Source of the DNA: Deltaproteobacteria bacterium
GTDB taxonomy: Bacteria; Bdellovibrionota; Bdellovibrionia; Bdellovibrionales; Bdellovibrionaceae
Length of the DNA stretch: 64,000 bases
Reading direction: 5' to 3'
NCBI GenBank assembly: GCA_017302835.1
Contig: JAFLCC010000005.1
Location: 62,001-126,000, forward strand
In this document: piece after piece, positions 1 through 64,000 of the stretch
How positions within the stretch are numbered: position 1 is the first letter of the stretch
How the letters are laid out: the number at the start of each line of letters is the position of its first letter
Made by a program: the position numbers and the translations under genes
The notes under the pieces: generated by a model
Told to the model about the DNA's origin: nothing
The model's database searches: none
What the model saw: the letters and a program-made list of their open reading frames with translations, nothing else

Positions 1-68
1 AACCCCCAAGAAGTTAAATAGCTAACACAAAATTACATTTTAAAGTAACAAAGCCCATTTTAGTCGAA

Positions 69-923
69 TTACTTAAACCAGGTTTTCAAATAATGAAATG
101 TTGAATGCTCAGCGATTTTATCAAATCCTTTTCCACTTAAATGGAAGGCATCGGTTAAACTAAAAAGATGCAACATGGATTTTGATGCTAAATGGAAATT
201 AGGATCTCCTCCCGTTCTGAGCGGATCATGAGGTGAAGAAATAAATTCAGGACTAAGCGTTTTTAAAGGGGAAATGTGGGCTTCTGGAATTCCATCGTAG
301 AAATTCATTAAACCATAGTGTTGTATGTAAAATATATTTTTAAAATTTGCCACCTCAGATATTTTTTCAGAAAATCTAATAATAGCTCTATGAATTTCCC
401 CCGGACTTGGTTGTCCCATTTGCTCATAGGCTTTTCGATAGGCTTTGATAGGATGATTTTCTGTAAATCTAGCATAGTCATATCCAGAGAGTAAAATTTT
501 TGCGTGGGGCTTTATTTTAAGCATATGAACTAAAATTTTTTCGATGTCGGATTTTATTTCTTCAAAAATTAAATTTTCTTCTTGGATTGTTAAATGTTTG
601 TTCCAATAATTTAAAAAATCATTGCCGCCAATGCTTAAATAGATAATGTTGGATTCTGTATTTTTATTTAATAGCTTATCTGCATATTTTTGAGTGTTTG
701 ATCCCAGCCATTTTTTTGCTCGCATTCCTGGTTTAGATGAAAAGTAACAAGGGGCTGTTTCTGCCTCAATTTTAAATTTTTCAAATGATTTATCGAAAGA
801 ATGGTGGAAGCACATCAAAAAAGCCCAGCTATCACCAAGAAGAAAAAGTTTTTCTTTACTATGTGCCGTGTTTGCAGAAATCATCAAGAAGGAAAATAGG
901 AAGGTAGTGATCATTTTAGTCAT
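69..923 (-). CDS. Exported SGNH/GDSL-family hydrolase
   Basis: This 284-residue protein begins with a Sec signal peptide (hydrophobic core about residues 6-20, likely cleavage near TAHS). The first block after it is LFLLGDSWAF, which supplies the nucleophile Ser32 of the GDS motif. A GGNDF block near residue 100 matches the SGNH Gly/Asn oxyanion positions, and DAFH near the C-terminus (D258, H261) matches the catalytic DxxH. The family hydrolyses esters, often acyl or acetyl groups on lipids or polysaccharides; the substrate cannot be read here. The start is supported by a GGAG box just upstream on the minus strand. It is monocistronic, with no gene between it and the tRNA gene at 1198. Family assignment is firm; the periplasmic or secreted location is inferred from the signal peptide. 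Confidence 0.8.
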   Translation of the reverse strand: MTKMITTFLFSFLMISANTAHSKEKLFLLGDSWAFLMCFHHSFDKSFEKFKIEAETAPCYFSSKPGMRAKKWLGSNTQKYADKLLNKNTESNIIYLSIGGNDFLNYWNKHLTIQEENLIFEEIKSDIEKILVHMLKIKPHAKILLSGYDYARFTENHPIKAYRKAYEQMGQPSPGEIHRAIIRFSEKISEVANFKNIFYIQHYGLMNFYDGIPEAHISPLKTLSPEFISSPHDPLRTGGDPNFHLASKSMLHLFSLTDAFHLSGKGFDKIAEHSTFHYLKTWFK

Positions 924-1197
924 AAAGTCTCCAATGACTCTCTTCTCGGAATTTAAATTTTTTTTTTGATTATGATGTTAGAGCCATAGAACCTGAATTA
1001 AATATTCTTTTTTGTATCATCCCGGGAAGTTTCAGAACTATCACATCGTCTGGGTATATTAAATTCGTCCACATCCTATAGGACGCACAGGTAATCTATA
1101 AGATTTTAGGCATGACAAGGCATTTAGGCCGACCAATCATCCGTCCCCTCGATCAATCTGTCACACTGGAGGACAGAAATTCGGGTTAATGGATAAA

Positions 1198-1274
<77 letters not shown>

Positions 1275-1290
1275 TTTAAAAGTTCATTGA

Positions 1291-1319
1291 GTTATATAAA
1301 CTAACTGGAACGATTTCAA
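1291..1319 (-). promoter_or_regulatory. Sigma70-type promoter of tRNA-Asp
   Basis: On the minus strand TTGAAA (1314-1319) is followed after exactly 17 bases by TATAAC (1291-1296). Both hexamers match the consensus at five of six positions. The -10 box ends 16 bases before the tRNA 5' end, so transcription would start a few bases ahead of the mature tRNA. No competing gene lies in this stretch. Confidence 0.7.
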
Positions 1320-1384
1320 CAAAAAAGTGGAAATTAAACCAAACAATGTCCTTTTTGATTAAAAAAATCGCAATTAGCATGTAA

Positions 1385-2401
1385 CTACCAAAGAACGGGT
1401 TCAATTTCTAAGCGTATCTGAAATTTGATTTCAATGGCAGAAATCATTTTTTGAGCTAAGTTTTGGACGTCCTTAAGCTGAGCTTGTCCAAGATTAACCA
1501 TGATCAGTGCTTGCTTCTCATAAATTGAAACGGAACCAAGGCTAGAGCCTTTAAAACCACACAATTCAATGAGTTGACCGGCAGATAGTTTTACCTGCTC
1601 AGTTCCGGCAGGATAGGAAACAAGTTGAGGATAAAGGGATTTTAACTTTTTCCATTCAGAGGTTTTGATCAGAGGATTTTTAAAAAAGCTTCCAACGTTA
1701 GGGAGTTTTTCAAGATTTGGAAGCTTTTTGGTTCGAATTTCTTTTACTTTTTCAGAGATGAGTTCGGGAGTTGGGGTCACAGATTGAAAAGAATCTTTAA
1801 GCTCTCCATAAGAGAATTCAAGGTGATTCTTTTTGGGTATTTTAAAAATGACGTCAGTAATAAAAAAATCATCATAACTTGCATCTTTAAATACGGAATA
1901 GCGATAACTAAACTGGCACTCATGATTGTTAAGTGTTTTTTCTATTCCAGAATTTAGGTGAACCCCTTTTACTTGGTCAATAAAGTTTTTAACCTCGGAA
2001 CCGTAGGCTCCGATGTTTTGAATGGGAGCAGCGCCAACGGTACCTGGGATTAAGGATAAATTTTCAAGGCCATAGATTTTGTGGTTTAAGGTCCAAGAAA
2101 TAAAATCGTTCCAATTTTCTCCACTGCCAATATTTAAAAAATAATCGTCATTCGTCTCATTTAAAGAGTCGACAAATAACTTTTTTAAATTATTTTTTAA
2201 GACAATGCCTTTGATGTTTTCAGAGAGAATAATATTAGAACCACCACCAAGAATTCTCTTTTTTAGATGTCTAAATTCAGATTTACAGACAAACTGACGA
2301 AGATCCGCTAAGTTGTTTATTTCAAAAAAAAACTCACAATGACTTGTGAGTTTAAAAGTATTCAAAGACGTCAAAGAATGATTCTTTTTAAGTTCGATCA
2401 T
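1385..2401 (-). CDS. murB: UDP-N-acetylenolpyruvoylglucosamine reductase MurB
   Basis: This FAD enzyme reduces UDP-GlcNAc-enolpyruvate to UDP-MurNAc with NADPH, the second committed step of peptidoglycan precursor synthesis in the cytoplasm. The 338-residue protein has the N-terminal NTFKL start, the FAD-binding RILGGGSNIIL block, and the SLIPGTVGAAPIQNIGAYG segment that contacts the flavin and substrate. GSFFKNP carries the catalytic Ser proton donor, and the C-terminal LEIEPVLW carries the conserved Glu. The YRYSVFKD loop and the length place it with type I (Escherichia-like) MurB. It is followed on the same strand only by the tRNA gene. The ATG start matches the family N-terminus. Confidence 0.95.
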   Translation of the reverse strand: MIELKKNHSLTSLNTFKLTSHCEFFFEINNLADLRQFVCKSEFRHLKKRILGGGSNIILSENIKGIVLKNNLKKLFVDSLNETNDDYFLNIGSGENWNDFISWTLNHKIYGLENLSLIPGTVGAAPIQNIGAYGSEVKNFIDQVKGVHLNSGIEKTLNNHECQFSYRYSVFKDASYDDFFITDVIFKIPKKNHLEFSYGELKDSFQSVTPTPELISEKVKEIRTKKLPNLEKLPNVGSFFKNPLIKTSEWKKLKSLYPQLVSYPAGTEQVKLSAGQLIELCGFKGSSLGSVSIYEKQALIMVNLGQAQLKDVQNLAQKMISAIEIKFQIRLEIEPVLW

Positions 2402-2438
2402 TTTCAGACAATAACATTAAAAGTTAACGAGAATAAAT

Positions 2439-2846
2439 TTATTTTTTTAATCGAGTATCTAGTAATTCTTGGAATGCATAAAGGGCATCAACCCAAGTAA
2501 AAATTCCAACCAGTTTGTGATTATCAATAACTAGGACAGAACCATATTTATGCTCTGCCATTTGAGAGCAGACATCATTAAGGGTAGCCTTAGGAGAAAC
2601 TGAAAATGGGTCCGAAGAGAGAGCTTCTTCGACGGTTACTTTTTCAGGATCAACATCTTTAAGGCTGGTAACCATTTTAATATCCCGGTCTGATAAAATC
2701 CCCACCAGTTGTCCCCCTTTTAATACGGGAAGATGTCTGAATCGGTGTTCGTGCATTAATTTTGAGGCCTTTTCCAGGCTCTGCTCAGCGCCAATAGTGG
2801 TAGGTGCACTGGTCATGTATTTATCTATGGTAGGGATGGACTTCAT
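2439..2846 (-). CDS. Stand-alone CBS-pair protein
   Basis: The 135-residue cytoplasmic protein consists almost entirely of two CBS domains, roughly residues 10-60 and 75-128. The first has the typical HRFRHLPVLKGGQLVGILSDRD block and the second GSVLVIDNHKLVGIFTWVDAL. CBS pairs of this size (a Bateman module) bind adenosine nucleotides such as AMP, ATP or SAM and act as energy sensors, sometimes bound to partner enzymes. No catalytic domain is fused and the neighbours (murB downstream, a VWA lipoprotein upstream) do not point to a partner. An AGGAG box sits correctly ahead of the ATG. Domain call is firm; ligand and role are unknown. Confidence 0.88.
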   Translation of the reverse strand: MKSIPTIDKYMTSAPTTIGAEQSLEKASKLMHEHRFRHLPVLKGGQLVGILSDRDIKMVTSLKDVDPEKVTVEEALSSDPFSVSPKATLNDVCSQMAEHKYGSVLVIDNHKLVGIFTWVDALYAFQELLDTRLKK

Positions 2847-3039
2847 GGGGTCTCCTTTGTTGAAGGTTAAAATAAACGTAACGATTCAGCCGTTGGCTGA
2901 TTAAAATTTGAACCTAAATGGATTAGGAACAGCAATTGATTCTAGTAAACTGATGGGGTTTGAGTATGATTGCAATCATGATATGGAATAAATTAGGACT
3001 TATATTGACTCAGCTTGTCTGAATTTATTTCCTTAGGAA

Positions 3040-3069
3040 AAATTAGGGGCCAGGGAGGCCTCCTAATTT
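3040..3069 (-). terminator. Terminator of the VWA lipoprotein gene
   Basis: AAATTAGG (3040-3047) pairs with CCTAATTT (3062-3069), and an inner GGCC/GGCC pair extends the stem with one bulge. On the minus strand the hairpin is followed by a short T-run. It lies 13 bases past the stop codon at 3082. Confidence 0.6.
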
Positions 3070-3081
3070 AAATAAGAGTTC

Positions 3082-4713
3082 CTATTTTAAACATGAATAT
3101 TGAACGCTGTATTTACCTGGTTCTAGCTCGGCATTAAACTTCAAGTTAACACCCTCCACGATAAAAGCAGGGTTTATCACCACTCCATTTTTTGAAATGG
3201 TGATAGGGTAGCCTTCTAGAGGTGCACATTGCAGAGTTAATGTCTTGAGTAAATTGCGGATACCCTCAGCAACTCCTCTGACTTGGTTAGCGTAGTCCAT
3301 TTCACAAACATTACCGATAATACCACCAGTTAAATTTGATAGGATAGAGTACCTTTCACCATAAGTGGCTCCATAAGTAGATCTGCAAGCCGTATCACCT
3401 GGTCGAGTGATTATTGAATGGAAGCTAAATCTCTTTTGACCTGACCATGAGGAGTGAATTAAGTTGAGTAAGGCTTGGGGGTCGTTTTTAGTGGTATTGT
3501 CAGATTCATCTTCATCTGAAATTAACACCACTGCCAGTTGAGAATCTGATCTCATAAAAGAACGCATGTTAGATTCGTTATTATTGTACCTCTCTACTGA
3601 ACGATAAACAGCCCTGATTCCTTGTTCTGATCCAGAGCCCGTTTCTGGGCGTTGCAAAGTTTGGCTCAGCTGAGTTTGAGCGGTGGCCACTTCTTGACTT
3701 GAATCAATTATGTACCGTCCATTTCCATTTTTTATGGGTATCAAACGGCCATCACCGAGATTGATATCTCGAGGATCCGTAGTGGTGACCGCTAATTGGT
3801 AATTTAGTCCAGTGAGAATAGATAGAAATTGTGAGGTTCTCTGAGCCATGCTTTGTTGTTCATATTGCATGGATCCTGAATTATCGATAACAAACAAAAT
3901 ATCTACTTTTTTATAATCATTGACATCAACTTCTTGCGTGAGAAGACGGGTGAGGGAGTTCACTTTCCAAGAGACAGAAGCTCTTGATAAATTATGAAGT
4001 TCATCTTCGGCTTCAACAGAGAAGAGGTAATTTCCTTGGGGTAGGGAAGGGATGGTGATCCCACTGAGTCCCGCGAAACACTCTTTTTGTATTTCGTTAA
4101 GCTTACATTTAACGGAGATGACTTTTGAGATTTTATCAGTAACATTTACTGAAATATCTACTTTTGTTCCTTCTTCGAGAGTAGCTTGGGGATATTTTTG
4201 AAACAAAATATCAGGGCCTTGATTATCAAAAATTATCGACTTCCGATAACAAGGAGAAAGGCCTCCTTCCCAGTCTTGAAATCTGACCGTCACCGAAGCC
4301 AAAGCAGCTAAGGAGCTCAGCTGAAAACTTTTTACCGGCGCATAGGTCTCCCAGATTCCATCAGAACAATCAACAGCGCTTCCTATTTTTACAGAGTAAG
4401 GACTCAAGGTTCTTAATTGCAATTGGACCAAAGGCGATGAGGTTGCAGGTTCATCATTGTTAATAGAAAAACCTTCTTCAATACTCAAATCGGGAGGAGT
4501 TTCAGGAGGAACAACGGGCAGAGTGCCATTATCACCTTGGTGAGGAGGGGGGACATTAGGATCTTGGGTTATTGTAAAGTCAGGTGTCGATGTTGGGTTG
4601 GATCCATCTTGAGTGCTGGTACTCGATACGGTGGATTCTGTCACTCCTGTTGTTTTAATAAAATCACAGGAAACCAAACTAAGAGAAGAGACGAGAAAAA
4701 TTAAAGTTTTCAT
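3082..4713 (-). CDS. Lipoprotein with von Willebrand factor A domain
   Basis: The 543-residue product starts with a lipoprotein signal peptide with lipobox LVSC (Cys16). The residue after Cys is Asp, which in enterobacteria favours retention in the inner membrane. A Thr/Ser/Pro-rich linker (about 20-80) is followed by Ig-like repeats (about 95-250), and then a VWA domain whose MIDAS loop DNSGSM (D277, S279, S281) is intact, followed by a VVLISDEDESDN strand. VWA domains with an intact MIDAS bind a partner through a divalent cation. The C-terminus has another small beta domain. The gene is monocistronic and divergent from the tolC-like gene at 4909. Whether it is an adhesin or an assembly factor cannot be read from the sequence. 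Confidence 0.82.
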   Translation of the reverse strand: MKTLIFLVSSLSLVSCDFIKTTGVTESTVSSTSTQDGSNPTSTPDFTITQDPNVPPPHQGDNGTLPVVPPETPPDLSIEEGFSINNDEPATSSPLVQLQLRTLSPYSVKIGSAVDCSDGIWETYAPVKSFQLSSLAALASVTVRFQDWEGGLSPCYRKSIIFDNQGPDILFQKYPQATLEEGTKVDISVNVTDKISKVISVKCKLNEIQKECFAGLSGITIPSLPQGNYLFSVEAEDELHNLSRASVSWKVNSLTRLLTQEVDVNDYKKVDILFVIDNSGSMQYEQQSMAQRTSQFLSILTGLNYQLAVTTTDPRDINLGDGRLIPIKNGNGRYIIDSSQEVATAQTQLSQTLQRPETGSGSEQGIRAVYRSVERYNNNESNMRSFMRSDSQLAVVLISDEDESDNTTKNDPQALLNLIHSSWSGQKRFSFHSIITRPGDTACRSTYGATYGERYSILSNLTGGIIGNVCEMDYANQVRGVAEGIRNLLKTLTLQCAPLEGYPITISKNGVVINPAFIVEGVNLKFNAELEPGKYSVQYSCLK

Positions 4714-4908
4714 ATTGCTTAACTCCTTTAAACAAACTTAAACAAGTAGCTGTTGCTGTCTGGATAAATGTTAAGACTAAATTAATATTAATTAAAGAAA
4801 ACTCTATTCAGAATACCAAACAGAGAACTTTGTCTACGCTGGAAACGAAATAAAAAAATATACTGTATTAATGTTTGTCAGTTTTCTAAAAAACCGGTAA
4901 AAGAAGGT

Positions 4909-6198
4909 ATGAAATTAAGAGGGAATCTTATTTTATTTTCGATTCTGTTTTGTGTGATTGATATGATCACCGCATTTGCGACCGCATCGACAACCTCATT
5001 GCAAACGTCCTTGTCGTTGCAAGAGTGTATCAAAATGACCATGGAGAACAACCTAAGTATTAAGTCGGCTGAGGCAGAATACAAGTCTATTAAAGAGCTA
5101 GAGGGTGTGGCGTCTTCTGGTAATTTGCCTGAAGTAAGCGCCAGTATCTCTGCTACCAGGAGCTATAGTGAATTGTCATCTCCCTTGGTTCAAAATAATA
5201 TTTCAGGAGTTTTGTCAGTTTCTCAAAATTTATTTTCGGGTTTTTTAGATGAAAATAAAATTAAAGAAGCTCGAGTCAAAACATTGATTGCAAAAATAAA
5301 TCTCAAACAAGTTAAAATTAAAATAAGTTCAGATTTAAAACAGGCCTATTATCAATATCAATACGCCTTTGAGTTGACTAAGTTATCAAAAAAAATTTTA
5401 GATAGACGGAAGGACAACTTAAAAAATGTTGAATTAATGTTTTCCAGTGGAAGAGAAAATAAGGGATCTTTTTTAGTGTCGGAGGCCTATTTTCAACAAG
5501 CGCAATTTGAACTAAAACAAACAGAAGTGATGTTAAAGAATAGCCAAAGTAGTTTATATTCTGTCATTGGGCTTGCCGAACCTGAAGAAATTTTACCGCC
5601 AGACCCCTTGCTGTTAGTCCCTGTGGTGCTAGAAAAACCTCAGTTTAAAGAATTAGCTAAGGCCTCATTAGAATATCAGTTGACGCAGCAACAAGAAGAA
5701 GCGGCTAGGATCGTCATTGAAAAGGCTAAAAGTGCTTATTATCCAAGCCTCGTCTTGTCTGGAAATACAGGGAAGTATGATGAGAATTTCCCACTTAATT
5801 ATAATAAATGGTTTTTGGGTTTAAGTTTAACAGTCCCTCTTTATTCTGGAGGCAGAGACAGTGCTCAGTACCATTCTTCTTTGGAACAATGGAAGTCAGA
5901 ACAAATCAAAACCAGAAATAAGGAAAATGAGTTAGTAACCAAGTTAAAATCAACTTTTTCAAAGTATGAGTTATCAATTGAAAAATATAAAGTTGATGAA
6001 AAATTTGAATTTGCAGGAAAAATGAGATCGGAAATTGGAAAACAAAAGTACAATAACGGCCTGATGAAATTTGAAGATTGGAATACCATTGAAAATGATT
6101 TGATACTTCGAGAAAAAACCACTTTATCCAGTAAAAACGATATTCTTGTCAGTGAAGTCAATTGGGAAAAAGAAAAAGGTGTTGGGGTGTTCGAGTGA
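4909..6198 (+). CDS. TolC-family outer membrane efflux protein
   Basis: The 429-residue protein has a signal peptide (hydrophobic core about residues 6-24) and the two-repeat, heptad-rich helical pattern of outer membrane efflux (OEP) proteins. A typical LSLQECIKMTMENNLSI opening, SVSQNLFSG ahead of the first long hairpin, and LTVPLYSGGRDSA ahead of the second are visible. TolC-like trimers form the outer membrane duct of tripartite exporters. Its last four bases overlap the GTG start of the periplasmic adaptor gene, and the MacB-like ABC protein follows, so the three form one efflux operon. An AAGAAGG box precedes the ATG. Substrate is not predictable. Confidence 0.9.
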   Translation: MKLRGNLILFSILFCVIDMITAFATASTTSLQTSLSLQECIKMTMENNLSIKSAEAEYKSIKELEGVASSGNLPEVSASISATRSYSELSSPLVQNNISGVLSVSQNLFSGFLDENKIKEARVKTLIAKINLKQVKIKISSDLKQAYYQYQYAFELTKLSKKILDRRKDNLKNVELMFSSGRENKGSFLVSEAYFQQAQFELKQTEVMLKNSQSSLYSVIGLAEPEEILPPDPLLLVPVVLEKPQFKELAKASLEYQLTQQQEEAARIVIEKAKSAYYPSLVLSGNTGKYDENFPLNYNKWFLGLSLTVPLYSGGRDSAQYHSSLEQWKSEQIKTRNKENELVTKLKSTFSKYELSIEKYKVDEKFEFAGKMRSEIGKQKYNNGLMKFEDWNTIENDLILREKTTLSSKNDILVSEVNWEKEKGVGVFE

Positions 6199-7172
6199 AA
6201 AAAATTTTTCTAGTTTTGATTTTTATTTCAGTCATTATTTTCGGTTTAGTAAAATATTTCATCTTGGGCTCTTCAACTAAAGTTCCCATGATTGAAAAAG
6301 AGATTGCTAAGGGAAATATTCAAGTAACTATTCTAGCGACGGGTACGGTACAACCAGAAAATCGATTGGAGATCAAGCCTCCCGTTGCGGGAAGAATTGA
6401 AAGAGTTTTGGTTCAAGAGGGAGTGAAAGTAAGAAAAGGACAGATTCTCGCTTGGATGAGTTCAACAGAACGAGCTGCACTTATTGATTCGGCTAGGTCT
6501 CAAGGTGCGGAGGAGTTAAAAAAATGGGAAGAATTATATAAACCAACCCCGATCATTGCTCCTCTTGAGGGCATGATCATCCGAAAGAATGTTGAAGAAG
6601 GACAAACCTTTGCCACAAATGATGCCGTCCTAGTGATGTCCAATAGACTCACTATTAAGGCTCAAGTGGACGAGACGGATCTCGCACAAATTAAGATAAA
6701 TCAAAATTGCGAAGTCAGGTTAGACTCTTATCCTGATGAGAAGGTAGATTCAAAAGTAGAGCGTATTGCCTATGAGGCGAAAACAGTCAACAATGTTACC
6801 ACTTATATCATCGATGTTTTGCCTCTGAAGGCGCCTGAGTTTATGCGCAGTGGGATGACCGCAAATATTACTTTTTTTGTGAAAAGCAAAGAGAATATTC
6901 TTGTTGTTCCCACAGAATTTATTATTTATGAAAAAGGAAAACCAAATGTGTTATTGAAAAATAGCGCCAATGAATTTCAGCTCAAAGAAATAAACCTTGG
7001 TGTTTCTGAAGGGAAACTTACTGAAGTCTTAGATGGGTTGAAAGCGGGTGACGTTGTGGCTCTCAAAGTGGATTCTAAAGAAGAAAAGAAATCAAGTCCT
7101 TTTATGCCTTTCAATAATAGAAGCAAAAAAACGCCGTCTAAATCAGCTCATCCTCAGGGGTTACGCCTATGA
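6195..7172 (+). CDS. MacA-like periplasmic adaptor (HlyD/MFP family)
   Basis: I place the start at GTG 6195, which overlaps the upstream stop codon as GTGA and puts the signal anchor (KKIFLVLIFISVIIFG) at the N-terminus; an ATG at 6162 is in frame but would add a charged tail ahead of the signal. The 325-residue protein has a lipoyl-like half (ATGTVQPENRLEIKPPVAGRI and APLEGMIIRKNVEEGQTF) and a beta-barrel domain after it. The helical hairpin between the lipoyl halves is very short, about 30 residues, whereas classical MacA or AcrA hairpins are much longer. It should link the TolC-like duct to the MacB-like ABC protein. Its stop codon lies inside the left arm of the palindromic repeat at 7155, so the last residues are encoded by that element. 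Confidence 0.88.
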   Translation: MKKIFLVLIFISVIIFGLVKYFILGSSTKVPMIEKEIAKGNIQVTILATGTVQPENRLEIKPPVAGRIERVLVQEGVKVRKGQILAWMSSTERAALIDSARSQGAEELKKWEELYKPTPIIAPLEGMIIRKNVEEGQTFATNDAVLVMSNRLTIKAQVDETDLAQIKINQNCEVRLDSYPDEKVDSKVERIAYEAKTVNNVTTYIIDVLPLKAPEFMRSGMTANITFFVKSKENILVVPTEFIIYEKGKPNVLLKNSANEFQLKEINLGVSEGKLTEVLDGLKAGDVVALKVDSKEEKKSSPFMPFNNRSKKTPSKSAHPQGLRL

Positions 7173-7278
7173 CTCAACTCTTCGTTCTCGTCGGTCGAAA
7201 CTCCCTGCGACTTGGCTTTGCCAGGCCTCAGTCGCCTCCCTCCTGCGGCCTCGATTTGAGTCATAGGCGTAACCCCTG
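7155..7278. repeat. Palindromic repeat element, copy 1 (23-bp arms)
   Basis: A perfect 23-bp inverted repeat (7155-7177 and 7256-7278) flanks a 78-bp core that contains its own small hairpin (GCGACT at 7207-7212 with AGTCGC at 7230-7235). A second copy with the same core lies at 32567-32686. The arms of the two copies differ at three positions, and every difference is compensated in the opposite arm. A 7-bp direct repeat GCTCATC (7146-7152 and 7279-7285) nearly abuts the element and could be a target duplication. It holds the stop codon of the adaptor gene and separates it from the ABC gene. No coding capacity is convincing. Confidence 0.85.
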
Positions 7279-7298
7279 GCTCATCAGGGTCCTTAATT

Positions 7299-9296
7299 AT
7301 GATTGAAATTAAAAATATCAAAAAATCCTACCAAATGGGAAAGCAAACTCTAGAAATTCTCAAAGGTGTGGATTTAAAAATAAATGATGGCGAATTTGTT
7401 GCCATCATGGGACCTTCAGGTTCTGGTAAATCAACTCTTATGAATATATTGGGCTTGCTGGATATCCCAAGTTCGGGATCCTACAACTTAAATGGCGTCG
7501 AAGTTTCCAAGATGTCGGAAGATGAATTGGCCCATTTAAGAAGACAAGAAATTGGTTTTATTTTTCAGCAATTTAATTTGTTGCCAAGAATCAGCGCTCT
7601 TGAAAATGTTGCCTTGCCTTTAAATTACTCCAAAAAATATATAGGTTTGGAAAGAGCAAAAGAGCTTCTTGAGTCGGTAGGTCTCACGACAAGAATGATG
7701 CATAAACCAAATGAGCTTTCGGGGGGGCAGCAACAAAGGGTGGCCATTTCGAGGTCTCTTGTAAATAGCCCGAGAATGATTCTTGCCGATGAGCCGACGG
7801 GAAATTTAGATTCTGTCAGCCAAAAAGAAATTTTAAAAATCCTAAAAGAATTAAATGCAAAGGGTATCACCATTGTGATTGTGACCCATGAGGAAGATAT
7901 AGCAAAGGAAGCAAGAAGGATTATTCGAATTAAAGATGGTCTCATCTATTCTGATGACATCAGAATGGATGAAATTAGTTCAGAAGTGATCAGCCTAAGT
8001 ACGACGCTTTTGAAGGAAAGAGCAAAGACAAAAGACCATGAAGATAAAAATAAAAAATGGAATTTAATTCATGGGCTGAAAGATTTTTTAAATTATTTTC
8101 AACAAGGATTCAAAACATTGATGGCCAATAAAATCAGAACTTTCTTGTCCATGTTGGGAATTCTAATTGGTGTGGGTGCTGTGGTGGCCATGCTGGCCCT
8201 AGGAAAAGGGGCACAGAAGGCCATTGAAGAGCAGCTCTCCTCGTTGGGGTCCAATCTTATTATGATTCGACCAGGAAATATTCGTGTTGGTGGAGTAACC
8301 CAAGAATCGGGAGCGGCCAATAGATTGATGTTTGAAGATCTAAGCCATATAGCTACGAAAATTGACAACATCAAGGGTGTTGTCGGCCAAGTGAGCGGTC
8401 GAGGACAACTGACGGCTTTATCAAAAAATTGGAACACAACAGTGCAAGGGGTTTCTTCAACTTGGTATCGTGTTCATAACTCCGAACCCAAGCAAGGTCG
8501 AATCTATTCGGAAGCAGAAGACACCGCACGGTCACGAGTGGCTTTAATCGGTGAGACGGTCAGAAGAGAATTATTTGGCGAACAAAACCCAATTGGAGAA
8601 ATGGTTAAAATAAATAAAGTTAATTTTCAGATTATTGGTCTCCTTCCTGAAAAAGGGGGGAATAGTTTTAGGGATCAGGATGATGTGGTAATGATTCCCT
8701 TACAAACCGGGATGAAGAGATTATTTGGAAAAATTAATTTAGATATGATTGAAGTGGAAATCAACAATCAAGAAAACATTGAACTCGCCATTGATCACAT
8801 CAATCAGTTATTGACAGATTTGCACAAAATACCTTTGTCCCAACAAAGTGATGCCTTTCAAATTCGTAATATGGCAGATATCCAGCAGGCAATGCAACAA
8901 AGCAGTCAAACCATGTCGATGCTTTTGGCAGCCATTGCGACCATTTCATTGCTTGTTGGGGGGATTGGAATTATGAATATCATGCTGGTCTCGGTCACAG
9001 AAAGAACCCGTGAGATTGGCTTGCGAAAAGCCATTGGGGCTCAAAGGGTCGATATTTTACTTCAGTTTTTATCAGAGTCTATCGTCGTAAGTGTTATTGG
9101 TGGACTCCTTGGTATTTTATTGGGTTGGAGTTTGACGACCTTACTTTCGAGTTTGCTGGGGTGGTCTACTTTTGTATCATGGCAGTCAGTTCTCCTCTCT
9201 TTTTTCTTTTCTGCCATGATTGGCATTATTTTCGGAGTTTATCCAGCCAGAAAAGCATCTTTGCTTCATCCCATTGAAGCCCTAAGGTATGAATAA
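7299..9296 (+). CDS. MacB-like ABC exporter (ATPase-permease fusion)
   Basis: This 665-residue protein has an N-terminal ABC ATPase with Walker A GPSGSGKS (38-45), signature LSGGQQQRV, and Walker B ILADEPTGNLDS. A linker, a first membrane segment (about residue 280), a large MacB-type periplasmic domain, and three C-terminal membrane segments of the FtsX type follow (SLLVGGIGIMNIMLVSVTER is the hallmark stretch). MacB dimers are mechanotransmitters that push substrates from the periplasm through a TolC duct, using a MacA adaptor. The gene order TolC-adaptor-MacB agrees. In other bacteria substrates include macrolides, toxins, siderophores and lipoproteins; none is indicated here. The next gene starts on the base after its stop codon. 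Confidence 0.92.
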   Translation: MIEIKNIKKSYQMGKQTLEILKGVDLKINDGEFVAIMGPSGSGKSTLMNILGLLDIPSSGSYNLNGVEVSKMSEDELAHLRRQEIGFIFQQFNLLPRISALENVALPLNYSKKYIGLERAKELLESVGLTTRMMHKPNELSGGQQQRVAISRSLVNSPRMILADEPTGNLDSVSQKEILKILKELNAKGITIVIVTHEEDIAKEARRIIRIKDGLIYSDDIRMDEISSEVISLSTTLLKERAKTKDHEDKNKKWNLIHGLKDFLNYFQQGFKTLMANKIRTFLSMLGILIGVGAVVAMLALGKGAQKAIEEQLSSLGSNLIMIRPGNIRVGGVTQESGAANRLMFEDLSHIATKIDNIKGVVGQVSGRGQLTALSKNWNTTVQGVSSTWYRVHNSEPKQGRIYSEAEDTARSRVALIGETVRRELFGEQNPIGEMVKINKVNFQIIGLLPEKGGNSFRDQDDVVMIPLQTGMKRLFGKINLDMIEVEINNQENIELAIDHINQLLTDLHKIPLSQQSDAFQIRNMADIQQAMQQSSQTMSMLLAAIATISLLVGGIGIMNIMLVSVTERTREIGLRKAIGAQRVDILLQFLSESIVVSVIGGLLGILLGWSLTTLLSSLLGWSTFVSWQSVLLSFFFSAMIGIIFGVYPARKASLLHPIEALRYE

Positions 9297-10178
9297 ATGT
9301 ACGAGGTTTTAACATATTCCTTGCTTGCAAATTTGACTTTTTCCTTTGGGAGTTTTTATTTTACAGTTTATTCAAAAAAAATAAGTGTCTTATGGATGAA
9401 TGCATTTAAGGCTTCTGTTTCTTTTTTGTTCATCACCTTGTTGTTAATTTTAAATCAACATGTTTTTACAGCCAGTTTAGTTGAAAAGACCTATCTACTG
9501 GTAAGTGGTTTTGTCGGTCTTTGTATCGGAGATTTATTTTTATTAGAGGGGATGAAAACTCTTGGGAGCTCTCGAGTGATCATGATGTTTGGCTTGTCGC
9601 CATTTTTTACGGGAATTGGGTCCTATTTTTTATTTAATTCTGTTCTTCCATTAAAAATTATCTTTGGCGTGTGTTTTATGGTTTTGTGTTTTTATTTGCT
9701 ATCCTTAGAAAGGTACAAAGCCTCTGGGCATTGGCATTTAAAGGGAATTTTGATGGGCTTAACAGGGGTTCTTTTGGATGATATGGGACAGCTTCTTACC
9801 AAAGAGTCTTTTAATGAAAATCTTAAATTGAACTCTTTGGAGGCTAATTTTTTTAGAGCTTGTGGAGCCATTTCTGGTTTTATTATCATTCATTTCGTCT
9901 ATCGAAAGATAAATTTAAAAAAAGAATTTTTTAAAATGAAATCTAAAGATAAGAGTCTTGTTGTTTTAGCCAGTTTTTTTGGGGCTTTTTTATCTCTTTA
10001 TTTTTATCTTAAATCCGTTAGTTTGGGACATCTGAGTGTCGTTTCCTCAATGGCAGGAACGGGTCCTCTTTTCGCAGAAATATTTGAAAGTGTCAGGACC
10101 AAAAAAGCGCCCCACCCTTTATGGTGGGCGGCTTTTATGTGTTTTCTCTTTGCCCTGTACCTATTTGCTATGACCTAG
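9297..10178 (+). CDS. EamA/DMT-superfamily permease
   Basis: The 293-residue protein is almost entirely hydrophobic with about ten predicted membrane segments in two five-helix halves, the arrangement of drug/metabolite transporter (DMT) proteins. A short hydrophilic loop (about residues 138-150) separates the halves. The ATG directly follows the TAA stop of the macB-like gene with no gap, so it is very likely translated from the same mRNA. DMT members export or exchange metabolites such as amino acids and nucleotide sugars; nothing identifies the substrate. A second, unrelated DMT gene is at 24369. Confidence 0.8.
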   Translation: MYEVLTYSLLANLTFSFGSFYFTVYSKKISVLWMNAFKASVSFLFITLLLILNQHVFTASLVEKTYLLVSGFVGLCIGDLFLLEGMKTLGSSRVIMMFGLSPFFTGIGSYFLFNSVLPLKIIFGVCFMVLCFYLLSLERYKASGHWHLKGILMGLTGVLLDDMGQLLTKESFNENLKLNSLEANFFRACGAISGFIIIHFVYRKINLKKEFFKMKSKDKSLVVLASFFGAFLSLYFYLKSVSLGHLSVVSSMAGTGPLFAEIFESVRTKKAPHPLWWAAFMCFLFALYLFAMT

Positions 10179-10237
10179 CCCCCGCAGGCCACGCTTTTTA
10201 ATTTGCATTTTACAACGATCTTAGCTTAAGTTTGCCT

Positions 10238-10996
10238 ATGCTAACTGATAGACAATTTTCCGTTTTCGAATCGTTTACTAAAGCCTTTGCCTGTCTTTTT
10301 GATGGGCGAATCATTTTGAGAATCCTGCTTCCATTTATTATCGCAGGTATTATTTGTTTGATCCTATTATTTGCTACCTGGGGGCCTGGGATTGAGCTTT
10401 TCGAGTCCTTGCTACAAAGCCTTGGCTGGCTGAGTGTCGCACTTCTGAAGCTGCAGGAATGGATGGGAATGGCTCTAGTTGGCTTTTTGGCAGGTTTAAT
10501 TTTTCTATTTCTGGTTTTTATTTTCTTTTACTTTGTGATTTTAATTTTAACCTCATTAATTTTAGTACCTTTATTATTACCTGTAATAGAAGAAAAGTAT
10601 TACCATCATTTAAAAAAAAGCCCCCTTCAAAAATCCGTCAACAAAATGATTTTTATGGCCAGTATTATTAATACGATTAAATTTTCATTTATTTATTTGT
10701 TTTGGCTTTTAGTTTCTTTGCCTTTTTTTCTTTTACCAGGGGCTCAATTATTGATTTCCTTCTTTTTAAACTCTTATTTGGTCAAGTCATTGTTCCCGAT
10801 GGATGTTTTTATGGATTACGTTTCTAGGGAAGAATTTCTGCAGATCAAAGAAAAATACAATTCTGAATTTTGGCAGCTTTCATTTTTAAATAATAGTCTG
10901 TTGTATATTCCAATTTTAAATTTGATAGCACCAGTTGTTATGGCGCTATCTTTTTCAATTTATTGTTTGGGACTAGTTTCTCATCTAAGAAAGTAA
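10238..10996 (+). CDS. EI24/CysZ-like integral membrane protein
   Basis: The 252-residue protein opens with a cytoplasmic FESFTKAFACLFDGRI segment and has about four to five long hydrophobic stretches, the pattern of the EI24 (CysZ-like) family. In enterobacteria CysZ is a sulfate permease, but most EI24 members are uncharacterised and no cysteine-biosynthesis gene is nearby. I prefer ATG 10238 over an in-frame TTG six bases earlier; neither has a strong ribosome site. The stop codon abuts the stop codon of the convergent PepSY gene. Family confidence is moderate; function is unknown. Confidence 0.65.
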   Translation: MLTDRQFSVFESFTKAFACLFDGRIILRILLPFIIAGIICLILLFATWGPGIELFESLLQSLGWLSVALLKLQEWMGMALVGFLAGLIFLFLVFIFFYFVILILTSLILVPLLLPVIEEKYYHHLKKSPLQKSVNKMIFMASIINTIKFSFIYLFWLLVSLPFFLLPGAQLLISFFLNSYLVKSLFPMDVFMDYVSREEFLQIKEKYNSEFWQLSFLNNSLLYIPILNLIAPVVMALSFSIYCLGLVSHLRK

Positions 10997-11251
10997 TTAT
11001 TTAGCTTTTGAAACACTGCCATCAACTGGATTGAAATAAATTTCGACTTTTTTTCCATCTTTGTCTGTTCCATAAATTTCATAACAACTTCCTGGTTGTT
11101 TGAATTTTGAAATTTTATAACCTTGATCAGTTACCATTTTCTTAAATGCCTCTTCAGTCATCCATTTTTCTTTAGGTTGGTCAGTGCAGGTTTTTTTAGC
11201 AAATGAAAAAGACGATAGCATCAATGTGGCTATCAAAATAATATGGTTCAT
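10997..11251 (-). CDS. Small exported PepSY-domain protein
   Basis: The 84-residue product has a signal peptide (about residues 1-18, cleavage near SFA). The mature part, about 65 residues, matches a single PepSY-like domain: a helix EEAFKKMVTDQGYKISKFK, then strands CYEIYGTDKDGKKVEIYFNP ending DGSV. It contains two cysteines (C21 after the signal, and one in GSCYEIY) that could form a disulfide. PepSY domains are thought to modulate proteases or act as periplasmic sensors. An AGGAG box lies ahead of the ATG. The gene is convergent with the EI24 gene, with adjacent stop codons. Confidence 0.72.
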   Translation of the reverse strand: MNHIILIATLMLSSFSFAKKTCTDQPKEKWMTEEAFKKMVTDQGYKISKFKQPGSCYEIYGTDKDGKKVEIYFNPVDGSVSKAK

Positions 11252-11278
11252 ATTGGACTCCTTTGGTTGTTAGTTGTT

Positions 11279-12676
11279 TCAAAGCAAGACGCCCTTAAGG
11301 ACTAAACTAGCGACGGTAAAGTAAATAACCAGTCCTGTAACATCAACGATGGTGGCTACAGCTGGGGCTGAGGCGGTGGCGGGGTCAAGTTTTAATCTTT
11401 TAAGCAAGAAAGGTAGCATCGATCCACAGATAGAACCCCACATGACCACACCGATAATGCTGACGGCAACGGCAACGGCAACTTCGAGGTAGTGGGGGCC
11501 ATAATCTTTTAAGCGGTTAGGCCAGAAAAATATTCTTAAGGCCCCAATAAAACCAAGAAAAGAACCTAACAAAAAGCCAGTGATAATTTCCCGACGCAAG
11601 ACCCGGAACCAGTCTTTGAGACGGACTTCCCCAAGAGCAATGGCTCGGATGATCAAGGTTGTCGCTTGGGATCCGGAGTTCCCACCGCTGGAAATAATTA
11701 AGGGTATGAATAACGCCAATACCACTGCCTTTTCAATTTCAGTTTGAAAAAAGCCCATAGCGGAAGCCGTGAACATTTCACCCACAAAAAGAACGGCTAA
11801 CCAACCAGCTCTTTTTCTGATTAACTGAGTTAAAGAAATTTTTAAGTAGGGAGCATCCAGGCTTTCCACACCTCCCAATTTTTGAATATCTTCCGTGGCT
11901 TCTTCTTGGATGGCGGTGGCAATATCATCGAAGGTTACGATACCTTGCATTTTCCCTTCATCATCAATAACAGGCAGGGCCATCAAGTTTTGCTGAGAAA
12001 AAATTCGACCAATTTGTTCTTGGTCTAAGTTTACAGGAATACGGATCACATCGTCTTTCATGATATCGCGAACAAGTTTATTAGGGTTGGCGGCAAAGAG
12101 TTCGCGAAAAGAAACAACTCCTAGTAAGACTTGGCTATTATCTAAAACATAGGCGTAGTAGATAGTTTCTATTTGTGTTTTTGCCTGGATTCTTAAATAG
12201 CTGATAGCCTCATCTACAGTCATTTCTGGACGTAAACGGGCATAGCGGGAGCTCATCAATCCCCCGGCATTATCATCGGAGTAAGCAAGAAGGGCAGTCA
12301 CTTCACGCCGAGTTTGCGGATCTAACAAAGAAAGAATCTCATCACGGCATTCAACTCCAAGTTCTTGAATCACATCGGCGGCATCATCCGGAGCTAGTAA
12401 TCGGATCCACGATCTTTTTTCAAGGCTTCCCACTTCGGCAACTAACTCGGCCTGATCGTGAGTATTCAAACTTAGGAATAACTCTTCAGCCTCGGTTCGG
12501 GGAAGGGAACTAAATTTTTCTTTTCTTTCTGTGGTTGAAAGCGCTGGCCAAGTGGAAGCTAAATTAATAAGTTGATTTTCAATACTTTCTTCAATGATGT
12601 GGATATTTTCTTCTTGATTCTCAGAAGAGTTATTTTTTTCCGAAAGAGTTTCTAAATCTTTTTTTTCATTGGCCAT
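11279..12676 (-). CDS. mgtE: Magnesium transporter MgtE
   Basis: This 465-residue protein has the full MgtE layout. After an acidic leader (1-40) an alpha-helical N domain covers about 45-150 (WIRLLAPDDAADVIQELG). Two CBS domains follow (about 155-275), with VIDDEGKMQGIVTFDDIATAIQEE in the second, and then a helix leading to five membrane segments (about 300-465). The pore signature SSGGNSGSQATTLIIRA is present, as is a strongly conserved C-terminal DPATASAPAVATIVDVTG. MgtE is a Mg2+ channel in the inner membrane whose cytoplasmic N and CBS domains close it when cytoplasmic Mg2+ is high. The short upstream region (12677-12780) is too small and unstructured for me to call an Mg2+ riboswitch. 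Confidence 0.94.
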   Translation of the reverse strand: MANEKKDLETLSEKNNSSENQEENIHIIEESIENQLINLASTWPALSTTERKEKFSSLPRTEAEELFLSLNTHDQAELVAEVGSLEKRSWIRLLAPDDAADVIQELGVECRDEILSLLDPQTRREVTALLAYSDDNAGGLMSSRYARLRPEMTVDEAISYLRIQAKTQIETIYYAYVLDNSQVLLGVVSFRELFAANPNKLVRDIMKDDVIRIPVNLDQEQIGRIFSQQNLMALPVIDDEGKMQGIVTFDDIATAIQEEATEDIQKLGGVESLDAPYLKISLTQLIRKRAGWLAVLFVGEMFTASAMGFFQTEIEKAVVLALFIPLIISSGGNSGSQATTLIIRAIALGEVRLKDWFRVLRREIITGFLLGSFLGFIGALRIFFWPNRLKDYGPHYLEVAVAVAVSIIGVVMWGSICGSMLPFLLKRLKLDPATASAPAVATIVDVTGLVIYFTVASLVLKGVLL

Positions 12677-12780
12677 AGAGGAAGAGATATTGTTTCTAAG
12701 AGAGGATTTTGTCAGCAGTTAATTACAGAGCCAATTTATCAGCCCTGATGTGTCATAATTCAGACAAAGGCCAATAGGGA

Positions 12781-14610
12781 TTATAATGTTTCATTGTGAA
12801 AGAGTTCAATGATTTCCAGAGTGGGACCGATTTTTTTAATTTCCCCTTTGTCTAGCCAAATCACACGGTCGCATTTTTCTAAGGTAGAAAGTCGGTGGGC
12901 AATGATAATTTGTGTTCTGTTTTTAAAAAATTCTTGGGTGGCTTTGACCATGATTTCTTCAGATTGGGGATCCACAGAGCTGGTGGCTTCATCTAGAATG
13001 ATAATTGGCGAGTTTTGTATCAGAGTTCTTGCCAAACATAATAATTGTCTTTCGCCGAGCGATAGGTTTTTCCCCTTTTCATCAATATGCAGATTTAAAA
13101 TCTCAAGCTCAGTCTCCCTAGCCACAAAACCTACTTGCAATAGGGAAGTCATCAGAGAGGCCTCTGTTTGGAGTTTTAAGGGGTCTAGGTTGTCGCGAAG
13201 GGTTCCTTGGAACAGAACTGGCTCCTGAGAGATATAAGCAAAATGACGGCGATAAAAATTAATATCGATGTCTTTTATTGGTAGTTTGTCGTTTAATTGA
13301 ATATACCCCTTTTCGATGGGGTAAAAGCCAAAAAGAGCTTGGATGAGGCTAGTTTTCCCCGAGCCTGTTCGTCCGATAATTCCAATTTTTTCCCCTTCAT
13401 CAATTTCAAAGTGGAGACCTTTTAGAACCCAAGGTAAGTCGGGATCATACCGAAACCAAAGATTCTCTACTTTGATCTTTACTCTAGGAAAAAGGGGGGG
13501 GGAGCTTTTTAGAGTTGAGATAAAATCAGAACGAGTGATTGAAGACGTTAATTCGCTTATTTTAGCTTCACTTTGTCCCTTTTCAATGGGCTTGTGTAGG
13601 AAATTATCTAACCTTTCCACTCCAATCATGCCTTCTTCCAATTGGGCCAGCCACTCAAAAAACATTTGGATGGTATTTCCAGAATAGACAACCAATCCAA
13701 AAGCAACGCCAATGGATCCCATAGAAATCATTCCATATTGTAAGAGGAAATAAGAGATAAGACCGACCAGAAAAAGCATTAAACTCGTTAGGCTATTCAT
13801 TTGAAATGAAAATTTAAAGATCTCTTTGTTGGTGGTTAACTTTTGATTGATAAAAAAAGAATCTAATTGATTAAAACGGGTTTTAAAAACCATTTCCTTG
13901 CCAAGAACCCGAACTGTACTGGCTCCCTGGGTTGTTTCGGCAAAATGGGCAATGGAAGGAGAGCGGTACCGTGATAACTTTCTTCTTTGCACTCTTAAGT
14001 TTTGAATATTTTTTTTATAAACCAAATAATTGAGAGCCATAATAAACAAAATAACTAAAATATAATATGGACTAGCAACAATAAGTAAAATCACAATAGT
14101 CAATAAATCGAAAATAATACTAATGAACTCTGCCAGGGGACCACCAAATAAGCGAAAAACGGTGCCATAGTCTGAAGAAAATCGGGTGATAATTTTACCT
14201 GTTGGATTTTGGTCAAAGAACCTCATTGGATAACGTGAGGTTCTTAAGGAAACACGGTCATAAATAGAAGACACCGCATAGGCAGAATAGCGGGAGAATA
14301 AAATTCTAAAGTACGCCGTCAACGCAAAACCAAGAATTCCCATTAAAAAGAGGATGCCAATAATTTGATCTGAACTGAGGTTGCTTAAGATCGTCGTTTT
14401 TGAGCTGCAATAAATAGGATCTTGGCACAACTTATCTACCCATAGGCCAATAAGGTTTGACTGAGCTAGAATAAGAATACGGGCAATAAAACCTAAAAGG
14501 GTGATAAAAAATATTTTGTTTCGGAAAGGCAAGTAGGCCAAATAGAGGGTTTTAAAAACATTTGAAGAATAAGATTCAATATAGTTTTCGTTATCAATTT
14601 TACTGTTCAT
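12781..14610 (-). CDS. ABC half-transporter, ABCC NBD2-like
   Basis: The 609-residue protein has a six-helix exporter domain (about 25-330) and a C-terminal ATPase. The ATPase has Walker A GRTGSGKTSL, a YISQEPVLFQGTLRDNLDP Q-loop region, signature LSLGERQ, a canonical Walker B with catalytic Glu (IIILDEATSSVD), and a His switch in IIAHRLST. Signature LS-GERQLLCLAR and the NLDP element resemble the second nucleotide-binding domain of eukaryotic ABCC/MRP proteins. Its ATG lies inside the end of the upstream partner gene (4-bp overlap), so the two are translated together and probably form a heterodimer. Export direction is inferred from the type IV exporter fold; substrate is unknown. Confidence 0.88.
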   Translation of the reverse strand: MNSKIDNENYIESYSSNVFKTLYLAYLPFRNKIFFITLLGFIARILILAQSNLIGLWVDKLCQDPIYCSSKTTILSNLSSDQIIGILFLMGILGFALTAYFRILFSRYSAYAVSSIYDRVSLRTSRYPMRFFDQNPTGKIITRFSSDYGTVFRLFGGPLAEFISIIFDLLTIVILLIVASPYYILVILFIMALNYLVYKKNIQNLRVQRRKLSRYRSPSIAHFAETTQGASTVRVLGKEMVFKTRFNQLDSFFINQKLTTNKEIFKFSFQMNSLTSLMLFLVGLISYFLLQYGMISMGSIGVAFGLVVYSGNTIQMFFEWLAQLEEGMIGVERLDNFLHKPIEKGQSEAKISELTSSITRSDFISTLKSSPPLFPRVKIKVENLWFRYDPDLPWVLKGLHFEIDEGEKIGIIGRTGSGKTSLIQALFGFYPIEKGYIQLNDKLPIKDIDINFYRRHFAYISQEPVLFQGTLRDNLDPLKLQTEASLMTSLLQVGFVARETELEILNLHIDEKGKNLSLGERQLLCLARTLIQNSPIIILDEATSSVDPQSEEIMVKATQEFFKNRTQIIIAHRLSTLEKCDRVIWLDKGEIKKIGPTLEIIELFHNETL

Positions 14611-16400
14611 ACGGTTAAAAAAGGATTGGTGTTATGTGTGAGTTGCAGGGTAAAACTTCTAAAATCGGGATCTTTATTTGTTAATTCGTCATAGGTTCCT
14701 TCATTGGTAATGGCTCCATTTTTTAAAAAAACAATTCTATCTGCAAAGGGCAGCAGGCTGAGGCGGTGGCTTGTCATGATGATAGTTTTATTTTTCCAGT
14801 CTGTTAAAAGGAGATTATTTATTAATTTATTTTCTGTTTCCACGTCGATAGCGCTGAAAGAGTCATCTAATAGCAAAATATCTGAATTAAAAAAATCAGC
14901 TCTGGCAATATTGATTCGTTGACGTTGACCTCCGGAAAGATTGACCCCTCGTTCGCCCAGTTCATTGTCCAGACCCTGTTCGAGATTTGAAAAATCATTT
15001 TTGAATTCACTTCGTGCTAAGGAGTTCCTGATTTGTTGATCTTGATTTTTGTTGGCATCATATTCTAAATGGACGTTGTCACGCAAAGTTGTCGAGACAA
15101 TAAATCCTTCTTGAGGAACGAAGGCAAAAAGGCTTTTCCAAAGGTGTGGCTTTTTATCCGAATAAATTCGATAGGAATCCCAATGGCAATTGGTTTCTCC
15201 AAGCAAGGAATATAACAAAAGAGTTTTTCCACTGCCAACTTCGCCAACGATAATCACTAATTCGCCTTTTTTGGCATGGAAAGAATTTACAGAGAGGATG
15301 GAATTGTCATTAATTTCGAGAGTTAAATTTTTAATTTCTAAGATGTTGGCAGATTCCTTATTTAAAACTTCAGGAAACTTCGAATGAAATTTATTTTCTA
15401 AATTTAAAAAGTTTTCAATTCGTTTGATACTTGTGGCCGAGTCAAAGGCAAAGGTAAAAAACCAAGGCATTTGTCTGAAGGGACGAGTCAGAAAGACCCC
15501 TAATATCCACAAAAGAGCAAAAATTTCCCCTGGGGACATGGTTTTTTTATAATAAAAAACCATAACTCCAAGGGTTCCAACGTTCAGGAGAAAAGTAAAA
15601 GTTGTAGAAATGGAGTTCATCATTTGACCGTTCGTAACCATTTTCACACGGTTCTCGGTTTCGTCTTTTCTTTTTTTTATTATTTTAAATTCAAAAATTT
15701 CGGTCCAGCCAAGAATTCGCAGGGTTCGAATATTTTGAATCCATTCGTTAACAAGGCCAAGGCGTTCAGCAGCCAGATTCTTAAATAAATAAAAAAACTT
15801 AGACTGTCGGAAAGCTAAAAGAGTATTAATTACAGAAACCAGAATGATCATTAAAACTGTTAAAAAAACCGGGGTTTCAAAGAAATAAACCAAAACAAAG
15901 GGAGTAATTAATAAAGGAAAAAAGGTAGAGGCGCCAGAAGGCATAGTTTGGTCTAGATAAACCGTCGAGCTGGGGATGTCCGTAGCATACAATGAAACGA
16001 TTTCCCCCAAAGGCTTTTGAGTCATTGTGTCCAGTTTTAATGACATCATCTGATTGTATATTTTTTTGGCCAGTTTTTTCTGCATGATCAGAGATTCTTT
16101 AACTCCCGTATACTGACTGAGTTGATTAAAACCTTGGGCTAAAAGGAGACATATCGATGCTGCAAAAATTGAATATAAAGGAGAAACTCCTGAAAAAATA
16201 AGAGGAAGAGTCGACTTTTTGTAAAGCACAAGGTCAATAAATGATTTCTGAAAATAGGGAGAAAGAATCCCAAAACAAGAGCTCACTAAGGAAAAACCAA
16301 GGATCAAAAATCTTTTGTCCAAGCGACTAAATAATATATATTTCGTTAGGTACACTTTTGTTTTTTTTTTAGCACTATTGTCGGTCACGATGTTTTTCAT
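14607..16400 (-). CDS. ABC half-transporter, ABCC NBD1-like (degenerate site)
   Basis: The 597-residue partner has a six-helix exporter domain (about 30-320) and an ATPase with Walker A GEVGSGKT (386-393), signature LSGGQRQR (488 onward) and Walker B ILLLDDSFSAID. The residue after the Walker B Asp512 is Asp513 instead of the catalytic Glu. GEVGSGK, the LDD change and SAID are exactly the marks of the first nucleotide-binding domain of ABCC/MRP proteins, where one ATP site is catalytically weak. The gene precedes the NBD2-like half and overlaps it by 4 bp, so the pair reproduces the domain order of a full ABCC transporter in two polypeptides. The His switch is present (MTSHRLSL). Confidence 0.88.
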   Translation of the reverse strand: MKNIVTDNSAKKKTKVYLTKYILFSRLDKRFLILGFSLVSSCFGILSPYFQKSFIDLVLYKKSTLPLIFSGVSPLYSIFAASICLLLAQGFNQLSQYTGVKESLIMQKKLAKKIYNQMMSLKLDTMTQKPLGEIVSLYATDIPSSTVYLDQTMPSGASTFFPLLITPFVLVYFFETPVFLTVLMIILVSVINTLLAFRQSKFFYLFKNLAAERLGLVNEWIQNIRTLRILGWTEIFEFKIIKKRKDETENRVKMVTNGQMMNSISTTFTFLLNVGTLGVMVFYYKKTMSPGEIFALLWILGVFLTRPFRQMPWFFTFAFDSATSIKRIENFLNLENKFHSKFPEVLNKESANILEIKNLTLEINDNSILSVNSFHAKKGELVIIVGEVGSGKTLLLYSLLGETNCHWDSYRIYSDKKPHLWKSLFAFVPQEGFIVSTTLRDNVHLEYDANKNQDQQIRNSLARSEFKNDFSNLEQGLDNELGERGVNLSGGQRQRINIARADFFNSDILLLDDSFSAIDVETENKLINNLLLTDWKNKTIIMTSHRLSLLPFADRIVFLKNGAITNEGTYDELTNKDPDFRSFTLQLTHNTNPFLTV

Positions 16401-16490
16401 TTTTAATCCAAAAGTCGATTAGAGCGTCCAGGTGTCAAAGAAGGCTTTTAAAAGTGTACTATTTAAGAAATAATAGTACATAGAATAATT

Positions 16491-17975
16491 ATGAAAGCAA
16501 AAAATAAAATCCTGTCCAGACGCAGGTTTATGAAAGAGGCCGTAGGAACTTCAGTAAAAAGCATTTCCCTAGCAACGGTGGCTTCTGGCGCATTTACTGG
16601 CTGTGCTGCGTTGGATAGGTATTTTGAAATTGAAAAATATAAATTTGATAAAGAAGTATTGATATTTGGGGCCGGAATTGCCGGTTTGACCACAGCCTAT
16701 TATCTAAAAAAAAACAAAATACCCTATAGACTTTTTGAGGCGTCGTCTCGAACAGGGGGGCGAGTCATGACACAGCATACGAACGAAGAGGATGTTTATT
16801 TTGATTTAGGGGCCCTTGAGTTTGATGAATATGATAAAAATGTTTTAGATTTGTTGAAAGAGCTTAATTTAGAAACAGATGATAGGAATTCTAGTTCTTT
16901 TAAAAACTCCTTTGGTTTTATAAATCGTCAAATGGTATTTCCGTTTAAACAGTTACTCGACACAGAGGCGGGAGCTTTTAAATCTTGGAACAAAGAGCTT
17001 ATCCGGATCAAAAAAGCCACAGCGGATGATGAAAGTTATGAATGGTTATTGGATGAAAAGATAATGGCCTACGAAAGTCTCTTCCTTCGTGATATTTTTA
17101 GAGATTCCGCCTTGAATCAGCAATCCAAACTGTTATTAAAATCTTGGGCTGAGTTTTATTTTCAGAAATCAGAATCAGAGATCACTTTTTTAAATTGGTT
17201 AATGATGTTAGAGAAAGAGACCCTCCAAAATAAAAAGCTGAAAGTTAAAAATGGCATGGAAGAATTAACAATTCATCTGACTCAAAGGGTGGGAGGGGTG
17301 ATACCGAATTACAATTTGCAATTGCCAGCTAAATTAATAGAGATTCAGAGATCCAACGAGAACTGGCTTTGCCAAATACAAACCAAAGAGGGAGTCAAAA
17401 GAATATCATCCCCCTATGTCGTAATGGCCTTGCCTTTTACAGAATTAAAAAAAGTGAAAGGCATTGAAAATATTTTTGTGAGCCAAGATTTTTTAAAATT
17501 AGCAAAAAATTGTGAGAATAAAAACACTTTATCTGCCGTCGCTCAGCTAAAAACAAAGGCTATCAAAAAACCAAAGCAATTATCACAGTTTGTTGTTATT
17601 GATAAACACACGTTTAAAATTAGACTTGAGGATAATTTTGCGATCTTTCATTTTAATACTGAAAATGAATTTAATTGGTTTTTAAATGAGAAAAATTTAG
17701 CCTTTAATTTTTTTAACTCTAAGGATTTTAATTTTATGAGTTCGATAGACTGGAGTAAAATCACCTATATTAATGGATCCCAGTTATCGTTTAAACAAAA
17801 AGAAGCTATTCTTTTGAAAAAAAGCCTAAACGCCGATTGGTCAAAAAGCAGTTTGCAATTAGCTGGAGACTATGTCATTTCCCCATTTTCGTCGAATCTT
17901 AATGACACCATTCAGTCTGCCATTAACGCTGTTGAGAACATTAAATTAAATTATTTCGAAAAGTTTTCAGTATAA
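16491..17975 (+). CDS. Tat-exported FAD-dependent amine oxidase-like protein
   Basis: The 494-residue protein begins with a twin-arginine signal (SRRRFMK at residues 9-15) whose hydrophobic stretch ends in FTGCAA, so it may be a Tat-dependent lipoprotein anchored at Cys38. A Rossmann FAD-binding motif follows (LIFGAGIAGLTTAYYL, with the Glu of LFEASSRTGGRV binding the ribose), and a C-terminal FAD block LAGDYVISPFSSNLNDTIQSA closes the fold as in flavin monoamine oxidases and protoporphyrinogen-type oxidases. The reaction is probably oxidation of an amine or polyene by O2 or another acceptor in the periplasm, but the substrate is unknown. The tatA gene at 21888 fits with Tat export. folE follows after 9 bp. 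Confidence 0.8.
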   Translation: MKAKNKILSRRRFMKEAVGTSVKSISLATVASGAFTGCAALDRYFEIEKYKFDKEVLIFGAGIAGLTTAYYLKKNKIPYRLFEASSRTGGRVMTQHTNEEDVYFDLGALEFDEYDKNVLDLLKELNLETDDRNSSSFKNSFGFINRQMVFPFKQLLDTEAGAFKSWNKELIRIKKATADDESYEWLLDEKIMAYESLFLRDIFRDSALNQQSKLLLKSWAEFYFQKSESEITFLNWLMMLEKETLQNKKLKVKNGMEELTIHLTQRVGGVIPNYNLQLPAKLIEIQRSNENWLCQIQTKEGVKRISSPYVVMALPFTELKKVKGIENIFVSQDFLKLAKNCENKNTLSAVAQLKTKAIKKPKQLSQFVVIDKHTFKIRLEDNFAIFHFNTENEFNWFLNEKNLAFNFFNSKDFNFMSSIDWSKITYINGSQLSFKQKEAILLKKSLNADWSKSSLQLAGDYVISPFSSNLNDTIQSAINAVENIKLNYFEKFSV

Positions 17976-17984
17976 GAGGGAAAT

Positions 17985-18644
17985 ATGAAGAAAAATGAAT
18001 CTAAAACAGGAGGCTCTGAAGCCTTAGAAATATTAAAAAATGTGTTAGCTTCTCCACAAGTGCTGAACCACTTAAGTGATGAGGAGAAAATTCATAAAAT
18101 TCAAAAACATTTTTCAGAAATTTTACAAGTTTTAGGATTAGATTTAAGTGATGACAGTTTAAAAGAAACCCCCAAAAGGGTAGCCAAAATGTACGTTAAA
18201 GAGATTTTTAGTGGGCTCAACGCTAAGAACTTTCCCAAAATGACGACTATTGAAAATAAAATGAATTACAATCAAATGATTGCGGTTCAAAATATTGAAG
18301 TTCTTTCCTATTGCGAGCATCATTTTCAGACGATACAAGGTTCTGCAACCGTGGCCTATATTCCAGATAAAAAGGTCATTGGCCTGTCCAAAATAAATAG
18401 GATTGTTCAATTTTTTTCGCGAAGACCTCAAGTACAAGAACGATTAACAAAACAAATTGCTGATTGTCTGCAATATGTTTTGCAAACCCCACATGTGGGC
18501 GTCCATATCAATGCAAAACATTTTTGTGTGATCGCACGAGGAATTCAGGATGCCAATTCTTCAACGATCACCAATGATCTGCGTGGTGATTTCAAAAACC
18601 GTCCTGAAACCAGAAAAGAATTTCTACATTCATGCAGATCCTAA
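17985..18644 (+). CDS. folE: GTP cyclohydrolase I FolE
   Basis: This cytoplasmic enzyme converts GTP to 7,8-dihydroneopterin triphosphate, the first step of folate (and queuosine) synthesis. The 219-residue protein has the zinc ligands in YCEHHF and in KHFCVIARG, and the strongly conserved [20 protein letters not shown] substrate-binding segment; [11 protein letters not shown] closes the fold. The N-terminal 60 residues are a family-typical helical extension. A GAGGG box precedes the ATG, 9 bases after the amine oxidase gene, so the two are co-transcribed. Whether the periplasmic oxidase is linked to pterin metabolism is not evident. Confidence 0.94.
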
Positions 18645-18690
18645 ATTTTCTAAGAATTAATAGGAATGGCTTTAACATTTAGGATATTGA

Positions 18691-18726
18691 AAAAAAAAGA
18701 GCAGAAATAATTCTGCTCTTTTTTTT
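18691..18726. terminator. Bidirectional terminator between folE and 18768 gene
   Basis: AGAGCAGAA and TTCTGCTCT form a stem around the loop ATAA, with A-runs on the left and T-runs on the right that extend the pairing to 14 bp. It is symmetric, so it serves folE on the plus strand and the convergent small gene on the minus strand. Confidence 0.92.
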
Positions 18727-18767
18727 GTAATTGATTAAGATTACGGATTCTTATTAAATAAGAATGA

Positions 18768-18998
18768 CTAGTGCTTTGCTTCAGGAGTAGCAGGAGCTGG
18801 TGTCGCAGCAGGAGCAGCAGCAGCAGCAGCAGCAGGAGCCATTTCAGGAGCTTTTGCTTCTTTAGCACCTTTTTTTACTTTTTTTGCTTTATGTGCTTTT
18901 GCAGGAGCTGGTTTTGCATCAGCTGTAGCAGCTGCAGGTTCGTTAGCTTGAACTGCGAATGCAAATAAAGACGCTAATAAGATTGCTGTTAATTTCAT
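18768..18998 (-). CDS. Small exported Ala/Pro/Lys-rich protein
   Basis: The 76-residue product starts with a clear signal peptide (MKLTAILLASLFAFAVQA) and a GGAGG ribosome site. The mature part of about 58 residues is low complexity: Ala/Pro-rich ends around a lysine-rich centre (AKKVKKGAKEAK), so it is strongly basic and probably unfolded. The Ala run is encoded by a (GCA/GCT)n-like triplet repeat at about 18804-18836 that could vary in length between strains. Similar Ala/Lys tails occur in periplasmic or DNA- and wall-binding peptides; no function is assigned. Other-frame readings of this stretch are artefacts of the repeat. Confidence 0.72.
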   Translation of the reverse strand: MKLTAILLASLFAFAVQANEPAAATADAKPAPAKAHKAKKVKKGAKEAKAPEMAPAAAAAAAPAATPAPATPEAKH

Positions 18999-19116
18999 AT
19001 ATCCTCCTTAGGATGTGTTAAAAAGTCGTTAGACTTATTGTTTATTATTCTAAATTCAATTGTTACTTCTAAGAAAAATCATAGCAGAGCCTAATTAATT
19101 TTAAGTTAAAAGTAAA

Positions 19117-20568
19117 TTAAAAATTTTTAATCTCAAATTGAAACTCGGCCCCATGGGGTTGAGTATTAATCACAAGGAGAGACGCCTTATGAATATTGGC
19201 TATTTTTTTTGCAATAGCTAAACCAAGGCCAAAACCTTGAATTTGGCTTGAGGAAGGGGCACGGCTAAATCTTTCAAATATAAACTGAATCTGATTTTCT
19301 GGAATACCGGGACCTTGATCACGTATATTTACCTGGCAAGTCAATTTTTTCCATTCAACCTCAATAAAAATCAAGGAGTCATAAGGTGAGTATTTAATGG
19401 CATTATCAATGATATTATAGAAAAGATGTTTGAGAAGATCTGGGTCTGCTAAGACTTTAGGATTGTTATGATCGTTTTCCCTAATTTGAAAATTAATTTT
19501 GATTCTTTTTTTATCTGCTTTTTTCTCTAAAACTTGGAGGGTATCTAAAATGCTTTCTTCAAGATAGACAGGCATCATATTAAAAGAAGAAAAACCGGCA
19601 TCCATTCTGGCCAAAAGCAGCATGTCTTGAATAATTTGTGACAGATTTTCTATTTCTAAATGTTGAGTTAAAAGGAAAGAATCAATTTCGGAAGCTTTGT
19701 TTGTTTTTTTTATAAAAAGTTCTAATTCACCTTTTAATATGGTTAACGGAGACAGAAGCTGGTGGGAGGCATCGGCAATAAACTTCTCTTGGCTTTGGAA
19801 AGATTTTTCAATTCTTTCCAAAGCCTGGTTAATTGTTAAAGCCAGATGTCTAAACTCATCTCTTGTTTCTGGAACGGGAACACGATCGGACAAAACATTG
19901 GCATTTATTTTTTTAGTCGCGTTAATAATGTTTTTTACAGGAGAAAGGGCTCGGCCAGAAAGGTAATATCCAATGGCCATGGAAAGAAAAATAAGCGCGG
20001 GAATTCCAAATTGAAAAATAAGCAACCTGTTTTGGATTTGTGTTTCAAGTAAAGTTCTTGGGACGATCACTTGAAGGAAAAATTTAGGATTTTTATTTTC
20101 TATGGGAAAGGTAATGAGTCTGTAGGAGTCAGATTCTGGATTTGGAAGGTTTTTTAAATCATGAACGGTTTTGTAAGCGGCATCGGCGCCCTTAACTATT
20201 TTTTCAATTTCAGTTTCAAAAGGAGGAATGAAATCACCTAAATTACCAAATTGGGTTATGATGCGAGAGTCTCTATGTCTCAATAAAACCAGGGAGGTGC
20301 CTAGGGTAAAAGGTAATATTTTACCTTGCCCCAGTTGCAATGGATTAACATCATAAACCCCTTTCAATATTTGCTGTTCAATGACGTCCGAAATATCGAT
20401 ACAATAGTTATAAAGAGCGTCGTCAAAATCATTTTTAAGCGCTCCAATAAAATAGGAAAAAACAAAAACATTAAAAGCGATGGTCGTGGCGCCGAAAATA
20501 AAAGCAAATATCAAAGCCAGTTTTATTCTAAAATTAAGAAATCCGAATATATTTTTTAAGGTATACAT
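19117..20568 (-). CDS. Sensor histidine kinase
   Basis: The 483-residue inner membrane kinase has two membrane segments (about 17-40 and 183-204) that bracket a roughly 140-residue periplasmic sensor with no motif I recognise. A HAMP linker follows (about 205-258), then a HisKA dimerisation domain with FIADASHQLLSPL, where His269 is the phosphorylation site, and a HATPase domain with N box YNIIDNAIKYSP, G1 IRDQGPGIP and G2 GFGLGLAIAK. Its start lies 3 bases after the stop codon of the OmpR-type regulator, so they form a cognate pair. The layout resembles heavy-metal and envelope stress kinases. Signal unknown. Confidence 0.93.
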   Translation of the reverse strand: MYTLKNIFGFLNFRIKLALIFAFIFGATTIAFNVFVFSYFIGALKNDFDDALYNYCIDISDVIEQQILKGVYDVNPLQLGQGKILPFTLGTSLVLLRHRDSRIITQFGNLGDFIPPFETEIEKIVKGADAAYKTVHDLKNLPNPESDSYRLITFPIENKNPKFFLQVIVPRTLLETQIQNRLLIFQFGIPALIFLSMAIGYYLSGRALSPVKNIINATKKINANVLSDRVPVPETRDEFRHLALTINQALERIEKSFQSQEKFIADASHQLLSPLTILKGELELFIKKTNKASEIDSFLLTQHLEIENLSQIIQDMLLLARMDAGFSSFNMMPVYLEESILDTLQVLEKKADKKRIKINFQIRENDHNNPKVLADPDLLKHLFYNIIDNAIKYSPYDSLIFIEVEWKKLTCQVNIRDQGPGIPENQIQFIFERFSRAPSSSQIQGFGLGLAIAKKIANIHKASLLVINTQPHGAEFQFEIKNF

Positions 20569-20571
20569 GGA

Positions 20572-21261
20572 TTAGTTTTTTTCATCTTCTTTAAGAACAT
20601 AGCCAACCCCGACAACCGTATGAATTAATTTTTTACTTTGGGTGGAGTCAATTTTTTTTCTAAGCATATTTACGTAGACATCAATCACATTGCTTTCAGA
20701 ATCAAAATGAACATCCCACACATGTTCCGCAATATTCACCCTTCCCAAGGGGCGATTTGGATTTCTCATGAAATATTCCAATAAAGAAAATTCTTTAGAG
20801 GTTAATTGAATTTCTTGATTATTTTTTATTACTTTGCGCTGAATCAGATCCATCTCTAAATCGCTGAAAATTAATTTTGAATTCGAAACTTGATTGGAGT
20901 GTGTTCGTCTCCTGAGGAGGGCCCTGACTCTGGCAAGGAGTTCATCAAATGAATAGGGCTTGGTAAGGTAGTCATCGGCTCCTGCGTCCAAACCATGAAT
21001 TTTATCCTTCGTTGTTGAAAGCGCTGTGAGCATCAGGATAGGGCCATCATAACCATCTCGACGGATATGTCTGGCTGTATCCAAACCATTTTGATCAGGA
21101 AGTCCAATATCCATGATAATAAGATCATATTCGCTAGAGCTGACATAGGATTCCGCAGAGCCGCCAGTCTCAGCGATGTCTACAGAATAACCGACATCAG
21201 AGAGTCCTTTTTTTAGGAAGGTGGCCATTTTAGATTGATCTTCGACAACGAGTATTCGCAT
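20572..21261 (-). CDS. OmpR/PhoB-family response regulator
   Basis: The 229-residue regulator has a receiver domain (1-115) with the acidic pair in VVEDQS, the phospho-acceptor Asp51 in LIIMDIGLPDQNG, Thr79 in MLTALS and Lys101 in LTKPYSF. The winged-helix DNA-binding domain (about 130-225) has ELTSKEFSLLEYF-type and SNVIDVYVNMLRKKID recognition segments typical of OmpR/PhoB. It lies between the exported protein gene (12-bp gap) and the histidine kinase gene (3-bp gap), so all three are one operon. It probably autoregulates and controls envelope genes; the target box cannot be derived from one locus. Confidence 0.94.
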   Translation of the reverse strand: MRILVVEDQSKMATFLKKGLSDVGYSVDIAETGGSAESYVSSSEYDLIIMDIGLPDQNGLDTARHIRRDGYDGPILMLTALSTTKDKIHGLDAGADDYLTKPYSFDELLARVRALLRRRTHSNQVSNSKLIFSDLEMDLIQRKVIKNNQEIQLTSKEFSLLEYFMRNPNRPLGRVNIAEHVWDVHFDSESNVIDVYVNMLRKKIDSTQSKKLIHTVVGVGYVLKEDEKN

Positions 21262-21273
21262 GCTAAGGTTATT

Positions 21274-21750
21274 TTATTTTTTAAAAACAGAGTCAAGAAC
21301 TGATTCAACATCGCTTTTGCTGTCTTTTGGTTTTTCCTTAGTTTCGGAAAGTTCTACAGAAACAATATAATCTTTTTCAACTTTGACGTTGACCTTTAAC
21401 TCCTTTGATTTTTGACTTTTGATAAGTCGATCTTTGTAAAGACCAAGGTTAGGTCCTTCTTTTAGGATATAGGGCCCTTTATCTTGCCCATCGAAAAACA
21501 CTTCAATCTCACCCATTTCTCTGATGAAATTAACTTTGGAGGAGAGGCTTTTTTTGTCTTCATTGGCATCTTTTTCATAGATATCCGCACTTAACTTATT
21601 CGATGGACCAGAGGGACTAGAGGGACTAGCGGGACTAGCGGGACTTACTTGCGGAGAGTCAATTTTTTGGGAGGAATCATCTTGTCCAAATGATATCTGA
21701 AACGAAAAAAGAAATAAAATCCCGAGTGCTGGTGGCGATAAAAATCTCAT
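21274..21750 (-). CDS. Exported protein, first gene of the two-component operon
   Basis: The 158-residue protein has a signal peptide (about 1-22, cleavage after SFG) followed by a Ser/Pro-rich linker (residues 30-50) and a compact domain of about 95 residues with alternating strands (MGEIEVFFDGQDKGPYIL, LKVNVKVEKDYIVSVELS). A Lys/Ser-rich tail ends it. I do not recognise the family. Position ahead of the regulator and kinase suggests an accessory periplasmic ligand-binding or signal-modulating partner for the kinase, as seen with PepSY or CpxP-like genes, but this is inference from context. The Ser-Pro-Ala linker is encoded by a 9-bp tandem repeat. Confidence 0.7.
   Translation of the reverse strand: MRFLSPPALGILFLFSFQISFGQDDSSQKIDSPQVSPASPASPSSPSGPSNKLSADIYEKDANEDKKSLSSKVNFIREMGEIEVFFDGQDKGPYILKEGPNLGLYKDRLIKSQKSKELKVNVKVEKDYIVSVELSETKEKPKDSKSDVESVLDSVFKK
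21613..21647. repeat. 9-bp tandem repeat inside the exported-protein gene
   Basis: The unit GGGACTAG(A/C) occurs about four times in a row. It encodes Ser-Pro-(Ala/Ser) repeats in the linker of the 158-residue protein. In-frame length change would alter the linker without a frameshift. Confidence 0.75.
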
Positions 21751-21887
21751 TTTGATACTCCTCTGATTTTCCTTTATTCCGACAGTGTATCCAGTATAAC
21801 TCTAGAAAGGTTGAGATCAAAGAGGAATTAGTTTCCTATTGAAGATTTTGATTTACTATCATAGAATGGCTAGCAAAGAGGTTGAAT

Positions 21888-22151
21888 ATGAATTTAGGTG
21901 CTACAGAACTGCTGCTTATCTTAGGTATTGCTTTGTTGCTTTTTGGGCCTTCCAAACTTCCAGGATTGGGTAAATCCTTGGGTGAGGCTATCCGCGGTTT
22001 CAAAAAGGGATTGAATGAGGATGAGACTTTAGCGAAGGCCCGCCCTTTGAATGAGAATGAAAACAAAGCAAACGAAAAAGTATCATCGTCTCAGGCAACG
22101 GCAGAGTCCTCGCGGCAAGAACAAAAAACAACGGATAAAAATCACGCCTAA
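21888..22151 (+). CDS. tatA: Twin-arginine translocase subunit TatA
   Basis: The 87-residue protein has a short N-terminal membrane helix (LGATELLLILGIALLLFGPSK), the conserved FGP hinge, and an amphipathic helix LPGLGKSLGEAIRGFKKGLNE, then a charged, unstructured tail. This is the classic TatA architecture; TatA oligomers make the export pore for folded proteins. I start it at ATG 21888, which has an AAAGAGG box 6 bases upstream, rather than at the in-frame TTG 6 bases earlier. tatB and tatC are not in the window. The Tat-signal amine oxidase at 16491 is one likely client. Confidence 0.92.
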   Translation: MNLGATELLLILGIALLLFGPSKLPGLGKSLGEAIRGFKKGLNEDETLAKARPLNENENKANEKVSSSQATAESSRQEQKTTDKNHA

Positions 22152-22215
22152 TTTAAATAATTATTAATAAATTAATGATTAAAATACCATGGCCAAAATA
22201 CGGTGACTAAAATAT

Positions 22216-23253
22216 ATGACGAAACTCACTCAAACAGTACAAAAAGGTGGCTGTGCTGCTAAGGTAGCCGCATCAGAATTGCATCAAATCTTAGAAAAAG
22301 TGACCTTTCCCAAGGCTCACCCTGAGCTTTTGATTGATGGACGTTTTTTTGATGATGCGGCAGTTTACAAAGTGACAGAGGATCTGGCCTTGGTACAAAC
22401 CCTTGATTTTTTTACACCCGTTGTGGATACGCCAAAGATATTTGGAAAAGTAGCTGCAGCGAATGCTCTGAGTGATGTTTATGCCATGGGAGCCTCTGTA
22501 AAAACAGCGATGGTGATCTTGGCTTATCCCAACGCTACTTTCGAGAAGCAATGGATTGTCGATATGCTTCAGGGTATTTCAGAAGTGGTTCTTGAGGCTA
22601 AGGGAAATGTGGTTGGGGGTCATACCATTGACGATGATACCTTAAAACTAGGATTATCTGTCACTGGATATGTTCATCCAGATAAAATTTGGTCTAATCA
22701 AAAGGCCAAACCAGGGGATCTTTTGATCTTAACAAAACCTTTGGGTACAGGGACTCACACCGCAGCCCTAAAAAGACAGCAAGTCACAGAAGAGGATATT
22801 GTTGATGTGATAGAGTCAATGACTCAGCTAAATAATGTTTCTGAAACCTTATCAGATACCGAAAAAGATTTTATTCATGCGGCTACGGACATTACCGGGT
22901 TTGGACTTATCGGCCATGGACTTAATTTAGCAAGGGCCTCAAATTGCTCCTTAAATATTGAATTAGAAAAAATACCTTTTTTTAAGAACACCTTTCAGTC
23001 TTTAGAGAACGGATTTTTAACTAAAGCCCATCGATCAAATAAAGACTACGCTTTGGAATTCACAGACTGGAGTCGTGTCAATCGACTTCAAGAGCTCTTA
23101 GTTTGTGACCCACAAACTAGTGGTGGGCTTTTATTGGCAGTGGATCCAGCTCAGGCCGGAGCTCTTTTAGACCGAATGACTCCTAAATTTTCGGCGGCGG
23201 CAATTATTGGCAACGTAACTCCTTATTTTGAAAAGTATCTTAGGTTTGAATAA
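22216..23253 (+). CDS. selD: Selenide, water dikinase SelD
   Basis: SelD makes selenophosphate from selenide and ATP, the Se donor for selenoproteins and for tRNA 2-selenouridine. The 345-residue protein has the active-site segment KGGCAAK near the N-terminus: Cys13 corresponds to the catalytic Cys/Sec17 of the Escherichia enzyme and Lys16 to Lys20; the usual second Cys is Ala. The ATP-binding Asp-rich loop (RFFDDAAVY), VGGHTIDDD and the C-terminal DPQTSGGLLLAV motif are present. mnmH overlaps its 3' end, so selenium use in this locus is directed to tRNA modification. No selA or selB is in the window. Confidence 0.94.
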   Translation: MTKLTQTVQKGGCAAKVAASELHQILEKVTFPKAHPELLIDGRFFDDAAVYKVTEDLALVQTLDFFTPVVDTPKIFGKVAAANALSDVYAMGASVKTAMVILAYPNATFEKQWIVDMLQGISEVVLEAKGNVVGGHTIDDDTLKLGLSVTGYVHPDKIWSNQKAKPGDLLILTKPLGTGTHTAALKRQQVTEEDIVDVIESMTQLNNVSETLSDTEKDFIHAATDITGFGLIGHGLNLARASNCSLNIELEKIPFFKNTFQSLENGFLTKAHRSNKDYALEFTDWSRVNRLQELLVCDPQTSGGLLLAVDPAQAGALLDRMTPKFSAAAIIGNVTPYFEKYLRFE

Positions 23254-24337
23254 AATTTTTGTTGATAACTTTAAAGAGATCATTTTAAAAAAAATTCCAC
23301 TTATCGACGTGCGAGCACCCATTGAATTTGCCCAAGGTCATTTGCCAGGGGCCCTGAATCTACCCATTTTGGACAATGAAGAACGAAAACATATTGGAAT
23401 TACCTATAAACAGCAAGGCAGAGACAAAGCCATTGAGATCGGGTATCGTCTTGTTTCCGGTGAAAATAAAAAAAATAAAATTTCTTCTTGGATAAAAAAA
23501 ATAAAAGAAAATCCAGAGACCTTAGTGTATTGTTTTCGTGGGGGATTAAGATCGCAAATTGCCCAGAAATGGCTGGAAGAAGAAGGGATTCACGTCAAAA
23601 TAATTGATGGTGGGTATAAAGCCTTTCGTCAGTATTTAGTGACAGAGTTAGTGGCGTCTTTGGCCCGCGTCGAATTTATAATCATTTCGGGAAGAACGGG
23701 TTCGTTCAAAACCATGTTGTTGAAAGATATCAGCAGAAAACACCTCCCCATGATCGATTTAGAAGAGCTTGCAAATCATAAGGGGTCTGCTTTTGGAAAA
23801 AAAGGAGCTCAGCCGACGCAGGCTCAGTTTGAAAATCAATTGACTGTAGATTTAATATTGGCAGAAGAAGGGATCTCTCAGGATCGGAAAAAGAAAATAT
23901 TTTTGGAAGATGAAAGCCGTTTGATTGGATCTTGTGTTCTGCCAGAGGCGGTGTTTGCTAAAATGAGGTCCTCACCAGTAATATGGATCGAAGAGACTCT
24001 TGAGACGAGGTCTCATCAGGTCATGCAAGATTATATCATCTCACCGATGGTATCAGGAATCGAAGGGGATCATTTATTTAAAAATTTTGCAGAGGCTTTG
24101 TTTGCAATTAAAAACAAATTGGGTGGTCTTCGTTATCAAGAAGTTCAAGCAGATCTTCTGAAGGCAAAGGAACAGCTGATTAAAGAAAATAATCCTATGG
24201 GGAATCTGGTTTGGATTCAAAAGTTATTGAGTTACTACTATGACCCCATGTACGAACAAAGTTTAAAATTAAGAAATCCAAAAATTTTATTTTCTGGAAA
24301 TTATCAAGAAGTTCTCAGTTTTATTACTGAAATCTAG
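23246..24337 (+). CDS. mnmH: tRNA 2-selenouridine synthase MnmH (SelU)
   Basis: MnmH replaces the sulfur of 2-thiouridine at tRNA position 34 with selenium, using selenophosphate from SelD and a geranylated intermediate. An N-terminal rhodanese domain has LIDVRAPIEF and the active Cys in YCFRGGLRSQ (Cys96 from this start, close to Cys97 of the Escherichia protein). IIDGGYKAFR links to a C-terminal P-loop domain with SGRTGSFKT. The start is uncertain: TTG 23246 overlaps the selD stop codon as TTGAATAA, while TTG 23228 would add six residues. Translational coupling with selD is likely. About 363 residues, normal for the family. Confidence 0.9.
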   Translation: MNKIFVDNFKEIILKKIPLIDVRAPIEFAQGHLPGALNLPILDNEERKHIGITYKQQGRDKAIEIGYRLVSGENKKNKISSWIKKIKENPETLVYCFRGGLRSQIAQKWLEEEGIHVKIIDGGYKAFRQYLVTELVASLARVEFIIISGRTGSFKTMLLKDISRKHLPMIDLEELANHKGSAFGKKGAQPTQAQFENQLTVDLILAEEGISQDRKKKIFLEDESRLIGSCVLPEAVFAKMRSSPVIWIEETLETRSHQVMQDYIISPMVSGIEGDHLFKNFAEALFAIKNKLGGLRYQEVQADLLKAKEQLIKENNPMGNLVWIQKLLSYYYDPMYEQSLKLRNPKILFSGNYQEVLSFITEI

Positions 24338-24368
24338 AGTCATTTAATGAGCCTGTCCCCAAAAGAAG

Positions 24369-25244
24369 TTATTTCTTAAAGTACTTTAGTTTGGGGTAGA
24401 GCAAAATAAAAACAGAAAATAAAGTGAGGGCAAAGGCCACTTGGGTTGTCGAGTTGATATTTTCTTTGAAAACAAGATAGGCAATAAAAGAAGAGAATAA
24501 GGGTTCTAATAACTTTCCAAAGCTCATCCAGTTGATATTTAAATAGTTCATCAGATAAGTAAAAATCGCATGACCCAAAAAAGTGGGAATCAGAATAGTA
24601 CCTAGAATTCCCAACCAGGCCTGTTGAGGGTACCCTGTGAGCGGCGTTTCTTTAAAAAGGGTAAGAAGTAAAAATAAAAAACCACAAACAGAATAAATTC
24701 CTATGGAAAAATACCAATTATTAATCTGCCTACGAGCTTTTTTTGAAGCCAAAACATAAGCCGAATAAAAAATCGCCGATGCAAAACCCGATAGTTCGCC
24801 ACTTAGGTTTTCAGGATTCAGAGCCATGGTTTTAGATAGGAGAAGGTAAAGAGCTAAAAAAGCAGAAAAATAGGAAATAAATAAATTGGGTGATAATTTT
24901 TCTTTAAAAAAGAAATAGGCTCCTACGGCTGTAAATAAGGGGTTGGTCGCAAAGAGAATCATGCAATTAGCAATTTTAGTATTTTGAGCTGAATAAAAAT
25001 AACTCCATAAATGAAAAAAGAAAAACAATCCAGTGAGGAAAATTTGTTTCCAATGAGGTCGAAGTGACTGAAAAATAAGTTTGCCGCCATCCTTGATTAA
25101 AAAAATGATTAACAAAATGGAACTTGCCCCCAAGAGTCGCCAAGAGCCCAGAACTTCGGGGGGGACGGCACTCCATTTGATTAAATTGGAAGCTTGAGAA
25201 AGGCTGAAGATGGAAATAAAATAAAGCAAATAGTTGAGAATCAT
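24369..25244 (-). CDS. EamA/DMT-superfamily permease
   Basis: The 291-residue protein has ten predicted membrane helices in two EamA halves; the segment PPEVLGSWRLLGASSILLI in the first half and the C-terminal LLEPLFSSFIAYLVFKENI are typical of the family. It is a probable inner membrane metabolite exporter with unknown substrate. It is convergent with mnmH (31-bp gap) and divergent from argC. Its ribosome site AGGAG lies in a duplicated 14-bp unit (25252-25278) in the leader. Confidence 0.85.
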   Translation of the reverse strand: MILNYLLYFISIFSLSQASNLIKWSAVPPEVLGSWRLLGASSILLIIFLIKDGGKLIFQSLRPHWKQIFLTGLFFFFHLWSYFYSAQNTKIANCMILFATNPLFTAVGAYFFFKEKLSPNLFISYFSAFLALYLLLSKTMALNPENLSGELSGFASAIFYSAYVLASKKARRQINNWYFSIGIYSVCGFLFLLLTLFKETPLTGYPQQAWLGILGTILIPTFLGHAIFTYLMNYLNINWMSFGKLLEPLFSSFIAYLVFKENINSTTQVAFALTLFSVFILLYPKLKYFKK

Positions 25245-25251
25245 TTTAATT

Positions 25252-25278
25252 TTTGGCTCCTGATCTTTGGCTCCTGAT
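25252..25278 (-). repeat. Tandem 14-bp repeat carrying the ribosome site
   Basis: TTTGGCTCCTGAT occurs at 25252-25264 and again at 25266-25278. On the minus strand each copy supplies ATCAGGAGCC, so the leader of the EamA permease gene has two AGGAG boxes; the nearer one is about 12 bases from the ATG. Confidence 0.7.
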
Positions 25279-25382
25279 TTTAACTTTGATTGCCGACTCT
25301 AAACGTTCCATCGCCGTCTGTCAAAAACTGTAAAAATATATTTCTCTTGCACTAAGTCCCTACCGAAAAGCATAGTGTTGCG

Positions 25383-26519
25383 GTGAAAACAGAAACACGA
25401 AATCAAAATCAAAAAATAAAAGTCGGAGTCATTGGTGCCAGGGGTTATGCGGGAGTGGAATTATCTCGTATTCTTTTGTCACATCCTGAAGTGGAATATC
25501 GATATTATTTTTACTCTCAAGGTCGGGGATTTAATTTTGAAGAGTTGGGGTTCAATACACGAATGTATAAAGCCTTGCCAAGGGGTGGAAACACCGAGGA
25601 CTTAATAAAAGCTCACAGCTCTTATTTAAGTGAGTTAGACGTTCTTTTCTTGGCGACGCCCAATGAGGTTTCTCTAGAATTAATTCCTTATTTTAAAAAA
25701 CAATCCATTCATCTTATTGATCTGTCGGGAGCTTTTCGATTAAATTATAAGGACAAACAACAGGCTTTTAATCAATATTTAAAATATTATAAATTAAATC
25801 ACAATCAAGTTGAAATGTTGGACCGGTTTATCTTCGGTTTGGTGCCCTTCAACAGAAATCAGTTTAGTAGAAATCAAGCGAGTCAGGAACCAAAGCCTTA
25901 TTGGATTGCTAATCCAGGATGCTATGTAACCTCCGTCTTAATGGCTTTGAAACCCTTGTTATTAGAAGGCCTTCTCGATCCAAAGGGTATTGTTATAGAT
26001 GCCAAATCTGGAACCTCAGGGGCAGGGAAAAAAGCGGCAGAGAATTTAATTTTTTCAGAAATCTATAATGAGTGTTTACCTTATAAAATATCGCAACATC
26101 AACATTTTCCAGAAATTGAAATGTTTCTGAATCAGGGGTTGTCTGAAAAAGTGGAATTTATTTTTACACCTCATTTGTTGCCAATACATAGGGGCATTAT
26201 TTCTTCTATTTACACTCAATGGTCAGTGAGTTTCAAATTAAAATCTGATTTAGAAAAAGAGCAAGCGGTTCATCAAGCTTATCAGAAGTACTATTCTGAT
26301 TACCCTTTGATTCGTTGGGGTCGCGTCAATGAAAATAAAACTATTTTGAATATGAAATACATTGTTGAAACTCCGCTAACTCAAATTGGGTATGAAATAG
26401 ATGAAGATCACCTTTATTTATTTTCGCAAATAGATAATTTACTAAAGGGCGCGGCTTCTCAGGCAATAGAAAATTTAAATTTAATGTATGGGTTAAAGCC
26501 AGAAACGGGCTTAACTTAA
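25383..26519 (+). CDS. argC: N-acetyl-gamma-glutamyl-phosphate reductase ArgC
   Basis: ArgC reduces N-acetylglutamyl phosphate to the semialdehyde with NADPH, the third step of arginine synthesis. The 378-residue protein has the nucleotide-binding GARGYAGVELSRIL loop, the FLATPNEVS segment, and active-site Cys180 in IANPGCYVTS, followed by the DAKSGTSGAGKKA and HLLPIHRGI stretches conserved in type 1 ArgC. It starts with GTG and opens an argC-argJ-argB operon. Length is slightly above the usual 345 because of an insert around residues 125-172. Confidence 0.94.
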   Translation: MKTETRNQNQKIKVGVIGARGYAGVELSRILLSHPEVEYRYYFYSQGRGFNFEELGFNTRMYKALPRGGNTEDLIKAHSSYLSELDVLFLATPNEVSLELIPYFKKQSIHLIDLSGAFRLNYKDKQQAFNQYLKYYKLNHNQVEMLDRFIFGLVPFNRNQFSRNQASQEPKPYWIANPGCYVTSVLMALKPLLLEGLLDPKGIVIDAKSGTSGAGKKAAENLIFSEIYNECLPYKISQHQHFPEIEMFLNQGLSEKVEFIFTPHLLPIHRGIISSIYTQWSVSFKLKSDLEKEQAVHQAYQKYYSDYPLIRWGRVNENKTILNMKYIVETPLTQIGYEIDEDHLYLFSQIDNLLKGAASQAIENLNLMYGLKPETGLT

Positions 26520-26535
26520 TTTATGGAGAATCCCT

Positions 26536-27735
26536 ATGACGGTTGAATCTAATTTAAATGTGACAAGACTTCCTCTTGGGTTTAAGTCTGCAGGAATTAA
26601 TTGTGGAGTGAGAAGGTATCGTCCAGATCTTGGTTTGGTCTACTCTGAAGAATTAGCCGTGGCGGCTGGCGTTTTTACAGTGAATGAGTGTAAAGCCGCT
26701 CCGGTAGTGTATTCTCAAAAAATTTTACCTTCAGCACAGATTAAGGCGATCATCACCAACTCGGGACAGGCCAATGCCGCAACAGGCGCGGAAGGTATTG
26801 AGAATAATTTAAGAATGGCGCAAACGGTAGCTGGTGAGTTAAAATGTGAGACTCATCAAGTATTGACCGCAAGTACAGGAGTTATTGGTCAACAGCTCTC
26901 CTTGTTAAAAATAATCTCGGCGGTACCTGATTTGATTAAAAGGTCCTCTGATGATGCTGATAACTTTTCACTATCCATTTTGACAACGGACTTAGTTCCT
27001 AAAACGGCGACGAAGGATATTACCTTATCAGAAGGTAGAATCAGAATTACAGGAGTTTGTAAAGGTTCAGGTATGATTCATCCAAACATGGCAACCATGT
27101 TGGCTTATATTTTTACGGATGTCAGTTTAAGTCCTGAAAAGGCGCAGTTTTATTTAGGAAAAGCCGTTAACCTCAGTTTTAACAGAATTAGTGTCGACGG
27201 GGATTGTTCTACTAACGATACTGTTTTTTTAATGGCTAATGGAGCTGCAGGGGTGAAAATCAGTTCGACCAAGGACGAAGAGGTTTTTTTTCAATCGCTG
27301 GTAGATGTTTGTCAGGCCTTGGCACAAAAAATTGCCATTGACGGAGAAGGAGCAACAAAACTGATTGAAGTGCACTTAAAAAACTCGCCCACCCAAGAGC
27401 TAGCGGATAAAGCCTCTCGAGGAGTTACAATTAGCCCATTGATAAAAACAGCTATACATGGTGAGGATCCGAATTGGGGGAGGATCTTAGCTAGACTTGG
27501 AGCGGAAGGGGTTCCGAGTGAATGCATTGAAAAAATGCAGTTACGAGTTCAAGGAATTTTGTTGTTCGAAAAAGGAACTCCCGTTCTATTTGACAGGGAA
27601 ATGGTGCGGCAGTTACTGAAGAAAAACAAAGTGATTATTGAGATTGATTTATTTTCTGGAAATTATGAATCCAAAGCTTGGGGTTGCGATTTGTCTAAAA
27701 AGTATGTTGAAATCAATACGGAGTACACCACATGA
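26536..27735 (+). CDS. argJ: Glutamate N-acetyltransferase ArgJ
   Basis: ArgJ transfers the acetyl group from N-acetylornithine to glutamate, recycling acetyl in arginine synthesis; some forms also use acetyl-CoA. The 399-residue precursor contains the self-cleavage site in KGSGMIHPNMATML, where Thr187 becomes the N-terminal nucleophile of the beta chain. Other hallmarks are NSGQANAATG for the oxyanion hole, and EDPNWGRILAR. The gene follows argC by 16 bp and overlaps argB by 4 bp. No separate argA or argE is visible in the window, consistent with the cyclic pathway. Confidence 0.95.
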   Translation: MTVESNLNVTRLPLGFKSAGINCGVRRYRPDLGLVYSEELAVAAGVFTVNECKAAPVVYSQKILPSAQIKAIITNSGQANAATGAEGIENNLRMAQTVAGELKCETHQVLTASTGVIGQQLSLLKIISAVPDLIKRSSDDADNFSLSILTTDLVPKTATKDITLSEGRIRITGVCKGSGMIHPNMATMLAYIFTDVSLSPEKAQFYLGKAVNLSFNRISVDGDCSTNDTVFLMANGAAGVKISSTKDEEVFFQSLVDVCQALAQKIAIDGEGATKLIEVHLKNSPTQELADKASRGVTISPLIKTAIHGEDPNWGRILARLGAEGVPSECIEKMQLRVQGILLFEKGTPVLFDREMVRQLLKKNKVIIEIDLFSGNYESKAWGCDLSKKYVEINTEYTT

Positions 27736-28535
27736 ACTTTGCTGATAAGCCATGGATTATTATTAAGTTGGGAGGATCCTCTCTTCAGGATGAAGAAATG
27801 ATTCGACAAATAGCCTTCAGTATTAAAAAGGTACTGGAATTAAATTTTAAAATAGCCCTAATTCATGGAGGGGGGCCTGCAATTAACGAAGCCCTTCTTG
27901 AGAAAAAAATGACTTGGGAGTTCATAGAAGGCCAAAGAAAAACAACCCCTGAAATGATGCAAGTTATAGAAGCAACTCTATTTGGAAAGGTTAATAGAAA
28001 AATCCAAAGACTATTTTCTGAGTTTGATGTCCCCATTTTGGGGCTTTCAGGAACAGATTTAAAACTTTTAAAATGTGAGCCGATGAGTTCAGAGTTGGGC
28101 TATGTAGGACGAGTTCAAAATGTTAATGTGTCTTTTTTAAAGCAAATTGTTGAAAGAAATGATCAAAAAATAGTTCCATTAATTGCCCCCATTGGGGTCA
28201 ATGACCAAGGAGAAAGATTTAATATTAATGCCGATATGGCAGCGATGCATCTGGCTGTAGGTCTTAAAGCAAAAAATTTAGTTTACTTAACTGATCAAAA
28301 AGGGATCTTGGATGATCAGAAAAAACTTATCAATCAAATTGACTCCCTTGGTCTATATCAATTGATGGAAACAAAAGTCGTTCAAGGCGGGATGTTGGTA
28401 AAGGTCAGATCAGTAGTTCAGGCTCTCAGGGAAAATGTTTCTGAAGTGGATATCATGTCTGCCAAAGATTCAGAAAATCTGGTGGCCCTTCTTCAGGAAA
28501 ATAAATCTGTAGGAACACGTTGCTATCGAATTTAA
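27732..28535 (+). CDS. argB: Acetylglutamate kinase ArgB
   Basis: ArgB phosphorylates N-acetylglutamate with ATP, the second step of arginine synthesis. The 267-residue protein is an amino acid kinase with the N-terminal IIKLGGSSLQDEEMI phosphate loop, LIHGGGPAINEAL for acetylglutamate binding, and the late NINADMAAMHLAVGLKA and GGMLVKVRS segments. The short N-terminus without an extra helix is like the arginine-insensitive dimeric form, which is an inference. It overlaps argJ by 4 bp (ATGA). It closes the visible arg operon. Confidence 0.94.
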   Translation: MNFADKPWIIIKLGGSSLQDEEMIRQIAFSIKKVLELNFKIALIHGGGPAINEALLEKKMTWEFIEGQRKTTPEMMQVIEATLFGKVNRKIQRLFSEFDVPILGLSGTDLKLLKCEPMSSELGYVGRVQNVNVSFLKQIVERNDQKIVPLIAPIGVNDQGERFNINADMAAMHLAVGLKAKNLVYLTDQKGILDDQKKLINQIDSLGLYQLMETKVVQGGMLVKVRSVVQALRENVSEVDIMSAKDSENLVALLQENKSVGTRCYRI

Positions 28536-28593
28536 AAAATAGACAGAGCCCAAATAGTTAGTTATTCTTTTTCAATAAATTTAAGGAGAGTTC

Positions 28594-29331
28594 ATGCTAA
28601 GTTTAAAAAATATAAAAGTTTTATTAGTTCTTGTAGCCATTACAGGTTTCACTGCTTGTAATAAAAAAGTAACTTTAGATACGGATCAAAAAAAAGCAAG
28701 TTATGCCATTGGAAGCCAATTGGGTAAAAATCTAAAAGACGCTCAAATTGATTTTGACCCCGAGGCTCTGCTAATGGCGATGAAGGATCTCAAAGAGGGT
28801 AAACCGCTAGCTTTATCTCAGGAAGAATTGGGCAAAGCGATGCAAAATCTTCAGCAAGAGGCTCAAAAAAAACAGGCAGAGTCTGCTGATGCAAATAAGA
28901 AAAAAGGGGATGAGTTCCTAGCTAAAAACAAAGCTAATCCAAATGTGAAAACCACAGCTTCTGGTTTGCAATACACCGTTGAAAAAGAAGGTACGGGTAA
29001 AATTCCTGCTGAAACTGACGAAGTTAAGGTTCATTATACAGGAACTTTAATTGATGGAACAAAATTTGATTCATCTGTAGAGCGCGGACAACCGGCAGAG
29101 TTCCCAGTAAATGGAGTGATTAAAGGATGGACAGAAGCCTTAAAATTAATGAAAGAAGGTTCAAAATATAAATTAACTATCCCTTCTGATTTAGCCTACG
29201 GCCCTATGGCAAGACCTGGAATTCCCGCAAATTCTGTACTTTTGTTCGATGTTGAGTTGCTTGAAATTAAAAAAGGTCATGCTGCCAATACAGCGACGCC
29301 AGCAGCAAAGCCAACAAAAACTAAAAATTAA
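28594..29331 (+). CDS. FKBP-type peptidyl-prolyl isomerase lipoprotein
   Basis: The 245-residue protein starts with a lipoprotein-type signal ending GFTAC (Cys22). An N-terminal helical dimerisation domain (KKASYAIGSQLGKNLKDAQ, about 30-120) is followed by an FKBP domain (about 135-232) with VKVHYTGTLIDGTKFDSS, the Ile-Lys-Gly-Trp (GVIKGWTEAL) and IPSDLAYGPMARPGIPANS. This is the Mip/FkpA arrangement; the enzyme catalyses proline isomerisation of envelope proteins in the periplasm. A terminator follows at 29373. GGAGAG precedes the ATG. Confidence 0.93.
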   Translation: MLSLKNIKVLLVLVAITGFTACNKKVTLDTDQKKASYAIGSQLGKNLKDAQIDFDPEALLMAMKDLKEGKPLALSQEELGKAMQNLQQEAQKKQAESADANKKKGDEFLAKNKANPNVKTTASGLQYTVEKEGTGKIPAETDEVKVHYTGTLIDGTKFDSSVERGQPAEFPVNGVIKGWTEALKLMKEGSKYKLTIPSDLAYGPMARPGIPANSVLLFDVELLEIKKGHAANTATPAAKPTKTKN

Positions 29332-29372
29332 ATGAACTTTTAATATAGATCATTTAATTTTTAAGCTAAAAT

Positions 29373-29402
29373 AAAAAACCCCGCCAAAGAGTGGGGTTTT
29401 TT
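29373..29402 (+). terminator. Rho-independent terminator after FKBP gene
   Basis: AAAAAACCCC (29373-29382) pairs with GGGGTTTTTT (29393-29402) around a 10-base loop, followed by T-rich sequence. Located 42 bases past the stop codon. Confidence 0.9.
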
Positions 29403-29444
29403 TATGTTGGATTCCTTGTGGTCCATTTGGGTGAGGGGTGAAAA

Positions 29445-30011
29445 ATGAATTTACCTATTAAAATCTCTTCTTTAGATCGTATTTTGGTTACAGGTTTTGA
29501 ACCGTTTGGATCCTATAATAAAAATCCAAGCTTAGATTTTGTTGAATTCTTAAAAAATAAAGGATTTGCAACCGCCATTTTCCCTGTCAGTTTTAATTTA
29601 ATTGATACGGAAATTCAGAAACTCAAATGGAACTCTTATGAATTTATTTTTATGTTTGGGTTGTCAGCTGAACGAAGTGAGTTATCTTTAGAGAGGGTGG
29701 CATTAAATTGGATAGAGAGTTCCCAAAAGGACAATTCGGGATTCTTACCACTCTGTCAAATGATCGACGAGTCTAAGCCAGCTGCGGTCATTAATAAGAT
29801 AGATCTGAATTCCTGGTTGCCAGAGTTTGATAGGTTAGGATTACCAGTCAAGATTTCTCATTCGGCAGGGGCTTTTCTTTGTAATTACCTCTACTATAGA
29901 GTTCTAGAAATGAATAAAAATTGCCTTTTTATTCATATGCCAAAGGAAAACAATTTAGAAAAATTGGAAAAATTAATCCGAGCCCTATGTTTCAGTGGGA
30001 AGGTCCTTTAA
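29445..30011 (+). CDS. Pyroglutamyl-peptidase-like (peptidase C15) protein
   Basis: The 188-residue protein matches pyrrolidone-carboxylate peptidase, which removes N-terminal pyroglutamate from peptides. The N-terminal ILVTGFEPFGSYNKNPS is nearly canonical. The triad is present: Glu in LSLERVALN, Cys in HSAGAFLCNYLYY and His in LFIHMP. It is about 25 residues shorter than usual, and the middle (FGLSAERSE) departs from the family GxAxGR block, so activity is likely but not certain. The gene has its own GAGGGG-type ribosome site. Its last 27 bases overlap the 3' end of the convergent EEP gene. Confidence 0.8.
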   Translation: MNLPIKISSLDRILVTGFEPFGSYNKNPSLDFVEFLKNKGFATAIFPVSFNLIDTEIQKLKWNSYEFIFMFGLSAERSELSLERVALNWIESSQKDNSGFLPLCQMIDESKPAAVINKIDLNSWLPEFDRLGLPVKISHSAGAFLCNYLYYRVLEMNKNCLFIHMPKENNLEKLEKLIRALCFSGKVL

Positions 30012-30989
30012 AGAAAAAACCAGAGGGTAGTGATCTGAAGGAAGTTCAAATTTTTTTTCTAGGGAAGTTGGAATATCTTTTTCAAATCCATAATCATCTT
30101 TGTACCTATAAACAAAAACAGAATTTTTTTCTAAATAAGAACCTGCCAGGGGTGTTAAAAAACAATAATCGATTTGCTTTCCTTCGGTTTTTGCATTCAT
30201 CTTGACTTGATAAAAAGTATTTCGTTTTTCAACAGGATATTGAGCTAATTCCAAAACATCTTCCATAGAGGTACGGGTATAGATTTCTTTAAATTCTTCC
30301 TCTGTTTGAAGCCTGGAGGCATTTCCGTTCAGATCTCCAGCCAAAATTAATGGGACCTGAGGATACTTTGAAAGAAGGTCCTTTTGAATATCTAAAACGG
30401 TTTTCATTTCTGCCCGTCGTCTTTCAAAACCATTGGGATCTTTTTTCTCTGGATCGAGTCTTGATTTTAAATGAGTCAGCAGAATGTTGAGGAAGGGTTT
30501 GTCGATATCTTTTTTAAATAATTTAAGTTCAACACAGTCCCTAGATAATTTGTTATTTGGGATGACTTTCGCGTTTTTCTCATGGGGATACAAAAAATTA
30601 ATGGATTTATTTTTATTTGTTGTGAGGTCAAAGTAAATAGGTAAGGTTTTTTTAATTAGAAAACCAATATCAATATGACGATCCGAATTCCCTTCAATGA
30701 GAGCTGTATAATAGGATTGGTTTAGAAATAAAGAATTGAAATTTTGTAAGGATTCGAGTCCGCCAACTTCACAGAGCATGATAATATCTGGATCGATTTC
30801 CTGTATCACTTGAGCCAACACTTTACATTTGGCTAAAGACTTGTTGGGGAACAAAGAGGTAGATTGTTTTTGCCACTGAATTTCGTCTAGTTTTAAATCC
30901 TCCTTGTTTGGATCCTTATCAAAAAGTAAAAAAAGATTCTCTGCATTAAGGCAAAACAATTTAAGTTGGATAGTTTCTTTCCACATCAT
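29985..30989 (-). CDS. Endonuclease/exonuclease/phosphatase-family protein
   Basis: The 334-residue protein has the motifs of the EEP superfamily: LKLFCLNAENLF (first Asn), IIMLCEVGGLESL (metal-binding Glu), ILAGDLNGNAS (Asp and Asn of the active site) and a final PSDHYPLVFSL (Asp-His pair). Family members are Mg2+-dependent phosphodiesterases that cut DNA, RNA, phospholipids or inositol phosphates. No signal peptide is visible, so it is probably cytoplasmic. The 3' end overlaps the convergent C15 peptidase gene by 27 bp. Substrate unknown. Confidence 0.82.
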   Translation of the reverse strand: MMWKETIQLKLFCLNAENLFLLFDKDPNKEDLKLDEIQWQKQSTSLFPNKSLAKCKVLAQVIQEIDPDIIMLCEVGGLESLQNFNSLFLNQSYYTALIEGNSDRHIDIGFLIKKTLPIYFDLTTNKNKSINFLYPHEKNAKVIPNNKLSRDCVELKLFKKDIDKPFLNILLTHLKSRLDPEKKDPNGFERRRAEMKTVLDIQKDLLSKYPQVPLILAGDLNGNASRLQTEEEFKEIYTRTSMEDVLELAQYPVEKRNTFYQVKMNAKTEGKQIDYCFLTPLAGSYLEKNSVFVYRYKDDYGFEKDIPTSLEKKFELPSDHYPLVFSLKDLPTET

Positions 30990-31041
30990 AATATTTATTG
31001 TAGGTTTTTATAAGAAAACGGGTCAACCTAAAAGGATTTAA

Positions 31042-32568
31042 ATGAAATCAATAATTCAAAATAATGTCGGAAAATGGGAGCTTAAAGAAAAAAATTTTTC
31101 CATTGAGTTAGAAAAATTTTTAAAAAACGCCGAGCCCAGCAAGACAAAGGGCTGGGTTTTTGTTCTCTCGGACACACCATCAAGTATTAAAGATAATGCC
31201 AAAAAAACAAATGAATTAATCGAGAATTATTCTCTTCCCTGGCAAAAGGAATCCTTACTTAAATCCTCTCAAGATAATTATTATTTTCAGACTCAGTTTG
31301 GTCCATTTTGGATACTAAGACATCGTTCAGGAAAAATGAACTTCGAACAGTTTGGTTCGGATTCAAAATATTCTTGGGCTAGGGAAACGGTGGGTAACTT
31401 AATGGCCCATTTTAAGGCCCATAAATTATCAGATATCTATTTCTATTTTGGAGATAAGAACAATGATTTTTTTCTAGGCAGTCTAGTGGGAATGGATTTA
31501 AATCATTACCATTTTAAAAATGTAAATCAGGAAAAAAAAGAAAGTGTTCCACGGATTTGGATTTCTAGTTTCGATAGGGAGCTTATGAAGGAAGCCTTTC
31601 ATCGAAGTACCGCCATTAATTTGTGTCGGCATTTTGTGAATCTTCCTCCTAACGAGTTGGGCCCCGAAAGTTTTGTAAAAGAGGTTAAAAATTTAGGAAT
31701 AAATAAGTCTTTAAAAATGCAAATTTGGGATCAAGCAAAGCTCCAAAAAGAAAACATGAATCTTCATTTGGCGGTGGGGCAAGGTGCCAGTCAAAAACCA
31801 CAATTGCTGAAGCTCAGCTATTCCCAGCCCAAAAATAAAAAAACCATCGCATTTGTCGGAAAAGGAATTACTTTTGATACGGGGGGGTTGGATATCAAGC
31901 CTTCTAGCGCCATGCGTTTGATGAAAAAAGATATGGGTGGCGCCGCCTGCGTTCTTGGCTTAGCCCATTATATTTCACAGAAACAGTGGAATTTTAATTT
32001 TGAATTTTATATTCCTTTGGCTGAAAACAGTGTGGATGGGAAATCCTTTCGCCCAAGTGATGTCGTTCAGTCAAGATCAGGACTGCGAGTAGAAATTGAT
32101 AATACCGATGCCGAGGGACGTTTAGTTTTAGCTGACTCCTTGGATCTTGCAACCAAAGAAAATAAGGAACTTGAGTTCGTTATTGATGTGGCCACCCTGA
32201 CTGGGGCCATTAAAGTGGCTCTTGGGGCCGAGGTGGCGGGCTTGTTTACCAACGATGAGGGGCTTGCTAAAAAACTTTCTCACGCCTCGCAAACGAGTGG
32301 AGATTGGTGTTGGAGGATGCCTCTTATTGATAAGTATTTCTCTTCCTTGAACTCTCATTTTGCAGATTTTAAAAATTCGGCAGAAGGTTTTGGTGGTGCG
32401 ATCACAGCCGCTTTATTTTTACAAAAATTTGTGAATGGAAAAAAATGGGCGCATTTAGATATCTATGGATGGAATGACAAACCAACAGGATGTCTCGCTT
32501 TTTCTGGAGGGAATGGACAAGGAGTTCAACTACTGATCGATTTTGTTAATAGCCAGGAGCTAGGGTAG
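31042..32568 (+). CDS. Leucyl aminopeptidase family protein (M17)
   Basis: The 508-residue protein has a variable N-terminal domain (1-170) and the M17 catalytic domain. The two-zinc site is marked by FVGKGITFDTGGLDIKPSS, MKKDMGGAA and the signature NTDAEGRLVLADSL; the latter carries the Asp and Glu ligands and the Arg that binds bicarbonate. Such hexameric enzymes cleave N-terminal residues from peptides in the cytoplasm. The stop codon TAG overlaps the first bases of palindromic repeat copy 2. Expected role is peptide turnover; a proteolysis-rich predatory lifestyle would use it but that is inference. Confidence 0.92.
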   Translation: MKSIIQNNVGKWELKEKNFSIELEKFLKNAEPSKTKGWVFVLSDTPSSIKDNAKKTNELIENYSLPWQKESLLKSSQDNYYFQTQFGPFWILRHRSGKMNFEQFGSDSKYSWARETVGNLMAHFKAHKLSDIYFYFGDKNNDFFLGSLVGMDLNHYHFKNVNQEKKESVPRIWISSFDRELMKEAFHRSTAINLCRHFVNLPPNELGPESFVKEVKNLGINKSLKMQIWDQAKLQKENMNLHLAVGQGASQKPQLLKLSYSQPKNKKTIAFVGKGITFDTGGLDIKPSSAMRLMKKDMGGAACVLGLAHYISQKQWNFNFEFYIPLAENSVDGKSFRPSDVVQSRSGLRVEIDNTDAEGRLVLADSLDLATKENKELEFVIDVATLTGAIKVALGAEVAGLFTNDEGLAKKLSHASQTSGDWCWRMPLIDKYFSSLNSHFADFKNSAEGFGGAITAALFLQKFVNGKKWAHLDIYGWNDKPTGCLAFSGGNGQGVQLLIDFVNSQELG

Positions 32569-32686
32569 GGTTTACGCTTAGGACTCAACTCTTCGTTCTC
32601 GTCGGTCGGACTCCCTGCGACTTGGCTTGCCAAGCCTCAGTCGTCTCCCTCCTGCGGCCTCGATTTGAGTCCTAAGCGTAAACCCT
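32567..32686. repeat. Palindromic repeat element, copy 2 (22-bp arms)
   Basis: A perfect 22-bp inverted repeat (32567-32588 and 32665-32686) encloses a 76-bp core nearly identical to that of the copy at 7155. The central hairpin here is TTGGC-TT-GCCAA. It sits between the convergent aminopeptidase gene and the gene at 32698 and begins within the stop codon of the former. At this site it could act as a bidirectional terminator or mRNA-stabilising structure; as a dispersed palindrome it resembles REP or MITE-type elements. The arms differ from copy 1 by paired, compensating changes. Confidence 0.85.
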
Positions 32687-32697
32687 GGGGAGTAAGG

Positions 32698-34122
32698 TTA
32701 TGATTTATAATTCCAGAGTTTATTTTTTTTGATATAATTCTTGGCAAATTCAGGAACGAGCTCTTCCCATTTTTTGTTTTTTTCAGAAATCATTTTATTG
32801 ATTTCTGAAGAGCGGTAATAAAGCTGCGATTCATCACAGGTGGAAATATCTAAGACATGGGCATTTTCTAGAAAGTGTTGATACAAGTGCGTCGCATTTT
32901 TTGGCGGAAAGAAAGACTTTGTCGTGAGGCAAGATTCGTTAGAGGCATGGGGATAAATATAGAGTTTTGTTTGGTCATCCATGAGCTTCCCTAGAGCTTC
33001 AAAAATTCCGCCATCCAAATTGACATATTTTTCTGGATCAAAAATTTCTTCTAAATGTTTAGCGCTCATAACAAAAACAATAGGAGCTTTGGTGAATTTC
33101 CTAAAAAAATGTTTCATTTCGTAAAGATATTTAAAATTTGAAATTAATAAATGAAAACCCAAGCTGGTAATGATTTCTATCCGATGAATAAAATCTTCGA
33201 TATCAAGTCCGAACTCAGTAGAAATTTCAAACATCGGGATAATGTCGGAAGATTTCAACTTTTGCCCTTTCATTTCTAAGATCAATTGTTCGTGTCCTTT
33301 ATTCAGAACATCTACATGGCTGAGACTAAGGGGGCGGTAAAATCCATGTTGTAAAATCAAACCCTTACCCCATACCGTATCGCTGATGTTGAGTATTTGT
33401 TCATCAACACTCTTACTTTTGGGACCAAAAAGAACCGCTTCCGCTAAACCATGTTTGACGAGTTCTAAATTCATTTTTCTATTATCAAAAATAGCTAAGT
33501 CAGCCCCAGTGAATTTGATAACATCTATCAAAACTTGTCCTTTTTTTAAACCAGAGACAAGAGTGGGAACAAATGACTCTGTCGTATCTGTTGAGAAAAA
33601 TGCAGAATAGACAAGATTTACGCCCAAGATGCCAAGGGTTTCCTGTTGTTGCAGTCTCAATTTATCCTGCATGCGTACGTGAAGAATAATATCATTCCAT
33701 GGACCACGCGGGGTTTTTTGATATCGAATTCCCATCCATCCATGGCATTTTGGAACCTCGGAAGTGCCCGTCATGACAGTATTCGCATAGGAGAAAAAAG
33801 TAGTTTTTTCCCCGCGATGTTGATCCAATCGCTTCAGCAAAAGGGAAGATTCTTTTTCTAACATTTTATTTAATCTTGATTCACAAACATAACGGCCATT
33901 TTTTTCTTTACCATAGATTTCATCGCTAAAAATCATGTCGTAAGCAGACATTGTTTTAGCAATGGTTTGCGAGGCTTTGCCAGCTTGAAAAAAATGGCGA
34001 GCGACTTCTTGCCCAGCTCCAATTTCTGCAAAGGTTCCGTAGATGGCAGGATCTAAATTCAGGCGTTGTGCTTTTTCATTCATCGTTTTTGCCTCACCTG
34101 TTGTCTCATTTGGCGGGCTCAT
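32698..34122 (-). CDS. Conserved protein of unknown function (GTFAEIGAGQEVAR family)
   Basis: The 474-residue cytoplasmic protein contains YGTFAEIGAGQEVARHFF and TIAKTMSAYDM near the N-terminus, a block I know from a conserved bacterial family of about this length found in Bacteroidetes and other phyla, whose members are variously and unconvincingly labelled in databases. There is no signal peptide, membrane segment or P-loop. The middle has mixed alpha/beta character (ADLAIFDNRKMNLELVKHG; APIVFVMSAKHLEEIF). The gene start overlaps the end of the upstream DUF502 gene by 17 bp, so they are co-translated. I assign no function. Confidence 0.75.
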   Translation of the reverse strand: MSPPNETTGEAKTMNEKAQRLNLDPAIYGTFAEIGAGQEVARHFFQAGKASQTIAKTMSAYDMIFSDEIYGKEKNGRYVCESRLNKMLEKESSLLLKRLDQHRGEKTTFFSYANTVMTGTSEVPKCHGWMGIRYQKTPRGPWNDIILHVRMQDKLRLQQQETLGILGVNLVYSAFFSTDTTESFVPTLVSGLKKGQVLIDVIKFTGADLAIFDNRKMNLELVKHGLAEAVLFGPKSKSVDEQILNISDTVWGKGLILQHGFYRPLSLSHVDVLNKGHEQLILEMKGQKLKSSDIIPMFEISTEFGLDIEDFIHRIEIITSLGFHLLISNFKYLYEMKHFFRKFTKAPIVFVMSAKHLEEIFDPEKYVNLDGGIFEALGKLMDDQTKLYIYPHASNESCLTTKSFFPPKNATHLYQHFLENAHVLDISTCDESQLYYRSSEINKMISEKNKKWEELVPEFAKNYIKKNKLWNYKS

Positions 34123-34708
34123 TGTGTGCCTTCACCCAACCGGTAATGGCTAGACTTAGGGCTTTTTCAACAGGGATATCCATTTTAGTGACTCTGTTTT
34201 TTTCCACCAAAACGGTGTAGCCTCCAAGGGCATAGCTTAAAGGTATGAAGACCGCGATCAAATTCATTTGCGGGTTTGCTTTGGCGATCTCTGGAATATC
34301 TTCAAACTGATCTCTGGTGACGAGGCCGACCATTTGAACACCGGGGGAAATCTCAATAGAAACAACACTTTTTAAGTCTTTCTTTCCCGTGTTTGAAAAT
34401 AGCCCCATCAAGTCTTTTAAGGGAGAATAAAGAGCCTTGATGAGAGGCACACGAGTCAGTCGAACTTCGATTTGTTCCCAAATTGATTTGGTTATAAAAC
34501 TAGTGATTAATAGACCAAATAAAAAGATGATCAATAGGGCTAGAGTGAAGCCCAATCCTGGAATGTAATTATCATTTAATTGAGACTTTAAAAAATGACC
34601 TAATATATTTTCTAAAATGTTAATTCCAGAGGATAGCACATAAAAGGTAATGATAATGGGGAGCAACGTAAACAGACCGCGTAAAAAAATTTCAGTTAAT
34701 TTCTTCAT
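34106..34708 (-). CDS. DUF502-family inner membrane protein
   Basis: The 200-residue protein has two membrane helices (about 8-30 and 50-75) followed by a beta-rich soluble domain with VPLIKALYSPLKDLMGLF and VQMVGLVTRD, which are landmarks of DUF502 (a family also found in plants as the COV proteins). Function is unknown; some members are linked to membrane trafficking or envelope homeostasis. It is the first gene of a two-gene operon with the GTFAEIGAGQEVAR protein and is divergent from the subtilase gene at 34917. Confidence 0.85.
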   Translation of the reverse strand: MKKLTEIFLRGLFTLLPIIITFYVLSSGINILENILGHFLKSQLNDNYIPGLGFTLALLIIFLFGLLITSFITKSIWEQIEVRLTRVPLIKALYSPLKDLMGLFSNTGKKDLKSVVSIEISPGVQMVGLVTRDQFEDIPEIAKANPQMNLIAVFIPLSYALGGYTVLVEKNRVTKMDIPVEKALSLAITGWVKAHNEPAK

Positions 34709-34916
34709 TCACTTTCCTTAAAAGTTAAATCTAAACATATCCCAGTTGTTTATCAAATTAAAACAGTCTCAAAGTAGTACAATTCATTACTTGTAAGTTT
34801 AAACTGAGTGATGACTAAAAAAACTTCTAAATTTTATTAAATTTCTCATAAAAGCTCTAAAGTCGGTTTTACAAATGCCCGACTAGACTTTGATCGCATT
34901 AATATTTGGAGGTTTT

Positions 34917-36815
34917 GTGGCTATAAATAAACATAGGACGTTGATTGAAAGTCGTATTTATAGAATTCTCTTCGTGGTATCCTTTTTCACGGTAGGGGTG
35001 CTGGGGCAGTACAAGGGGCAAGCAAAAGTCGTTCCTGGCGAGTATATTATCAAATATAAAATGGATCTTTCTAGATCCAATGCTATTGGGAAAATTCAAG
35101 GAAAAGTGACTCTTAAGACAGCTTTTCCAGAAATGAATATGCTCCATATGGCCGTTAAACATGGCCAAGAGAGTGCTGTTCAAGATATTAAGAATGACCC
35201 AGATGTACTTTTTATCGAACCTAATTATATTTTAGAAAAGTTAGATAATGATAATGAATCCCAGTCGAGCGTGGGGCAAGTCGTTGAGCAACTTTCATTA
35301 GATCAAGTATATGCTCAATCCTCTTCGGCTTTTACACAAAATTATTCAAACGTACGTGTGGATCAAGCTTGGCAATTAAGCAGTGCCTATGCCTCAAATA
35401 ATCGTCCTATCGTGGCCATTCTGGATACAGGTTTGGATAAGGATCATGTTGTTTTTAAAAACTCAGGGGCTTTATGGGTCAACCTAAAAGAAATTCCTGG
35501 GAATGGTATTGATGATGATCAAAATGGATATATCGATGATATAAACGGTTGGAATTTTATTTCCAATGCCGCTTCTTTTGCAGATGATGAAGGTCATGGC
35601 ACCCATGTCGGTGGGATCATTGTCGGAGCCACTTTGGATATTTTTTCACAAAACATAGATCAAGCAAAAATTCAAATTATGCCATTGAAGTTTCTGGATG
35701 CTCAAGGGTCAGGTTCGACAGCCAATGCCATTAAGGCCATCTATTATGCGGTTAATAATGGAGCTAAAATTATTAATAATTCTTGGGGAGGCCCAGGCTA
35801 TTCGAGTGCTCTTTTGGAAGCCTTAACCTACGCATACAATCACCAGATTTTAATTGTTTCTGCAGCAGGGAATTCTTCAAAAAATAACGACAGTAATGAA
35901 ATATATCCAGCAAATTATGGAGTTCCAAGCAACGTAAGCATTGCGGCGACTAGTGATACGGACAAGCTAGCTTCCTTTTCAAATTATGGAATACAAAAAG
36001 TTCATCTTGCTAGCCCTGGGATTTATATTTATTCAACCTTGCCTGGAAATTTATTTGGTTCCATGTCCGGGACATCTATGGCCGCACCCTTCGTTTCAGG
36101 AATTGCGGCCCTGGCCCTCAGAGAAGCCCCAGCTTTGTCAGGTTATCAATTAAAATCTCTTTTAGTTTCTTCAGGTTATTCAATTGGAAATTTAGCATCA
36201 AAAATTCAGTCGGGTTCGCGAATTGATGCCTATAGTTTAGTATCACAAGTCAAAACGAACCCTGGTATCACTTCCAATCAACCAGAATACAAACCGAGCT
36301 ACTCAGAAGAGAGAAGCGTCGCTTCGGAAGCAGCTCCCGATTCTTCTCCTAAATCTGGTGGAGGCTGTGGAACGGTGGCAAGCTCTCTATTAGGTAAGGG
36401 TGGTGGTGCTCCATTTGATGCCAACAGCGCTCTTGCGGTGTTATTTTTATTTATGGTTCCTTTGGCCGTTTATACTTACTTGAAAGCTAAAACCAAAACA
36501 CCAACGTATGTACGACAACATGATCGTTTCATCATGAACTCTGATATCACCGTGAAGATGGGAGATCGTGAACTGGTCGCACAAATGAAAACTATTTCTA
36601 TGGGCGGATTAAGTTTCAATATCGATGAGATGCTTGAAAAAGGCGGATCAGTAAGTATGAAAATTAAAGGTCCTGACAATCAAGAAATTGAGGTGGAAGG
36701 GCGAGTCGTTTGGTCAGAAGCTAATCATGCTTACGGAGTCAAGTTCGAAGAAGAAAAAGGAATGTTCACTGATGCCTTTATGGGATGGAAGAATAAATTA
36801 GTGAAAACAGATTAA
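34917..36815 (+). CDS. Subtilisin-like protease with C-terminal PilZ domain
   Basis: I start it at GTG 34917, which has a GGAGG box 4 bases upstream; an in-frame TTG at 34890 lacks one. The 632-residue protein has a signal peptide, an I9-type propeptide (PGEYIIKYKMDL onward), then an S8 catalytic domain with Asp170 (VAILDTGLD), His227 (EGHGTHVGG) and Ser387 (GTSMAAPF). After a Ser/Pro-rich linker comes GGGCGT, a Gly-rich spacer, a membrane helix (about 504-522) and a PilZ-like domain (about 530-632). PilZ normally binds cyclic di-GMP through RxxxR and (D/N)xSxxG: here R533-R537 are present and the second motif reads TxSxxG. Predicted topology is periplasmic protease, one membrane pass, cytoplasmic PilZ. 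A terminator follows. Confidence 0.9.
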   Translation: MAINKHRTLIESRIYRILFVVSFFTVGVLGQYKGQAKVVPGEYIIKYKMDLSRSNAIGKIQGKVTLKTAFPEMNMLHMAVKHGQESAVQDIKNDPDVLFIEPNYILEKLDNDNESQSSVGQVVEQLSLDQVYAQSSSAFTQNYSNVRVDQAWQLSSAYASNNRPIVAILDTGLDKDHVVFKNSGALWVNLKEIPGNGIDDDQNGYIDDINGWNFISNAASFADDEGHGTHVGGIIVGATLDIFSQNIDQAKIQIMPLKFLDAQGSGSTANAIKAIYYAVNNGAKIINNSWGGPGYSSALLEALTYAYNHQILIVSAAGNSSKNNDSNEIYPANYGVPSNVSIAATSDTDKLASFSNYGIQKVHLASPGIYIYSTLPGNLFGSMSGTSMAAPFVSGIAALALREAPALSGYQLKSLLVSSGYSIGNLASKIQSGSRIDAYSLVSQVKTNPGITSNQPEYKPSYSEERSVASEAAPDSSPKSGGGCGTVASSLLGKGGGAPFDANSALAVLFLFMVPLAVYTYLKAKTKTPTYVRQHDRFIMNSDITVKMGDRELVAQMKTISMGGLSFNIDEMLEKGGSVSMKIKGPDNQEIEVEGRVVWSEANHAYGVKFEEEKGMFTDAFMGWKNKLVKTD

Positions 36816-36839
36816 CTTATGCTTCGTTAATCTGTTTTC
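36803..36839. terminator. Terminator hairpin at the subtilase stop codon
   Basis: GAAAACAGATTAA (36803-36815) pairs perfectly with TTAATCTGTTTTC (36827-36839) around an 11-base loop. The stop codon TAA lies in the left arm. A short T-run is part of the right arm; symmetry allows action on the convergent gene at 36855. Confidence 0.65.
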
Positions 36840-36854
36840 CAATGAGTCAAATAA

Positions 36855-37241
36855 TTATGGGCAAGAAGTTCTTGGCATGGGTTTCATATTTGGATCAATT
36901 GGCCCGCCGTTTTGCCATTTTGGTTGAAAAAAAACACCGGTTTGGGAAATAGCAACGTTAGCATCATAAGAGTCCTGGCTCTCTGAAAAATAGGCGACGC
37001 CACTTATAGCTCCGGAAGTTCTATCTTTTTGAAAAGTACCACTATTGATGGTGCCAGATTCTGTATAATCCTTACTAGGAGTGCCATTTAAATTCCAATT
37101 TATTGATACTTTTGTTTCATTCATTTTTATTCTACCAACCATTTTTTGGCCTTTTTGAAGATAGGTGAAACAAGCAGTTTCCAAAGCATGGCTCGACAAT
37201 GATGTCAGTGTTACCAAAATGGCTATTCCTATTTTTTTCAT
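36855..37241 (-). CDS. Small exported protein of unknown function
   Basis: The true start is ATG 37241, which has an AGGAG box and gives a clean signal peptide (KKIGIAILVTLTSLSSHA); the reading frame continues upstream to 37532 but that part overlaps another gene and is not coding. The mature protein is about 110 residues and looks beta-rich (KVSINWNLNGTPSKDYTESG; GAISGVAYFSESQDSYDANVAIS), ending in PMPRTSCP. Two cysteines, one near each end of the mature protein, could form a disulfide. No family recognised. It lies next to two further exported orphans, all on the minus strand. Confidence 0.68.
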   Translation of the reverse strand: MKKIGIAILVTLTSLSSHALETACFTYLQKGQKMVGRIKMNETKVSINWNLNGTPSKDYTESGTINSGTFQKDRTSGAISGVAYFSESQDSYDANVAISQTGVFFQPKWQNGGPIDPNMKPMPRTSCP

Positions 37242-37317
37242 TTTATTTCTCCTTGTTGTTTTAGTATTTTTTTTCATTGTTAATGAGAATAATAAATAAT
37301 ATGTAAAATACAGAGAA

Positions 37318-37890
37318 TTAAAAAGATCCTGAAGGGTAGTCCCAATATTCTTGACTAGATCTTTCAGGAAATTCCACCTCACACATTCCGTTTGAAGAGT
37401 TTCTGATTTCCTCATTTCCTCCATAAAGACTTTGAATTTCATAATTTGAAGGGTATTGCTGCTGACTGCTCCCGTCTTCGCAATTCCTTTTTTTACTACA
37501 TTTAACTTTAGTCTGACTGCTATAAACTCCACTCACCAGCGAACAGGATTCATAGGTCCTTACGGGAACCCATTCTATGTGACGGCAGTTTCCATTGTTT
37601 GCGCATGAAAACTTACTGATTCCAACGACAAAGGTTTCAGTTCCCCATTTGGAAATTATCTTCCTAAAAACGATGAACCCAAGTCCACCTTTCTCTTTTT
37701 TAATTTTCATTTTAGGGCTGATGTAAAAAACAGGATGTGTGATCGCAGCAGGACTTCCCTCTCCAACATTTTGAATCTGAGGAAATTTTAAACTTGGCAA
37801 TTCAGGATTTGCTGCAAATGAAAAAAGATTGAAGAATAGTGGAACGATTGTCGCGAAAAATTTGATTTTAACGAGGCTAAAATTATTCAT
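37318..37890 (-). CDS. Exported Cys-containing protein of unknown function
   Basis: The 190-residue protein starts at ATG 37890 (GGAGA box 5 bases upstream; an ATG 6 bases earlier sits inside that box). A signal peptide (core FFATIVPLFFNLFSFA) precedes a mature domain with six cysteines (in KFSCANNGNCRH, SCSL, VKCSKKRNC and GMCEVEF), suggesting disulfide bonding in the periplasm or outside the cell. The C-terminal half is Ser/Tyr/Gln rich. Nothing in it matches a family I know. Confidence 0.65.
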   Translation of the reverse strand: MNNFSLVKIKFFATIVPLFFNLFSFAANPELPSLKFPQIQNVGEGSPAAITHPVFYISPKMKIKKEKGGLGFIVFRKIISKWGTETFVVGISKFSCANNGNCRHIEWVPVRTYESCSLVSGVYSSQTKVKCSKKRNCEDGSSQQQYPSNYEIQSLYGGNEEIRNSSNGMCEVEFPERSSQEYWDYPSGSF

Positions 37891-38017
37891 GATCATCTCC
37901 AGAAAAGATTATTTTACCGGGACCCTAATATTAAACGAATCCTAAAATGTTAAATGGGTCTATAATTAACTGGATCTTACATTAAGGCTCTGAATTATTA
38001 TAGTGTCATGTTTTTGT

Positions 38018-38045
38018 ACAGTAAAAATTGGACAGTAAAAATTGG
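38018..38045. repeat. Tandem 14-bp duplication
   Basis: ACAGTAAAAATTGG is present twice in direct succession (38018-38031, 38032-38045) in the 269-bp gap 37891-38159, which otherwise shows no gene. Purpose unknown; it may be simple slippage. Confidence 0.7.
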
Positions 38046-38159
38046 GTGGTTGATCTTAACGAGCCAAATTAACCTAGCCGAAGAAGAAAATGTAATAGAG
38101 ATTTTCATAAGTGAGTTTGATCCATTCATAGGAAAATCAGAATAAAACTAAATTTTGTA

Positions 38160-39404
38160 CTAGGGTGATTTCTCATTATAATTTCTCAAAAACTGATTCC
38201 ATCTATCCAATACGAGTGAATAATATAATGCCCCTTTGGGGGAAAAACTATTAAAAGTTGGAATGGTAAGTTCCAGGATAAATCCACAACTATATTTCTT
38301 GTATGCTGGTAAGCCGGTTAGATTTTCAATTTTTGGTTCGATATGATTACAATGGCTCTCATTAAAAAAATCTGGAATTCTTTTAAAATAATCGCGACAT
38401 ATCTCTGCAGCTTTTTTTATTTCTGATCTTTTAACCTCGTCACAATCATTTCCATTTGAAAAATGAAATCCTGAAAAATTCAAATTTTTGGGCTTGAGCC
38501 ATGTAACATTGTTCAGATTTTTTACTCGCTTTAAGACCATCAAAGTTGTATCTAATTTTTCGTCCATGGACTGAGAACTAAATTTCTTAACCTCGTCTTC
38601 CTTTAGTGCCGCTATCGACAGAACCTGGGATGAATTAATTTTAAGATAGACAACCCCATTATCTGAATCTATAAAATTGCCGATAGATAATTTGATGGCA
38701 GAATCTGTCATTTTCACAATTTGTGAAGTGATTGTAGGTACTTTCAATATGAGGCTCGGATATAAATAGCAATCTAAACACCAAATATTTAGTTTTGGAT
38801 TTTCAACGATATCAATTTGGATCAAACTTAAACTTTTTTCGACTTTAATATGATACAAGAATGGTTTAATAAGAGCGCTCATTAAAGAATTACCATAATA
38901 AATTGGCTCATAAAATCCGTCCACGAAATCGTCAAATGTGACAGGTCTTTCGTAGATTCTTTTAATTTTTTCATTAAACAAAAAGGTTCTGTCCATTTTA
39001 TTAATAAAATAGGGAACGAATTCATGATGAATCATTAACTTTAAAGAAAAAAACTCTTTATTTTTTAACTTCTTTTCCCATGCTGGTCGATATATAATTA
39101 TATAGTTTGTTTTAGGAAAATAATTTATGGCATCTGGCGATTCTTTGAGCCTTTTTGTCTCGCCATTGACTGATTCTTCATAATAATTAACTAATGGTTT
39201 TTCAGACAATTCAATTTTTGTTTGAGAAATAATATTTCTGTAAACCTCAGTAGAAAAAACCACACTTTGATCTGAATAATCGAAACCGTAATAATTCTCA
39301 ATATCACTGACTAACTCAAAGGCCAATTTTCTAAATGTCAATTCAGTAAACTCTTCTCCTCTGGAAGTAAAACCTACCAGTAAAATGAATAGAAAATACC
39401 TCAT
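38160..39404 (-). CDS. Exported protein of unknown function
   Basis: I place the start at ATG 39404, which has an AGGA box 8 bases upstream and begins the signal peptide RYFLFILLVGFTS; a longer frame to 39440 would overlap the preceding gene. The 414-residue product has no repeats or membrane segment after the signal. A LMIHHEFVPYF stretch resembles the HExxH zinc-protease core only loosely (HHEFVPY lacks the second His), so I do not call a protease. Four cysteines cluster in the C-terminal third and a CLDC pair sits mid-protein. It follows the 160-residue exported protein in what looks like an operon led by the DUF4423 regulator. Confidence 0.66.
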   Translation of the reverse strand: MRYFLFILLVGFTSRGEEFTELTFRKLAFELVSDIENYYGFDYSDQSVVFSTEVYRNIISQTKIELSEKPLVNYYEESVNGETKRLKESPDAINYFPKTNYIIIYRPAWEKKLKNKEFFSLKLMIHHEFVPYFINKMDRTFLFNEKIKRIYERPVTFDDFVDGFYEPIYYGNSLMSALIKPFLYHIKVEKSLSLIQIDIVENPKLNIWCLDCYLYPSLILKVPTITSQIVKMTDSAIKLSIGNFIDSDNGVVYLKINSSQVLSIAALKEDEVKKFSSQSMDEKLDTTLMVLKRVKNLNNVTWLKPKNLNFSGFHFSNGNDCDEVKRSEIKKAAEICRDYFKRIPDFFNESHCNHIEPKIENLTGLPAYKKYSCGFILELTIPTFNSFSPKGALYYSLVLDRWNQFLRNYNEKSP

Positions 39405-39427
39405 AAAATCATTTCCTGTTGTCGTTA

Positions 39428-39907
39428 TCACATCAAACATTTCGAAGAGATTTTGTTGCCATTGGCAGTTTGCAAATTTTCAATTAGACTTCGGACTTCA
39501 GTTTGTTCTCTTTCTTCCAGATTTTCGTAAAAAATAAATTTATCCATGACATCATTGTCTTCCATTGCTTTCAATCTTACTAGAAATTGCTTTTCAGCAA
39601 GGACACAGTAGGAGTCCTTGGGGGCTGAATCATTTTTCACCTTTAAAATTAATACCGAATTGTTTAATCGTTGAAAATGGGAACCATCTAACAAGAAAAA
39701 TTCTTTTTGTCCCTTTCCGAACTCTACAAATTGAGGATAGTCTGCTGAAAAAATTCCATCTTTCATCTCTTGGTACAGGTAGCCCACATACCTTCTAAAA
39801 TCATCTGATGAAAATTCACCACCATTTCCAATGGCCTGTGTCCAACCAGACATTGAAAAAAAAGTGACTCCAACTGCAAAGATAACTAAATTAAGCCTGT
39901 TTCTCAT
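39428..39907 (-). CDS. Exported protein of unknown function
   Basis: ATG 39907 has a GGGAGA box and opens a signal peptide (NLVIFAVGVTFFSMSGWTQA). The mature part, about 135 residues, begins with IGNGGEFSSDDFRRYVGYLYQEM, a pattern (short Gly-rich start then helix) that I have seen in exported proteins of Bdellovibrio-type genomes but cannot name. It ends in SSKCLM. The start lies inside the last 17 bases of the DUF4423 regulator gene, so translation is coupled to the regulator. Confidence 0.68.
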   Translation of the reverse strand: MRNRLNLVIFAVGVTFFSMSGWTQAIGNGGEFSSDDFRRYVGYLYQEMKDGIFSADYPQFVEFGKGQKEFFLLDGSHFQRLNNSVLILKVKNDSAPKDSYCVLAEKQFLVRLKAMEDNDVMDKFIFYENLEEREQTEVRSLIENLQTANGNKISSKCLM

Positions 39908-40715
39908 GCAAATCTCCCTGAGAAAGATCTTTAATTTTCTCATTTGATGTTTCATTTTGTTGCCCTGCTATTGAGCTTCTTGGAAAGAACTGAATCGCCA
40001 AGGTGTACACTTCATTTTTTTCTTTTTCTTCACAAAAAAGCGTGATCTCACGTTGAAAGTTTCTAATCTTCTCTTTTATTTCAGAAATTGAGTTTAAATC
40101 TATAGGTAATGTGAAGCAGGTAAAATCTCTTAAGTTAATAGGATCCTCTAGTAAGGAATTTTTTGCCTGCTTCAGACTATCTAAATGAGCTGATTGAACA
40201 TAGGAATCTTTAACATCATCAGTTGTTGAAAAAATAATTTTTTCTTTTACTAATTTGTTGTTTTCCACTTTAAGCAATTTGGCAGTGATTAATCTGTTTA
40301 TTGTTAAATTAGCTTTTTCCTCAGATATTTTTAATCGGCTAGCAATCCATTTTAAATCGTAATGAAAATCTTTTGTATCAACAAGAGCCAGCAGTGAAAA
40401 ATGGCATGATTCAAAAATAAATTGAAATTGATTTCGTGATAAAAATGAAGTTTTTTTTAACCCATTAACTTCATTTAATGACGATCCTGTATTAAGAACT
40501 TTAAACTCCCCTAAGAATTGGGCTCTTTCGGTTGGATTTAAATTCAAATTTTTAGCAATTTTATAGGCCATTTTTGAAGTTAACTTCCTTTTACCTTGCA
40601 ACAGCTCACTCATGGAACCAGAGCTCAATCCAGCTTTTTTGGCGAAAGCGCGAATGGAATAATTTTCATTTAATTTCTTAGTTTCACTTAATTTGTATTT
40701 AAGAAAATCACTCAT
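39891..40715 (-). CDS. DUF4423/TIGR02147-type transcriptional regulator
   Basis: The 274-residue protein starts with a Xre-like helix-turn-helix (SIRAFAKKAGLSSGSMSELLQGKRKLTSKMA without the middle would be residues 21-50). A DUF4423-type domain follows: a winged-helix part (WIASRLKISEEKANLTINRL) and a C-terminal part with REITLFCEEKEKNEVYTLAIQFFP. This is the TIGR02147 family, found mainly in Fibrobacteres and Bdellovibrionota, often many copies per genome; members are believed to regulate adjacent genes. It leads a cluster of exported orphans by overlap. A palindromic sequence 90 bases upstream of its start resembles the candidate operators at 42325 and 50380. Confidence 0.85.
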   Translation of the reverse strand: MSDFLKYKLSETKKLNENYSIRAFAKKAGLSSGSMSELLQGKRKLTSKMAYKIAKNLNLNPTERAQFLGEFKVLNTGSSLNEVNGLKKTSFLSRNQFQFIFESCHFSLLALVDTKDFHYDLKWIASRLKISEEKANLTINRLITAKLLKVENNKLVKEKIIFSTTDDVKDSYVQSAHLDSLKQAKNSLLEDPINLRDFTCFTLPIDLNSISEIKEKIRNFQREITLFCEEKEKNEVYTLAIQFFPRSSIAGQQNETSNEKIKDLSQGDLHEKQA

Positions 40716-41098
40716 TTTAGGTTAGCCTTTATTTTCAGATTTCAGCACAATTCATTAATTCTTATCTTTATCTGATTAGTAATTCATGCCATCCTTAAGC
40801 CATAGTTCCAAATAGTGGAAAAAAGAAACAGGAGCAGTTAGATCTAACTATCTATAAAGATTAAATATTGTGACTTTTTTGTAACTCAAAACCCCCCATT
40901 TTTTCGACTATTTTCGATCTTTTTATGATGACGAAATGTCACCGCAATTGTCATCTTCTTTAACACCACTTGATGGATTGCCTTTAAAGCAAGAGTTATA
41001 GAGGCTTTCGAATTAGGAACCTTAGAAAAGACTTTTTTATTCGTCTTGAAAAAAGACCAAAAGAAAATGAAGAACAGACTGTCAATTTTGAACTCTAT
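40716..41098. other. Intergenic region without a gene
   Basis: This 383-bp stretch has no plausible open frame. It contains the degenerate operator copy at 40805, A/T-rich sequence suited to the promoter of the DUF4423 gene, two close copies of TTTTCGA(C/T) near 40910-40930, and an inverted repeat at its right end (41082-41112). Confidence 0.6.
40805..40819 (-). promoter_or_regulatory. Candidate operator, degenerate copy (C)
   Basis: GTTCCAAATAGTGGA shares 13 of its 15 bases with the motif at 42324 and 50379, differing at the two central-right positions. It retains an inverted repeat TTCCA/TGGAA. It lies 90 bases upstream of the start of the DUF4423 regulator gene, which suggests autoregulation. 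Confidence 0.45.
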
Positions 41099-41112
41099 TC
41101 ATTCAAAATTGA
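41082..41112 (-). terminator. Inverted repeat at the 3' end of the 41099 gene
   Basis: TCAATTTTGAA (41082-41092) pairs perfectly with TTCAAAATTGA (41102-41112) around 9 bases that include the stop codon. The stem is AT-rich and there is no T-run after it, so terminator action is weakly supported. Confidence 0.4.
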
Positions 41113-41587
41113 TTTTTAGTTTTTCATCTGGAATATGATTTAAACGGTTTAAAACAGCCTTGTATTCCGCTAAGTCTTCTGGATATTTAATGGGATCAGG
41201 CCATCGATTATTTTCGAGTTTAAAGGCCTCCTGCCAATTCTTAAATTGTTCTTGTCGAATCAGTGCAGGATTGAATTTCTTTTCCTGCAATTCATGAATT
41301 TGTGAATCTGTAATGTAAGGATCATGCACCACATAATTAATTAATGGAAATAATTGAACTGAATAATAGAGGGAAGAGGCTGTTCCTACAAGGTATATGA
41401 AACGGCGAGCTTTTTTAAATTTATTTTTATTCCACAATTTGTATTTTGAAACAAAATTTTCTTTGGAATCAAAAATGGAGCTTGATGGGGTGACAGGTTT
41501 TTCTTGCAAGTAGAATAAATGGCAGGAAACAGGAATGGCAAATGCAGAAATCTCTGCATTTGCTATATTTAACAACGTTAATATCAA
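41099..41587 (-). CDS. Exported protein of unknown function with Cys-x3-Tyr motif
   Basis: From the TTG at 41587 the protein has 162 residues but only a truncated signal (ILTLLNIANA). In the same frame an ATT at 41605, overlapping the upstream TAA stop as ATTAA, would give a perfect signal peptide (KLQFFLILTLLNIANA), so a non-standard ATT start is possible. The mature part has SCHLFY close to its start, which fits the Cys-x3-Tyr pattern of the nearby exported system, then a basic stretch, a hydrophobic segment (FIYLVGTASSLYYSVQLFPLI) and a charged C-terminal domain. No family recognised. Confidence 0.55.
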   Translation of the reverse strand: MILTLLNIANAEISAFAIPVSCHLFYLQEKPVTPSSSIFDSKENFVSKYKLWNKNKFKKARRFIYLVGTASSLYYSVQLFPLINYVVHDPYITDSQIHELQEKKFNPALIRQEQFKNWQEAFKLENNRWPDPIKYPEDLAEYKAVLNRLNHIPDEKLKINFE

Positions 41588-41600
41588 AAAAAATTGGAGT

Positions 41601-42248
41601 TTAATAAGAAGCTCGAGATGAAGGTTGAGTCAAATAGGCAATTGCAAAAGCACCTATGAAAACGGCTACCATCCCACAGCTTCCTCCAGTCGCGCAAACA
41701 TAGACAGCAAGTGCAGCGACAATCAAAACGACAATCGTTTGAAAATTCCCTACTAATGCGGCTGGAGATCTTTCAGCTTTGTGACCGTTTTTTACTTGTT
41801 GTTCTGTTTTTTGAAGAGCTTCTTGTTCAAGGCTATTTAAGGTTTGTAGTATGGTGAGTTTCACTTCTTCTGGTTTACCTTCAAATCTAAGTACTCTTCG
41901 AGAGAAGACAATTCCATTTTGTAAAGCCTTCACGAGTATTTGTTTTCCATTAGTCACTGAACTAAATTGAAAAGTGATTCCCGAACGAGCCCAAGGGGAA
42001 GTGCTTTCAGGAAAGTAAGTAACTGTTCCAGAAAGACCACGAATGAGATTGTCAAAAGAAATTTCATTTCCGTTTTGATCCATCAAATTTCCTCCTTGGG
42101 ATTTCATTTCATGGTATCGATTTTCAAAATCTTTAATAGCTTCGCTTGAAAAGCGTGAAACAGAAGGCGGAGAAAAAGCATGCGCCATGTTGGTGGTGAT
42201 AAAAATAAGGGAACAGAATAAGGAAACTAGTATTTTAATTTTTTTCAT
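41601..42248 (-). CDS. Exported, membrane-anchored protein of unknown function
   Basis: The 215-residue protein has a signal peptide (core ILVSLFCSLIFITTNMAHA), a soluble domain of about 130 residues with strands SGTVTYFP and GITFQFSS and a helical KLTILQTLNSLEQEAL segment, then two C-terminal hydrophobic helices (TIVVLIVAALAVYVCAT and MVAVFIGAFAIAYL) separated by GGSCG. It probably sits in the inner membrane facing the periplasm. GGAGAG precedes the ATG. A candidate operator palindrome is 76 bases upstream. It appears co-transcribed with the gene at 41099. Confidence 0.65.
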   Translation of the reverse strand: MKKIKILVSLFCSLIFITTNMAHAFSPPSVSRFSSEAIKDFENRYHEMKSQGGNLMDQNGNEISFDNLIRGLSGTVTYFPESTSPWARSGITFQFSSVTNGKQILVKALQNGIVFSRRVLRFEGKPEEVKLTILQTLNSLEQEALQKTEQQVKNGHKAERSPAALVGNFQTIVVLIVAALAVYVCATGGSCGMVAVFIGAFAIAYLTQPSSRASY

Positions 42249-42324
42249 AAACTCTCCTGGTTGGTTGTTACAACAGTTATAACATTTAAAAGGGGTTTAT
42301 AAAATTTTTGAGATAAAAGAGTGT

Positions 42325-42337
42325 TCCAAATTTTGGA
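42325..42337 (-). promoter_or_regulatory. Candidate operator palindrome (A)
   Basis: TCCAAA-T-TTTGGA is a perfect 6-bp inverted repeat around one base. Counting flanks, 22 bases here are identical to the copy at 50380. It lies about 76 bases ahead of the gene starting at 42248, upstream of an AT-rich stretch with TTATAA-like -10 candidates. Probably the site of a dimeric regulator. Confidence 0.55.
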
Positions 42338-42456
42338 GCAGTTCAGTGATTCGCTTTCATTTCAGAGATCCGAGCTGCCTGACATAATCGAGAAAACATA
42401 GCTGTTACTTCTGATAAAATTAAAAGCACGATCTATTACACTTATAACCAGTGCCA

Positions 42457-43830
42457 TCAGGGTTTCCATTGCTTAACTTTTTTATAACCGTCTTCTATAG
42501 TGATAAATTGACTATTCCTTAATTTAAATAATTGATTTGGCAGATTCACGTTGATTGTTTCCATTATTTCATATTGACCAACAGTTGAATTGAATCTCAA
42601 AATTCTATAACCGTTATTAAAAGCGACGACTAATCGGCCGTCATCCAGCTCTCCTACGTCGACAATCGCTTCAAGTTTGCCCTCTTTATCTTTGAAATCC
42701 AAATTTCTTTCAGTGAATTCCATTTGTTGAGGGGCCCAAGTTCTAACTATCAATTGATAATGGGAAAAAGTCATGATGGATCCATTTTGTAGGTGCCTGA
42801 CTTCTCTTATATAGTCTATATTTTTATCGAATCGCTTTTTAGGGAAATATCCTTGAGTACTTTGATTGTAAGCCCAATATTGAATGTATGAACCAGGGAA
42901 AAATCCTTTGCTGAAGTTAGAAAGGTAATGAAATGTAAGTAAATCACCATTTGGAAGTTCAACAACACCGTTGATTTGATCGGGGCCAAGTTTGGTAAAA
43001 GAAGCAGTTTGATAAGGTGAACTGAAAATACCTTGGTGATTAACACCTTCTGAATAAATTAAAAAACGACCATGACTAAGAACGACGACGATTCTTCCAC
43101 TTTTTAGTACTTTTAAACCAACTATAGAATCTCCAAGAGAACTCTGTCGATAAGGGTCTAAAAAAATATTAGATTTTCTAGCTTTTTTGACGTCATAGTT
43201 GCCAGGTTCAAAAAAAATTAGATCTTGGACACGGGGAAATGCCTCGTAAACAGCGACAGCTCCACCGGTTATCAAAGGTTGAAAAAATGTGATTTTTCAG
43301 TGGTCATTAAGTTCAACATCTATTAGTTTTTTGTAAATTTGTGATTCTGCATCTGGTTTTAGAACGGTGAAATAATTTTGACTAGTTTCGGCGAGAACGG
43401 TTCCATCCATCAACGTTGTCATTCGATTTGGAAGTTCTTTAAAATGATGAGAGAGATCCTTACTTTCAAATTTACCTGCTGAATTAAGGTTTTGTTTGAC
43501 GTTAGCTTGTTCTACTTCCAAAGGTTTGAGAATCTGTAGTGATCTTTCTTGTTCAAATATATTCAGCCTCTCTTTAAGAACTTTAATGAAATTAGGATTA
43601 TCACGAAGGGCTTTTCCAATAAGAATTTGAAAATTTGGTTCTTGAATCACCTCAAACGAGTTTTTGTTTTGTTTCAATGCCAATGCGACAATTTTTGACG
43701 TAATGCCTTGAACAGCAGTTTCATGGTTGAATGATTTTTGCTGATAATGGAGTCCACATTGTTGTGCCATCGTTCCATCAATTATTAAAACGATAAAAAA
43801 TAAGATCATAACTGCCCACTTAGTTTCCAT
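42457..43830 (-). pseudogene. Third propeller paralogue, interrupted by one in-frame TGA
   Basis: Two open frames (43297-43830, 177 residues; 42457-43275, 272 residues) are in the same frame and separated only by TGA at 43297-43299 and a few codons. Read through, the product is 457 residues, against 456 for the neighbouring paralogue at 43820, and the two align across the stop with no gap: the TGA falls on a Gly of the paralogue, so a single GGA-to-TGA change explains it. The intact part has a signal peptide, CGLHY just after it, the helical N-terminal domain and later DGR-type propeller blades (LDDGRLVVAFNNGYRILRF). The second frame has no ribosome site. It starts 11 bases inside the upstream gene. 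Either a fresh pseudogene or a readthrough case. Confidence 0.75.
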
Positions 43831-45190
43831 TTTGGACCTCTAATTCTTTTTTAATTAATTTAGCACTCCACAGATAGGCGAGACTGGCGTTACCCTGAAA
43901 AGTAGCTTCAGTAGTAATAAAATCTCCAGTGGGAAGTACCAATAGATTAGTTGATATATCAGTGTGTTTTTGGTCACTTTGAATCACTTTAAAATTACCA
44001 CTGCTATCTTCTTCTAAAATATGAATTTTTCCATTGTTTGAATTTGCAACCAATCTCCCGTCTGGTAATTTTCTGACTTTGAAAACAAAACCACCTTCTA
44101 CTAAAGGGATGGAGGCGTTAGATTTGTATTGTGAAGGCGCTAAAGGATCTTTGCCCGGTGACCAGACTCTAACACTGCCATCATAAGAAGATGAAGCCAA
44201 CCTTCCATCACTTAAAAGAGATAAGGAGGTCACTCCTTTCGTGTGTCCTAAAGAGGTTCCTGTTAAACGGGGATTTAGAACGTTTGAAAGGTTCAATGAA
44301 ACAATTTTTCCTGAGTAAAGTGCAAAGGCGATATCCCCGTTAACTAATTCCACAGCATCTGCAATGCTGGTATCTTCAAGAAATATCTCACCTGATAAAT
44401 GGCCCTTGGTTCCATTTGGTCCAGGTGTGTAAATGCAAAATTTCCCTTTTGTTTTGATGACAATAATTCTTCCATTTGAAAGTGGTAATAATTGAAGAAC
44501 CATTTCTCGTCCAGGGATATCAATACCGATGGGGGCTTTTGCATCGCTTCCAGGATAAAGGATCCATAAGGTATAAGACCCTTTGTTAGATTCATACATA
44601 GTGGCGCTACCATCAGGTAAGGAAGCATAACCATCTCGAACCTCGCCAATTCGTTTTTGGAACGAACTATTTATTTTTATTTTACCTGTGGAAGGATCTT
44701 GAAAGGCAACATAGTCCGTTAACCCATTCATATTAAAAATAATGGTTCCATCTGAAAGAGAGTTCATTTTAAAAATATCTTCCCCTAGCAATTGATGTAA
44801 ATCTTGAACGGTTTCATAGGGTCCCGGAATAGTAATGGATTTTTTTACTTTCGGAATGATGACAAGAGTAGAAGTTTTTTCCTTAATTTTTTCTTTAAGC
44901 TTTTTTAAAAAATTAGGTATACTGGCACTATGTTTTTTCAAAGCTAACAGAACCGATTCTTGTTGGATCACATCGGTTATATCTATACTTCTTTCTTTAG
45001 CTGCTTTCATCAATCGTTCTACCAGTGAATCGATGATCTCTTCTTCATTTTGTTTTTCAGATGAATCTTTTGAAACAAGCATATAAGATGATAAACAAGT
45101 ATTTGCAGCCGCAATTGTAGACTGAAAAAGTAAAGATAATAGACTCATATTAATTAGTATTTTTAATTTTGATGTTACAAATATTTTCAT
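43820..45190 (-). CDS. Exported beta-propeller-like protein, paralogue 2
   Basis: The 456-residue protein has a signal peptide (cleavage about residue 29), Cys32-x3-Tyr36, a helical domain (about 48-105; IIDSLVERLMKAAKERSIDI), and then about seven repeats of a blade with the core L(S/P)DGR followed by strands and Gly (LSDGRIIVIKTKGKFCIY, LSDGRLASSSYDGSVRVW, LPDGRLVANSNNGKIHIL). One blade is a clear WD40-like sequence. Propellers of this type usually bind proteins. Its ATG overlaps the stop codon of paralogue 1 as ATGA. Exported to the periplasm or beyond by inference. No known family name. Confidence 0.82.
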   Translation of the reverse strand: MKIFVTSKLKILINMSLLSLLFQSTIAAANTCLSSYMLVSKDSSEKQNEEEIIDSLVERLMKAAKERSIDITDVIQQESVLLALKKHSASIPNFLKKLKEKIKEKTSTLVIIPKVKKSITIPGPYETVQDLHQLLGEDIFKMNSLSDGTIIFNMNGLTDYVAFQDPSTGKIKINSSFQKRIGEVRDGYASLPDGSATMYESNKGSYTLWILYPGSDAKAPIGIDIPGREMVLQLLPLSNGRIIVIKTKGKFCIYTPGPNGTKGHLSGEIFLEDTSIADAVELVNGDIAFALYSGKIVSLNLSNVLNPRLTGTSLGHTKGVTSLSLLSDGRLASSSYDGSVRVWSPGKDPLAPSQYKSNASIPLVEGGFVFKVRKLPDGRLVANSNNGKIHILEEDSSGNFKVIQSDQKHTDISTNLLVLPTGDFITTEATFQGNASLAYLWSAKLIKKELEVQNGN

Positions 45191-46710
45191 GGTTGCTGTC
45201 CTATCTTTAAATTGTTAGGTCTCCATAAATCGAGAGAAGCGTCTTGATTGCTATATACAGAACCTAAATTAGTAATATAAAAGCCTTTTTCTTGAATCAA
45301 AATATGAGTGAAACTCGGATATGAATTATTAAATTCGGTTACTCTAAATAAATCAGTTCCCTCTTTTTCTAAAATTGCAAATCCGAAATTAGTGCGTGCA
45401 ACTAAACGTCCATCAGAAAGGTGTCTCACTTCTAAAACATAGCAGGGACTTTTACAAATATCTACGTGATAGCTTGGAAACCGAGAGTTATTGGAGAGAG
45501 TCCAAAATTGGACCTGCTCTGCACTAGATGTAACAAATTGGCCATCCTTTAATAAATCAATCGAGGTTAAGTGGTTTTTTTTTGAATTTAAATAACCAAT
45601 GAAAGTTGGTTTATTTTTTTTTCTAAAATCCATTAACTTTATCAATCCATTAATCAATGTAAAGGCGACTAAGCCTTTCGAATATTCTATTCCATGTGTA
45701 ATTGCAGTATCTTCTAATCCACCTGAAAGCGGATCTATAATTCGATCAAAAACGTCGATATTGTCTGAAAATTTGCCTTCGGTACCAAAAAGTCCTGGGT
45801 TGTAAATATTCAATTTGTAATTAGTTTTAATCACAATAATTCGACCATCAGATAGGGGCAATAATTTCTTTGCAAAACCATTTTTGGGTATGGGAATCCT
45901 CATGGGTTTTTTACTTTTTCCTGGTTTCATGATCCAGAGAAAATCAGGACCGCCATCAGAATAATTTTTTGTAATTCTGGTTTCGCCATGTTCATACATG
46001 GCTATACTTCCATTTGGTAACGAAACGTAGCCTTGAAGCCTGGGTTTATCAAAACCCTTAAAAATTTTATCTTTTATTACTAAGTTGCCAGTTGTGGGTT
46101 CTTGTTTTGCTACTAAGTCTTCAATTGAATCCGGAATTTCAAATACAATGGATCCATTAGATAGCTTGTAAACATTCTGAATTTTTTCATCTGATAACTC
46201 TGGTAAAATGCGTTGTCGTTCGATTGAAAAAGTTCTTATTTTTATATCATTTTTCAATAAAGTGTTTTGGTCATTCTGATTTCGCTCTTTAAGAACCTTT
46301 TCCTCAATCTGTTGTTGTTCTTCTTGTTCTTTTTCAACAGATTCTTCTGTTACCTTTTTTTCTGAAGACTCTTCATTTATTTTATGCTGGTTTAGTGCCA
46401 TTTTTATTTTTTTTATAAAGGAGGGAATTCCAGCACTTTCTCTTTGTAGCGCAAATAAAACGGAGTTTTTTTCGATCATATCGAAAACGTCAATATTATT
46501 ATTTTTTGAAGCCTTCAGCAATCGAGCTACAACAGAATGAATAATTACATCTTCCTTCTGGCTAAAAGCAGGAAGCGAAAAAGTGGAATTGTAAGAAGAC
46601 CTACAATTATTCGTTGCCCAAATCTGAGAGTGAATAAAAAGACAAAATGAAATTAGCTTGATTAATGATGAAATTTTTAATTTAAAAGAGGTTTTAATTT
46701 TTAAAATCAT
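45187..46710 (-). CDS. Exported beta-propeller-like protein, paralogue 1
   Basis: I start this gene at ATG 46710, which overlaps the TGA of the transglutaminase-VWA gene (ATGA) and has an AAGGAA box; the frame runs further upstream but that is antisense to nothing and only overlaps the preceding gene. The 507-residue product has a long signal peptide, Cys36-x3-Tyr40, a helical domain matching paralogue 2 (VVARLLKASKNNNIDVFDMI), a charged Glu/Lys/Gln linker (about 115-155) absent from the others, and DGR-type blades (LSDGRIIVIKTNYKLNIY, LSDGRLVARTNFGFAILE). Sequence identity to paralogue 2 is obvious throughout. Role unknown; likely partner of the operon's VWA protein. Confidence 0.82.
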   Translation of the reverse strand: MILKIKTSFKLKISSLIKLISFCLFIHSQIWATNNCRSSYNSTFSLPAFSQKEDVIIHSVVARLLKASKNNNIDVFDMIEKNSVLFALQRESAGIPSFIKKIKMALNQHKINEESSEKKVTEESVEKEQEEQQQIEEKVLKERNQNDQNTLLKNDIKIRTFSIERQRILPELSDEKIQNVYKLSNGSIVFEIPDSIEDLVAKQEPTTGNLVIKDKIFKGFDKPRLQGYVSLPNGSIAMYEHGETRITKNYSDGGPDFLWIMKPGKSKKPMRIPIPKNGFAKKLLPLSDGRIIVIKTNYKLNIYNPGLFGTEGKFSDNIDVFDRIIDPLSGGLEDTAITHGIEYSKGLVAFTLINGLIKLMDFRKKNKPTFIGYLNSKKNHLTSIDLLKDGQFVTSSAEQVQFWTLSNNSRFPSYHVDICKSPCYVLEVRHLSDGRLVARTNFGFAILEKEGTDLFRVTEFNNSYPSFTHILIQEKGFYITNLGSVYSNQDASLDLWRPNNLKIGQQP

Positions 46711-49700
46711 GGTGAAGTTCCTTTTTCTGCTAACTGCTGTAATTGAAGCAGTAAATCGGCTTCCAATTGCGAAAGGGAATCCAGTCTTGATCCTGTCCAT
46801 CGTGAATAGTTGGTTAAAACGTCAGCTAATGTTTTGATTACCACTTCAGATGGCGCCTTGCTTTTTCTTATACTAGATAGGAGCAAATCTAAGTCTCTAA
46901 CAAGGCCAGAATTTTTTGGTGGAGTATTCGTGCTACGATTTTGCAACTCTTCATTTGCCAATCTGATGGATTCAAAAGGTTTGTCAGTGCTAAATAAAGG
47001 TACTTTTATATTAGAAATCATTTGGCTTAATTTCCCACTAAGATTTTGATTGCTAGGATCAAAAACAAAAGCATCCGGTGATTCCTGAAGTTGATCTGTA
47101 TTGTTGATAAATTCGTTCATCATTTCCCTGGTCAAAACAGTTACCATGGCTTGGGAGTTTTTTGTATTCGTATACTGAGCAATTTCTTCCAGTTGGTGGT
47201 TTCTCTCTCCGATGGCCACCAGATTAAACATGGTTTGAACACCAGGAGGTAGATCAGCTATTTTTTTTAAAGTGCCAGGCCTATCTATGGCGGCGCCACC
47301 GTCGGTTAACAAGATCATATTTGCTTTTTTTAATTTAAGTCGATGAATCAAATCATTTCCGCGGTTTTTATGATCTATATTATCATAAATCATTTGGAAG
47401 TGTTTATCAAAACAGGCTTGAATATTTGTATCTTCTTTGGCATCGGTAGGTGAGTTTAAAAACTGAAGAATCGCACTCCTAGCTTCTTCTGCAGACTTAA
47501 TGTGGATTCCTGGATAAACTGAATTCCCAAATGGAAACAAGACGACTTCGTGAATAGGGTTTCCCATGGGATCGCGTTCAGAAATTGCCTTGTCCACGAT
47601 GGCGGCAATGGCACTGGCTTGGACAATAGCTGGTGAACCCTTCATCGAACCACTGACATCAAAAAATATATTTGTGTGTTTCCTTTCAATTGAATTTTGT
47701 GATCCTGTAGCAGGGTAAGTGGCTTTATAACCCTTCATAAATTGTTGATCCTTGAGTAAGTTTCCTAGAACCATCATGACTGGATCTGGATGATATTGAA
47801 AATCTAAATTCCATCGATCGAATTGGGCGATATCTTCGGGACGAGCGAGCACGATATCTTCGTTATCCCTTTCTCGTTTGACAGTTCGAATCATTGATTT
47901 AATTTTTCGAACTTTAAATTCCTTTTCTGTATTTAAAAGGAAATTGAAATGCCTGCCCACCATGGAGGTTCGTACCAGATGAGATAGAGATCCATTTTTC
48001 AGAGCCGTATAGAGACTGTTTTGATCCATGGATCCTATTTTCAAGGCTTCAGGGTATTGATCCAACACGATCTTACGAATCGTATTTCCTGGAAGTTCAC
48101 GTATAATTCTTTCAACAAGCTCCTGTTTTGGTGATGAAGGATGGCGGTAAGAATCAAACTGATATTTGATTTCCAACAAAGAATTTAAAAATTCTTTTTC
48201 TTCGAAACTTAAATCGCGATATTTGGCAATTGACTCGACAATAGATTTCACATTTTGCAAATTTCGATAGGACAAAGTAGGATTTGTAAAAAACTGTGTT
48301 TTCGCTTCGTTCACTAATTCTACAAGAGTTTTATCTTCTTTGCCATAAAAGTGGCTCGCAATGAGATTCGCTTCTGATTTAACTTGAAGGTTATATCCTT
48401 GCATTTCAGGAAAATTTAAAAGCAGCGATTCTAAGGTTAACGGCAACTCTCCGATTTTTGTATGATGAACACTGCTCTCTAGGGCATACAAAATAGCTTG
48501 CCGAGGGTAGGTCCCCAGCAAACTATCAAAAGACTTGGGAAGGCGATTGATTTGAACTGGAGTCCTAGGCATGTAAATATCTAATGGAATTTGACTTTTA
48601 GGTGTTTGAACTTCATGATCTTCTGAATTGTTAGCAGGTCGGGATTCATTATTTTGATTCTCTTTTAGTTTCTTTTCTTCAGATGCAGGGGGTTCATTTT
48701 CAGAAGTGTTTCCAATGTTTTTTTCAACAGGGTTTCCGTCATTCCCTGGCTTGTCCTTATTTGGAGTAAAATCAAAGGGAACCCATTCCTCATTGACAAA
48801 GATTTCAACCCAAGTGTGTTCAGGTACATCTGCATTAGCCAATTGATATATTTCCTGAGCGATCTCTTTGGAATCAGCAATGTTTCTACCACCAGCAACA
48901 CGGGTTGGGATTTGAAAGAAGTCTCTTAAAAGAATGGCGCCGATTAAAGCGGCTCCGTCACAGTTAAAGGTTTTCCCTTTTGCTAAGGTTAAGGCTTTGG
49001 GGTCGTTCTTAGAAAAAAGATCAGCGAAAAAGTTTTTTTTAGATTTAACGTTTGAATCATTATAATAGGAATAGGGTCCATCTGTTTGAAACCATTCAGA
49101 TAGGCGTTTGGAAATCAACATTGGGTCGCCTTTACCTTGTGCGCGCGCAGAATTGATACCATCCATCACGTGATCAGGCCAAGATCTAGGATTAATTCCG
49201 CTGATCTTGGAGTTTTCTTTGATTTGCTCTGGAGACATTATAATTTTAGGTCCAGGTTCTAGCCAAAAAGTCACTTTTTCTGGTAATGGTTTTTCATTGA
49301 TGCTTTTAACTTGATATTCCCCTGGAATTGTTGAGACAACAGCATAATCTCTATATTCTGTTAAAACAGGTCTAAATCCATAGGGAGTTGGAATCATTAA
49401 TTCAGAAGCTTTTTGATAGTTTATGATAAAGTATTTTTCGTTTGCTTTTGTCGGAGAAAAATTTTGAATCGGTAATTGTTCCAGCGGACGAGCCTTGGGA
49501 TTTTGTTGAAGCGGATCGCTTAAATCTTCATAGGAAAAGGTTCTAAGCAACTTGGAACTAGGCCGAGCGGTTGTGCCATACCAATAGAGATCTCTTTTGT
49601 TTTTCACAGCTTCATTGAGGTCCTTATTCTTAACTTCAAATTCTTCTTGACGTTTTTCGTTCAAACGAGGCAATGGTTTTGGCTGAGCATTTGATTTATC

Positions 49701-50189
49701 GATTTTAGTATCTTTGTTTTCTTCAGCTTGCTTTTCCAAAGGAGAAGCTTTTGCTTCCTTCGTCGTACCTCCTTCTCCTTCGATTTCTGTAGTTCTTGTG
49801 GATGAATTTCCATCCTTGTTCTCATTGTCTGTTGTTTGGGTAGATCCACCACCTCCACCGCCTAGGCCAATTCCTTTGATTTTCTTTTTTCCTTTGAAGA
49901 AATTAATAATTTTTTCGATAACTTCAATGGTCTTTTTCGTCACTATTTTTCCAAGGTCTTTTGCTTTTTTGAGGAATTCATTTTCAACAATGGGTGGTCT
50001 CTCTTTGTTTTTTGAGGTGCTACCAATTGAAGGAGAGTCAAAAACTCTGGAAGCAAAAGAATCATTTTGGGAACTAGAACTAGTTGATTGAGTTTTGCGA
50101 TAAACCAAAGAGCAGGATTTATTATCACTAGCAAATGAAATTAAGCTAACTGAAAGGATCATTGCGAACGGTAAAATGAATAGCTTCAT
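46707..50189 (-). CDS. Exported transglutaminase-like/VWA protein
   Basis: The 1160-residue protein has a signal peptide (1-20) and Cys26-x3-Tyr30. A basic amphipathic region (70-105), a Gly6 run and a charged low-complexity linker (to 170) follow. A transglutaminase-like core has all three triad residues: Cys410 (FNCDGAAL), His458 (PEHTWVEIF) and Asp473 (PFDFTP). After another linker and a helical domain comes a VWA domain with an intact MIDAS (FFDVSGSMKG; D844, S846, S848) and LLTDGGAA. Transglutaminase folds make or cut isopeptide bonds or act as peptidases; VWA domains often pair with MoxR-type ATPases, and the divergent gene encodes two such ATPase domains. It leads the propeller operon. 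Confidence 0.88.
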   Translation of the reverse strand: MKLFILPFAMILSVSLISFASDNKSCSLVYRKTQSTSSSSQNDSFASRVFDSPSIGSTSKNKERPPIVENEFLKKAKDLGKIVTKKTIEVIEKIINFFKGKKKIKGIGLGGGGGGSTQTTDNENKDGNSSTRTTEIEGEGGTTKEAKASPLEKQAEENKDTKIDKSNAQPKPLPRLNEKRQEEFEVKNKDLNEAVKNKRDLYWYGTTARPSSKLLRTFSYEDLSDPLQQNPKARPLEQLPIQNFSPTKANEKYFIINYQKASELMIPTPYGFRPVLTEYRDYAVVSTIPGEYQVKSINEKPLPEKVTFWLEPGPKIIMSPEQIKENSKISGINPRSWPDHVMDGINSARAQGKGDPMLISKRLSEWFQTDGPYSYYNDSNVKSKKNFFADLFSKNDPKALTLAKGKTFNCDGAALIGAILLRDFFQIPTRVAGGRNIADSKEIAQEIYQLANADVPEHTWVEIFVNEEWVPFDFTPNKDKPGNDGNPVEKNIGNTSENEPPASEEKKLKENQNNESRPANNSEDHEVQTPKSQIPLDIYMPRTPVQINRLPKSFDSLLGTYPRQAILYALESSVHHTKIGELPLTLESLLLNFPEMQGYNLQVKSEANLIASHFYGKEDKTLVELVNEAKTQFFTNPTLSYRNLQNVKSIVESIAKYRDLSFEEKEFLNSLLEIKYQFDSYRHPSSPKQELVERIIRELPGNTIRKIVLDQYPEALKIGSMDQNSLYTALKNGSLSHLVRTSMVGRHFNFLLNTEKEFKVRKIKSMIRTVKRERDNEDIVLARPEDIAQFDRWNLDFQYHPDPVMMVLGNLLKDQQFMKGYKATYPATGSQNSIERKHTNIFFDVSGSMKGSPAIVQASAIAAIVDKAISERDPMGNPIHEVVLFPFGNSVYPGIHIKSAEEARSAILQFLNSPTDAKEDTNIQACFDKHFQMIYDNIDHKNRGNDLIHRLKLKKANMILLTDGGAAIDRPGTLKKIADLPPGVQTMFNLVAIGERNHQLEEIAQYTNTKNSQAMVTVLTREMMNEFINNTDQLQESPDAFVFDPSNQNLSGKLSQMISNIKVPLFSTDKPFESIRLANEELQNRSTNTPPKNSGLVRDLDLLLSSIRKSKAPSEVVIKTLADVLTNYSRWTGSRLDSLSQLEADLLLQLQQLAEKGTSP

Positions 50190-50540
50190 ATTTTTTCCTT
50201 TTCATTTTTCTAATTCATGGGCGTCATTTTTATAAGGCGCCACTTTTATAAGAAAATTAATCATAAAAAAAATTTAAAATTAATGAGTCCTTTTAATTTA
50301 TAAATTTCAATTCTCTTTGAATCTTTGTAAATTATAAATGAAGCGATTCAAAGAGTGAATTTTTCAGGTATAAAAGTGTTCCAAATTTTGGAGCAGGATA
50401 AGTGTCTGATATCGTATACAAAATGTGGGGCAGGCTATTGTCTACATTGAGCGGTTTAAACATCACTATGGTAAAATAGTGTTAGCTTCATTATTATTTA
50501 GTTCATTAAATAAAAAGTATCATTTACATAGTGAGGTAAA
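50190..50540. other. Divergent promoter region
   Basis: This 351-bp gap separates the minus-strand operon from the ATPase gene and has no gene. It holds the operator palindrome at 50380, two TTTTATAAG-like boxes near 50230-50255, a TATACAAAAT stretch just downstream of the palindrome on the plus strand, and an inverted repeat CACTAT/ATAGTG near 50464-50481. Both transcription units probably start here. Confidence 0.6.
50380..50392. promoter_or_regulatory. Candidate operator palindrome (B)
   Basis: TCCAAA-T-TTTGGA is identical to the copy at 42325, with 22 bases identical including flanks. It lies between the two divergent units, about 190 bases from the minus-strand start and 148 from the plus-strand start, so one regulator could control both. 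Confidence 0.55.
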
Positions 50541-53500
50541 ATGAAGTCATTAAACATTAATTCCTTTTGGAAACAAACTTCTATTTCTATATTGATTTTA
50601 ACTGGACTACTTTCTGTTGCCAGTGCAAATCCTAATTACCTGTGTGGACGATATTATCGAAAGGTAATCAAATCGAGAGTGGTTAGAGGTGATGGTTTTG
50701 AAAATATTCACCCAACTAAAGTGAATGCGGCTTGGGAAATATCTCGAGTGGGTCTAGCTGAACTGGCTAGTGAAATCTATGGCTCTGAAAGTTTTCTTTA
50801 TTATTTGGGTACTGGAATTTTGGCAAAAGAAAATGTTCTTGCTGATGGCCCTGGTGGTGGGGCAAAGACATTTAGTGTGACTAAAGTTTTAGAAGCACAA
50901 CTGAATGCGGTTAGAGGCGTTGATGAAGAAGCATTGAAAAGTTTGCATAAAGATATCGTCTTTTTTATAGAAGAAATTAAAAAAATTGCTGATGAAGAAA
51001 AAACGGAAATAAAAGACCCCTCGAAAAGATTGTTTACCTTACAATTCCACCAACTCCTTAATGAGTCCGCTATTCTCGGTGGACCAAACCCCCTTAAATT
51101 TGTAAAAGAAGGGGTTTATGAAATCGACTATAGCCAGGCTTTAATCGCAGAAAAAAATATTTTTGCAATACTCGACGAAGTGGAAAAAGCACCTGTCAAT
51201 ATTCAGATGACAATTTTATCGATACTCAACGAGCGTCAAGCCTTGCCAGGAAATAAAGTCATTGAAACGGCACTTGAATCTATTTCGGCAACAACCAATG
51301 CGACATCGGGACAGTTGGTATCCCAAGGATCTCCTGAACAGATCGGTGGCAGAATGGCTTTTTACGATCGATTCGCTCTTAAATTCCACGTCGTCAACGT
51401 CGATGCCTCTGAAAAAGATGGTTTTCTTTTTATCGAAAAAGTAAACCCAGAAAAAGGCGGAAAGAGATTCACCATTCTCGATCTTCGTGTTTTGCGAAAC
51501 TTACTGCCAAAAATTACTATTCCTAAAGAGCTTTTAGATTCAGCGGCGGAGGTTTCGGCACAGTTGGATTTAATCTACTCGGAATACTATAAAACAGCGA
51601 AAGAAGAAGCTGAACGTGAAAGAAAAACACCTCGGTTTTATCCACCCTTCTCTGGATCGATTCGAACTAATTCAAAAGTGATTCCTCTGTGGCAATCTGC
51701 CTTTTTAATGCGTCAATTATTGATGGGGGTTCCATTTGAATCGGTACGATTGAAAATGGAAGCTAAAGATCTAGTCGATTTATCCCCCGCCTTGTTGCAG
51801 GGAGGTCCTGACCAAATTGTAAGTCAACTGGGACAACGTATTCCTTTTTTACAATTTAAAGAAGTCGATGATTTTAATGATAGCGGCGACAATTCAGAAT
51901 TTGCTTCTGAAAATAGACTTGTTTTTGCAATGTCCAATTACAATTCAAAAGATCATTCTAAAAATAATTCGCCATCAAGAGGAAGTGCAAAAAGAAAAAC
52001 AAATGTTTTTGAAGAGAATTCCATATCAATTGGATTATATGATCCATCAACACAAATATTTTCGTACAAGTCTTTGAACAGCCAACGAATACAACGTTTG
52101 TATTTCGATAGTAAAAATAAAAAACTTATTATAGCTAATATGGAAGTGGCGAAGGAATTGGGCCAAGGCTTAGATTTAGATCAAGTCATCTTTAAGGGAA
52201 GTGAACGTAAGGCTCGACGCTTTGAAAACATCAATGAAAGACTGGCCCGAGTACAAAAAAAATACGATGAAGCCACTGTAAAACCAGTTAACACGGAATA
52301 CAAACTTTATGGAAGCTTAGCCGAATACATAGATAATCCAAAAAGCCTTTTACGAACAGATTCAAAAAAACAACTTGCAGAAATCAAGAATTTCCATGAT
52401 AGGTTTCTTGATATTATCAACACTAAGATGCGAGACTTATCTCAGGTTAAACTTAATATCTTGGATCCTTCAGCCTATATTCAAAAGGACTTAGAGTTTA
52501 AAAATCAAGCCGCTAAACTTGAAGGCGAATTGGTGAAGGCATTGGCCGAACAGAATGTTGATAAATTACTTGAGGCCTCTGCAAAAAGTATCCGTCAAAC
52601 AATGGAGGAGGCTGCATTCCGATTTAGAAATTCGGCGCCAACAGTAGCTGCTATTATTAAAGTAATGAATGCTCGTCGCAATCTGATGTTGTTTGGTCCA
52701 CCGGGTTCGGCAAAAACAATGCTTTCACGTATGATTTTAGAAAAAGAATTAGAATGGATCACGGAGGCACAAGCGGCGCAATTAAATCAGCTCATCGTTC
52801 AGATTCTTCCAAATGCCTCAAAGCAAAAAGGAAATCTGTGGATCAAGCAATTTCATCCAATGACGACAGAAGGAGACATTCTTGGCCGATTGGATTTAAA
52901 AGCTATCGAACAAGGTCAAGGTTATAAATATAACTTAACGGGCACCCTTTCGGCTAAAGATGTTTTTTTTGCCTTACTTGACGAATTTGAAAAAGCTCCT
53001 CCGGGCGTGAGAACCGCTCTGTTGTCTATTTTAAATGAGCGTAAGATTTTTAATGGGAGTGATCCAACGATTTCAAATATAATTGCTATCATCATCACAA
53101 CAAATTCCACTCCTTCCGAGTTTATTACGGGTCAAGGTGATTTTCATGAAGCCTTTCCAATTTATGATCGCATTCAATGGAAAGCCTATTCTTTTAATAA
53201 ATTCTCTGTCAGTGATTTGAAGGAATTTTATTATCGAATGTACCTACGACAAAAACCGCAAATTTTAAGTCCACTTTTTATGTCTCCTATATCCACATTG
53301 AGTAAAAACGTGGTCACTACGCCACGTGACCGTGAACTTCTTAATAAAATTTACTATGAGTTCATGAGCCAAGCAGTGGCCCGTTCAGACAGCGAGCATC
53401 AAATTCATTTGAGCAATAAAGAAGAAGTTCCAACTTTCTTTATTCAATCACGTGGTGAAAGTAGACGTTCAAAGATGTCAACAATTTATAATGAATTAGC

Positions 53501-53933
53501 TCCTACGATACAAATGAACCGTGTTATGAAAGGAGAAAGTGTAACAAGACTAAAAGAAAAATATCGTTTCGAACTGAAGGACTTGGAATCATATGCAGAA
53601 CTTTTTCTGACTCACAATGATGCTTATTCTGTTAAAGCGGAATATGATGCTGATGGTTTGCTGATTTTTAAAGTGATCGCAAGGGATCATTCAGGACTTC
53701 AAGGACATATTCCCGATCGTGAAAAAGACACCATGGATGGATTTAAATGGGAAGCGGATTTAATTGCTTCTGTTATCAATTTGAATCTGCAAGCGATGCT
53801 TCGTACAAGTGTTGAGACCATCAAAGAGAATCCATTGATGTACCAATCTGTTTTTGAAAACTCAACGGCTCGAAAACAATGGCTATATAGAAATGGAGTA
53901 TCTGAAGCAGATCTGGAAAAACCTCTTTTTTGA
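50541..53933 (+). CDS. Exported protein with two MoxR/RavA-like AAA+ domains
   Basis: The 1130-residue protein opens with a Sec signal peptide (basic start, hydrophobic 14-27, cleavage after ASA29) and Cys35-x3-Tyr39. AAA+ domain 1 (about 60-330) has Walker A GPGGGAKT (103-110, with Gly for the usual second Pro) and Walker B AILDEVEKAP (D212, E213). A middle region (about 380-680) is mostly helical. AAA+ domain 2 (about 690-930) has Walker A GPPGSAKT (719-726) and Walker B LLDEFEKAP (D814, E815). Both carry LLSILNER after Walker B, a mark of the MoxR/RavA group. Such ATPases are cytoplasmic and work with VWA proteins; export would separate them from the ATP pool. It is divergent from the VWA gene. 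No sign of frame damage. Confidence 0.88.
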   Translation: MKSLNINSFWKQTSISILILTGLLSVASANPNYLCGRYYRKVIKSRVVRGDGFENIHPTKVNAAWEISRVGLAELASEIYGSESFLYYLGTGILAKENVLADGPGGGAKTFSVTKVLEAQLNAVRGVDEEALKSLHKDIVFFIEEIKKIADEEKTEIKDPSKRLFTLQFHQLLNESAILGGPNPLKFVKEGVYEIDYSQALIAEKNIFAILDEVEKAPVNIQMTILSILNERQALPGNKVIETALESISATTNATSGQLVSQGSPEQIGGRMAFYDRFALKFHVVNVDASEKDGFLFIEKVNPEKGGKRFTILDLRVLRNLLPKITIPKELLDSAAEVSAQLDLIYSEYYKTAKEEAERERKTPRFYPPFSGSIRTNSKVIPLWQSAFLMRQLLMGVPFESVRLKMEAKDLVDLSPALLQGGPDQIVSQLGQRIPFLQFKEVDDFNDSGDNSEFASENRLVFAMSNYNSKDHSKNNSPSRGSAKRKTNVFEENSISIGLYDPSTQIFSYKSLNSQRIQRLYFDSKNKKLIIANMEVAKELGQGLDLDQVIFKGSERKARRFENINERLARVQKKYDEATVKPVNTEYKLYGSLAEYIDNPKSLLRTDSKKQLAEIKNFHDRFLDIINTKMRDLSQVKLNILDPSAYIQKDLEFKNQAAKLEGELVKALAEQNVDKLLEASAKSIRQTMEEAAFRFRNSAPTVAAIIKVMNARRNLMLFGPPGSAKTMLSRMILEKELEWITEAQAAQLNQLIVQILPNASKQKGNLWIKQFHPMTTEGDILGRLDLKAIEQGQGYKYNLTGTLSAKDVFFALLDEFEKAPPGVRTALLSILNERKIFNGSDPTISNIIAIIITTNSTPSEFITGQGDFHEAFPIYDRIQWKAYSFNKFSVSDLKEFYYRMYLRQKPQILSPLFMSPISTLSKNVVTTPRDRELLNKIYYEFMSQAVARSDSEHQIHLSNKEEVPTFFIQSRGESRRSKMSTIYNELAPTIQMNRVMKGESVTRLKEKYRFELKDLESYAELFLTHNDAYSVKAEYDADGLLIFKVIARDHSGLQGHIPDREKDTMDGFKWEADLIASVINLNLQAMLRTSVETIKENPLMYQSVFENSTARKQWLYRNGVSEADLEKPLF

Positions 53934-54047
53934 ATAGCTTAGACTGAACCCAATTTCTGAAAGCTTCAACAAGCTGGACTTACCAGTTTGTCTTGGTCCC
54001 AACAAAAAAATGCTTTTTTTAAGCTTATCCAAAGCGAGGGTTCTTTT

Positions 54048-54101
54048 TATATACATATATCCTGTCCATTATCATGATAATAGACAGGATATATGTATAT
54101 A
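54048..54101. repeat. 54-bp near-perfect palindrome
   Basis: A 19-bp arm at 54048-54066 pairs perfectly with 54083-54101, and the 16 bases between contain the palindrome ATTATCATGATAAT. Only one position pair (54067/54082) mismatches over 54 bp. It lies between the convergent ATPase and lytic transglycosylase genes. The arms start with an alternating TA-rich tract and lack the GC-rich core plus T-run of a normal terminator, although it may still end transcription in both directions. Confidence 0.85.
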
Positions 54102-54123
54102 GTAAAAATATTGTCCCTAACAA

Positions 54124-56361
54124 TTATAAAGAAAGCAGATATTCTGGGAATAAAAAATTTTGATCTTTAAAGTAAAGGCGATCATAAAAAATCATATTTC
54201 GGAGAATCAATTTGATGTAGGTTTTGGTTTCTTCGTAGGGAATTTCTTCAATAAACTCGACAACATCACTTCGGTATCTTGATTTAATCCAGCCTTGGAA
54301 GGCTGCGGAAGAGGCATTATAACCAGCGATAGTGGGGATGTATTTATTTTCATTGCTTTGTAAAAGACGGCTCAATTCCTTAGTCCCAAGAGCGATATTA
54401 GTTTCTTCCTTAAATAAATCAAAGTCGCGATTGAAGGGAATCCCCTCTTCACGAGCTATTTTTTTTCCCATGGCGGGCATTAACTGCAAGAGGCCAAGGG
54501 CATCGACAGAACTTCGAGCATAAGGATCAAAGGCTGACTCCTGCCTCATGATGGAATAGACTAAACTGGGTAAAATATTTCTTTTTGCTGAGTATTCAGT
54601 AACGAATCCGCCATAGGGCTTTGGGAAAAGAAATTCTGGATTTTTGGTGAGTAAATCATTTTTTTGTTCTGAGCTTAATTGATTGATGGAGTTAATAAGG
54701 TTTGAGTGCATTCCAGCTCTTGCATAGAGAATGAGAGAGGTTAAATAATGGCTCTTATCTAATTCGAAAACGATTTGTGCCCACTCTTTGATAACAGAAG
54801 TTTGTTTAAAGCTAAGATGCCAGCGCATATTAATCAAATCTTCAGGGGATAAAATATTTTTTAGCACTTCATTTAAATTTTCAGTTTTTTCATTTTTGGT
54901 ATGGCGCGGAAGTAAATTGAGGGGTTCTTTTTCATCTCTGAAAGTCAGCAAGGTGTAAAAGCTTAAAGGCTCTTTAATCCTTAACAAGTTGATGGTGCTG
55001 ATATAGGATTCCTTTTTTCCTTGCAGAGAATAGCATCGGGCTAGCCAGTAAAGGTACTTACTATCCGAATTGTTTTTTATTTTGGACAGTAACAGTTCAA
55101 GTTGATTTTGCGCGGCTAAATAATTCTTATTTTTGTATTCAAGCCAAGCTAAACTCCAGAGGGTTTTTTCAAAAAATTGATTTTTCAGGTTGGCAACATG
55201 AAAACTTTTTTCAAAGAATTTTTTGGAGAGATCATAGTTCTTTTTCTCCTCATAAATTCGGGCCAGCGTATAATATAGCTCTTCCTTTTTGGCGGGGTCG
55301 GTTAAATTTTTTTCAAATCGAGTCAGTAACTGGATTGCCTTTTCAGGATTTCCTTCTGTCCAATACCAGCGGGCACGCAGGACTAAGAGTTCGGAAAACC
55401 AATTGTTATACTGAACTACAGTAATTTCTTTTTTCTTTTGACTTGTTTGCAGCCATTTCCACCAAAGGTTTAGTACTTTTTCTTGACTCGATTTATCCTG
55501 GGTGGATTTTTCAATTCGAAATAATATTTTATAAGTTTTAAATACATTTTCTTTTTCTAAAGACGGTAATTGAATCAAATAATCTAAATGGGCCTTGGCT
55601 TGTTTGAACTCTCGATCTTTTATTAAATCTTGAGCGATGCTGATTCGATTAGAGTTTTCTAAGGGTAGAAATTGTGGAAATTCTTTTTGAAAAGCCGAAT
55701 TAAATAAATTTTTCAGAGCAGGGTCTGTAGATTTATTTGCATCGATGGAGAGGGCTTTGTAAAAATTAAGCTTTTCAATTCGATTTTTTTCGAGGTTAGC
55801 GAGTTCAATGCCGTTTAAAATTCTTAGAGATAGGTCGTTAGTTAAAACTCCTTTTTTATAATTTAGTTTTGCAATGGACTCCTTGAAAAGCCGATTTTCA
55901 ATATTAGAAAAAGGAATAGGCATAGTCACGTCATTAAGATTTTTTGTCGTTAATTCAGAGCAAAATAATTGTTCATTTAAAACGAAATAATTATTTAATG
56001 AAACAAAATGAGCCCCTGATTTGAATAGATTTAGATTCAATGACTTTGAAGGTGAGGTTATCGATGTTGTTGCCAGTAAATACTGACAGGCTTTTTCAAT
56101 ATTTGAGTCCTTCAATAAGTCAAAGAGTCTAAAACTGATCCATAGTTTTTCATTCTCTTTGACTCTTGTTGGGTAGATCAATTCAAGACCCTGAGGATCT
56201 AGATCCAACCATTCAGGGTAGGTCGATGGTGGGTATTTTTCATCCATTTCTGCATGGATCTGTGAAGTTAAATTTCTATTCGAAGTACAGGAGACCAAGC
56301 TCACCAAATTGAAACAAATAAAAATCAACGAGAAGGCTAATGAAAATAAAAACACCGACAA
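54124..56361 (-). CDS. Soluble lytic transglycosylase-type lipoprotein (Slt70-like)
   Basis: The 745-residue protein has a lipoprotein signal ending LVSC (Cys25). A long alpha-superhelical region of TPR-like repeats (about 180-560) is followed by a C-terminal SLT domain with the catalytic Glu in MRQESAFDPYARSS, ALGLLQLMPAMGKKIA, and IAGYNASSAAFQGW. This is the Slt70 layout: the enzyme cleaves the MurNAc-GlcNAc bond of peptidoglycan and forms anhydro-MurNAc. Predatory bacteria use such enzymes to remodel prey wall, but this copy is equally fit for housekeeping. It lies just upstream of htpX on the same strand in map order but is transcribed after it (7-bp gap). Confidence 0.92.
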   Translation of the reverse strand: MSVFLFSLAFSLIFICFNLVSLVSCTSNRNLTSQIHAEMDEKYPPSTYPEWLDLDPQGLELIYPTRVKENEKLWISFRLFDLLKDSNIEKACQYLLATTSITSPSKSLNLNLFKSGAHFVSLNNYFVLNEQLFCSELTTKNLNDVTMPIPFSNIENRLFKESIAKLNYKKGVLTNDLSLRILNGIELANLEKNRIEKLNFYKALSIDANKSTDPALKNLFNSAFQKEFPQFLPLENSNRISIAQDLIKDREFKQAKAHLDYLIQLPSLEKENVFKTYKILFRIEKSTQDKSSQEKVLNLWWKWLQTSQKKKEITVVQYNNWFSELLVLRARWYWTEGNPEKAIQLLTRFEKNLTDPAKKEELYYTLARIYEEKKNYDLSKKFFEKSFHVANLKNQFFEKTLWSLAWLEYKNKNYLAAQNQLELLLSKIKNNSDSKYLYWLARCYSLQGKKESYISTINLLRIKEPLSFYTLLTFRDEKEPLNLLPRHTKNEKTENLNEVLKNILSPEDLINMRWHLSFKQTSVIKEWAQIVFELDKSHYLTSLILYARAGMHSNLINSINQLSSEQKNDLLTKNPEFLFPKPYGGFVTEYSAKRNILPSLVYSIMRQESAFDPYARSSVDALGLLQLMPAMGKKIAREEGIPFNRDFDLFKEETNIALGTKELSRLLQSNENKYIPTIAGYNASSAAFQGWIKSRYRSDVVEFIEEIPYEETKTYIKLILRNMIFYDRLYFKDQNFLFPEYLLSL

Positions 56362-56368
56362 TTTGCCT

Positions 56369-57262
56369 TTAAATTCTAGCTTTTTCTAAAGCTTTAATTC
56401 TGTCCTCAAGTGCTGGATGGGTCATAAATAAAGCCATCAGGCCGCCTTTATGCCTATTTGATATTTTCATGGTGGCGAGCATGTCTCTATCTTCAGAAGG
56501 AATTTCGTGGACTTGTTGTAACCGTCTTAGGGCCGCAACCATATTACTTCTTGAAGAAAATTGGGCTCCTCCCAGGTCGGCTCTAAACTCTCTACGTCTT
56601 GAATAATAATTTACCACCATAGAGCCTAAAATAGTAAATAGGATATCCCCAAGAATGACGACAACAATATGAACAACATAACGAAATTTTTCATCTACTT
56701 GACTGGATATTAAGTTCGCTAGGATACGAGAAAAGAACATTGCAAAAGTATTTACGACTCCAGTAATTAAAGTCATGGTGACCATATCTCCGTTGGCAAT
56801 ATGGGCAATCTCATGACCCAGAACTCCATCGACCTCATTTTCATTCATGCTTCGTAAGAGTCCTGTTGAAACAGCAACTAAAGAATTAGATTTGCTGGGT
56901 CCAGTGGCAAAAGCATTGACATCTTCAGAGTCATAAATAGCTACTTCAGGTGGCTTGGGTAGCCCTGCCCTTTTGGCTAACTCATGAATTCGATAAACCA
57001 AGCCAGAAAAAGTGGGGTCACTCGTGCGGGGATCGATGATTCTTAAACCGAGCATCCATTTAGCCATCATTTTTGACATGAGTAAAGAAACAAAAGCCCC
57101 GGTAAAACCAAACAAAGAACACCAAATTAGTAACCCAACCATATTGGAATTAACCGCTTTTAATCCTAAAAAATGAGAAATTAAAGACCAAGCTATCCCG
57201 ACGGTGACGACGACCAATATGTTTGTCAGTAAAAAAAGTCCAATTCGCTTTATCATTTGCAT
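56369..57262 (-). CDS. htpX: Membrane zinc metalloprotease HtpX
   Basis: HtpX degrades misfolded inner membrane proteins. The 297-residue protein has two N-terminal helices (8-30, 40-62), the zinc motif HEIAH (150-154) in VLGHEIAHIANGDMV, two further helices, and the third ligand region RREFRADLGGA. The catalytic side faces the cytoplasm in the Escherichia enzyme. GGGAG precedes the ATG. The Slt-like gene follows 7 bases after its stop, so they share an mRNA. Together with clpA, clpS and dnaJ it makes this end of the window proteostasis-rich. Confidence 0.94.
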   Translation of the reverse strand: MQMIKRIGLFLLTNILVVVTVGIAWSLISHFLGLKAVNSNMVGLLIWCSLFGFTGAFVSLLMSKMMAKWMLGLRIIDPRTSDPTFSGLVYRIHELAKRAGLPKPPEVAIYDSEDVNAFATGPSKSNSLVAVSTGLLRSMNENEVDGVLGHEIAHIANGDMVTMTLITGVVNTFAMFFSRILANLISSQVDEKFRYVVHIVVVILGDILFTILGSMVVNYYSRRREFRADLGGAQFSSRSNMVAALRRLQQVHEIPSEDRDMLATMKISNRHKGGLMALFMTHPALEDRIKALEKARI

Positions 57263-57384
57263 AACGAAATCTCCCAGTTAAAAAAGTTAAACAGTTAAAA
57301 AGTTAAATAAGTCATCAACAAAAAAACACCAACTAATCTATCACTAGCACAGAATCTGAAGATCTTTTTAAAAAAGTCAATATG

Positions 57385-59727
57385 TCAAGAGACAGTCTCA
57401 GGCTTATTTTTTAAAGAAAGTAAGCTTCCCGTTCCCTGGCTAAAATTAAATTTGAGGGCAGAGCTCTCTAATTCGATGATAACTTTTCCGCCGTCCATGA
57501 GTCGCCCAAAAAGCAACTCGTCGACAAGGGGCTTTTTTAAAAATTCGTCGACAGCTCTGGCCATGGGCCGTGCTCCATAGGCACGGTCATAGCCCTTTTT
57601 CATCAACCACCTTAAGGCCTCATTGGAAATAAGCAGTTCTACCTTCTTCTCAGCAAGATTCATCTTGAGTTCATCGACAAACTTATTTGCTACTTTAAAA
57701 ATGATTTCTTCAGACAAATCTTTAAAATAAACAACAGAATCTAGTCTATTTATAAATTCAGGGGCAAAGGTTTTTTTAATAGCTTCTTGGCTAATGTGGG
57801 TTCGGTTGTCATCAACAATCCCAATACTTCCCTTAGAGACCTCAAAGGCTCCCGCATTGGTCGTTAAAATCAAAATAACATTTTTGAAATCAGCAACCCT
57901 TCCTTGACTGTCTGTTAATCTCCCCGCATCCATCACTTGGAGTAAAGTGTAAGTGATATCTGAGTGAGCCTTTTCAATTTCGTCCATCAGGATAACCGAG
58001 TAGGGTTGCTTGGTGACGGCTTCAGTAAGAAGCCCACCATCTTCATAGCCTACGTAGCCTGGGGGGGCACCAACGAGTCTTGCTACGGAGTGCTTTTCCA
58101 TATACTCACTCATGTCAAACCGAACAAAGGGAACACCCATCAGCTGAGCTAATTGTTTACAAACCTCGGTCTTGCCAACCCCTGTTGGACCCGCAAAAAG
58201 GTAAGAGCCAATGGGTTTGTTTTGACGAGCCAAACCACTACGCGATAATTTGATGCTGGCAACCAATTTATCGATGGCTTCGTCCTGTCCAAAAATAAGA
58301 GCCTTTAATTTTTTGTCTAAATCTTTCAGCTGACTTTTTTCGTTTGAAGAAATTTGCGCGACAGGTAAACCCGTCATTTTAGCAATCACTTCTTCAATAT
58401 TTTCTGGTTCCACATTAATAGTTTCGGCAGAAGTTTCTATTGAAGTCTCTACTGACGCCTTTTTAAGCCGCAGGAAACTTCCACATTCATCAATCACATC
58501 AATAGCCTTATCGGGGAGCAATTTATTATTGATGTGTTTTATCGATAAATCTACCGCCGCTTTTAATGCGGCAACAGAATACTTGACTCCATGAAACCTT
58601 TCATATTGGGGAGCTATCCCCTTCAGAATTTCAACCGTATCAGCGGTGGATGGTTCTGGCACATCTAATTTTTGAAAACGACGATTCAGGGCGCGATCCT
58701 TTTCAAAGTGCTGCCGAAATTCAACATGAGTAGTCGAACCTATACACGAAATTTCACCACTAGCAAGGGCAGGTTTTAATAAGTTCGAGGCATCCATGCT
58801 GCCACCACTAGTGGCTCCTGCACCGACCAGAGTATGAATTTCATCGATGAACAAGATGATATTTGGCTTCTTTTTGACTTCCTTTAAGATGGTTTTAATT
58901 CGATTTTCAAAATCACCGCGAAATTTGGTTCCTGCTAATAAAGATCCCATATCCAGAGAATAGATGATTTTATTTTTTAAAACTGAGGGAACTTTTCCTT
59001 CGACAATATTCTTTGCCAAACCCTCAATGATGGCTGTTTTTCCGACACCAGGTTCGCCAATAAGTAAGGGGTTGTTTTTACTTCGTCGCATCAGTACTTG
59101 GGTTAATCTTTCCAAGATTTCTTCTCGACCAATCAAGGGATCAATTTTTCCAGCTAGCGCCTTTTCGTTTAAATTAACACAAAATTGGACTAAGACGTTG
59201 ATTTTAGACTCATCTTGAGGTTCTCCATCAAAGTCTTTTTTTGCGGACTCATCCGAATTTGTTTCTGTGGATTCTTTGGGAATTCCATGAGAAATGTAAT
59301 TGATAATATCAAATTGACTGATTCCTTGCTGGCTTAAGGCAAAAACGGCATGGGATTCCTGCTCATAGAATAAGGATACCAATAAGGTTCCTTCGTTTAT
59401 TTTATTTTTCCCCGCATTTTTTACCTGCAGAGCCGACCGTTGAATCAAGCGGTGACAGGCTAGGGTGAACTCGGGGGTCCAAACGTCAAAACCTCCATAA
59501 CTATCTAGTTGCTCCTGAGAAACCAAGGGGCAATTTTTTTTCAGATATTCTAACAAAGTTTGTTTTAATTTGGGAGCGTCTCCTCCGCAGGATTGGATGA
59601 TATCTACAGCTTTTGCCGATCCACAAAGAGAATAGAGGATGTGTTCCAAAGTCACAAACTCGTGCCTATTTTTTTTGGCCATGTCGGTAGCTTCTGCCAG
59701 CTTTCTTTCTAATTCTTTTGACATCAT
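57385..59727 (-). CDS. clpA: ATP-dependent Clp protease ATPase subunit ClpA
   Basis: ClpA unfolds substrates and feeds them to ClpP. The 780-residue protein has the double Clp N domain (1-145), an acidic linker, AAA+ domain 1 with Walker A GEPGVGKT and Walker B IILFIDEIHTLVG, and AAA+ domain 2 with GPTGVGKT and VILMDEIEKAH. It has no ClpB-type middle coiled coil. The gene follows clpS by 26 bp, the standard clpS-clpA arrangement, so N-end rule substrates are delivered by ClpS. clpP is not in the window. Length and motifs are normal. Confidence 0.96.
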   Translation of the reverse strand: MMSKELERKLAEATDMAKKNRHEFVTLEHILYSLCGSAKAVDIIQSCGGDAPKLKQTLLEYLKKNCPLVSQEQLDSYGGFDVWTPEFTLACHRLIQRSALQVKNAGKNKINEGTLLVSLFYEQESHAVFALSQQGISQFDIINYISHGIPKESTETNSDESAKKDFDGEPQDESKINVLVQFCVNLNEKALAGKIDPLIGREEILERLTQVLMRRSKNNPLLIGEPGVGKTAIIEGLAKNIVEGKVPSVLKNKIIYSLDMGSLLAGTKFRGDFENRIKTILKEVKKKPNIILFIDEIHTLVGAGATSGGSMDASNLLKPALASGEISCIGSTTHVEFRQHFEKDRALNRRFQKLDVPEPSTADTVEILKGIAPQYERFHGVKYSVAALKAAVDLSIKHINNKLLPDKAIDVIDECGSFLRLKKASVETSIETSAETINVEPENIEEVIAKMTGLPVAQISSNEKSQLKDLDKKLKALIFGQDEAIDKLVASIKLSRSGLARQNKPIGSYLFAGPTGVGKTEVCKQLAQLMGVPFVRFDMSEYMEKHSVARLVGAPPGYVGYEDGGLLTEAVTKQPYSVILMDEIEKAHSDITYTLLQVMDAGRLTDSQGRVADFKNVILILTTNAGAFEVSKGSIGIVDDNRTHISQEAIKKTFAPEFINRLDSVVYFKDLSEEIIFKVANKFVDELKMNLAEKKVELLISNEALRWLMKKGYDRAYGARPMARAVDEFLKKPLVDELLFGRLMDGGKVIIELESSALKFNFSQGTGSLLSLKNKPETVS

Positions 59728-59753
59728 CAGAAACCTCTTTCCTTCAGCGGTGA

Positions 59754-60107
59754 CTAAGTAACCTCTTCGAGGGTACTTTTTAAGGGGTATTGATTCATCT
59801 GAGCAAATTGATTCGTTTGCATGACCTTCATCTCACCAATTTCTAAAGTAAATACACCGGCAACCCCTGCCCCTTTTTGATGGACATCCAGCATGACTTT
59901 AATTGATTCTTCTTCCGTTTTATTAAAAAACTTTTTTAGAATTAAAACCACAAAATCCATGGGCGTGTAATCATCATTGATTAAGATGACTGAAAACATT
60001 TTGGGGGTGTCTGTCTTTGGAACAGACTTTGGGATAATTTGAACCGACCCATCGCCTTCTGGAGAGTAAGGTAAGTTTTTATCGTTTTGTGAAAAAATTG
60101 TCTTCAT
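59754..60107 (-). CDS. clpS: ClpA adaptor ClpS
   Basis: ClpS binds N-degron residues and hands the substrate to the ClpA N domain. The 117-residue protein has an unstructured N-terminal extension (1-36) and the ClpS core: FSVILINDDYTPMDFVVLILKKFF (shown only as landmark; residues 38-61), the HQKGAGVAGVFTLEIGEMK segment and the C-terminal helix. The hydrophobic-pocket Asp-Asp (NDDYTP) that contacts the N-terminal amine is intact. The operon start lies here; the gap to the divergent GGDEF gene holds the promoters. Confidence 0.94.
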   Translation of the reverse strand: MKTIFSQNDKNLPYSPEGDGSVQIIPKSVPKTDTPKMFSVILINDDYTPMDFVVLILKKFFNKTEEESIKVMLDVHQKGAGVAGVFTLEIGEMKVMQTNQFAQMNQYPLKSTLEEVT

Positions 60108-60289
60108 AACCCATAATATGAGTTCGACTCGAATCTTGTCTATAAGAACCAGACTAAAATAGAAGGATTTGTAGATAGAATTAACAGAGAAAGAAACATA
60201 AGAGTTTAATTTTTCGATTTTTTTTAATATTTAACGATTACCCTCACCTATTGAAAAAAAGGGACGATAAGACACCAGGCGAGGATTCA

Positions 60290-61633
60290 ATGGATTTTTC
60301 AATATTTGATAACTCTTTTGATATAGTTATTGTTTATGATTCTAAAGGTTTTATTAAATATGGTAATTCCGCCTTTTATCTTTTTGCTGGATTGTCTCCA
60401 GCGAGAGTTATTGATAAGATGGATTTGGGAAAAATATTTTTAAGCTTTGATGAGGTGCCGCTTCATCTACCTTATTTTACTCAAATTAAAGATCCTACCA
60501 CCATAAAAGTTGTTAATTTTAAGTCCAAAAATAATGAAAAAGGACTTGGTCAATATTCGGTGACGCCCTTAGAAAATGAATTGAAACTTTTCTTTTTTAA
60601 GGACTTAACCATTGAAGAAGATTTACATAAAAAATACCGCAGAGAAATGACCCTCAAAGACAAAAAAATTGAAGAAATGGATTCCTTGATTCAGCTTCTT
60701 CAGAACACCAGGCTAGTTAAAGAATCAAAGAAGATCATGGAAGAATTTGCAAAACATCTATTGAATCATTTTGGTATTGGAATTGGTTTTTTGAAAACGT
60801 CTGAAGGTGAAATTCTTAAAGTTATCAATTCAAAGCAAATTGGTTTTACCTCCTCCTATGATCCATTAGTTCAATGGATCCACTGGCTTCATCCCGTAAA
60901 AAAATATTCATATTACAAAGGGCAAGAGCTACAAGAAGTGCTGAAAACTTTTTATCCTAACTTGTACTCACTAGTTATTATTCCCATTGATGCTCAAAGC
61001 AAGGATTCCTTCGAGGTTTTTATCCCTTTCCCTTCTGAAGACAAATCTGAAAATTTTGATCATGATCAGGTGGTGACACTGGCAGATCAAATGAAGTTAC
61101 TTCTGCAAAACATGACTTTAGAACGATTATCCATCTTTGACGATCTCACGAAGTTACATAATTCTCGATTCTTTCGTGAGAAATTAGACGAATATACAAG
61201 TCATTATGAAAAGTTAAATTTAATGATCTTAGATATCGATTTTTTTAAAAAAATTAACGACACCTATGGCCATTTGGGTGGAGATGCTGTTCTTATTCAG
61301 GTTGGAAAAATTCTGAAAGGATTTCAGAATAAGGAAATATTAGTCTCTCGCGTTGGAGGCGAAGAATTCGCCATCTTGGCCCCGAATCAGACTTTAGAAG
61401 AGACAGAAAAACTGGCACAAAAAATCTCTCAAGAAATTCGTCAGACCCTTATTCCCTACGATGGTCATCAAATTAAAATCACAATGAGTTTTGGAATCAG
61501 CAATTGGAACCCAGGATTTTACTCGGTCCGTGATTTTTACAAAAAAGCCGACGAAGCCTTATATCAAAGCAAGACCAATGGCCGGGACCGAGTCACTGTT
61601 TTAACCTGTACCAATGTGAAACAAATAAAATGA
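60290..61633 (+). CDS. Diguanylate cyclase (PAS-like/GGDEF)
   Basis: I prefer ATG 60290, which has a GAGG box 5 bases upstream, over TTG 60251 with none. The 447-residue protein has an N-terminal PAS-like domain (NSFDIVIVYDSKGFIKYGN), a coiled-coil segment near 120-150, a GAF-like central region, and a C-terminal GGDEF domain. The active loop reads GGEEF in RVGGEEFAILAP, and the metal-binding LMILDIDFFKKIND and TYGHLGGDAVL are intact, so it should make cyclic di-GMP. No RxxD inhibitory site is seen upstream of the loop. No signal peptide or membrane segment; cytoplasmic. The subtilase-PilZ protein at 34917 is a possible effector type. Confidence 0.9.
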   Translation: MDFSIFDNSFDIVIVYDSKGFIKYGNSAFYLFAGLSPARVIDKMDLGKIFLSFDEVPLHLPYFTQIKDPTTIKVVNFKSKNNEKGLGQYSVTPLENELKLFFFKDLTIEEDLHKKYRREMTLKDKKIEEMDSLIQLLQNTRLVKESKKIMEEFAKHLLNHFGIGIGFLKTSEGEILKVINSKQIGFTSSYDPLVQWIHWLHPVKKYSYYKGQELQEVLKTFYPNLYSLVIIPIDAQSKDSFEVFIPFPSEDKSENFDHDQVVTLADQMKLLLQNMTLERLSIFDDLTKLHNSRFFREKLDEYTSHYEKLNLMILDIDFFKKINDTYGHLGGDAVLIQVGKILKGFQNKEILVSRVGGEEFAILAPNQTLEETEKLAQKISQEIRQTLIPYDGHQIKITMSFGISNWNPGFYSVRDFYKKADEALYQSKTNGRDRVTVLTCTNVKQIK

Positions 61634-61740
61634 TTTATTCCGCTTTTAGATTTACTTTCAATATTGAATTTTATTAATTATTGATATTGAATGGTGATTA
61701 ATATTCTAGAGTTTTTTAATTTTATAAAATGTGGGAACCA

Positions 61741-62412
61741 ATGTTAAGTAAACTGCTAGTCACACTTTGTGTTATTTTGATATATTTTATCAATGTAGAC
61801 ATATCAAAGAAAACATTTTCTGCAGACGGGGGGCATTTACTTTGTATTAACGAAAATGCAAAATATTTTACCTTTGGTAATAATGAACAATTAGTTGATT
61901 TGCTTTGGATACGGTTTCTCCAAGAAGTAGATGCTTACAATGAATTTAAAATTGCAGAGGCTCATCTTTGTCCCGATAATACATCAAGTTGGCATTTTCA
62001 ATTATTGAATGTAGCTATTGATTTAGATCCAAAATTTTATGAAATGGCGACAACAGGTCCGCTAACTGTTTCCGTGACCATTAGCGATGCCAAAGGGGCA
62101 TCCATTCTCTTTGATAAAGTGGTAAAGAATTTTCCAAATAAATGGAAAATTCTTTACCAGGCTGGGTATCAAGCTATTTTTGAAGAGAAAGACTTTAAAA
62201 AAGCTGCTGATTTATTAACCAGAGCCGGTCAAAATGGCGCTCCAAAGTGGGTGTTTAGTTTAGCTGGTGGTTTGTATAACGAAGTAGGTATGAAGGCCTT
62301 GGCTGAATCAATTTATCAGTATCTTGTTGAAAAATTTCCAGAAGATGAAGTCACTCGTAATCTTAAACAAAAGTTAGATAACAAAGTTAAAAATTTTTAT
62401 GAAAAAAAATAG
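61741..62412 (+). CDS. TPR-like protein with N-terminal membrane anchor
   Basis: ATG 61741 has GGGA just upstream; an ATG 12 bases earlier is also in frame. The 223-residue protein has an N-terminal hydrophobic segment (LLVTLCVILIYFINV) and a soluble part of helical repeats (FDKVVKNFPNKWKILYQAGYQ and AAGLLTRAG-like turns) reminiscent of tetratricopeptide repeats. I recognise no named family. The TlpA-like thioredoxin gene follows 44 bases later, so the two may be co-transcribed. Confidence 0.65.
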   Translation: MLSKLLVTLCVILIYFINVDISKKTFSADGGHLLCINENAKYFTFGNNEQLVDLLWIRFLQEVDAYNEFKIAEAHLCPDNTSSWHFQLLNVAIDLDPKFYEMATTGPLTVSVTISDAKGASILFDKVVKNFPNKWKILYQAGYQAIFEEKDFKKAADLLTRAGQNGAPKWVFSLAGGLYNEVGMKALAESIYQYLVEKFPEDEVTRNLKQKLDNKVKNFYEKK

Positions 62413-62456
62413 ATTTTTTAAGTAGTTGAAATTTATAAAAATAAGAGGCGGTTAAA

Positions 62457-63005
62457 ATGGGGGCTCACTTAAAAGCTATTTTGTCTGTGGTTGTAGTCAT
62501 GCTTATAAGCTTCCTTGGAGTTTATTTCTATTTAGGCGAAAGTAAGATTCTTCAGAAAGAAACACAGAAAGTAAATGATGAAGTCTCTTTAACTCTTCCA
62601 CAAGAAAAAATAAAATTGATGGATGGGGGGGGCTTGTCGCCTTCCGAGTTCAAGGGAAAAATTATTATTCTTAATTTTTGGGCCAGTTGGTGTGCGCCCT
62701 GTATTGAAGAGGTACCATCCTTAATTGAATTAACAAAAAAAAATAATCATGTTATTGTATTGGCTGTTTCAGGAGACAAAAATAAGGAAGATATTAGGGC
62801 TTTCATAAAGTCATTTCCAGAATTTAACAAGGAACCATTTTATCAAGTTTGGGATAATAATGAAAAATGGTTGAAAAGTTTTCATATTATAAAGCTGCCA
62901 GAATCTTTTATCTTTAATTCGAAAGGTGAAATGGTGAAAAGGATATCTGGAACTATAAATTGGAATACAGCTGATTCCTTGAGCTATTTTAGCAGTCTAG
63001 ATTAA
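62457..63005 (+). CDS. TlpA/ResA-like membrane-anchored thioredoxin
   Basis: The 182-residue protein has an N-terminal signal anchor (about 7-27) and a thioredoxin fold with active site WASWCAPC (Cys79, Cys82) and a cis-Pro region KLPESFIF. TlpA/ResA proteins reduce disulfides in the periplasm, typically on apocytochrome c or copper sites. Nothing nearby identifies a client. An AGAGGCGG box lies ahead of the ATG. Sequence and length are normal for the group. Confidence 0.9.
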   Translation: MGAHLKAILSVVVVMLISFLGVYFYLGESKILQKETQKVNDEVSLTLPQEKIKLMDGGGLSPSEFKGKIIILNFWASWCAPCIEEVPSLIELTKKNNHVIVLAVSGDKNKEDIRAFIKSFPEFNKEPFYQVWDNNEKWLKSFHIIKLPESFIFNSKGEMVKRISGTINWNTADSLSYFSSLD

Positions 63006-63073
63006 TCTCCTTGAAATTAACGTCTCTTCTTTAGCAATAAGTGCTTTCTGGAGCTCTTTAATTCAGAGCTTTC

Positions 63074-63101
63074 TTGACAGAAAGAGTTTTATTCGCATAG
63101 T
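63074..63101 (+). promoter_or_regulatory. Candidate sigma70 promoter of dnaJ
   Basis: TTGACA (63074-63079) matches the -35 consensus exactly. CATAGT (63096-63101) after a 16-base spacer matches -10 at four of six. It is 40 bases ahead of the dnaJ start. I see no heat-shock sigma or CIRCE element. Confidence 0.4.
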
Positions 63102-63141
63102 TTCATAGGCGTTTTGATTTTGAATCGGGAGAGGTGTCGGC

Positions 63142-64000
63142 ATGTCCACAAATCGTGATTATTATGAAATTTTAGGTGTTTCTCGTGATGCAGATACTGA
63201 GACGATTAAAAAGTCTTATCGTAAAATGGCGATGCAATACCATCCAGATAGGAATCCAGATAATAAAGAGGCTGAAGAAAAGTTTAAGGAAGCGGCTGAG
63301 GCCTATGATATTTTAGGAACTCCAGAGAAACGATCTCAATATGACCGTTTTGGTCATGCCGCTTTTAAACAAACCGGAGGAAGAGGCTCACATCCTGGAT
63401 TTGAGAATGTAGAAGATATTTTCTCTAATTTTGGTGATATTTTTGGCGACATTTTTGGCATGAACAGCGGAGGTCGATCGCGACGTTCCAGAAATGAGCC
63501 GCGCAAAGGTTCTGATTTAAGGTATATAGTTGAAATAAGTTTAAAAGAAGTGATTACGGGATTTGAAAAAGAAATCGAATTTGAAACAGAAGTGGGCTGT
63601 AAAGAATGCCATGGTAGTGGAGCTGAAAAAGGAAGTCATGCAGAGACCTGCTCTATGTGTGCTGGAGCTGGCCAGGTCATTTCACGGCAGGGTTTTTTTT
63701 CCATGCAAACGCCTTGTCCTCAATGCCGGGGTGAAGGAACTTTAATTAAAAAACCATGCAGAACTTGTAAAGGTACCGGCAGAAGTTCGAAATCAAAAAA
63801 AATCCAGGTGACAATACCCGCGGGTGTAGATAACGGGACTCGCTTAAGAATTTCCTCTGAAGGAGAGGGGGGCTTCAAGGGTGGGCCTCCAGGCGATTTG
63901 TATGTAGAAGTGAGAGTTAAGGAACAGGAAAATTATGAACGTCATGGAAATGATTTGCATTCCATTTTAAAAGTCCCTTATGTGTTATTGCTTTTAGGAG
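63142..64000 (+). CDS. dnaJ: Chaperone DnaJ, 5' part (runs off the window)
   Basis: The ATG at 63142 opens a frame that stays open to the window end (286 codons). A J domain has YYEILGVSRDA and the HPD triad (residues 34-36). A Gly/Phe-rich segment follows (FSNFGDIFGDIFG), and then four CxxCxGxG zinc repeats (CKECHGSG, CSMCAGAG, CPQCRGEG, CRTCKGTG), which mark full-length type I DnaJ. The start of the C-terminal substrate domain is seen (VTIPAGVDNGTRLRIS). DnaJ delivers unfolded clients to DnaK and stimulates its ATPase. dnaK and grpE are not upstream here. It lacks a stop only because the window ends. Confidence 0.96.
   Translation, partial: MSTNRDYYEILGVSRDADTETIKKSYRKMAMQYHPDRNPDNKEAEEKFKEAAEAYDILGTPEKRSQYDRFGHAAFKQTGGRGSHPGFENVEDIFSNFGDIFGDIFGMNSGGRSRRSRNEPRKGSDLRYIVEISLKEVITGFEKEIEFETEVGCKECHGSGAEKGSHAETCSMCAGAGQVISRQGFFSMQTPCPQCRGEGTLIKKPCRTCKGTGRSSKSKKIQVTIPAGVDNGTRLRISSEGEGGFKGGPPGDLYVEVRVKEQENYERHGNDLHSILKVPYVLLLLG

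Follow-up and report, generated by a model that had tools for sequence, protein, structure and literature searches.

The window analysed here, a stretch of 64,000 nucleotides from a member of Bdellovibrionaceae, encodes a twin ATPase with an N-terminal signal peptide, which raises the question of how an enzyme equipped for ATP hydrolysis could work outside the cytoplasm, where there is no obvious ATP supply. This puzzle had been pointed out in the original prediction and was judged to be a real one. Analysis of the locus and its relatives makes it very probable, at the level of sequence, that the ATPase belongs to a Sec-exported MoxR–vWA–propeller system. Most likely, this is an exported variant of the beta-propeller ternary conflict systems that is used against other cells. 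The features are listed in Table 1.

Table 1. Features of the locus of the predicted exported MoxR and of two tagged proteins encoded elsewhere in the same genome
Feature	Position	Strand	Remarks
Predicted exported twin bpMoxR-type AAA+ ATPase, 1130 aa	50541..53933	+	PF20030 E=5.6e-18; AAA_5 9.6e-18
Shine-Dalgarno-like GTGAGG	50531..50536	+	4 nt 5' of the ATG
Predicted signal peptide of the ATPase, residues 1-29	50541..50627	+	Ends ASA; heuristic; found in relatives too
Post-signal tag CGRYY of the ATPase (C35-Y39)	50643..50657	+	C35 is the sole cysteine of the protein
Domain 1 Walker A GPGGGAKT	50847..50870	+	Residues 103-110
Domain 1 Walker B AILDE	51165..51179	+	DE = 212-213
Domain 2 Walker A GPPGSAKT	52695..52718	+	Residues 719-726
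Domain 2 Walker B ALLDE	52971..52985	+	DE = 814-815
Predicted exported transglutaminase + vWA (MIDAS) partner, 1160 aa	46707..50189	-	Signal peptide; tag CSLVY; Transglut_core + VWA in homologues
Tag of the partner, C26-Y30	50100..50114	-	
Transglutaminase core	48762..48962	-	Cys410, His458, Asp473
vWA domain, MIDAS intact	47130..47681	-	D844, S846, S848, T921, D963
Predicted exported propeller protein 1, 507 aa from start 46710	45187..46710	-	Tag CRSSY; 33% identity to propeller 2
Predicted exported WD40/propeller protein 2, 456 aa	43820..45190	-	Tag CLSSY; WD40 2.4e-8
Third propeller-type gene	42457..43830	-	Tag CGLHY; one in-frame stop following residue 177, no further stop in either half
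DUF2252 kinase-fold protein, tagged (L113)	G000:C3:44726-45940	-	Related members L191-L201
Tagged predicted exported protein, otherwise cysteine-free (L105)	G000:C2:86674-87453	-	Weak EndoU nuclease match, E=0.005

The ATPase scored 65.2 bits against a cut-off of 27 with the Pfam family PF20030 (bpMoxR), to which its first domain was assigned. The name bpMoxR stands for the MoxR of MoxR–vWA–beta-propeller ternary systems described by Kaur et al. 2020 (PMC7159879). PF20030 alone fails to separate the exported family from ordinary MoxR proteins. Alignment bore out the presence of two AAA+ domains, both with Walker A and with the Asp-Glu pair of Walker B. The sensor-1 asparagine is residue 253 in domain 1 and 855 in domain 2, and the arginine finger is residue 277 and 877, respectively; the set of residues predicted to support AAA+ activity (Walker A and B, sensor 1, arginine finger) is thereby full. 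In an alignment of 14 relatives with identity down to 15%, the Walker, sensor-1 and arginine-finger residues of domain 1 were invariant (14/14), the sole variation being glycine for the alanine before the lysine in two sequences. The same residues of domain 2 were kept in 9/9 twins, with one Asp-to-Ser replacement (D876S, in L026) just before the arginine finger. Because these residues are conserved across the relatives, ATP hydrolysis appears to be under selection in the exported MoxRs, and ATP would therefore have to be present at their site of work. The P-loop of domain 1 had been described as changed; GPGG instead of GPPG is indeed unusual, but the alanine before the lysine is the ordinary MoxR form, found in both domains and in P-loops such as GVPGLAKT and GLPGLAKT, and therefore does not indicate a defect of domain 1. 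Modeling with AlphaFold from two-sequence alignments gave pLDDT values of 33 and 36, and no usable model was obtained.

Signal peptides were called using a home-made heuristic, not SignalP. In the ATPase, it recognized a three-part N-terminus, MKSLNINSFWKQTSISILILTGLLSVASA, with positive residues, a hydrophobic core and an A-x-A motif, followed after the predicted cleavage site by NPNYLC, in agreement with the Sec-type signal ending in ASA that had been claimed. N-terminal signal peptides were also predicted in a paralogue with 51% identity and in MoxR relatives down to 15% identity, and therefore that of the ATPase is not a chance feature. In the same search, the heuristic found signal peptides in 21/26 MoxRs of the exported type versus 0/19 ordinary MoxRs, and in the five MoxRs that it missed the N-termini resemble signals by eye. 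The vWA partners and propellers were likewise predicted to have signal peptides. Twin-arginine export of the ATPase was considered and not supported, as there is no RR ahead of the hydrophobic core. The ATPase contains exactly one cysteine, C35. Beyond position 60, tagged MoxRs had 5 cysteines among 18405 residues and ordinary MoxRs 17 among 6310 (p=5e-7), and the mean cysteine content of cytoplasm-like ORFs of this genome is 0.96%. Export of MoxR, as predicted, is supported by conservation, exported partners, the near-absence of cysteine and a common tag described below.

The divergent operon on the minus strand (50189-42457) encodes a protein with transglutaminase and vWA (MIDAS) domains and then three propeller-type proteins. 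A Pfam search with the partner of the window gave no domain match, and its domains were assigned via alignment with homologues and the kept catalytic residues; Pfam confirmation refers to the homologues of the partner and to one propeller of the window. The Cys-His-Asp residues of the transglutaminase were kept in 14/14 partners having the domain, and MIDAS was kept in 17/17 aligned partners, with one T921D change. Pfam matched no propeller in the vWA partner, and the propellers are separate genes. Two other proteins of the window were examined by eye: a vWA protein (3082-4713, minus strand) that looks like a lipoprotein, has the MIDAS motif DNSGSM and recalls Bdellovibrio MIDAS adhesins, and a subtilase-like protein (34890-36815, plus strand), whose C-terminal end seemingly consists of a membrane helix and a PilZ-like domain.

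A whole second system was found elsewhere in the same genome, with a MoxR 51% identical and a partner 41% identical to those of the window. Of the propellers, one pair was compared across the copies and could barely be aligned, in keeping with a role as the recognition part of a conflict system. We read homologous loci from a further 22 genomes, including a Bdellovibrionaceae metagenome assembly (L036) detected by scanning contigs with one protein; for the genomes of the other relatives, we infer a placement in Bdellovibrionota. In most of the loci read, a MoxR with one or two ATPase domains adjoins a vWA protein, often with several propellers, and the N-termini are signal-like. Across 291 genomes of the phylum, the partner profile revealed about 20-25 convincing loci, which are distributed patchily over many families. 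The genus g6 (perhaps Bdellovibrio) mostly lacks the system, which is therefore not core predation machinery. A search for plasmid matches gave none. L036 also encodes a predicted exported propeller protein (8161-9657, plus strand) with eight strongly matching WD40 repeats, which suggests repeat homogenisation. In genome G277, three signal-bearing MoxRs (L076, L077 and L078) have no tag and contain 5-6 cysteines each, and at least one of them appears to carry WD40-like repeats as a fusion to its C-terminal part.

The components of these systems share a short motif, C-x3-[FYL], soon after the predicted cleavage site. It was found in 67/75 components, namely in 21/26 MoxRs and 20/22 vWA proteins, which were collected by homology and adjacency, and in 26/27 propeller-type proteins. 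The latter were selected from the neighbourhood by visual inspection during which their N-termini could be seen, and their count is thus not blind. In a sample of the genome of the window (about 1.2 Mb out of 3.6 Mb), the tag was present in 10/10 components of the two systems versus 19/264 other predicted exported proteins (p=4e-11). The residue at +4 is specific to the genome: tyrosine in all ten components here, phenylalanine in G019 and G135, and leucine in G139. A lipoprotein reading of the tag was rejected, as there is no lipobox and the cysteine of the ATPase is at +6 and not at +1; in relatives, its distance from the cleavage site varies and the preceding residue is mostly K, Q, S or R. 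A literature search for such a tag returned nothing relevant, and the shared post-signal tag is apparently new.

The tag also occurs outside the systems. The tagged proteins concerned show no mutual similarity, and most are cysteine-free save for the tag. A predicted exported family with a DUF2252 kinase fold has a tagged member in the genome of the window; in seven other members that were read, the tag holds the sole cysteine beyond the signal region. Many members of this family are tagged, including some from genomes that lack the MoxR system. A further tagged protein weakly resembles EndoU nucleases (Table 1) and one matches CHAD (E=2e-4), while an acetyltransferase identity of some tagged proteins was unsupported by Pfam or NCBIfam. 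In 400 kb of G010, a genome without the system, the count for the motif was 0/18.

These characteristics suggest either that the inside of another cell is the site of work or that the machine uses ATP set free by another cell. In the proposed mechanism, the proteins would cross the inner membrane unfolded via Sec, and the lone N-terminal cysteine together with the aromatic residue or leucine at +4 would be read by a common lineage-specific partner, which could gather or route them. The fast-diverging propellers would recognize a target outside the producer, the vWA MIDAS would grip a client peptide, ATP would drive the remodelling of this peptide by MoxR, and its cleavage or cross-linking would fall to the transglutaminase-like domain. 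The machine would most likely operate in prey or a competitor, either in the cytoplasm or in the cell once opened. We favour a target cell, given that it contains ATP, that B. bacteriovorus is known to export proteins with Sec signals (PMC12622784), and that proteins of this species were found in killed prey (PMC11003981). Among the options named in the original prediction, secretion into another cell fits best, and an N-in membrane anchor would likewise leave the ATPase outside. We consider the chain as a whole, from export and tag routing to target recognition and client remodelling on ATP in prey or a competitor, to have close to an even chance of being correct; for delivery into the target cell as such, the chance is somewhat below even.

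The main rival explanation is that the machine works at the surface of its producer on released ATP. It would be exported and stay in the periplasm or on the surface, with a role, for example, in defence of the envelope or in surface maturation, drawing ATP from lysed neighbours or acting as a nucleotide-loaded assembly that rarely turns over. We regard this as a tentative but serious possibility. All the export evidence fits it, and no delivery apparatus and no route across the outer or the target membrane were identified. TgpA-type transglutaminases are periplasmic, and ORFs of ~600-700 aa with a transglutaminase domain match the profile of the partner. In addition, the third component of related systems was placed near the membrane by Kaur et al. 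(PMC7159879). However, the hydrolysis residues would then be conserved with no steady source of ATP, and the tagged kinase-fold family and the EndoU-like protein would be without substrates there.

The tag itself could carry no signal and simply result from cysteine use and the amphipathic character of mature N-termini, which we consider improbable. The motif is short, it is missing in some components, and selection by eye of the propeller-type proteins would favour it. However, among other predicted exported proteins of the genome, tyrosine was enriched at +4 alone (15/84, compared with about 2/84 at the remaining offsets, p=3e-9; the 15 include a few false signal calls, e.g., a carbamoyl-phosphate-synthase-like ORF). 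Moreover, the residue at +4 agreed in 112/124 same-genome pairs (43 expected by chance) and in 78/85 same-genome pairs of non-homologous components (30 expected), the chance values being from shuffles that do not include phylogeny, and the tag cysteine is often the sole one.

A cytoplasmic MoxR like RavA, with an N-terminal segment that fails to mediate export because the signal is inefficient or a downstream start is used, is very unlikely. ATP is available in the cytoplasm, related MoxRs are cytoplasmic, and the mature N-terminus of the ATPase is strongly positive, with a net charge of +5 in 18 residues (the same in the paralogue, from -4 to +5 in relatives); strong positive charge in this region is unfavourable for Sec. 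The case in which the real start lies downstream of the hydrophobic segment had been named as one that would overturn the prediction, but the ATG at 50541 has a good ribosome site and an in-frame stop 9 nt upstream, whereas no well-placed start was found between it and the first Walker A (for the GTG at codon 47, AAGG is too distant on the upstream side). The signal peptides of distant relatives, the exported partners and the cysteine loss also argue against cytoplasmic MoxR. Equally slight is the chance that bound nucleotide has a purely structural role in the exported ATPase and is never hydrolyzed: this would suit a periplasm without an ATP supply, but a scaffold would tolerate loss of the Walker B glutamate, sensor-1 asparagine and arginine finger, which are kept in all aligned domains of both kinds, and the scaffold role proposed originally is disfavoured for this reason.

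In the literature searched, no exported or periplasmic bacterial machine of the AAA+ or MoxR type was found. If the one described here is real, it would mean ATP-driven remodelling outside bacterial cells or delivery of a chaperone machine into others. A broader proposal, which we put forward as speculative and on balance unlikely, is that a Bdellovibrionota export or assembly route defined by the lone post-signal cysteine tag, with its lineage-specific +4 residue, carries nucleotide-using enzymes into target bacteria. These would include a full MoxR–vWA–transglutaminase–propeller machine running on the ATP of the victim; in that case, it would be the first AAA+ chaperone machine of bacteria to be exported. 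The tag offers a simple handle for listing the tagged exported set and for seeking the partner that reads it.

A comparison with the ternary conflict systems (PMC7159879) indicated that a bpMoxR ATPase, a MIDAS vWA and propellers in one locus are common to both, as are a patchy distribution and fast-diverging recognition parts. Only the window system has all components exported (as predicted), a twin ATPase, a transglutaminase fused to vWA and the cysteine tag. In the ternary systems, the propeller is a C-terminal fusion to vWA, whereas here propellers have their own genes; the P-loop is frequently, not universally, GxxxTAKS there and GxxGxAKT (GPGGGAKT, GPPGSAKT) in the window. The third ternary component consists of a variable N-terminal region, TPR and a propeller; in the window, a divergent propeller was found and TPR was not seen. 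Signal peptides are not mentioned in the main text of Kaur et al. 2020 (PMC7159879).

The closest solved structure by sequence is RavA (E=2e-27), and the pairing of MoxR with vWA is shared with RavA–ViaA of E. coli. However, RavA is cytoplasmic and has one ATPase domain, no signal, no tag and no propellers, and the ATPase of the window did not reach the NCBIfam equivalog cut-off for RavA (29 bits versus 681). The operons of MoxR, DUF58 and transglutaminase (TgpA-type) have MoxR, vWA-like and transglutaminase functions together, as the window does. Their transglutaminase is a membrane protein, and, unlike the MoxR of the window, their MoxR has no signal peptide (0/19). The Bdellovibrio MIDAS adhesin Bd0875 (PMC11003981) is also an exported MIDAS vWA protein and matters in predation, but, in contrast to the partner described here, it has a lipobox and no transglutaminase, and a MoxR or other ATPase partner is not mentioned there. 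Thus, the location, architecture and tag of the system differ from those of the known systems, while the machine is recognisably of the MoxR–vWA–propeller type.
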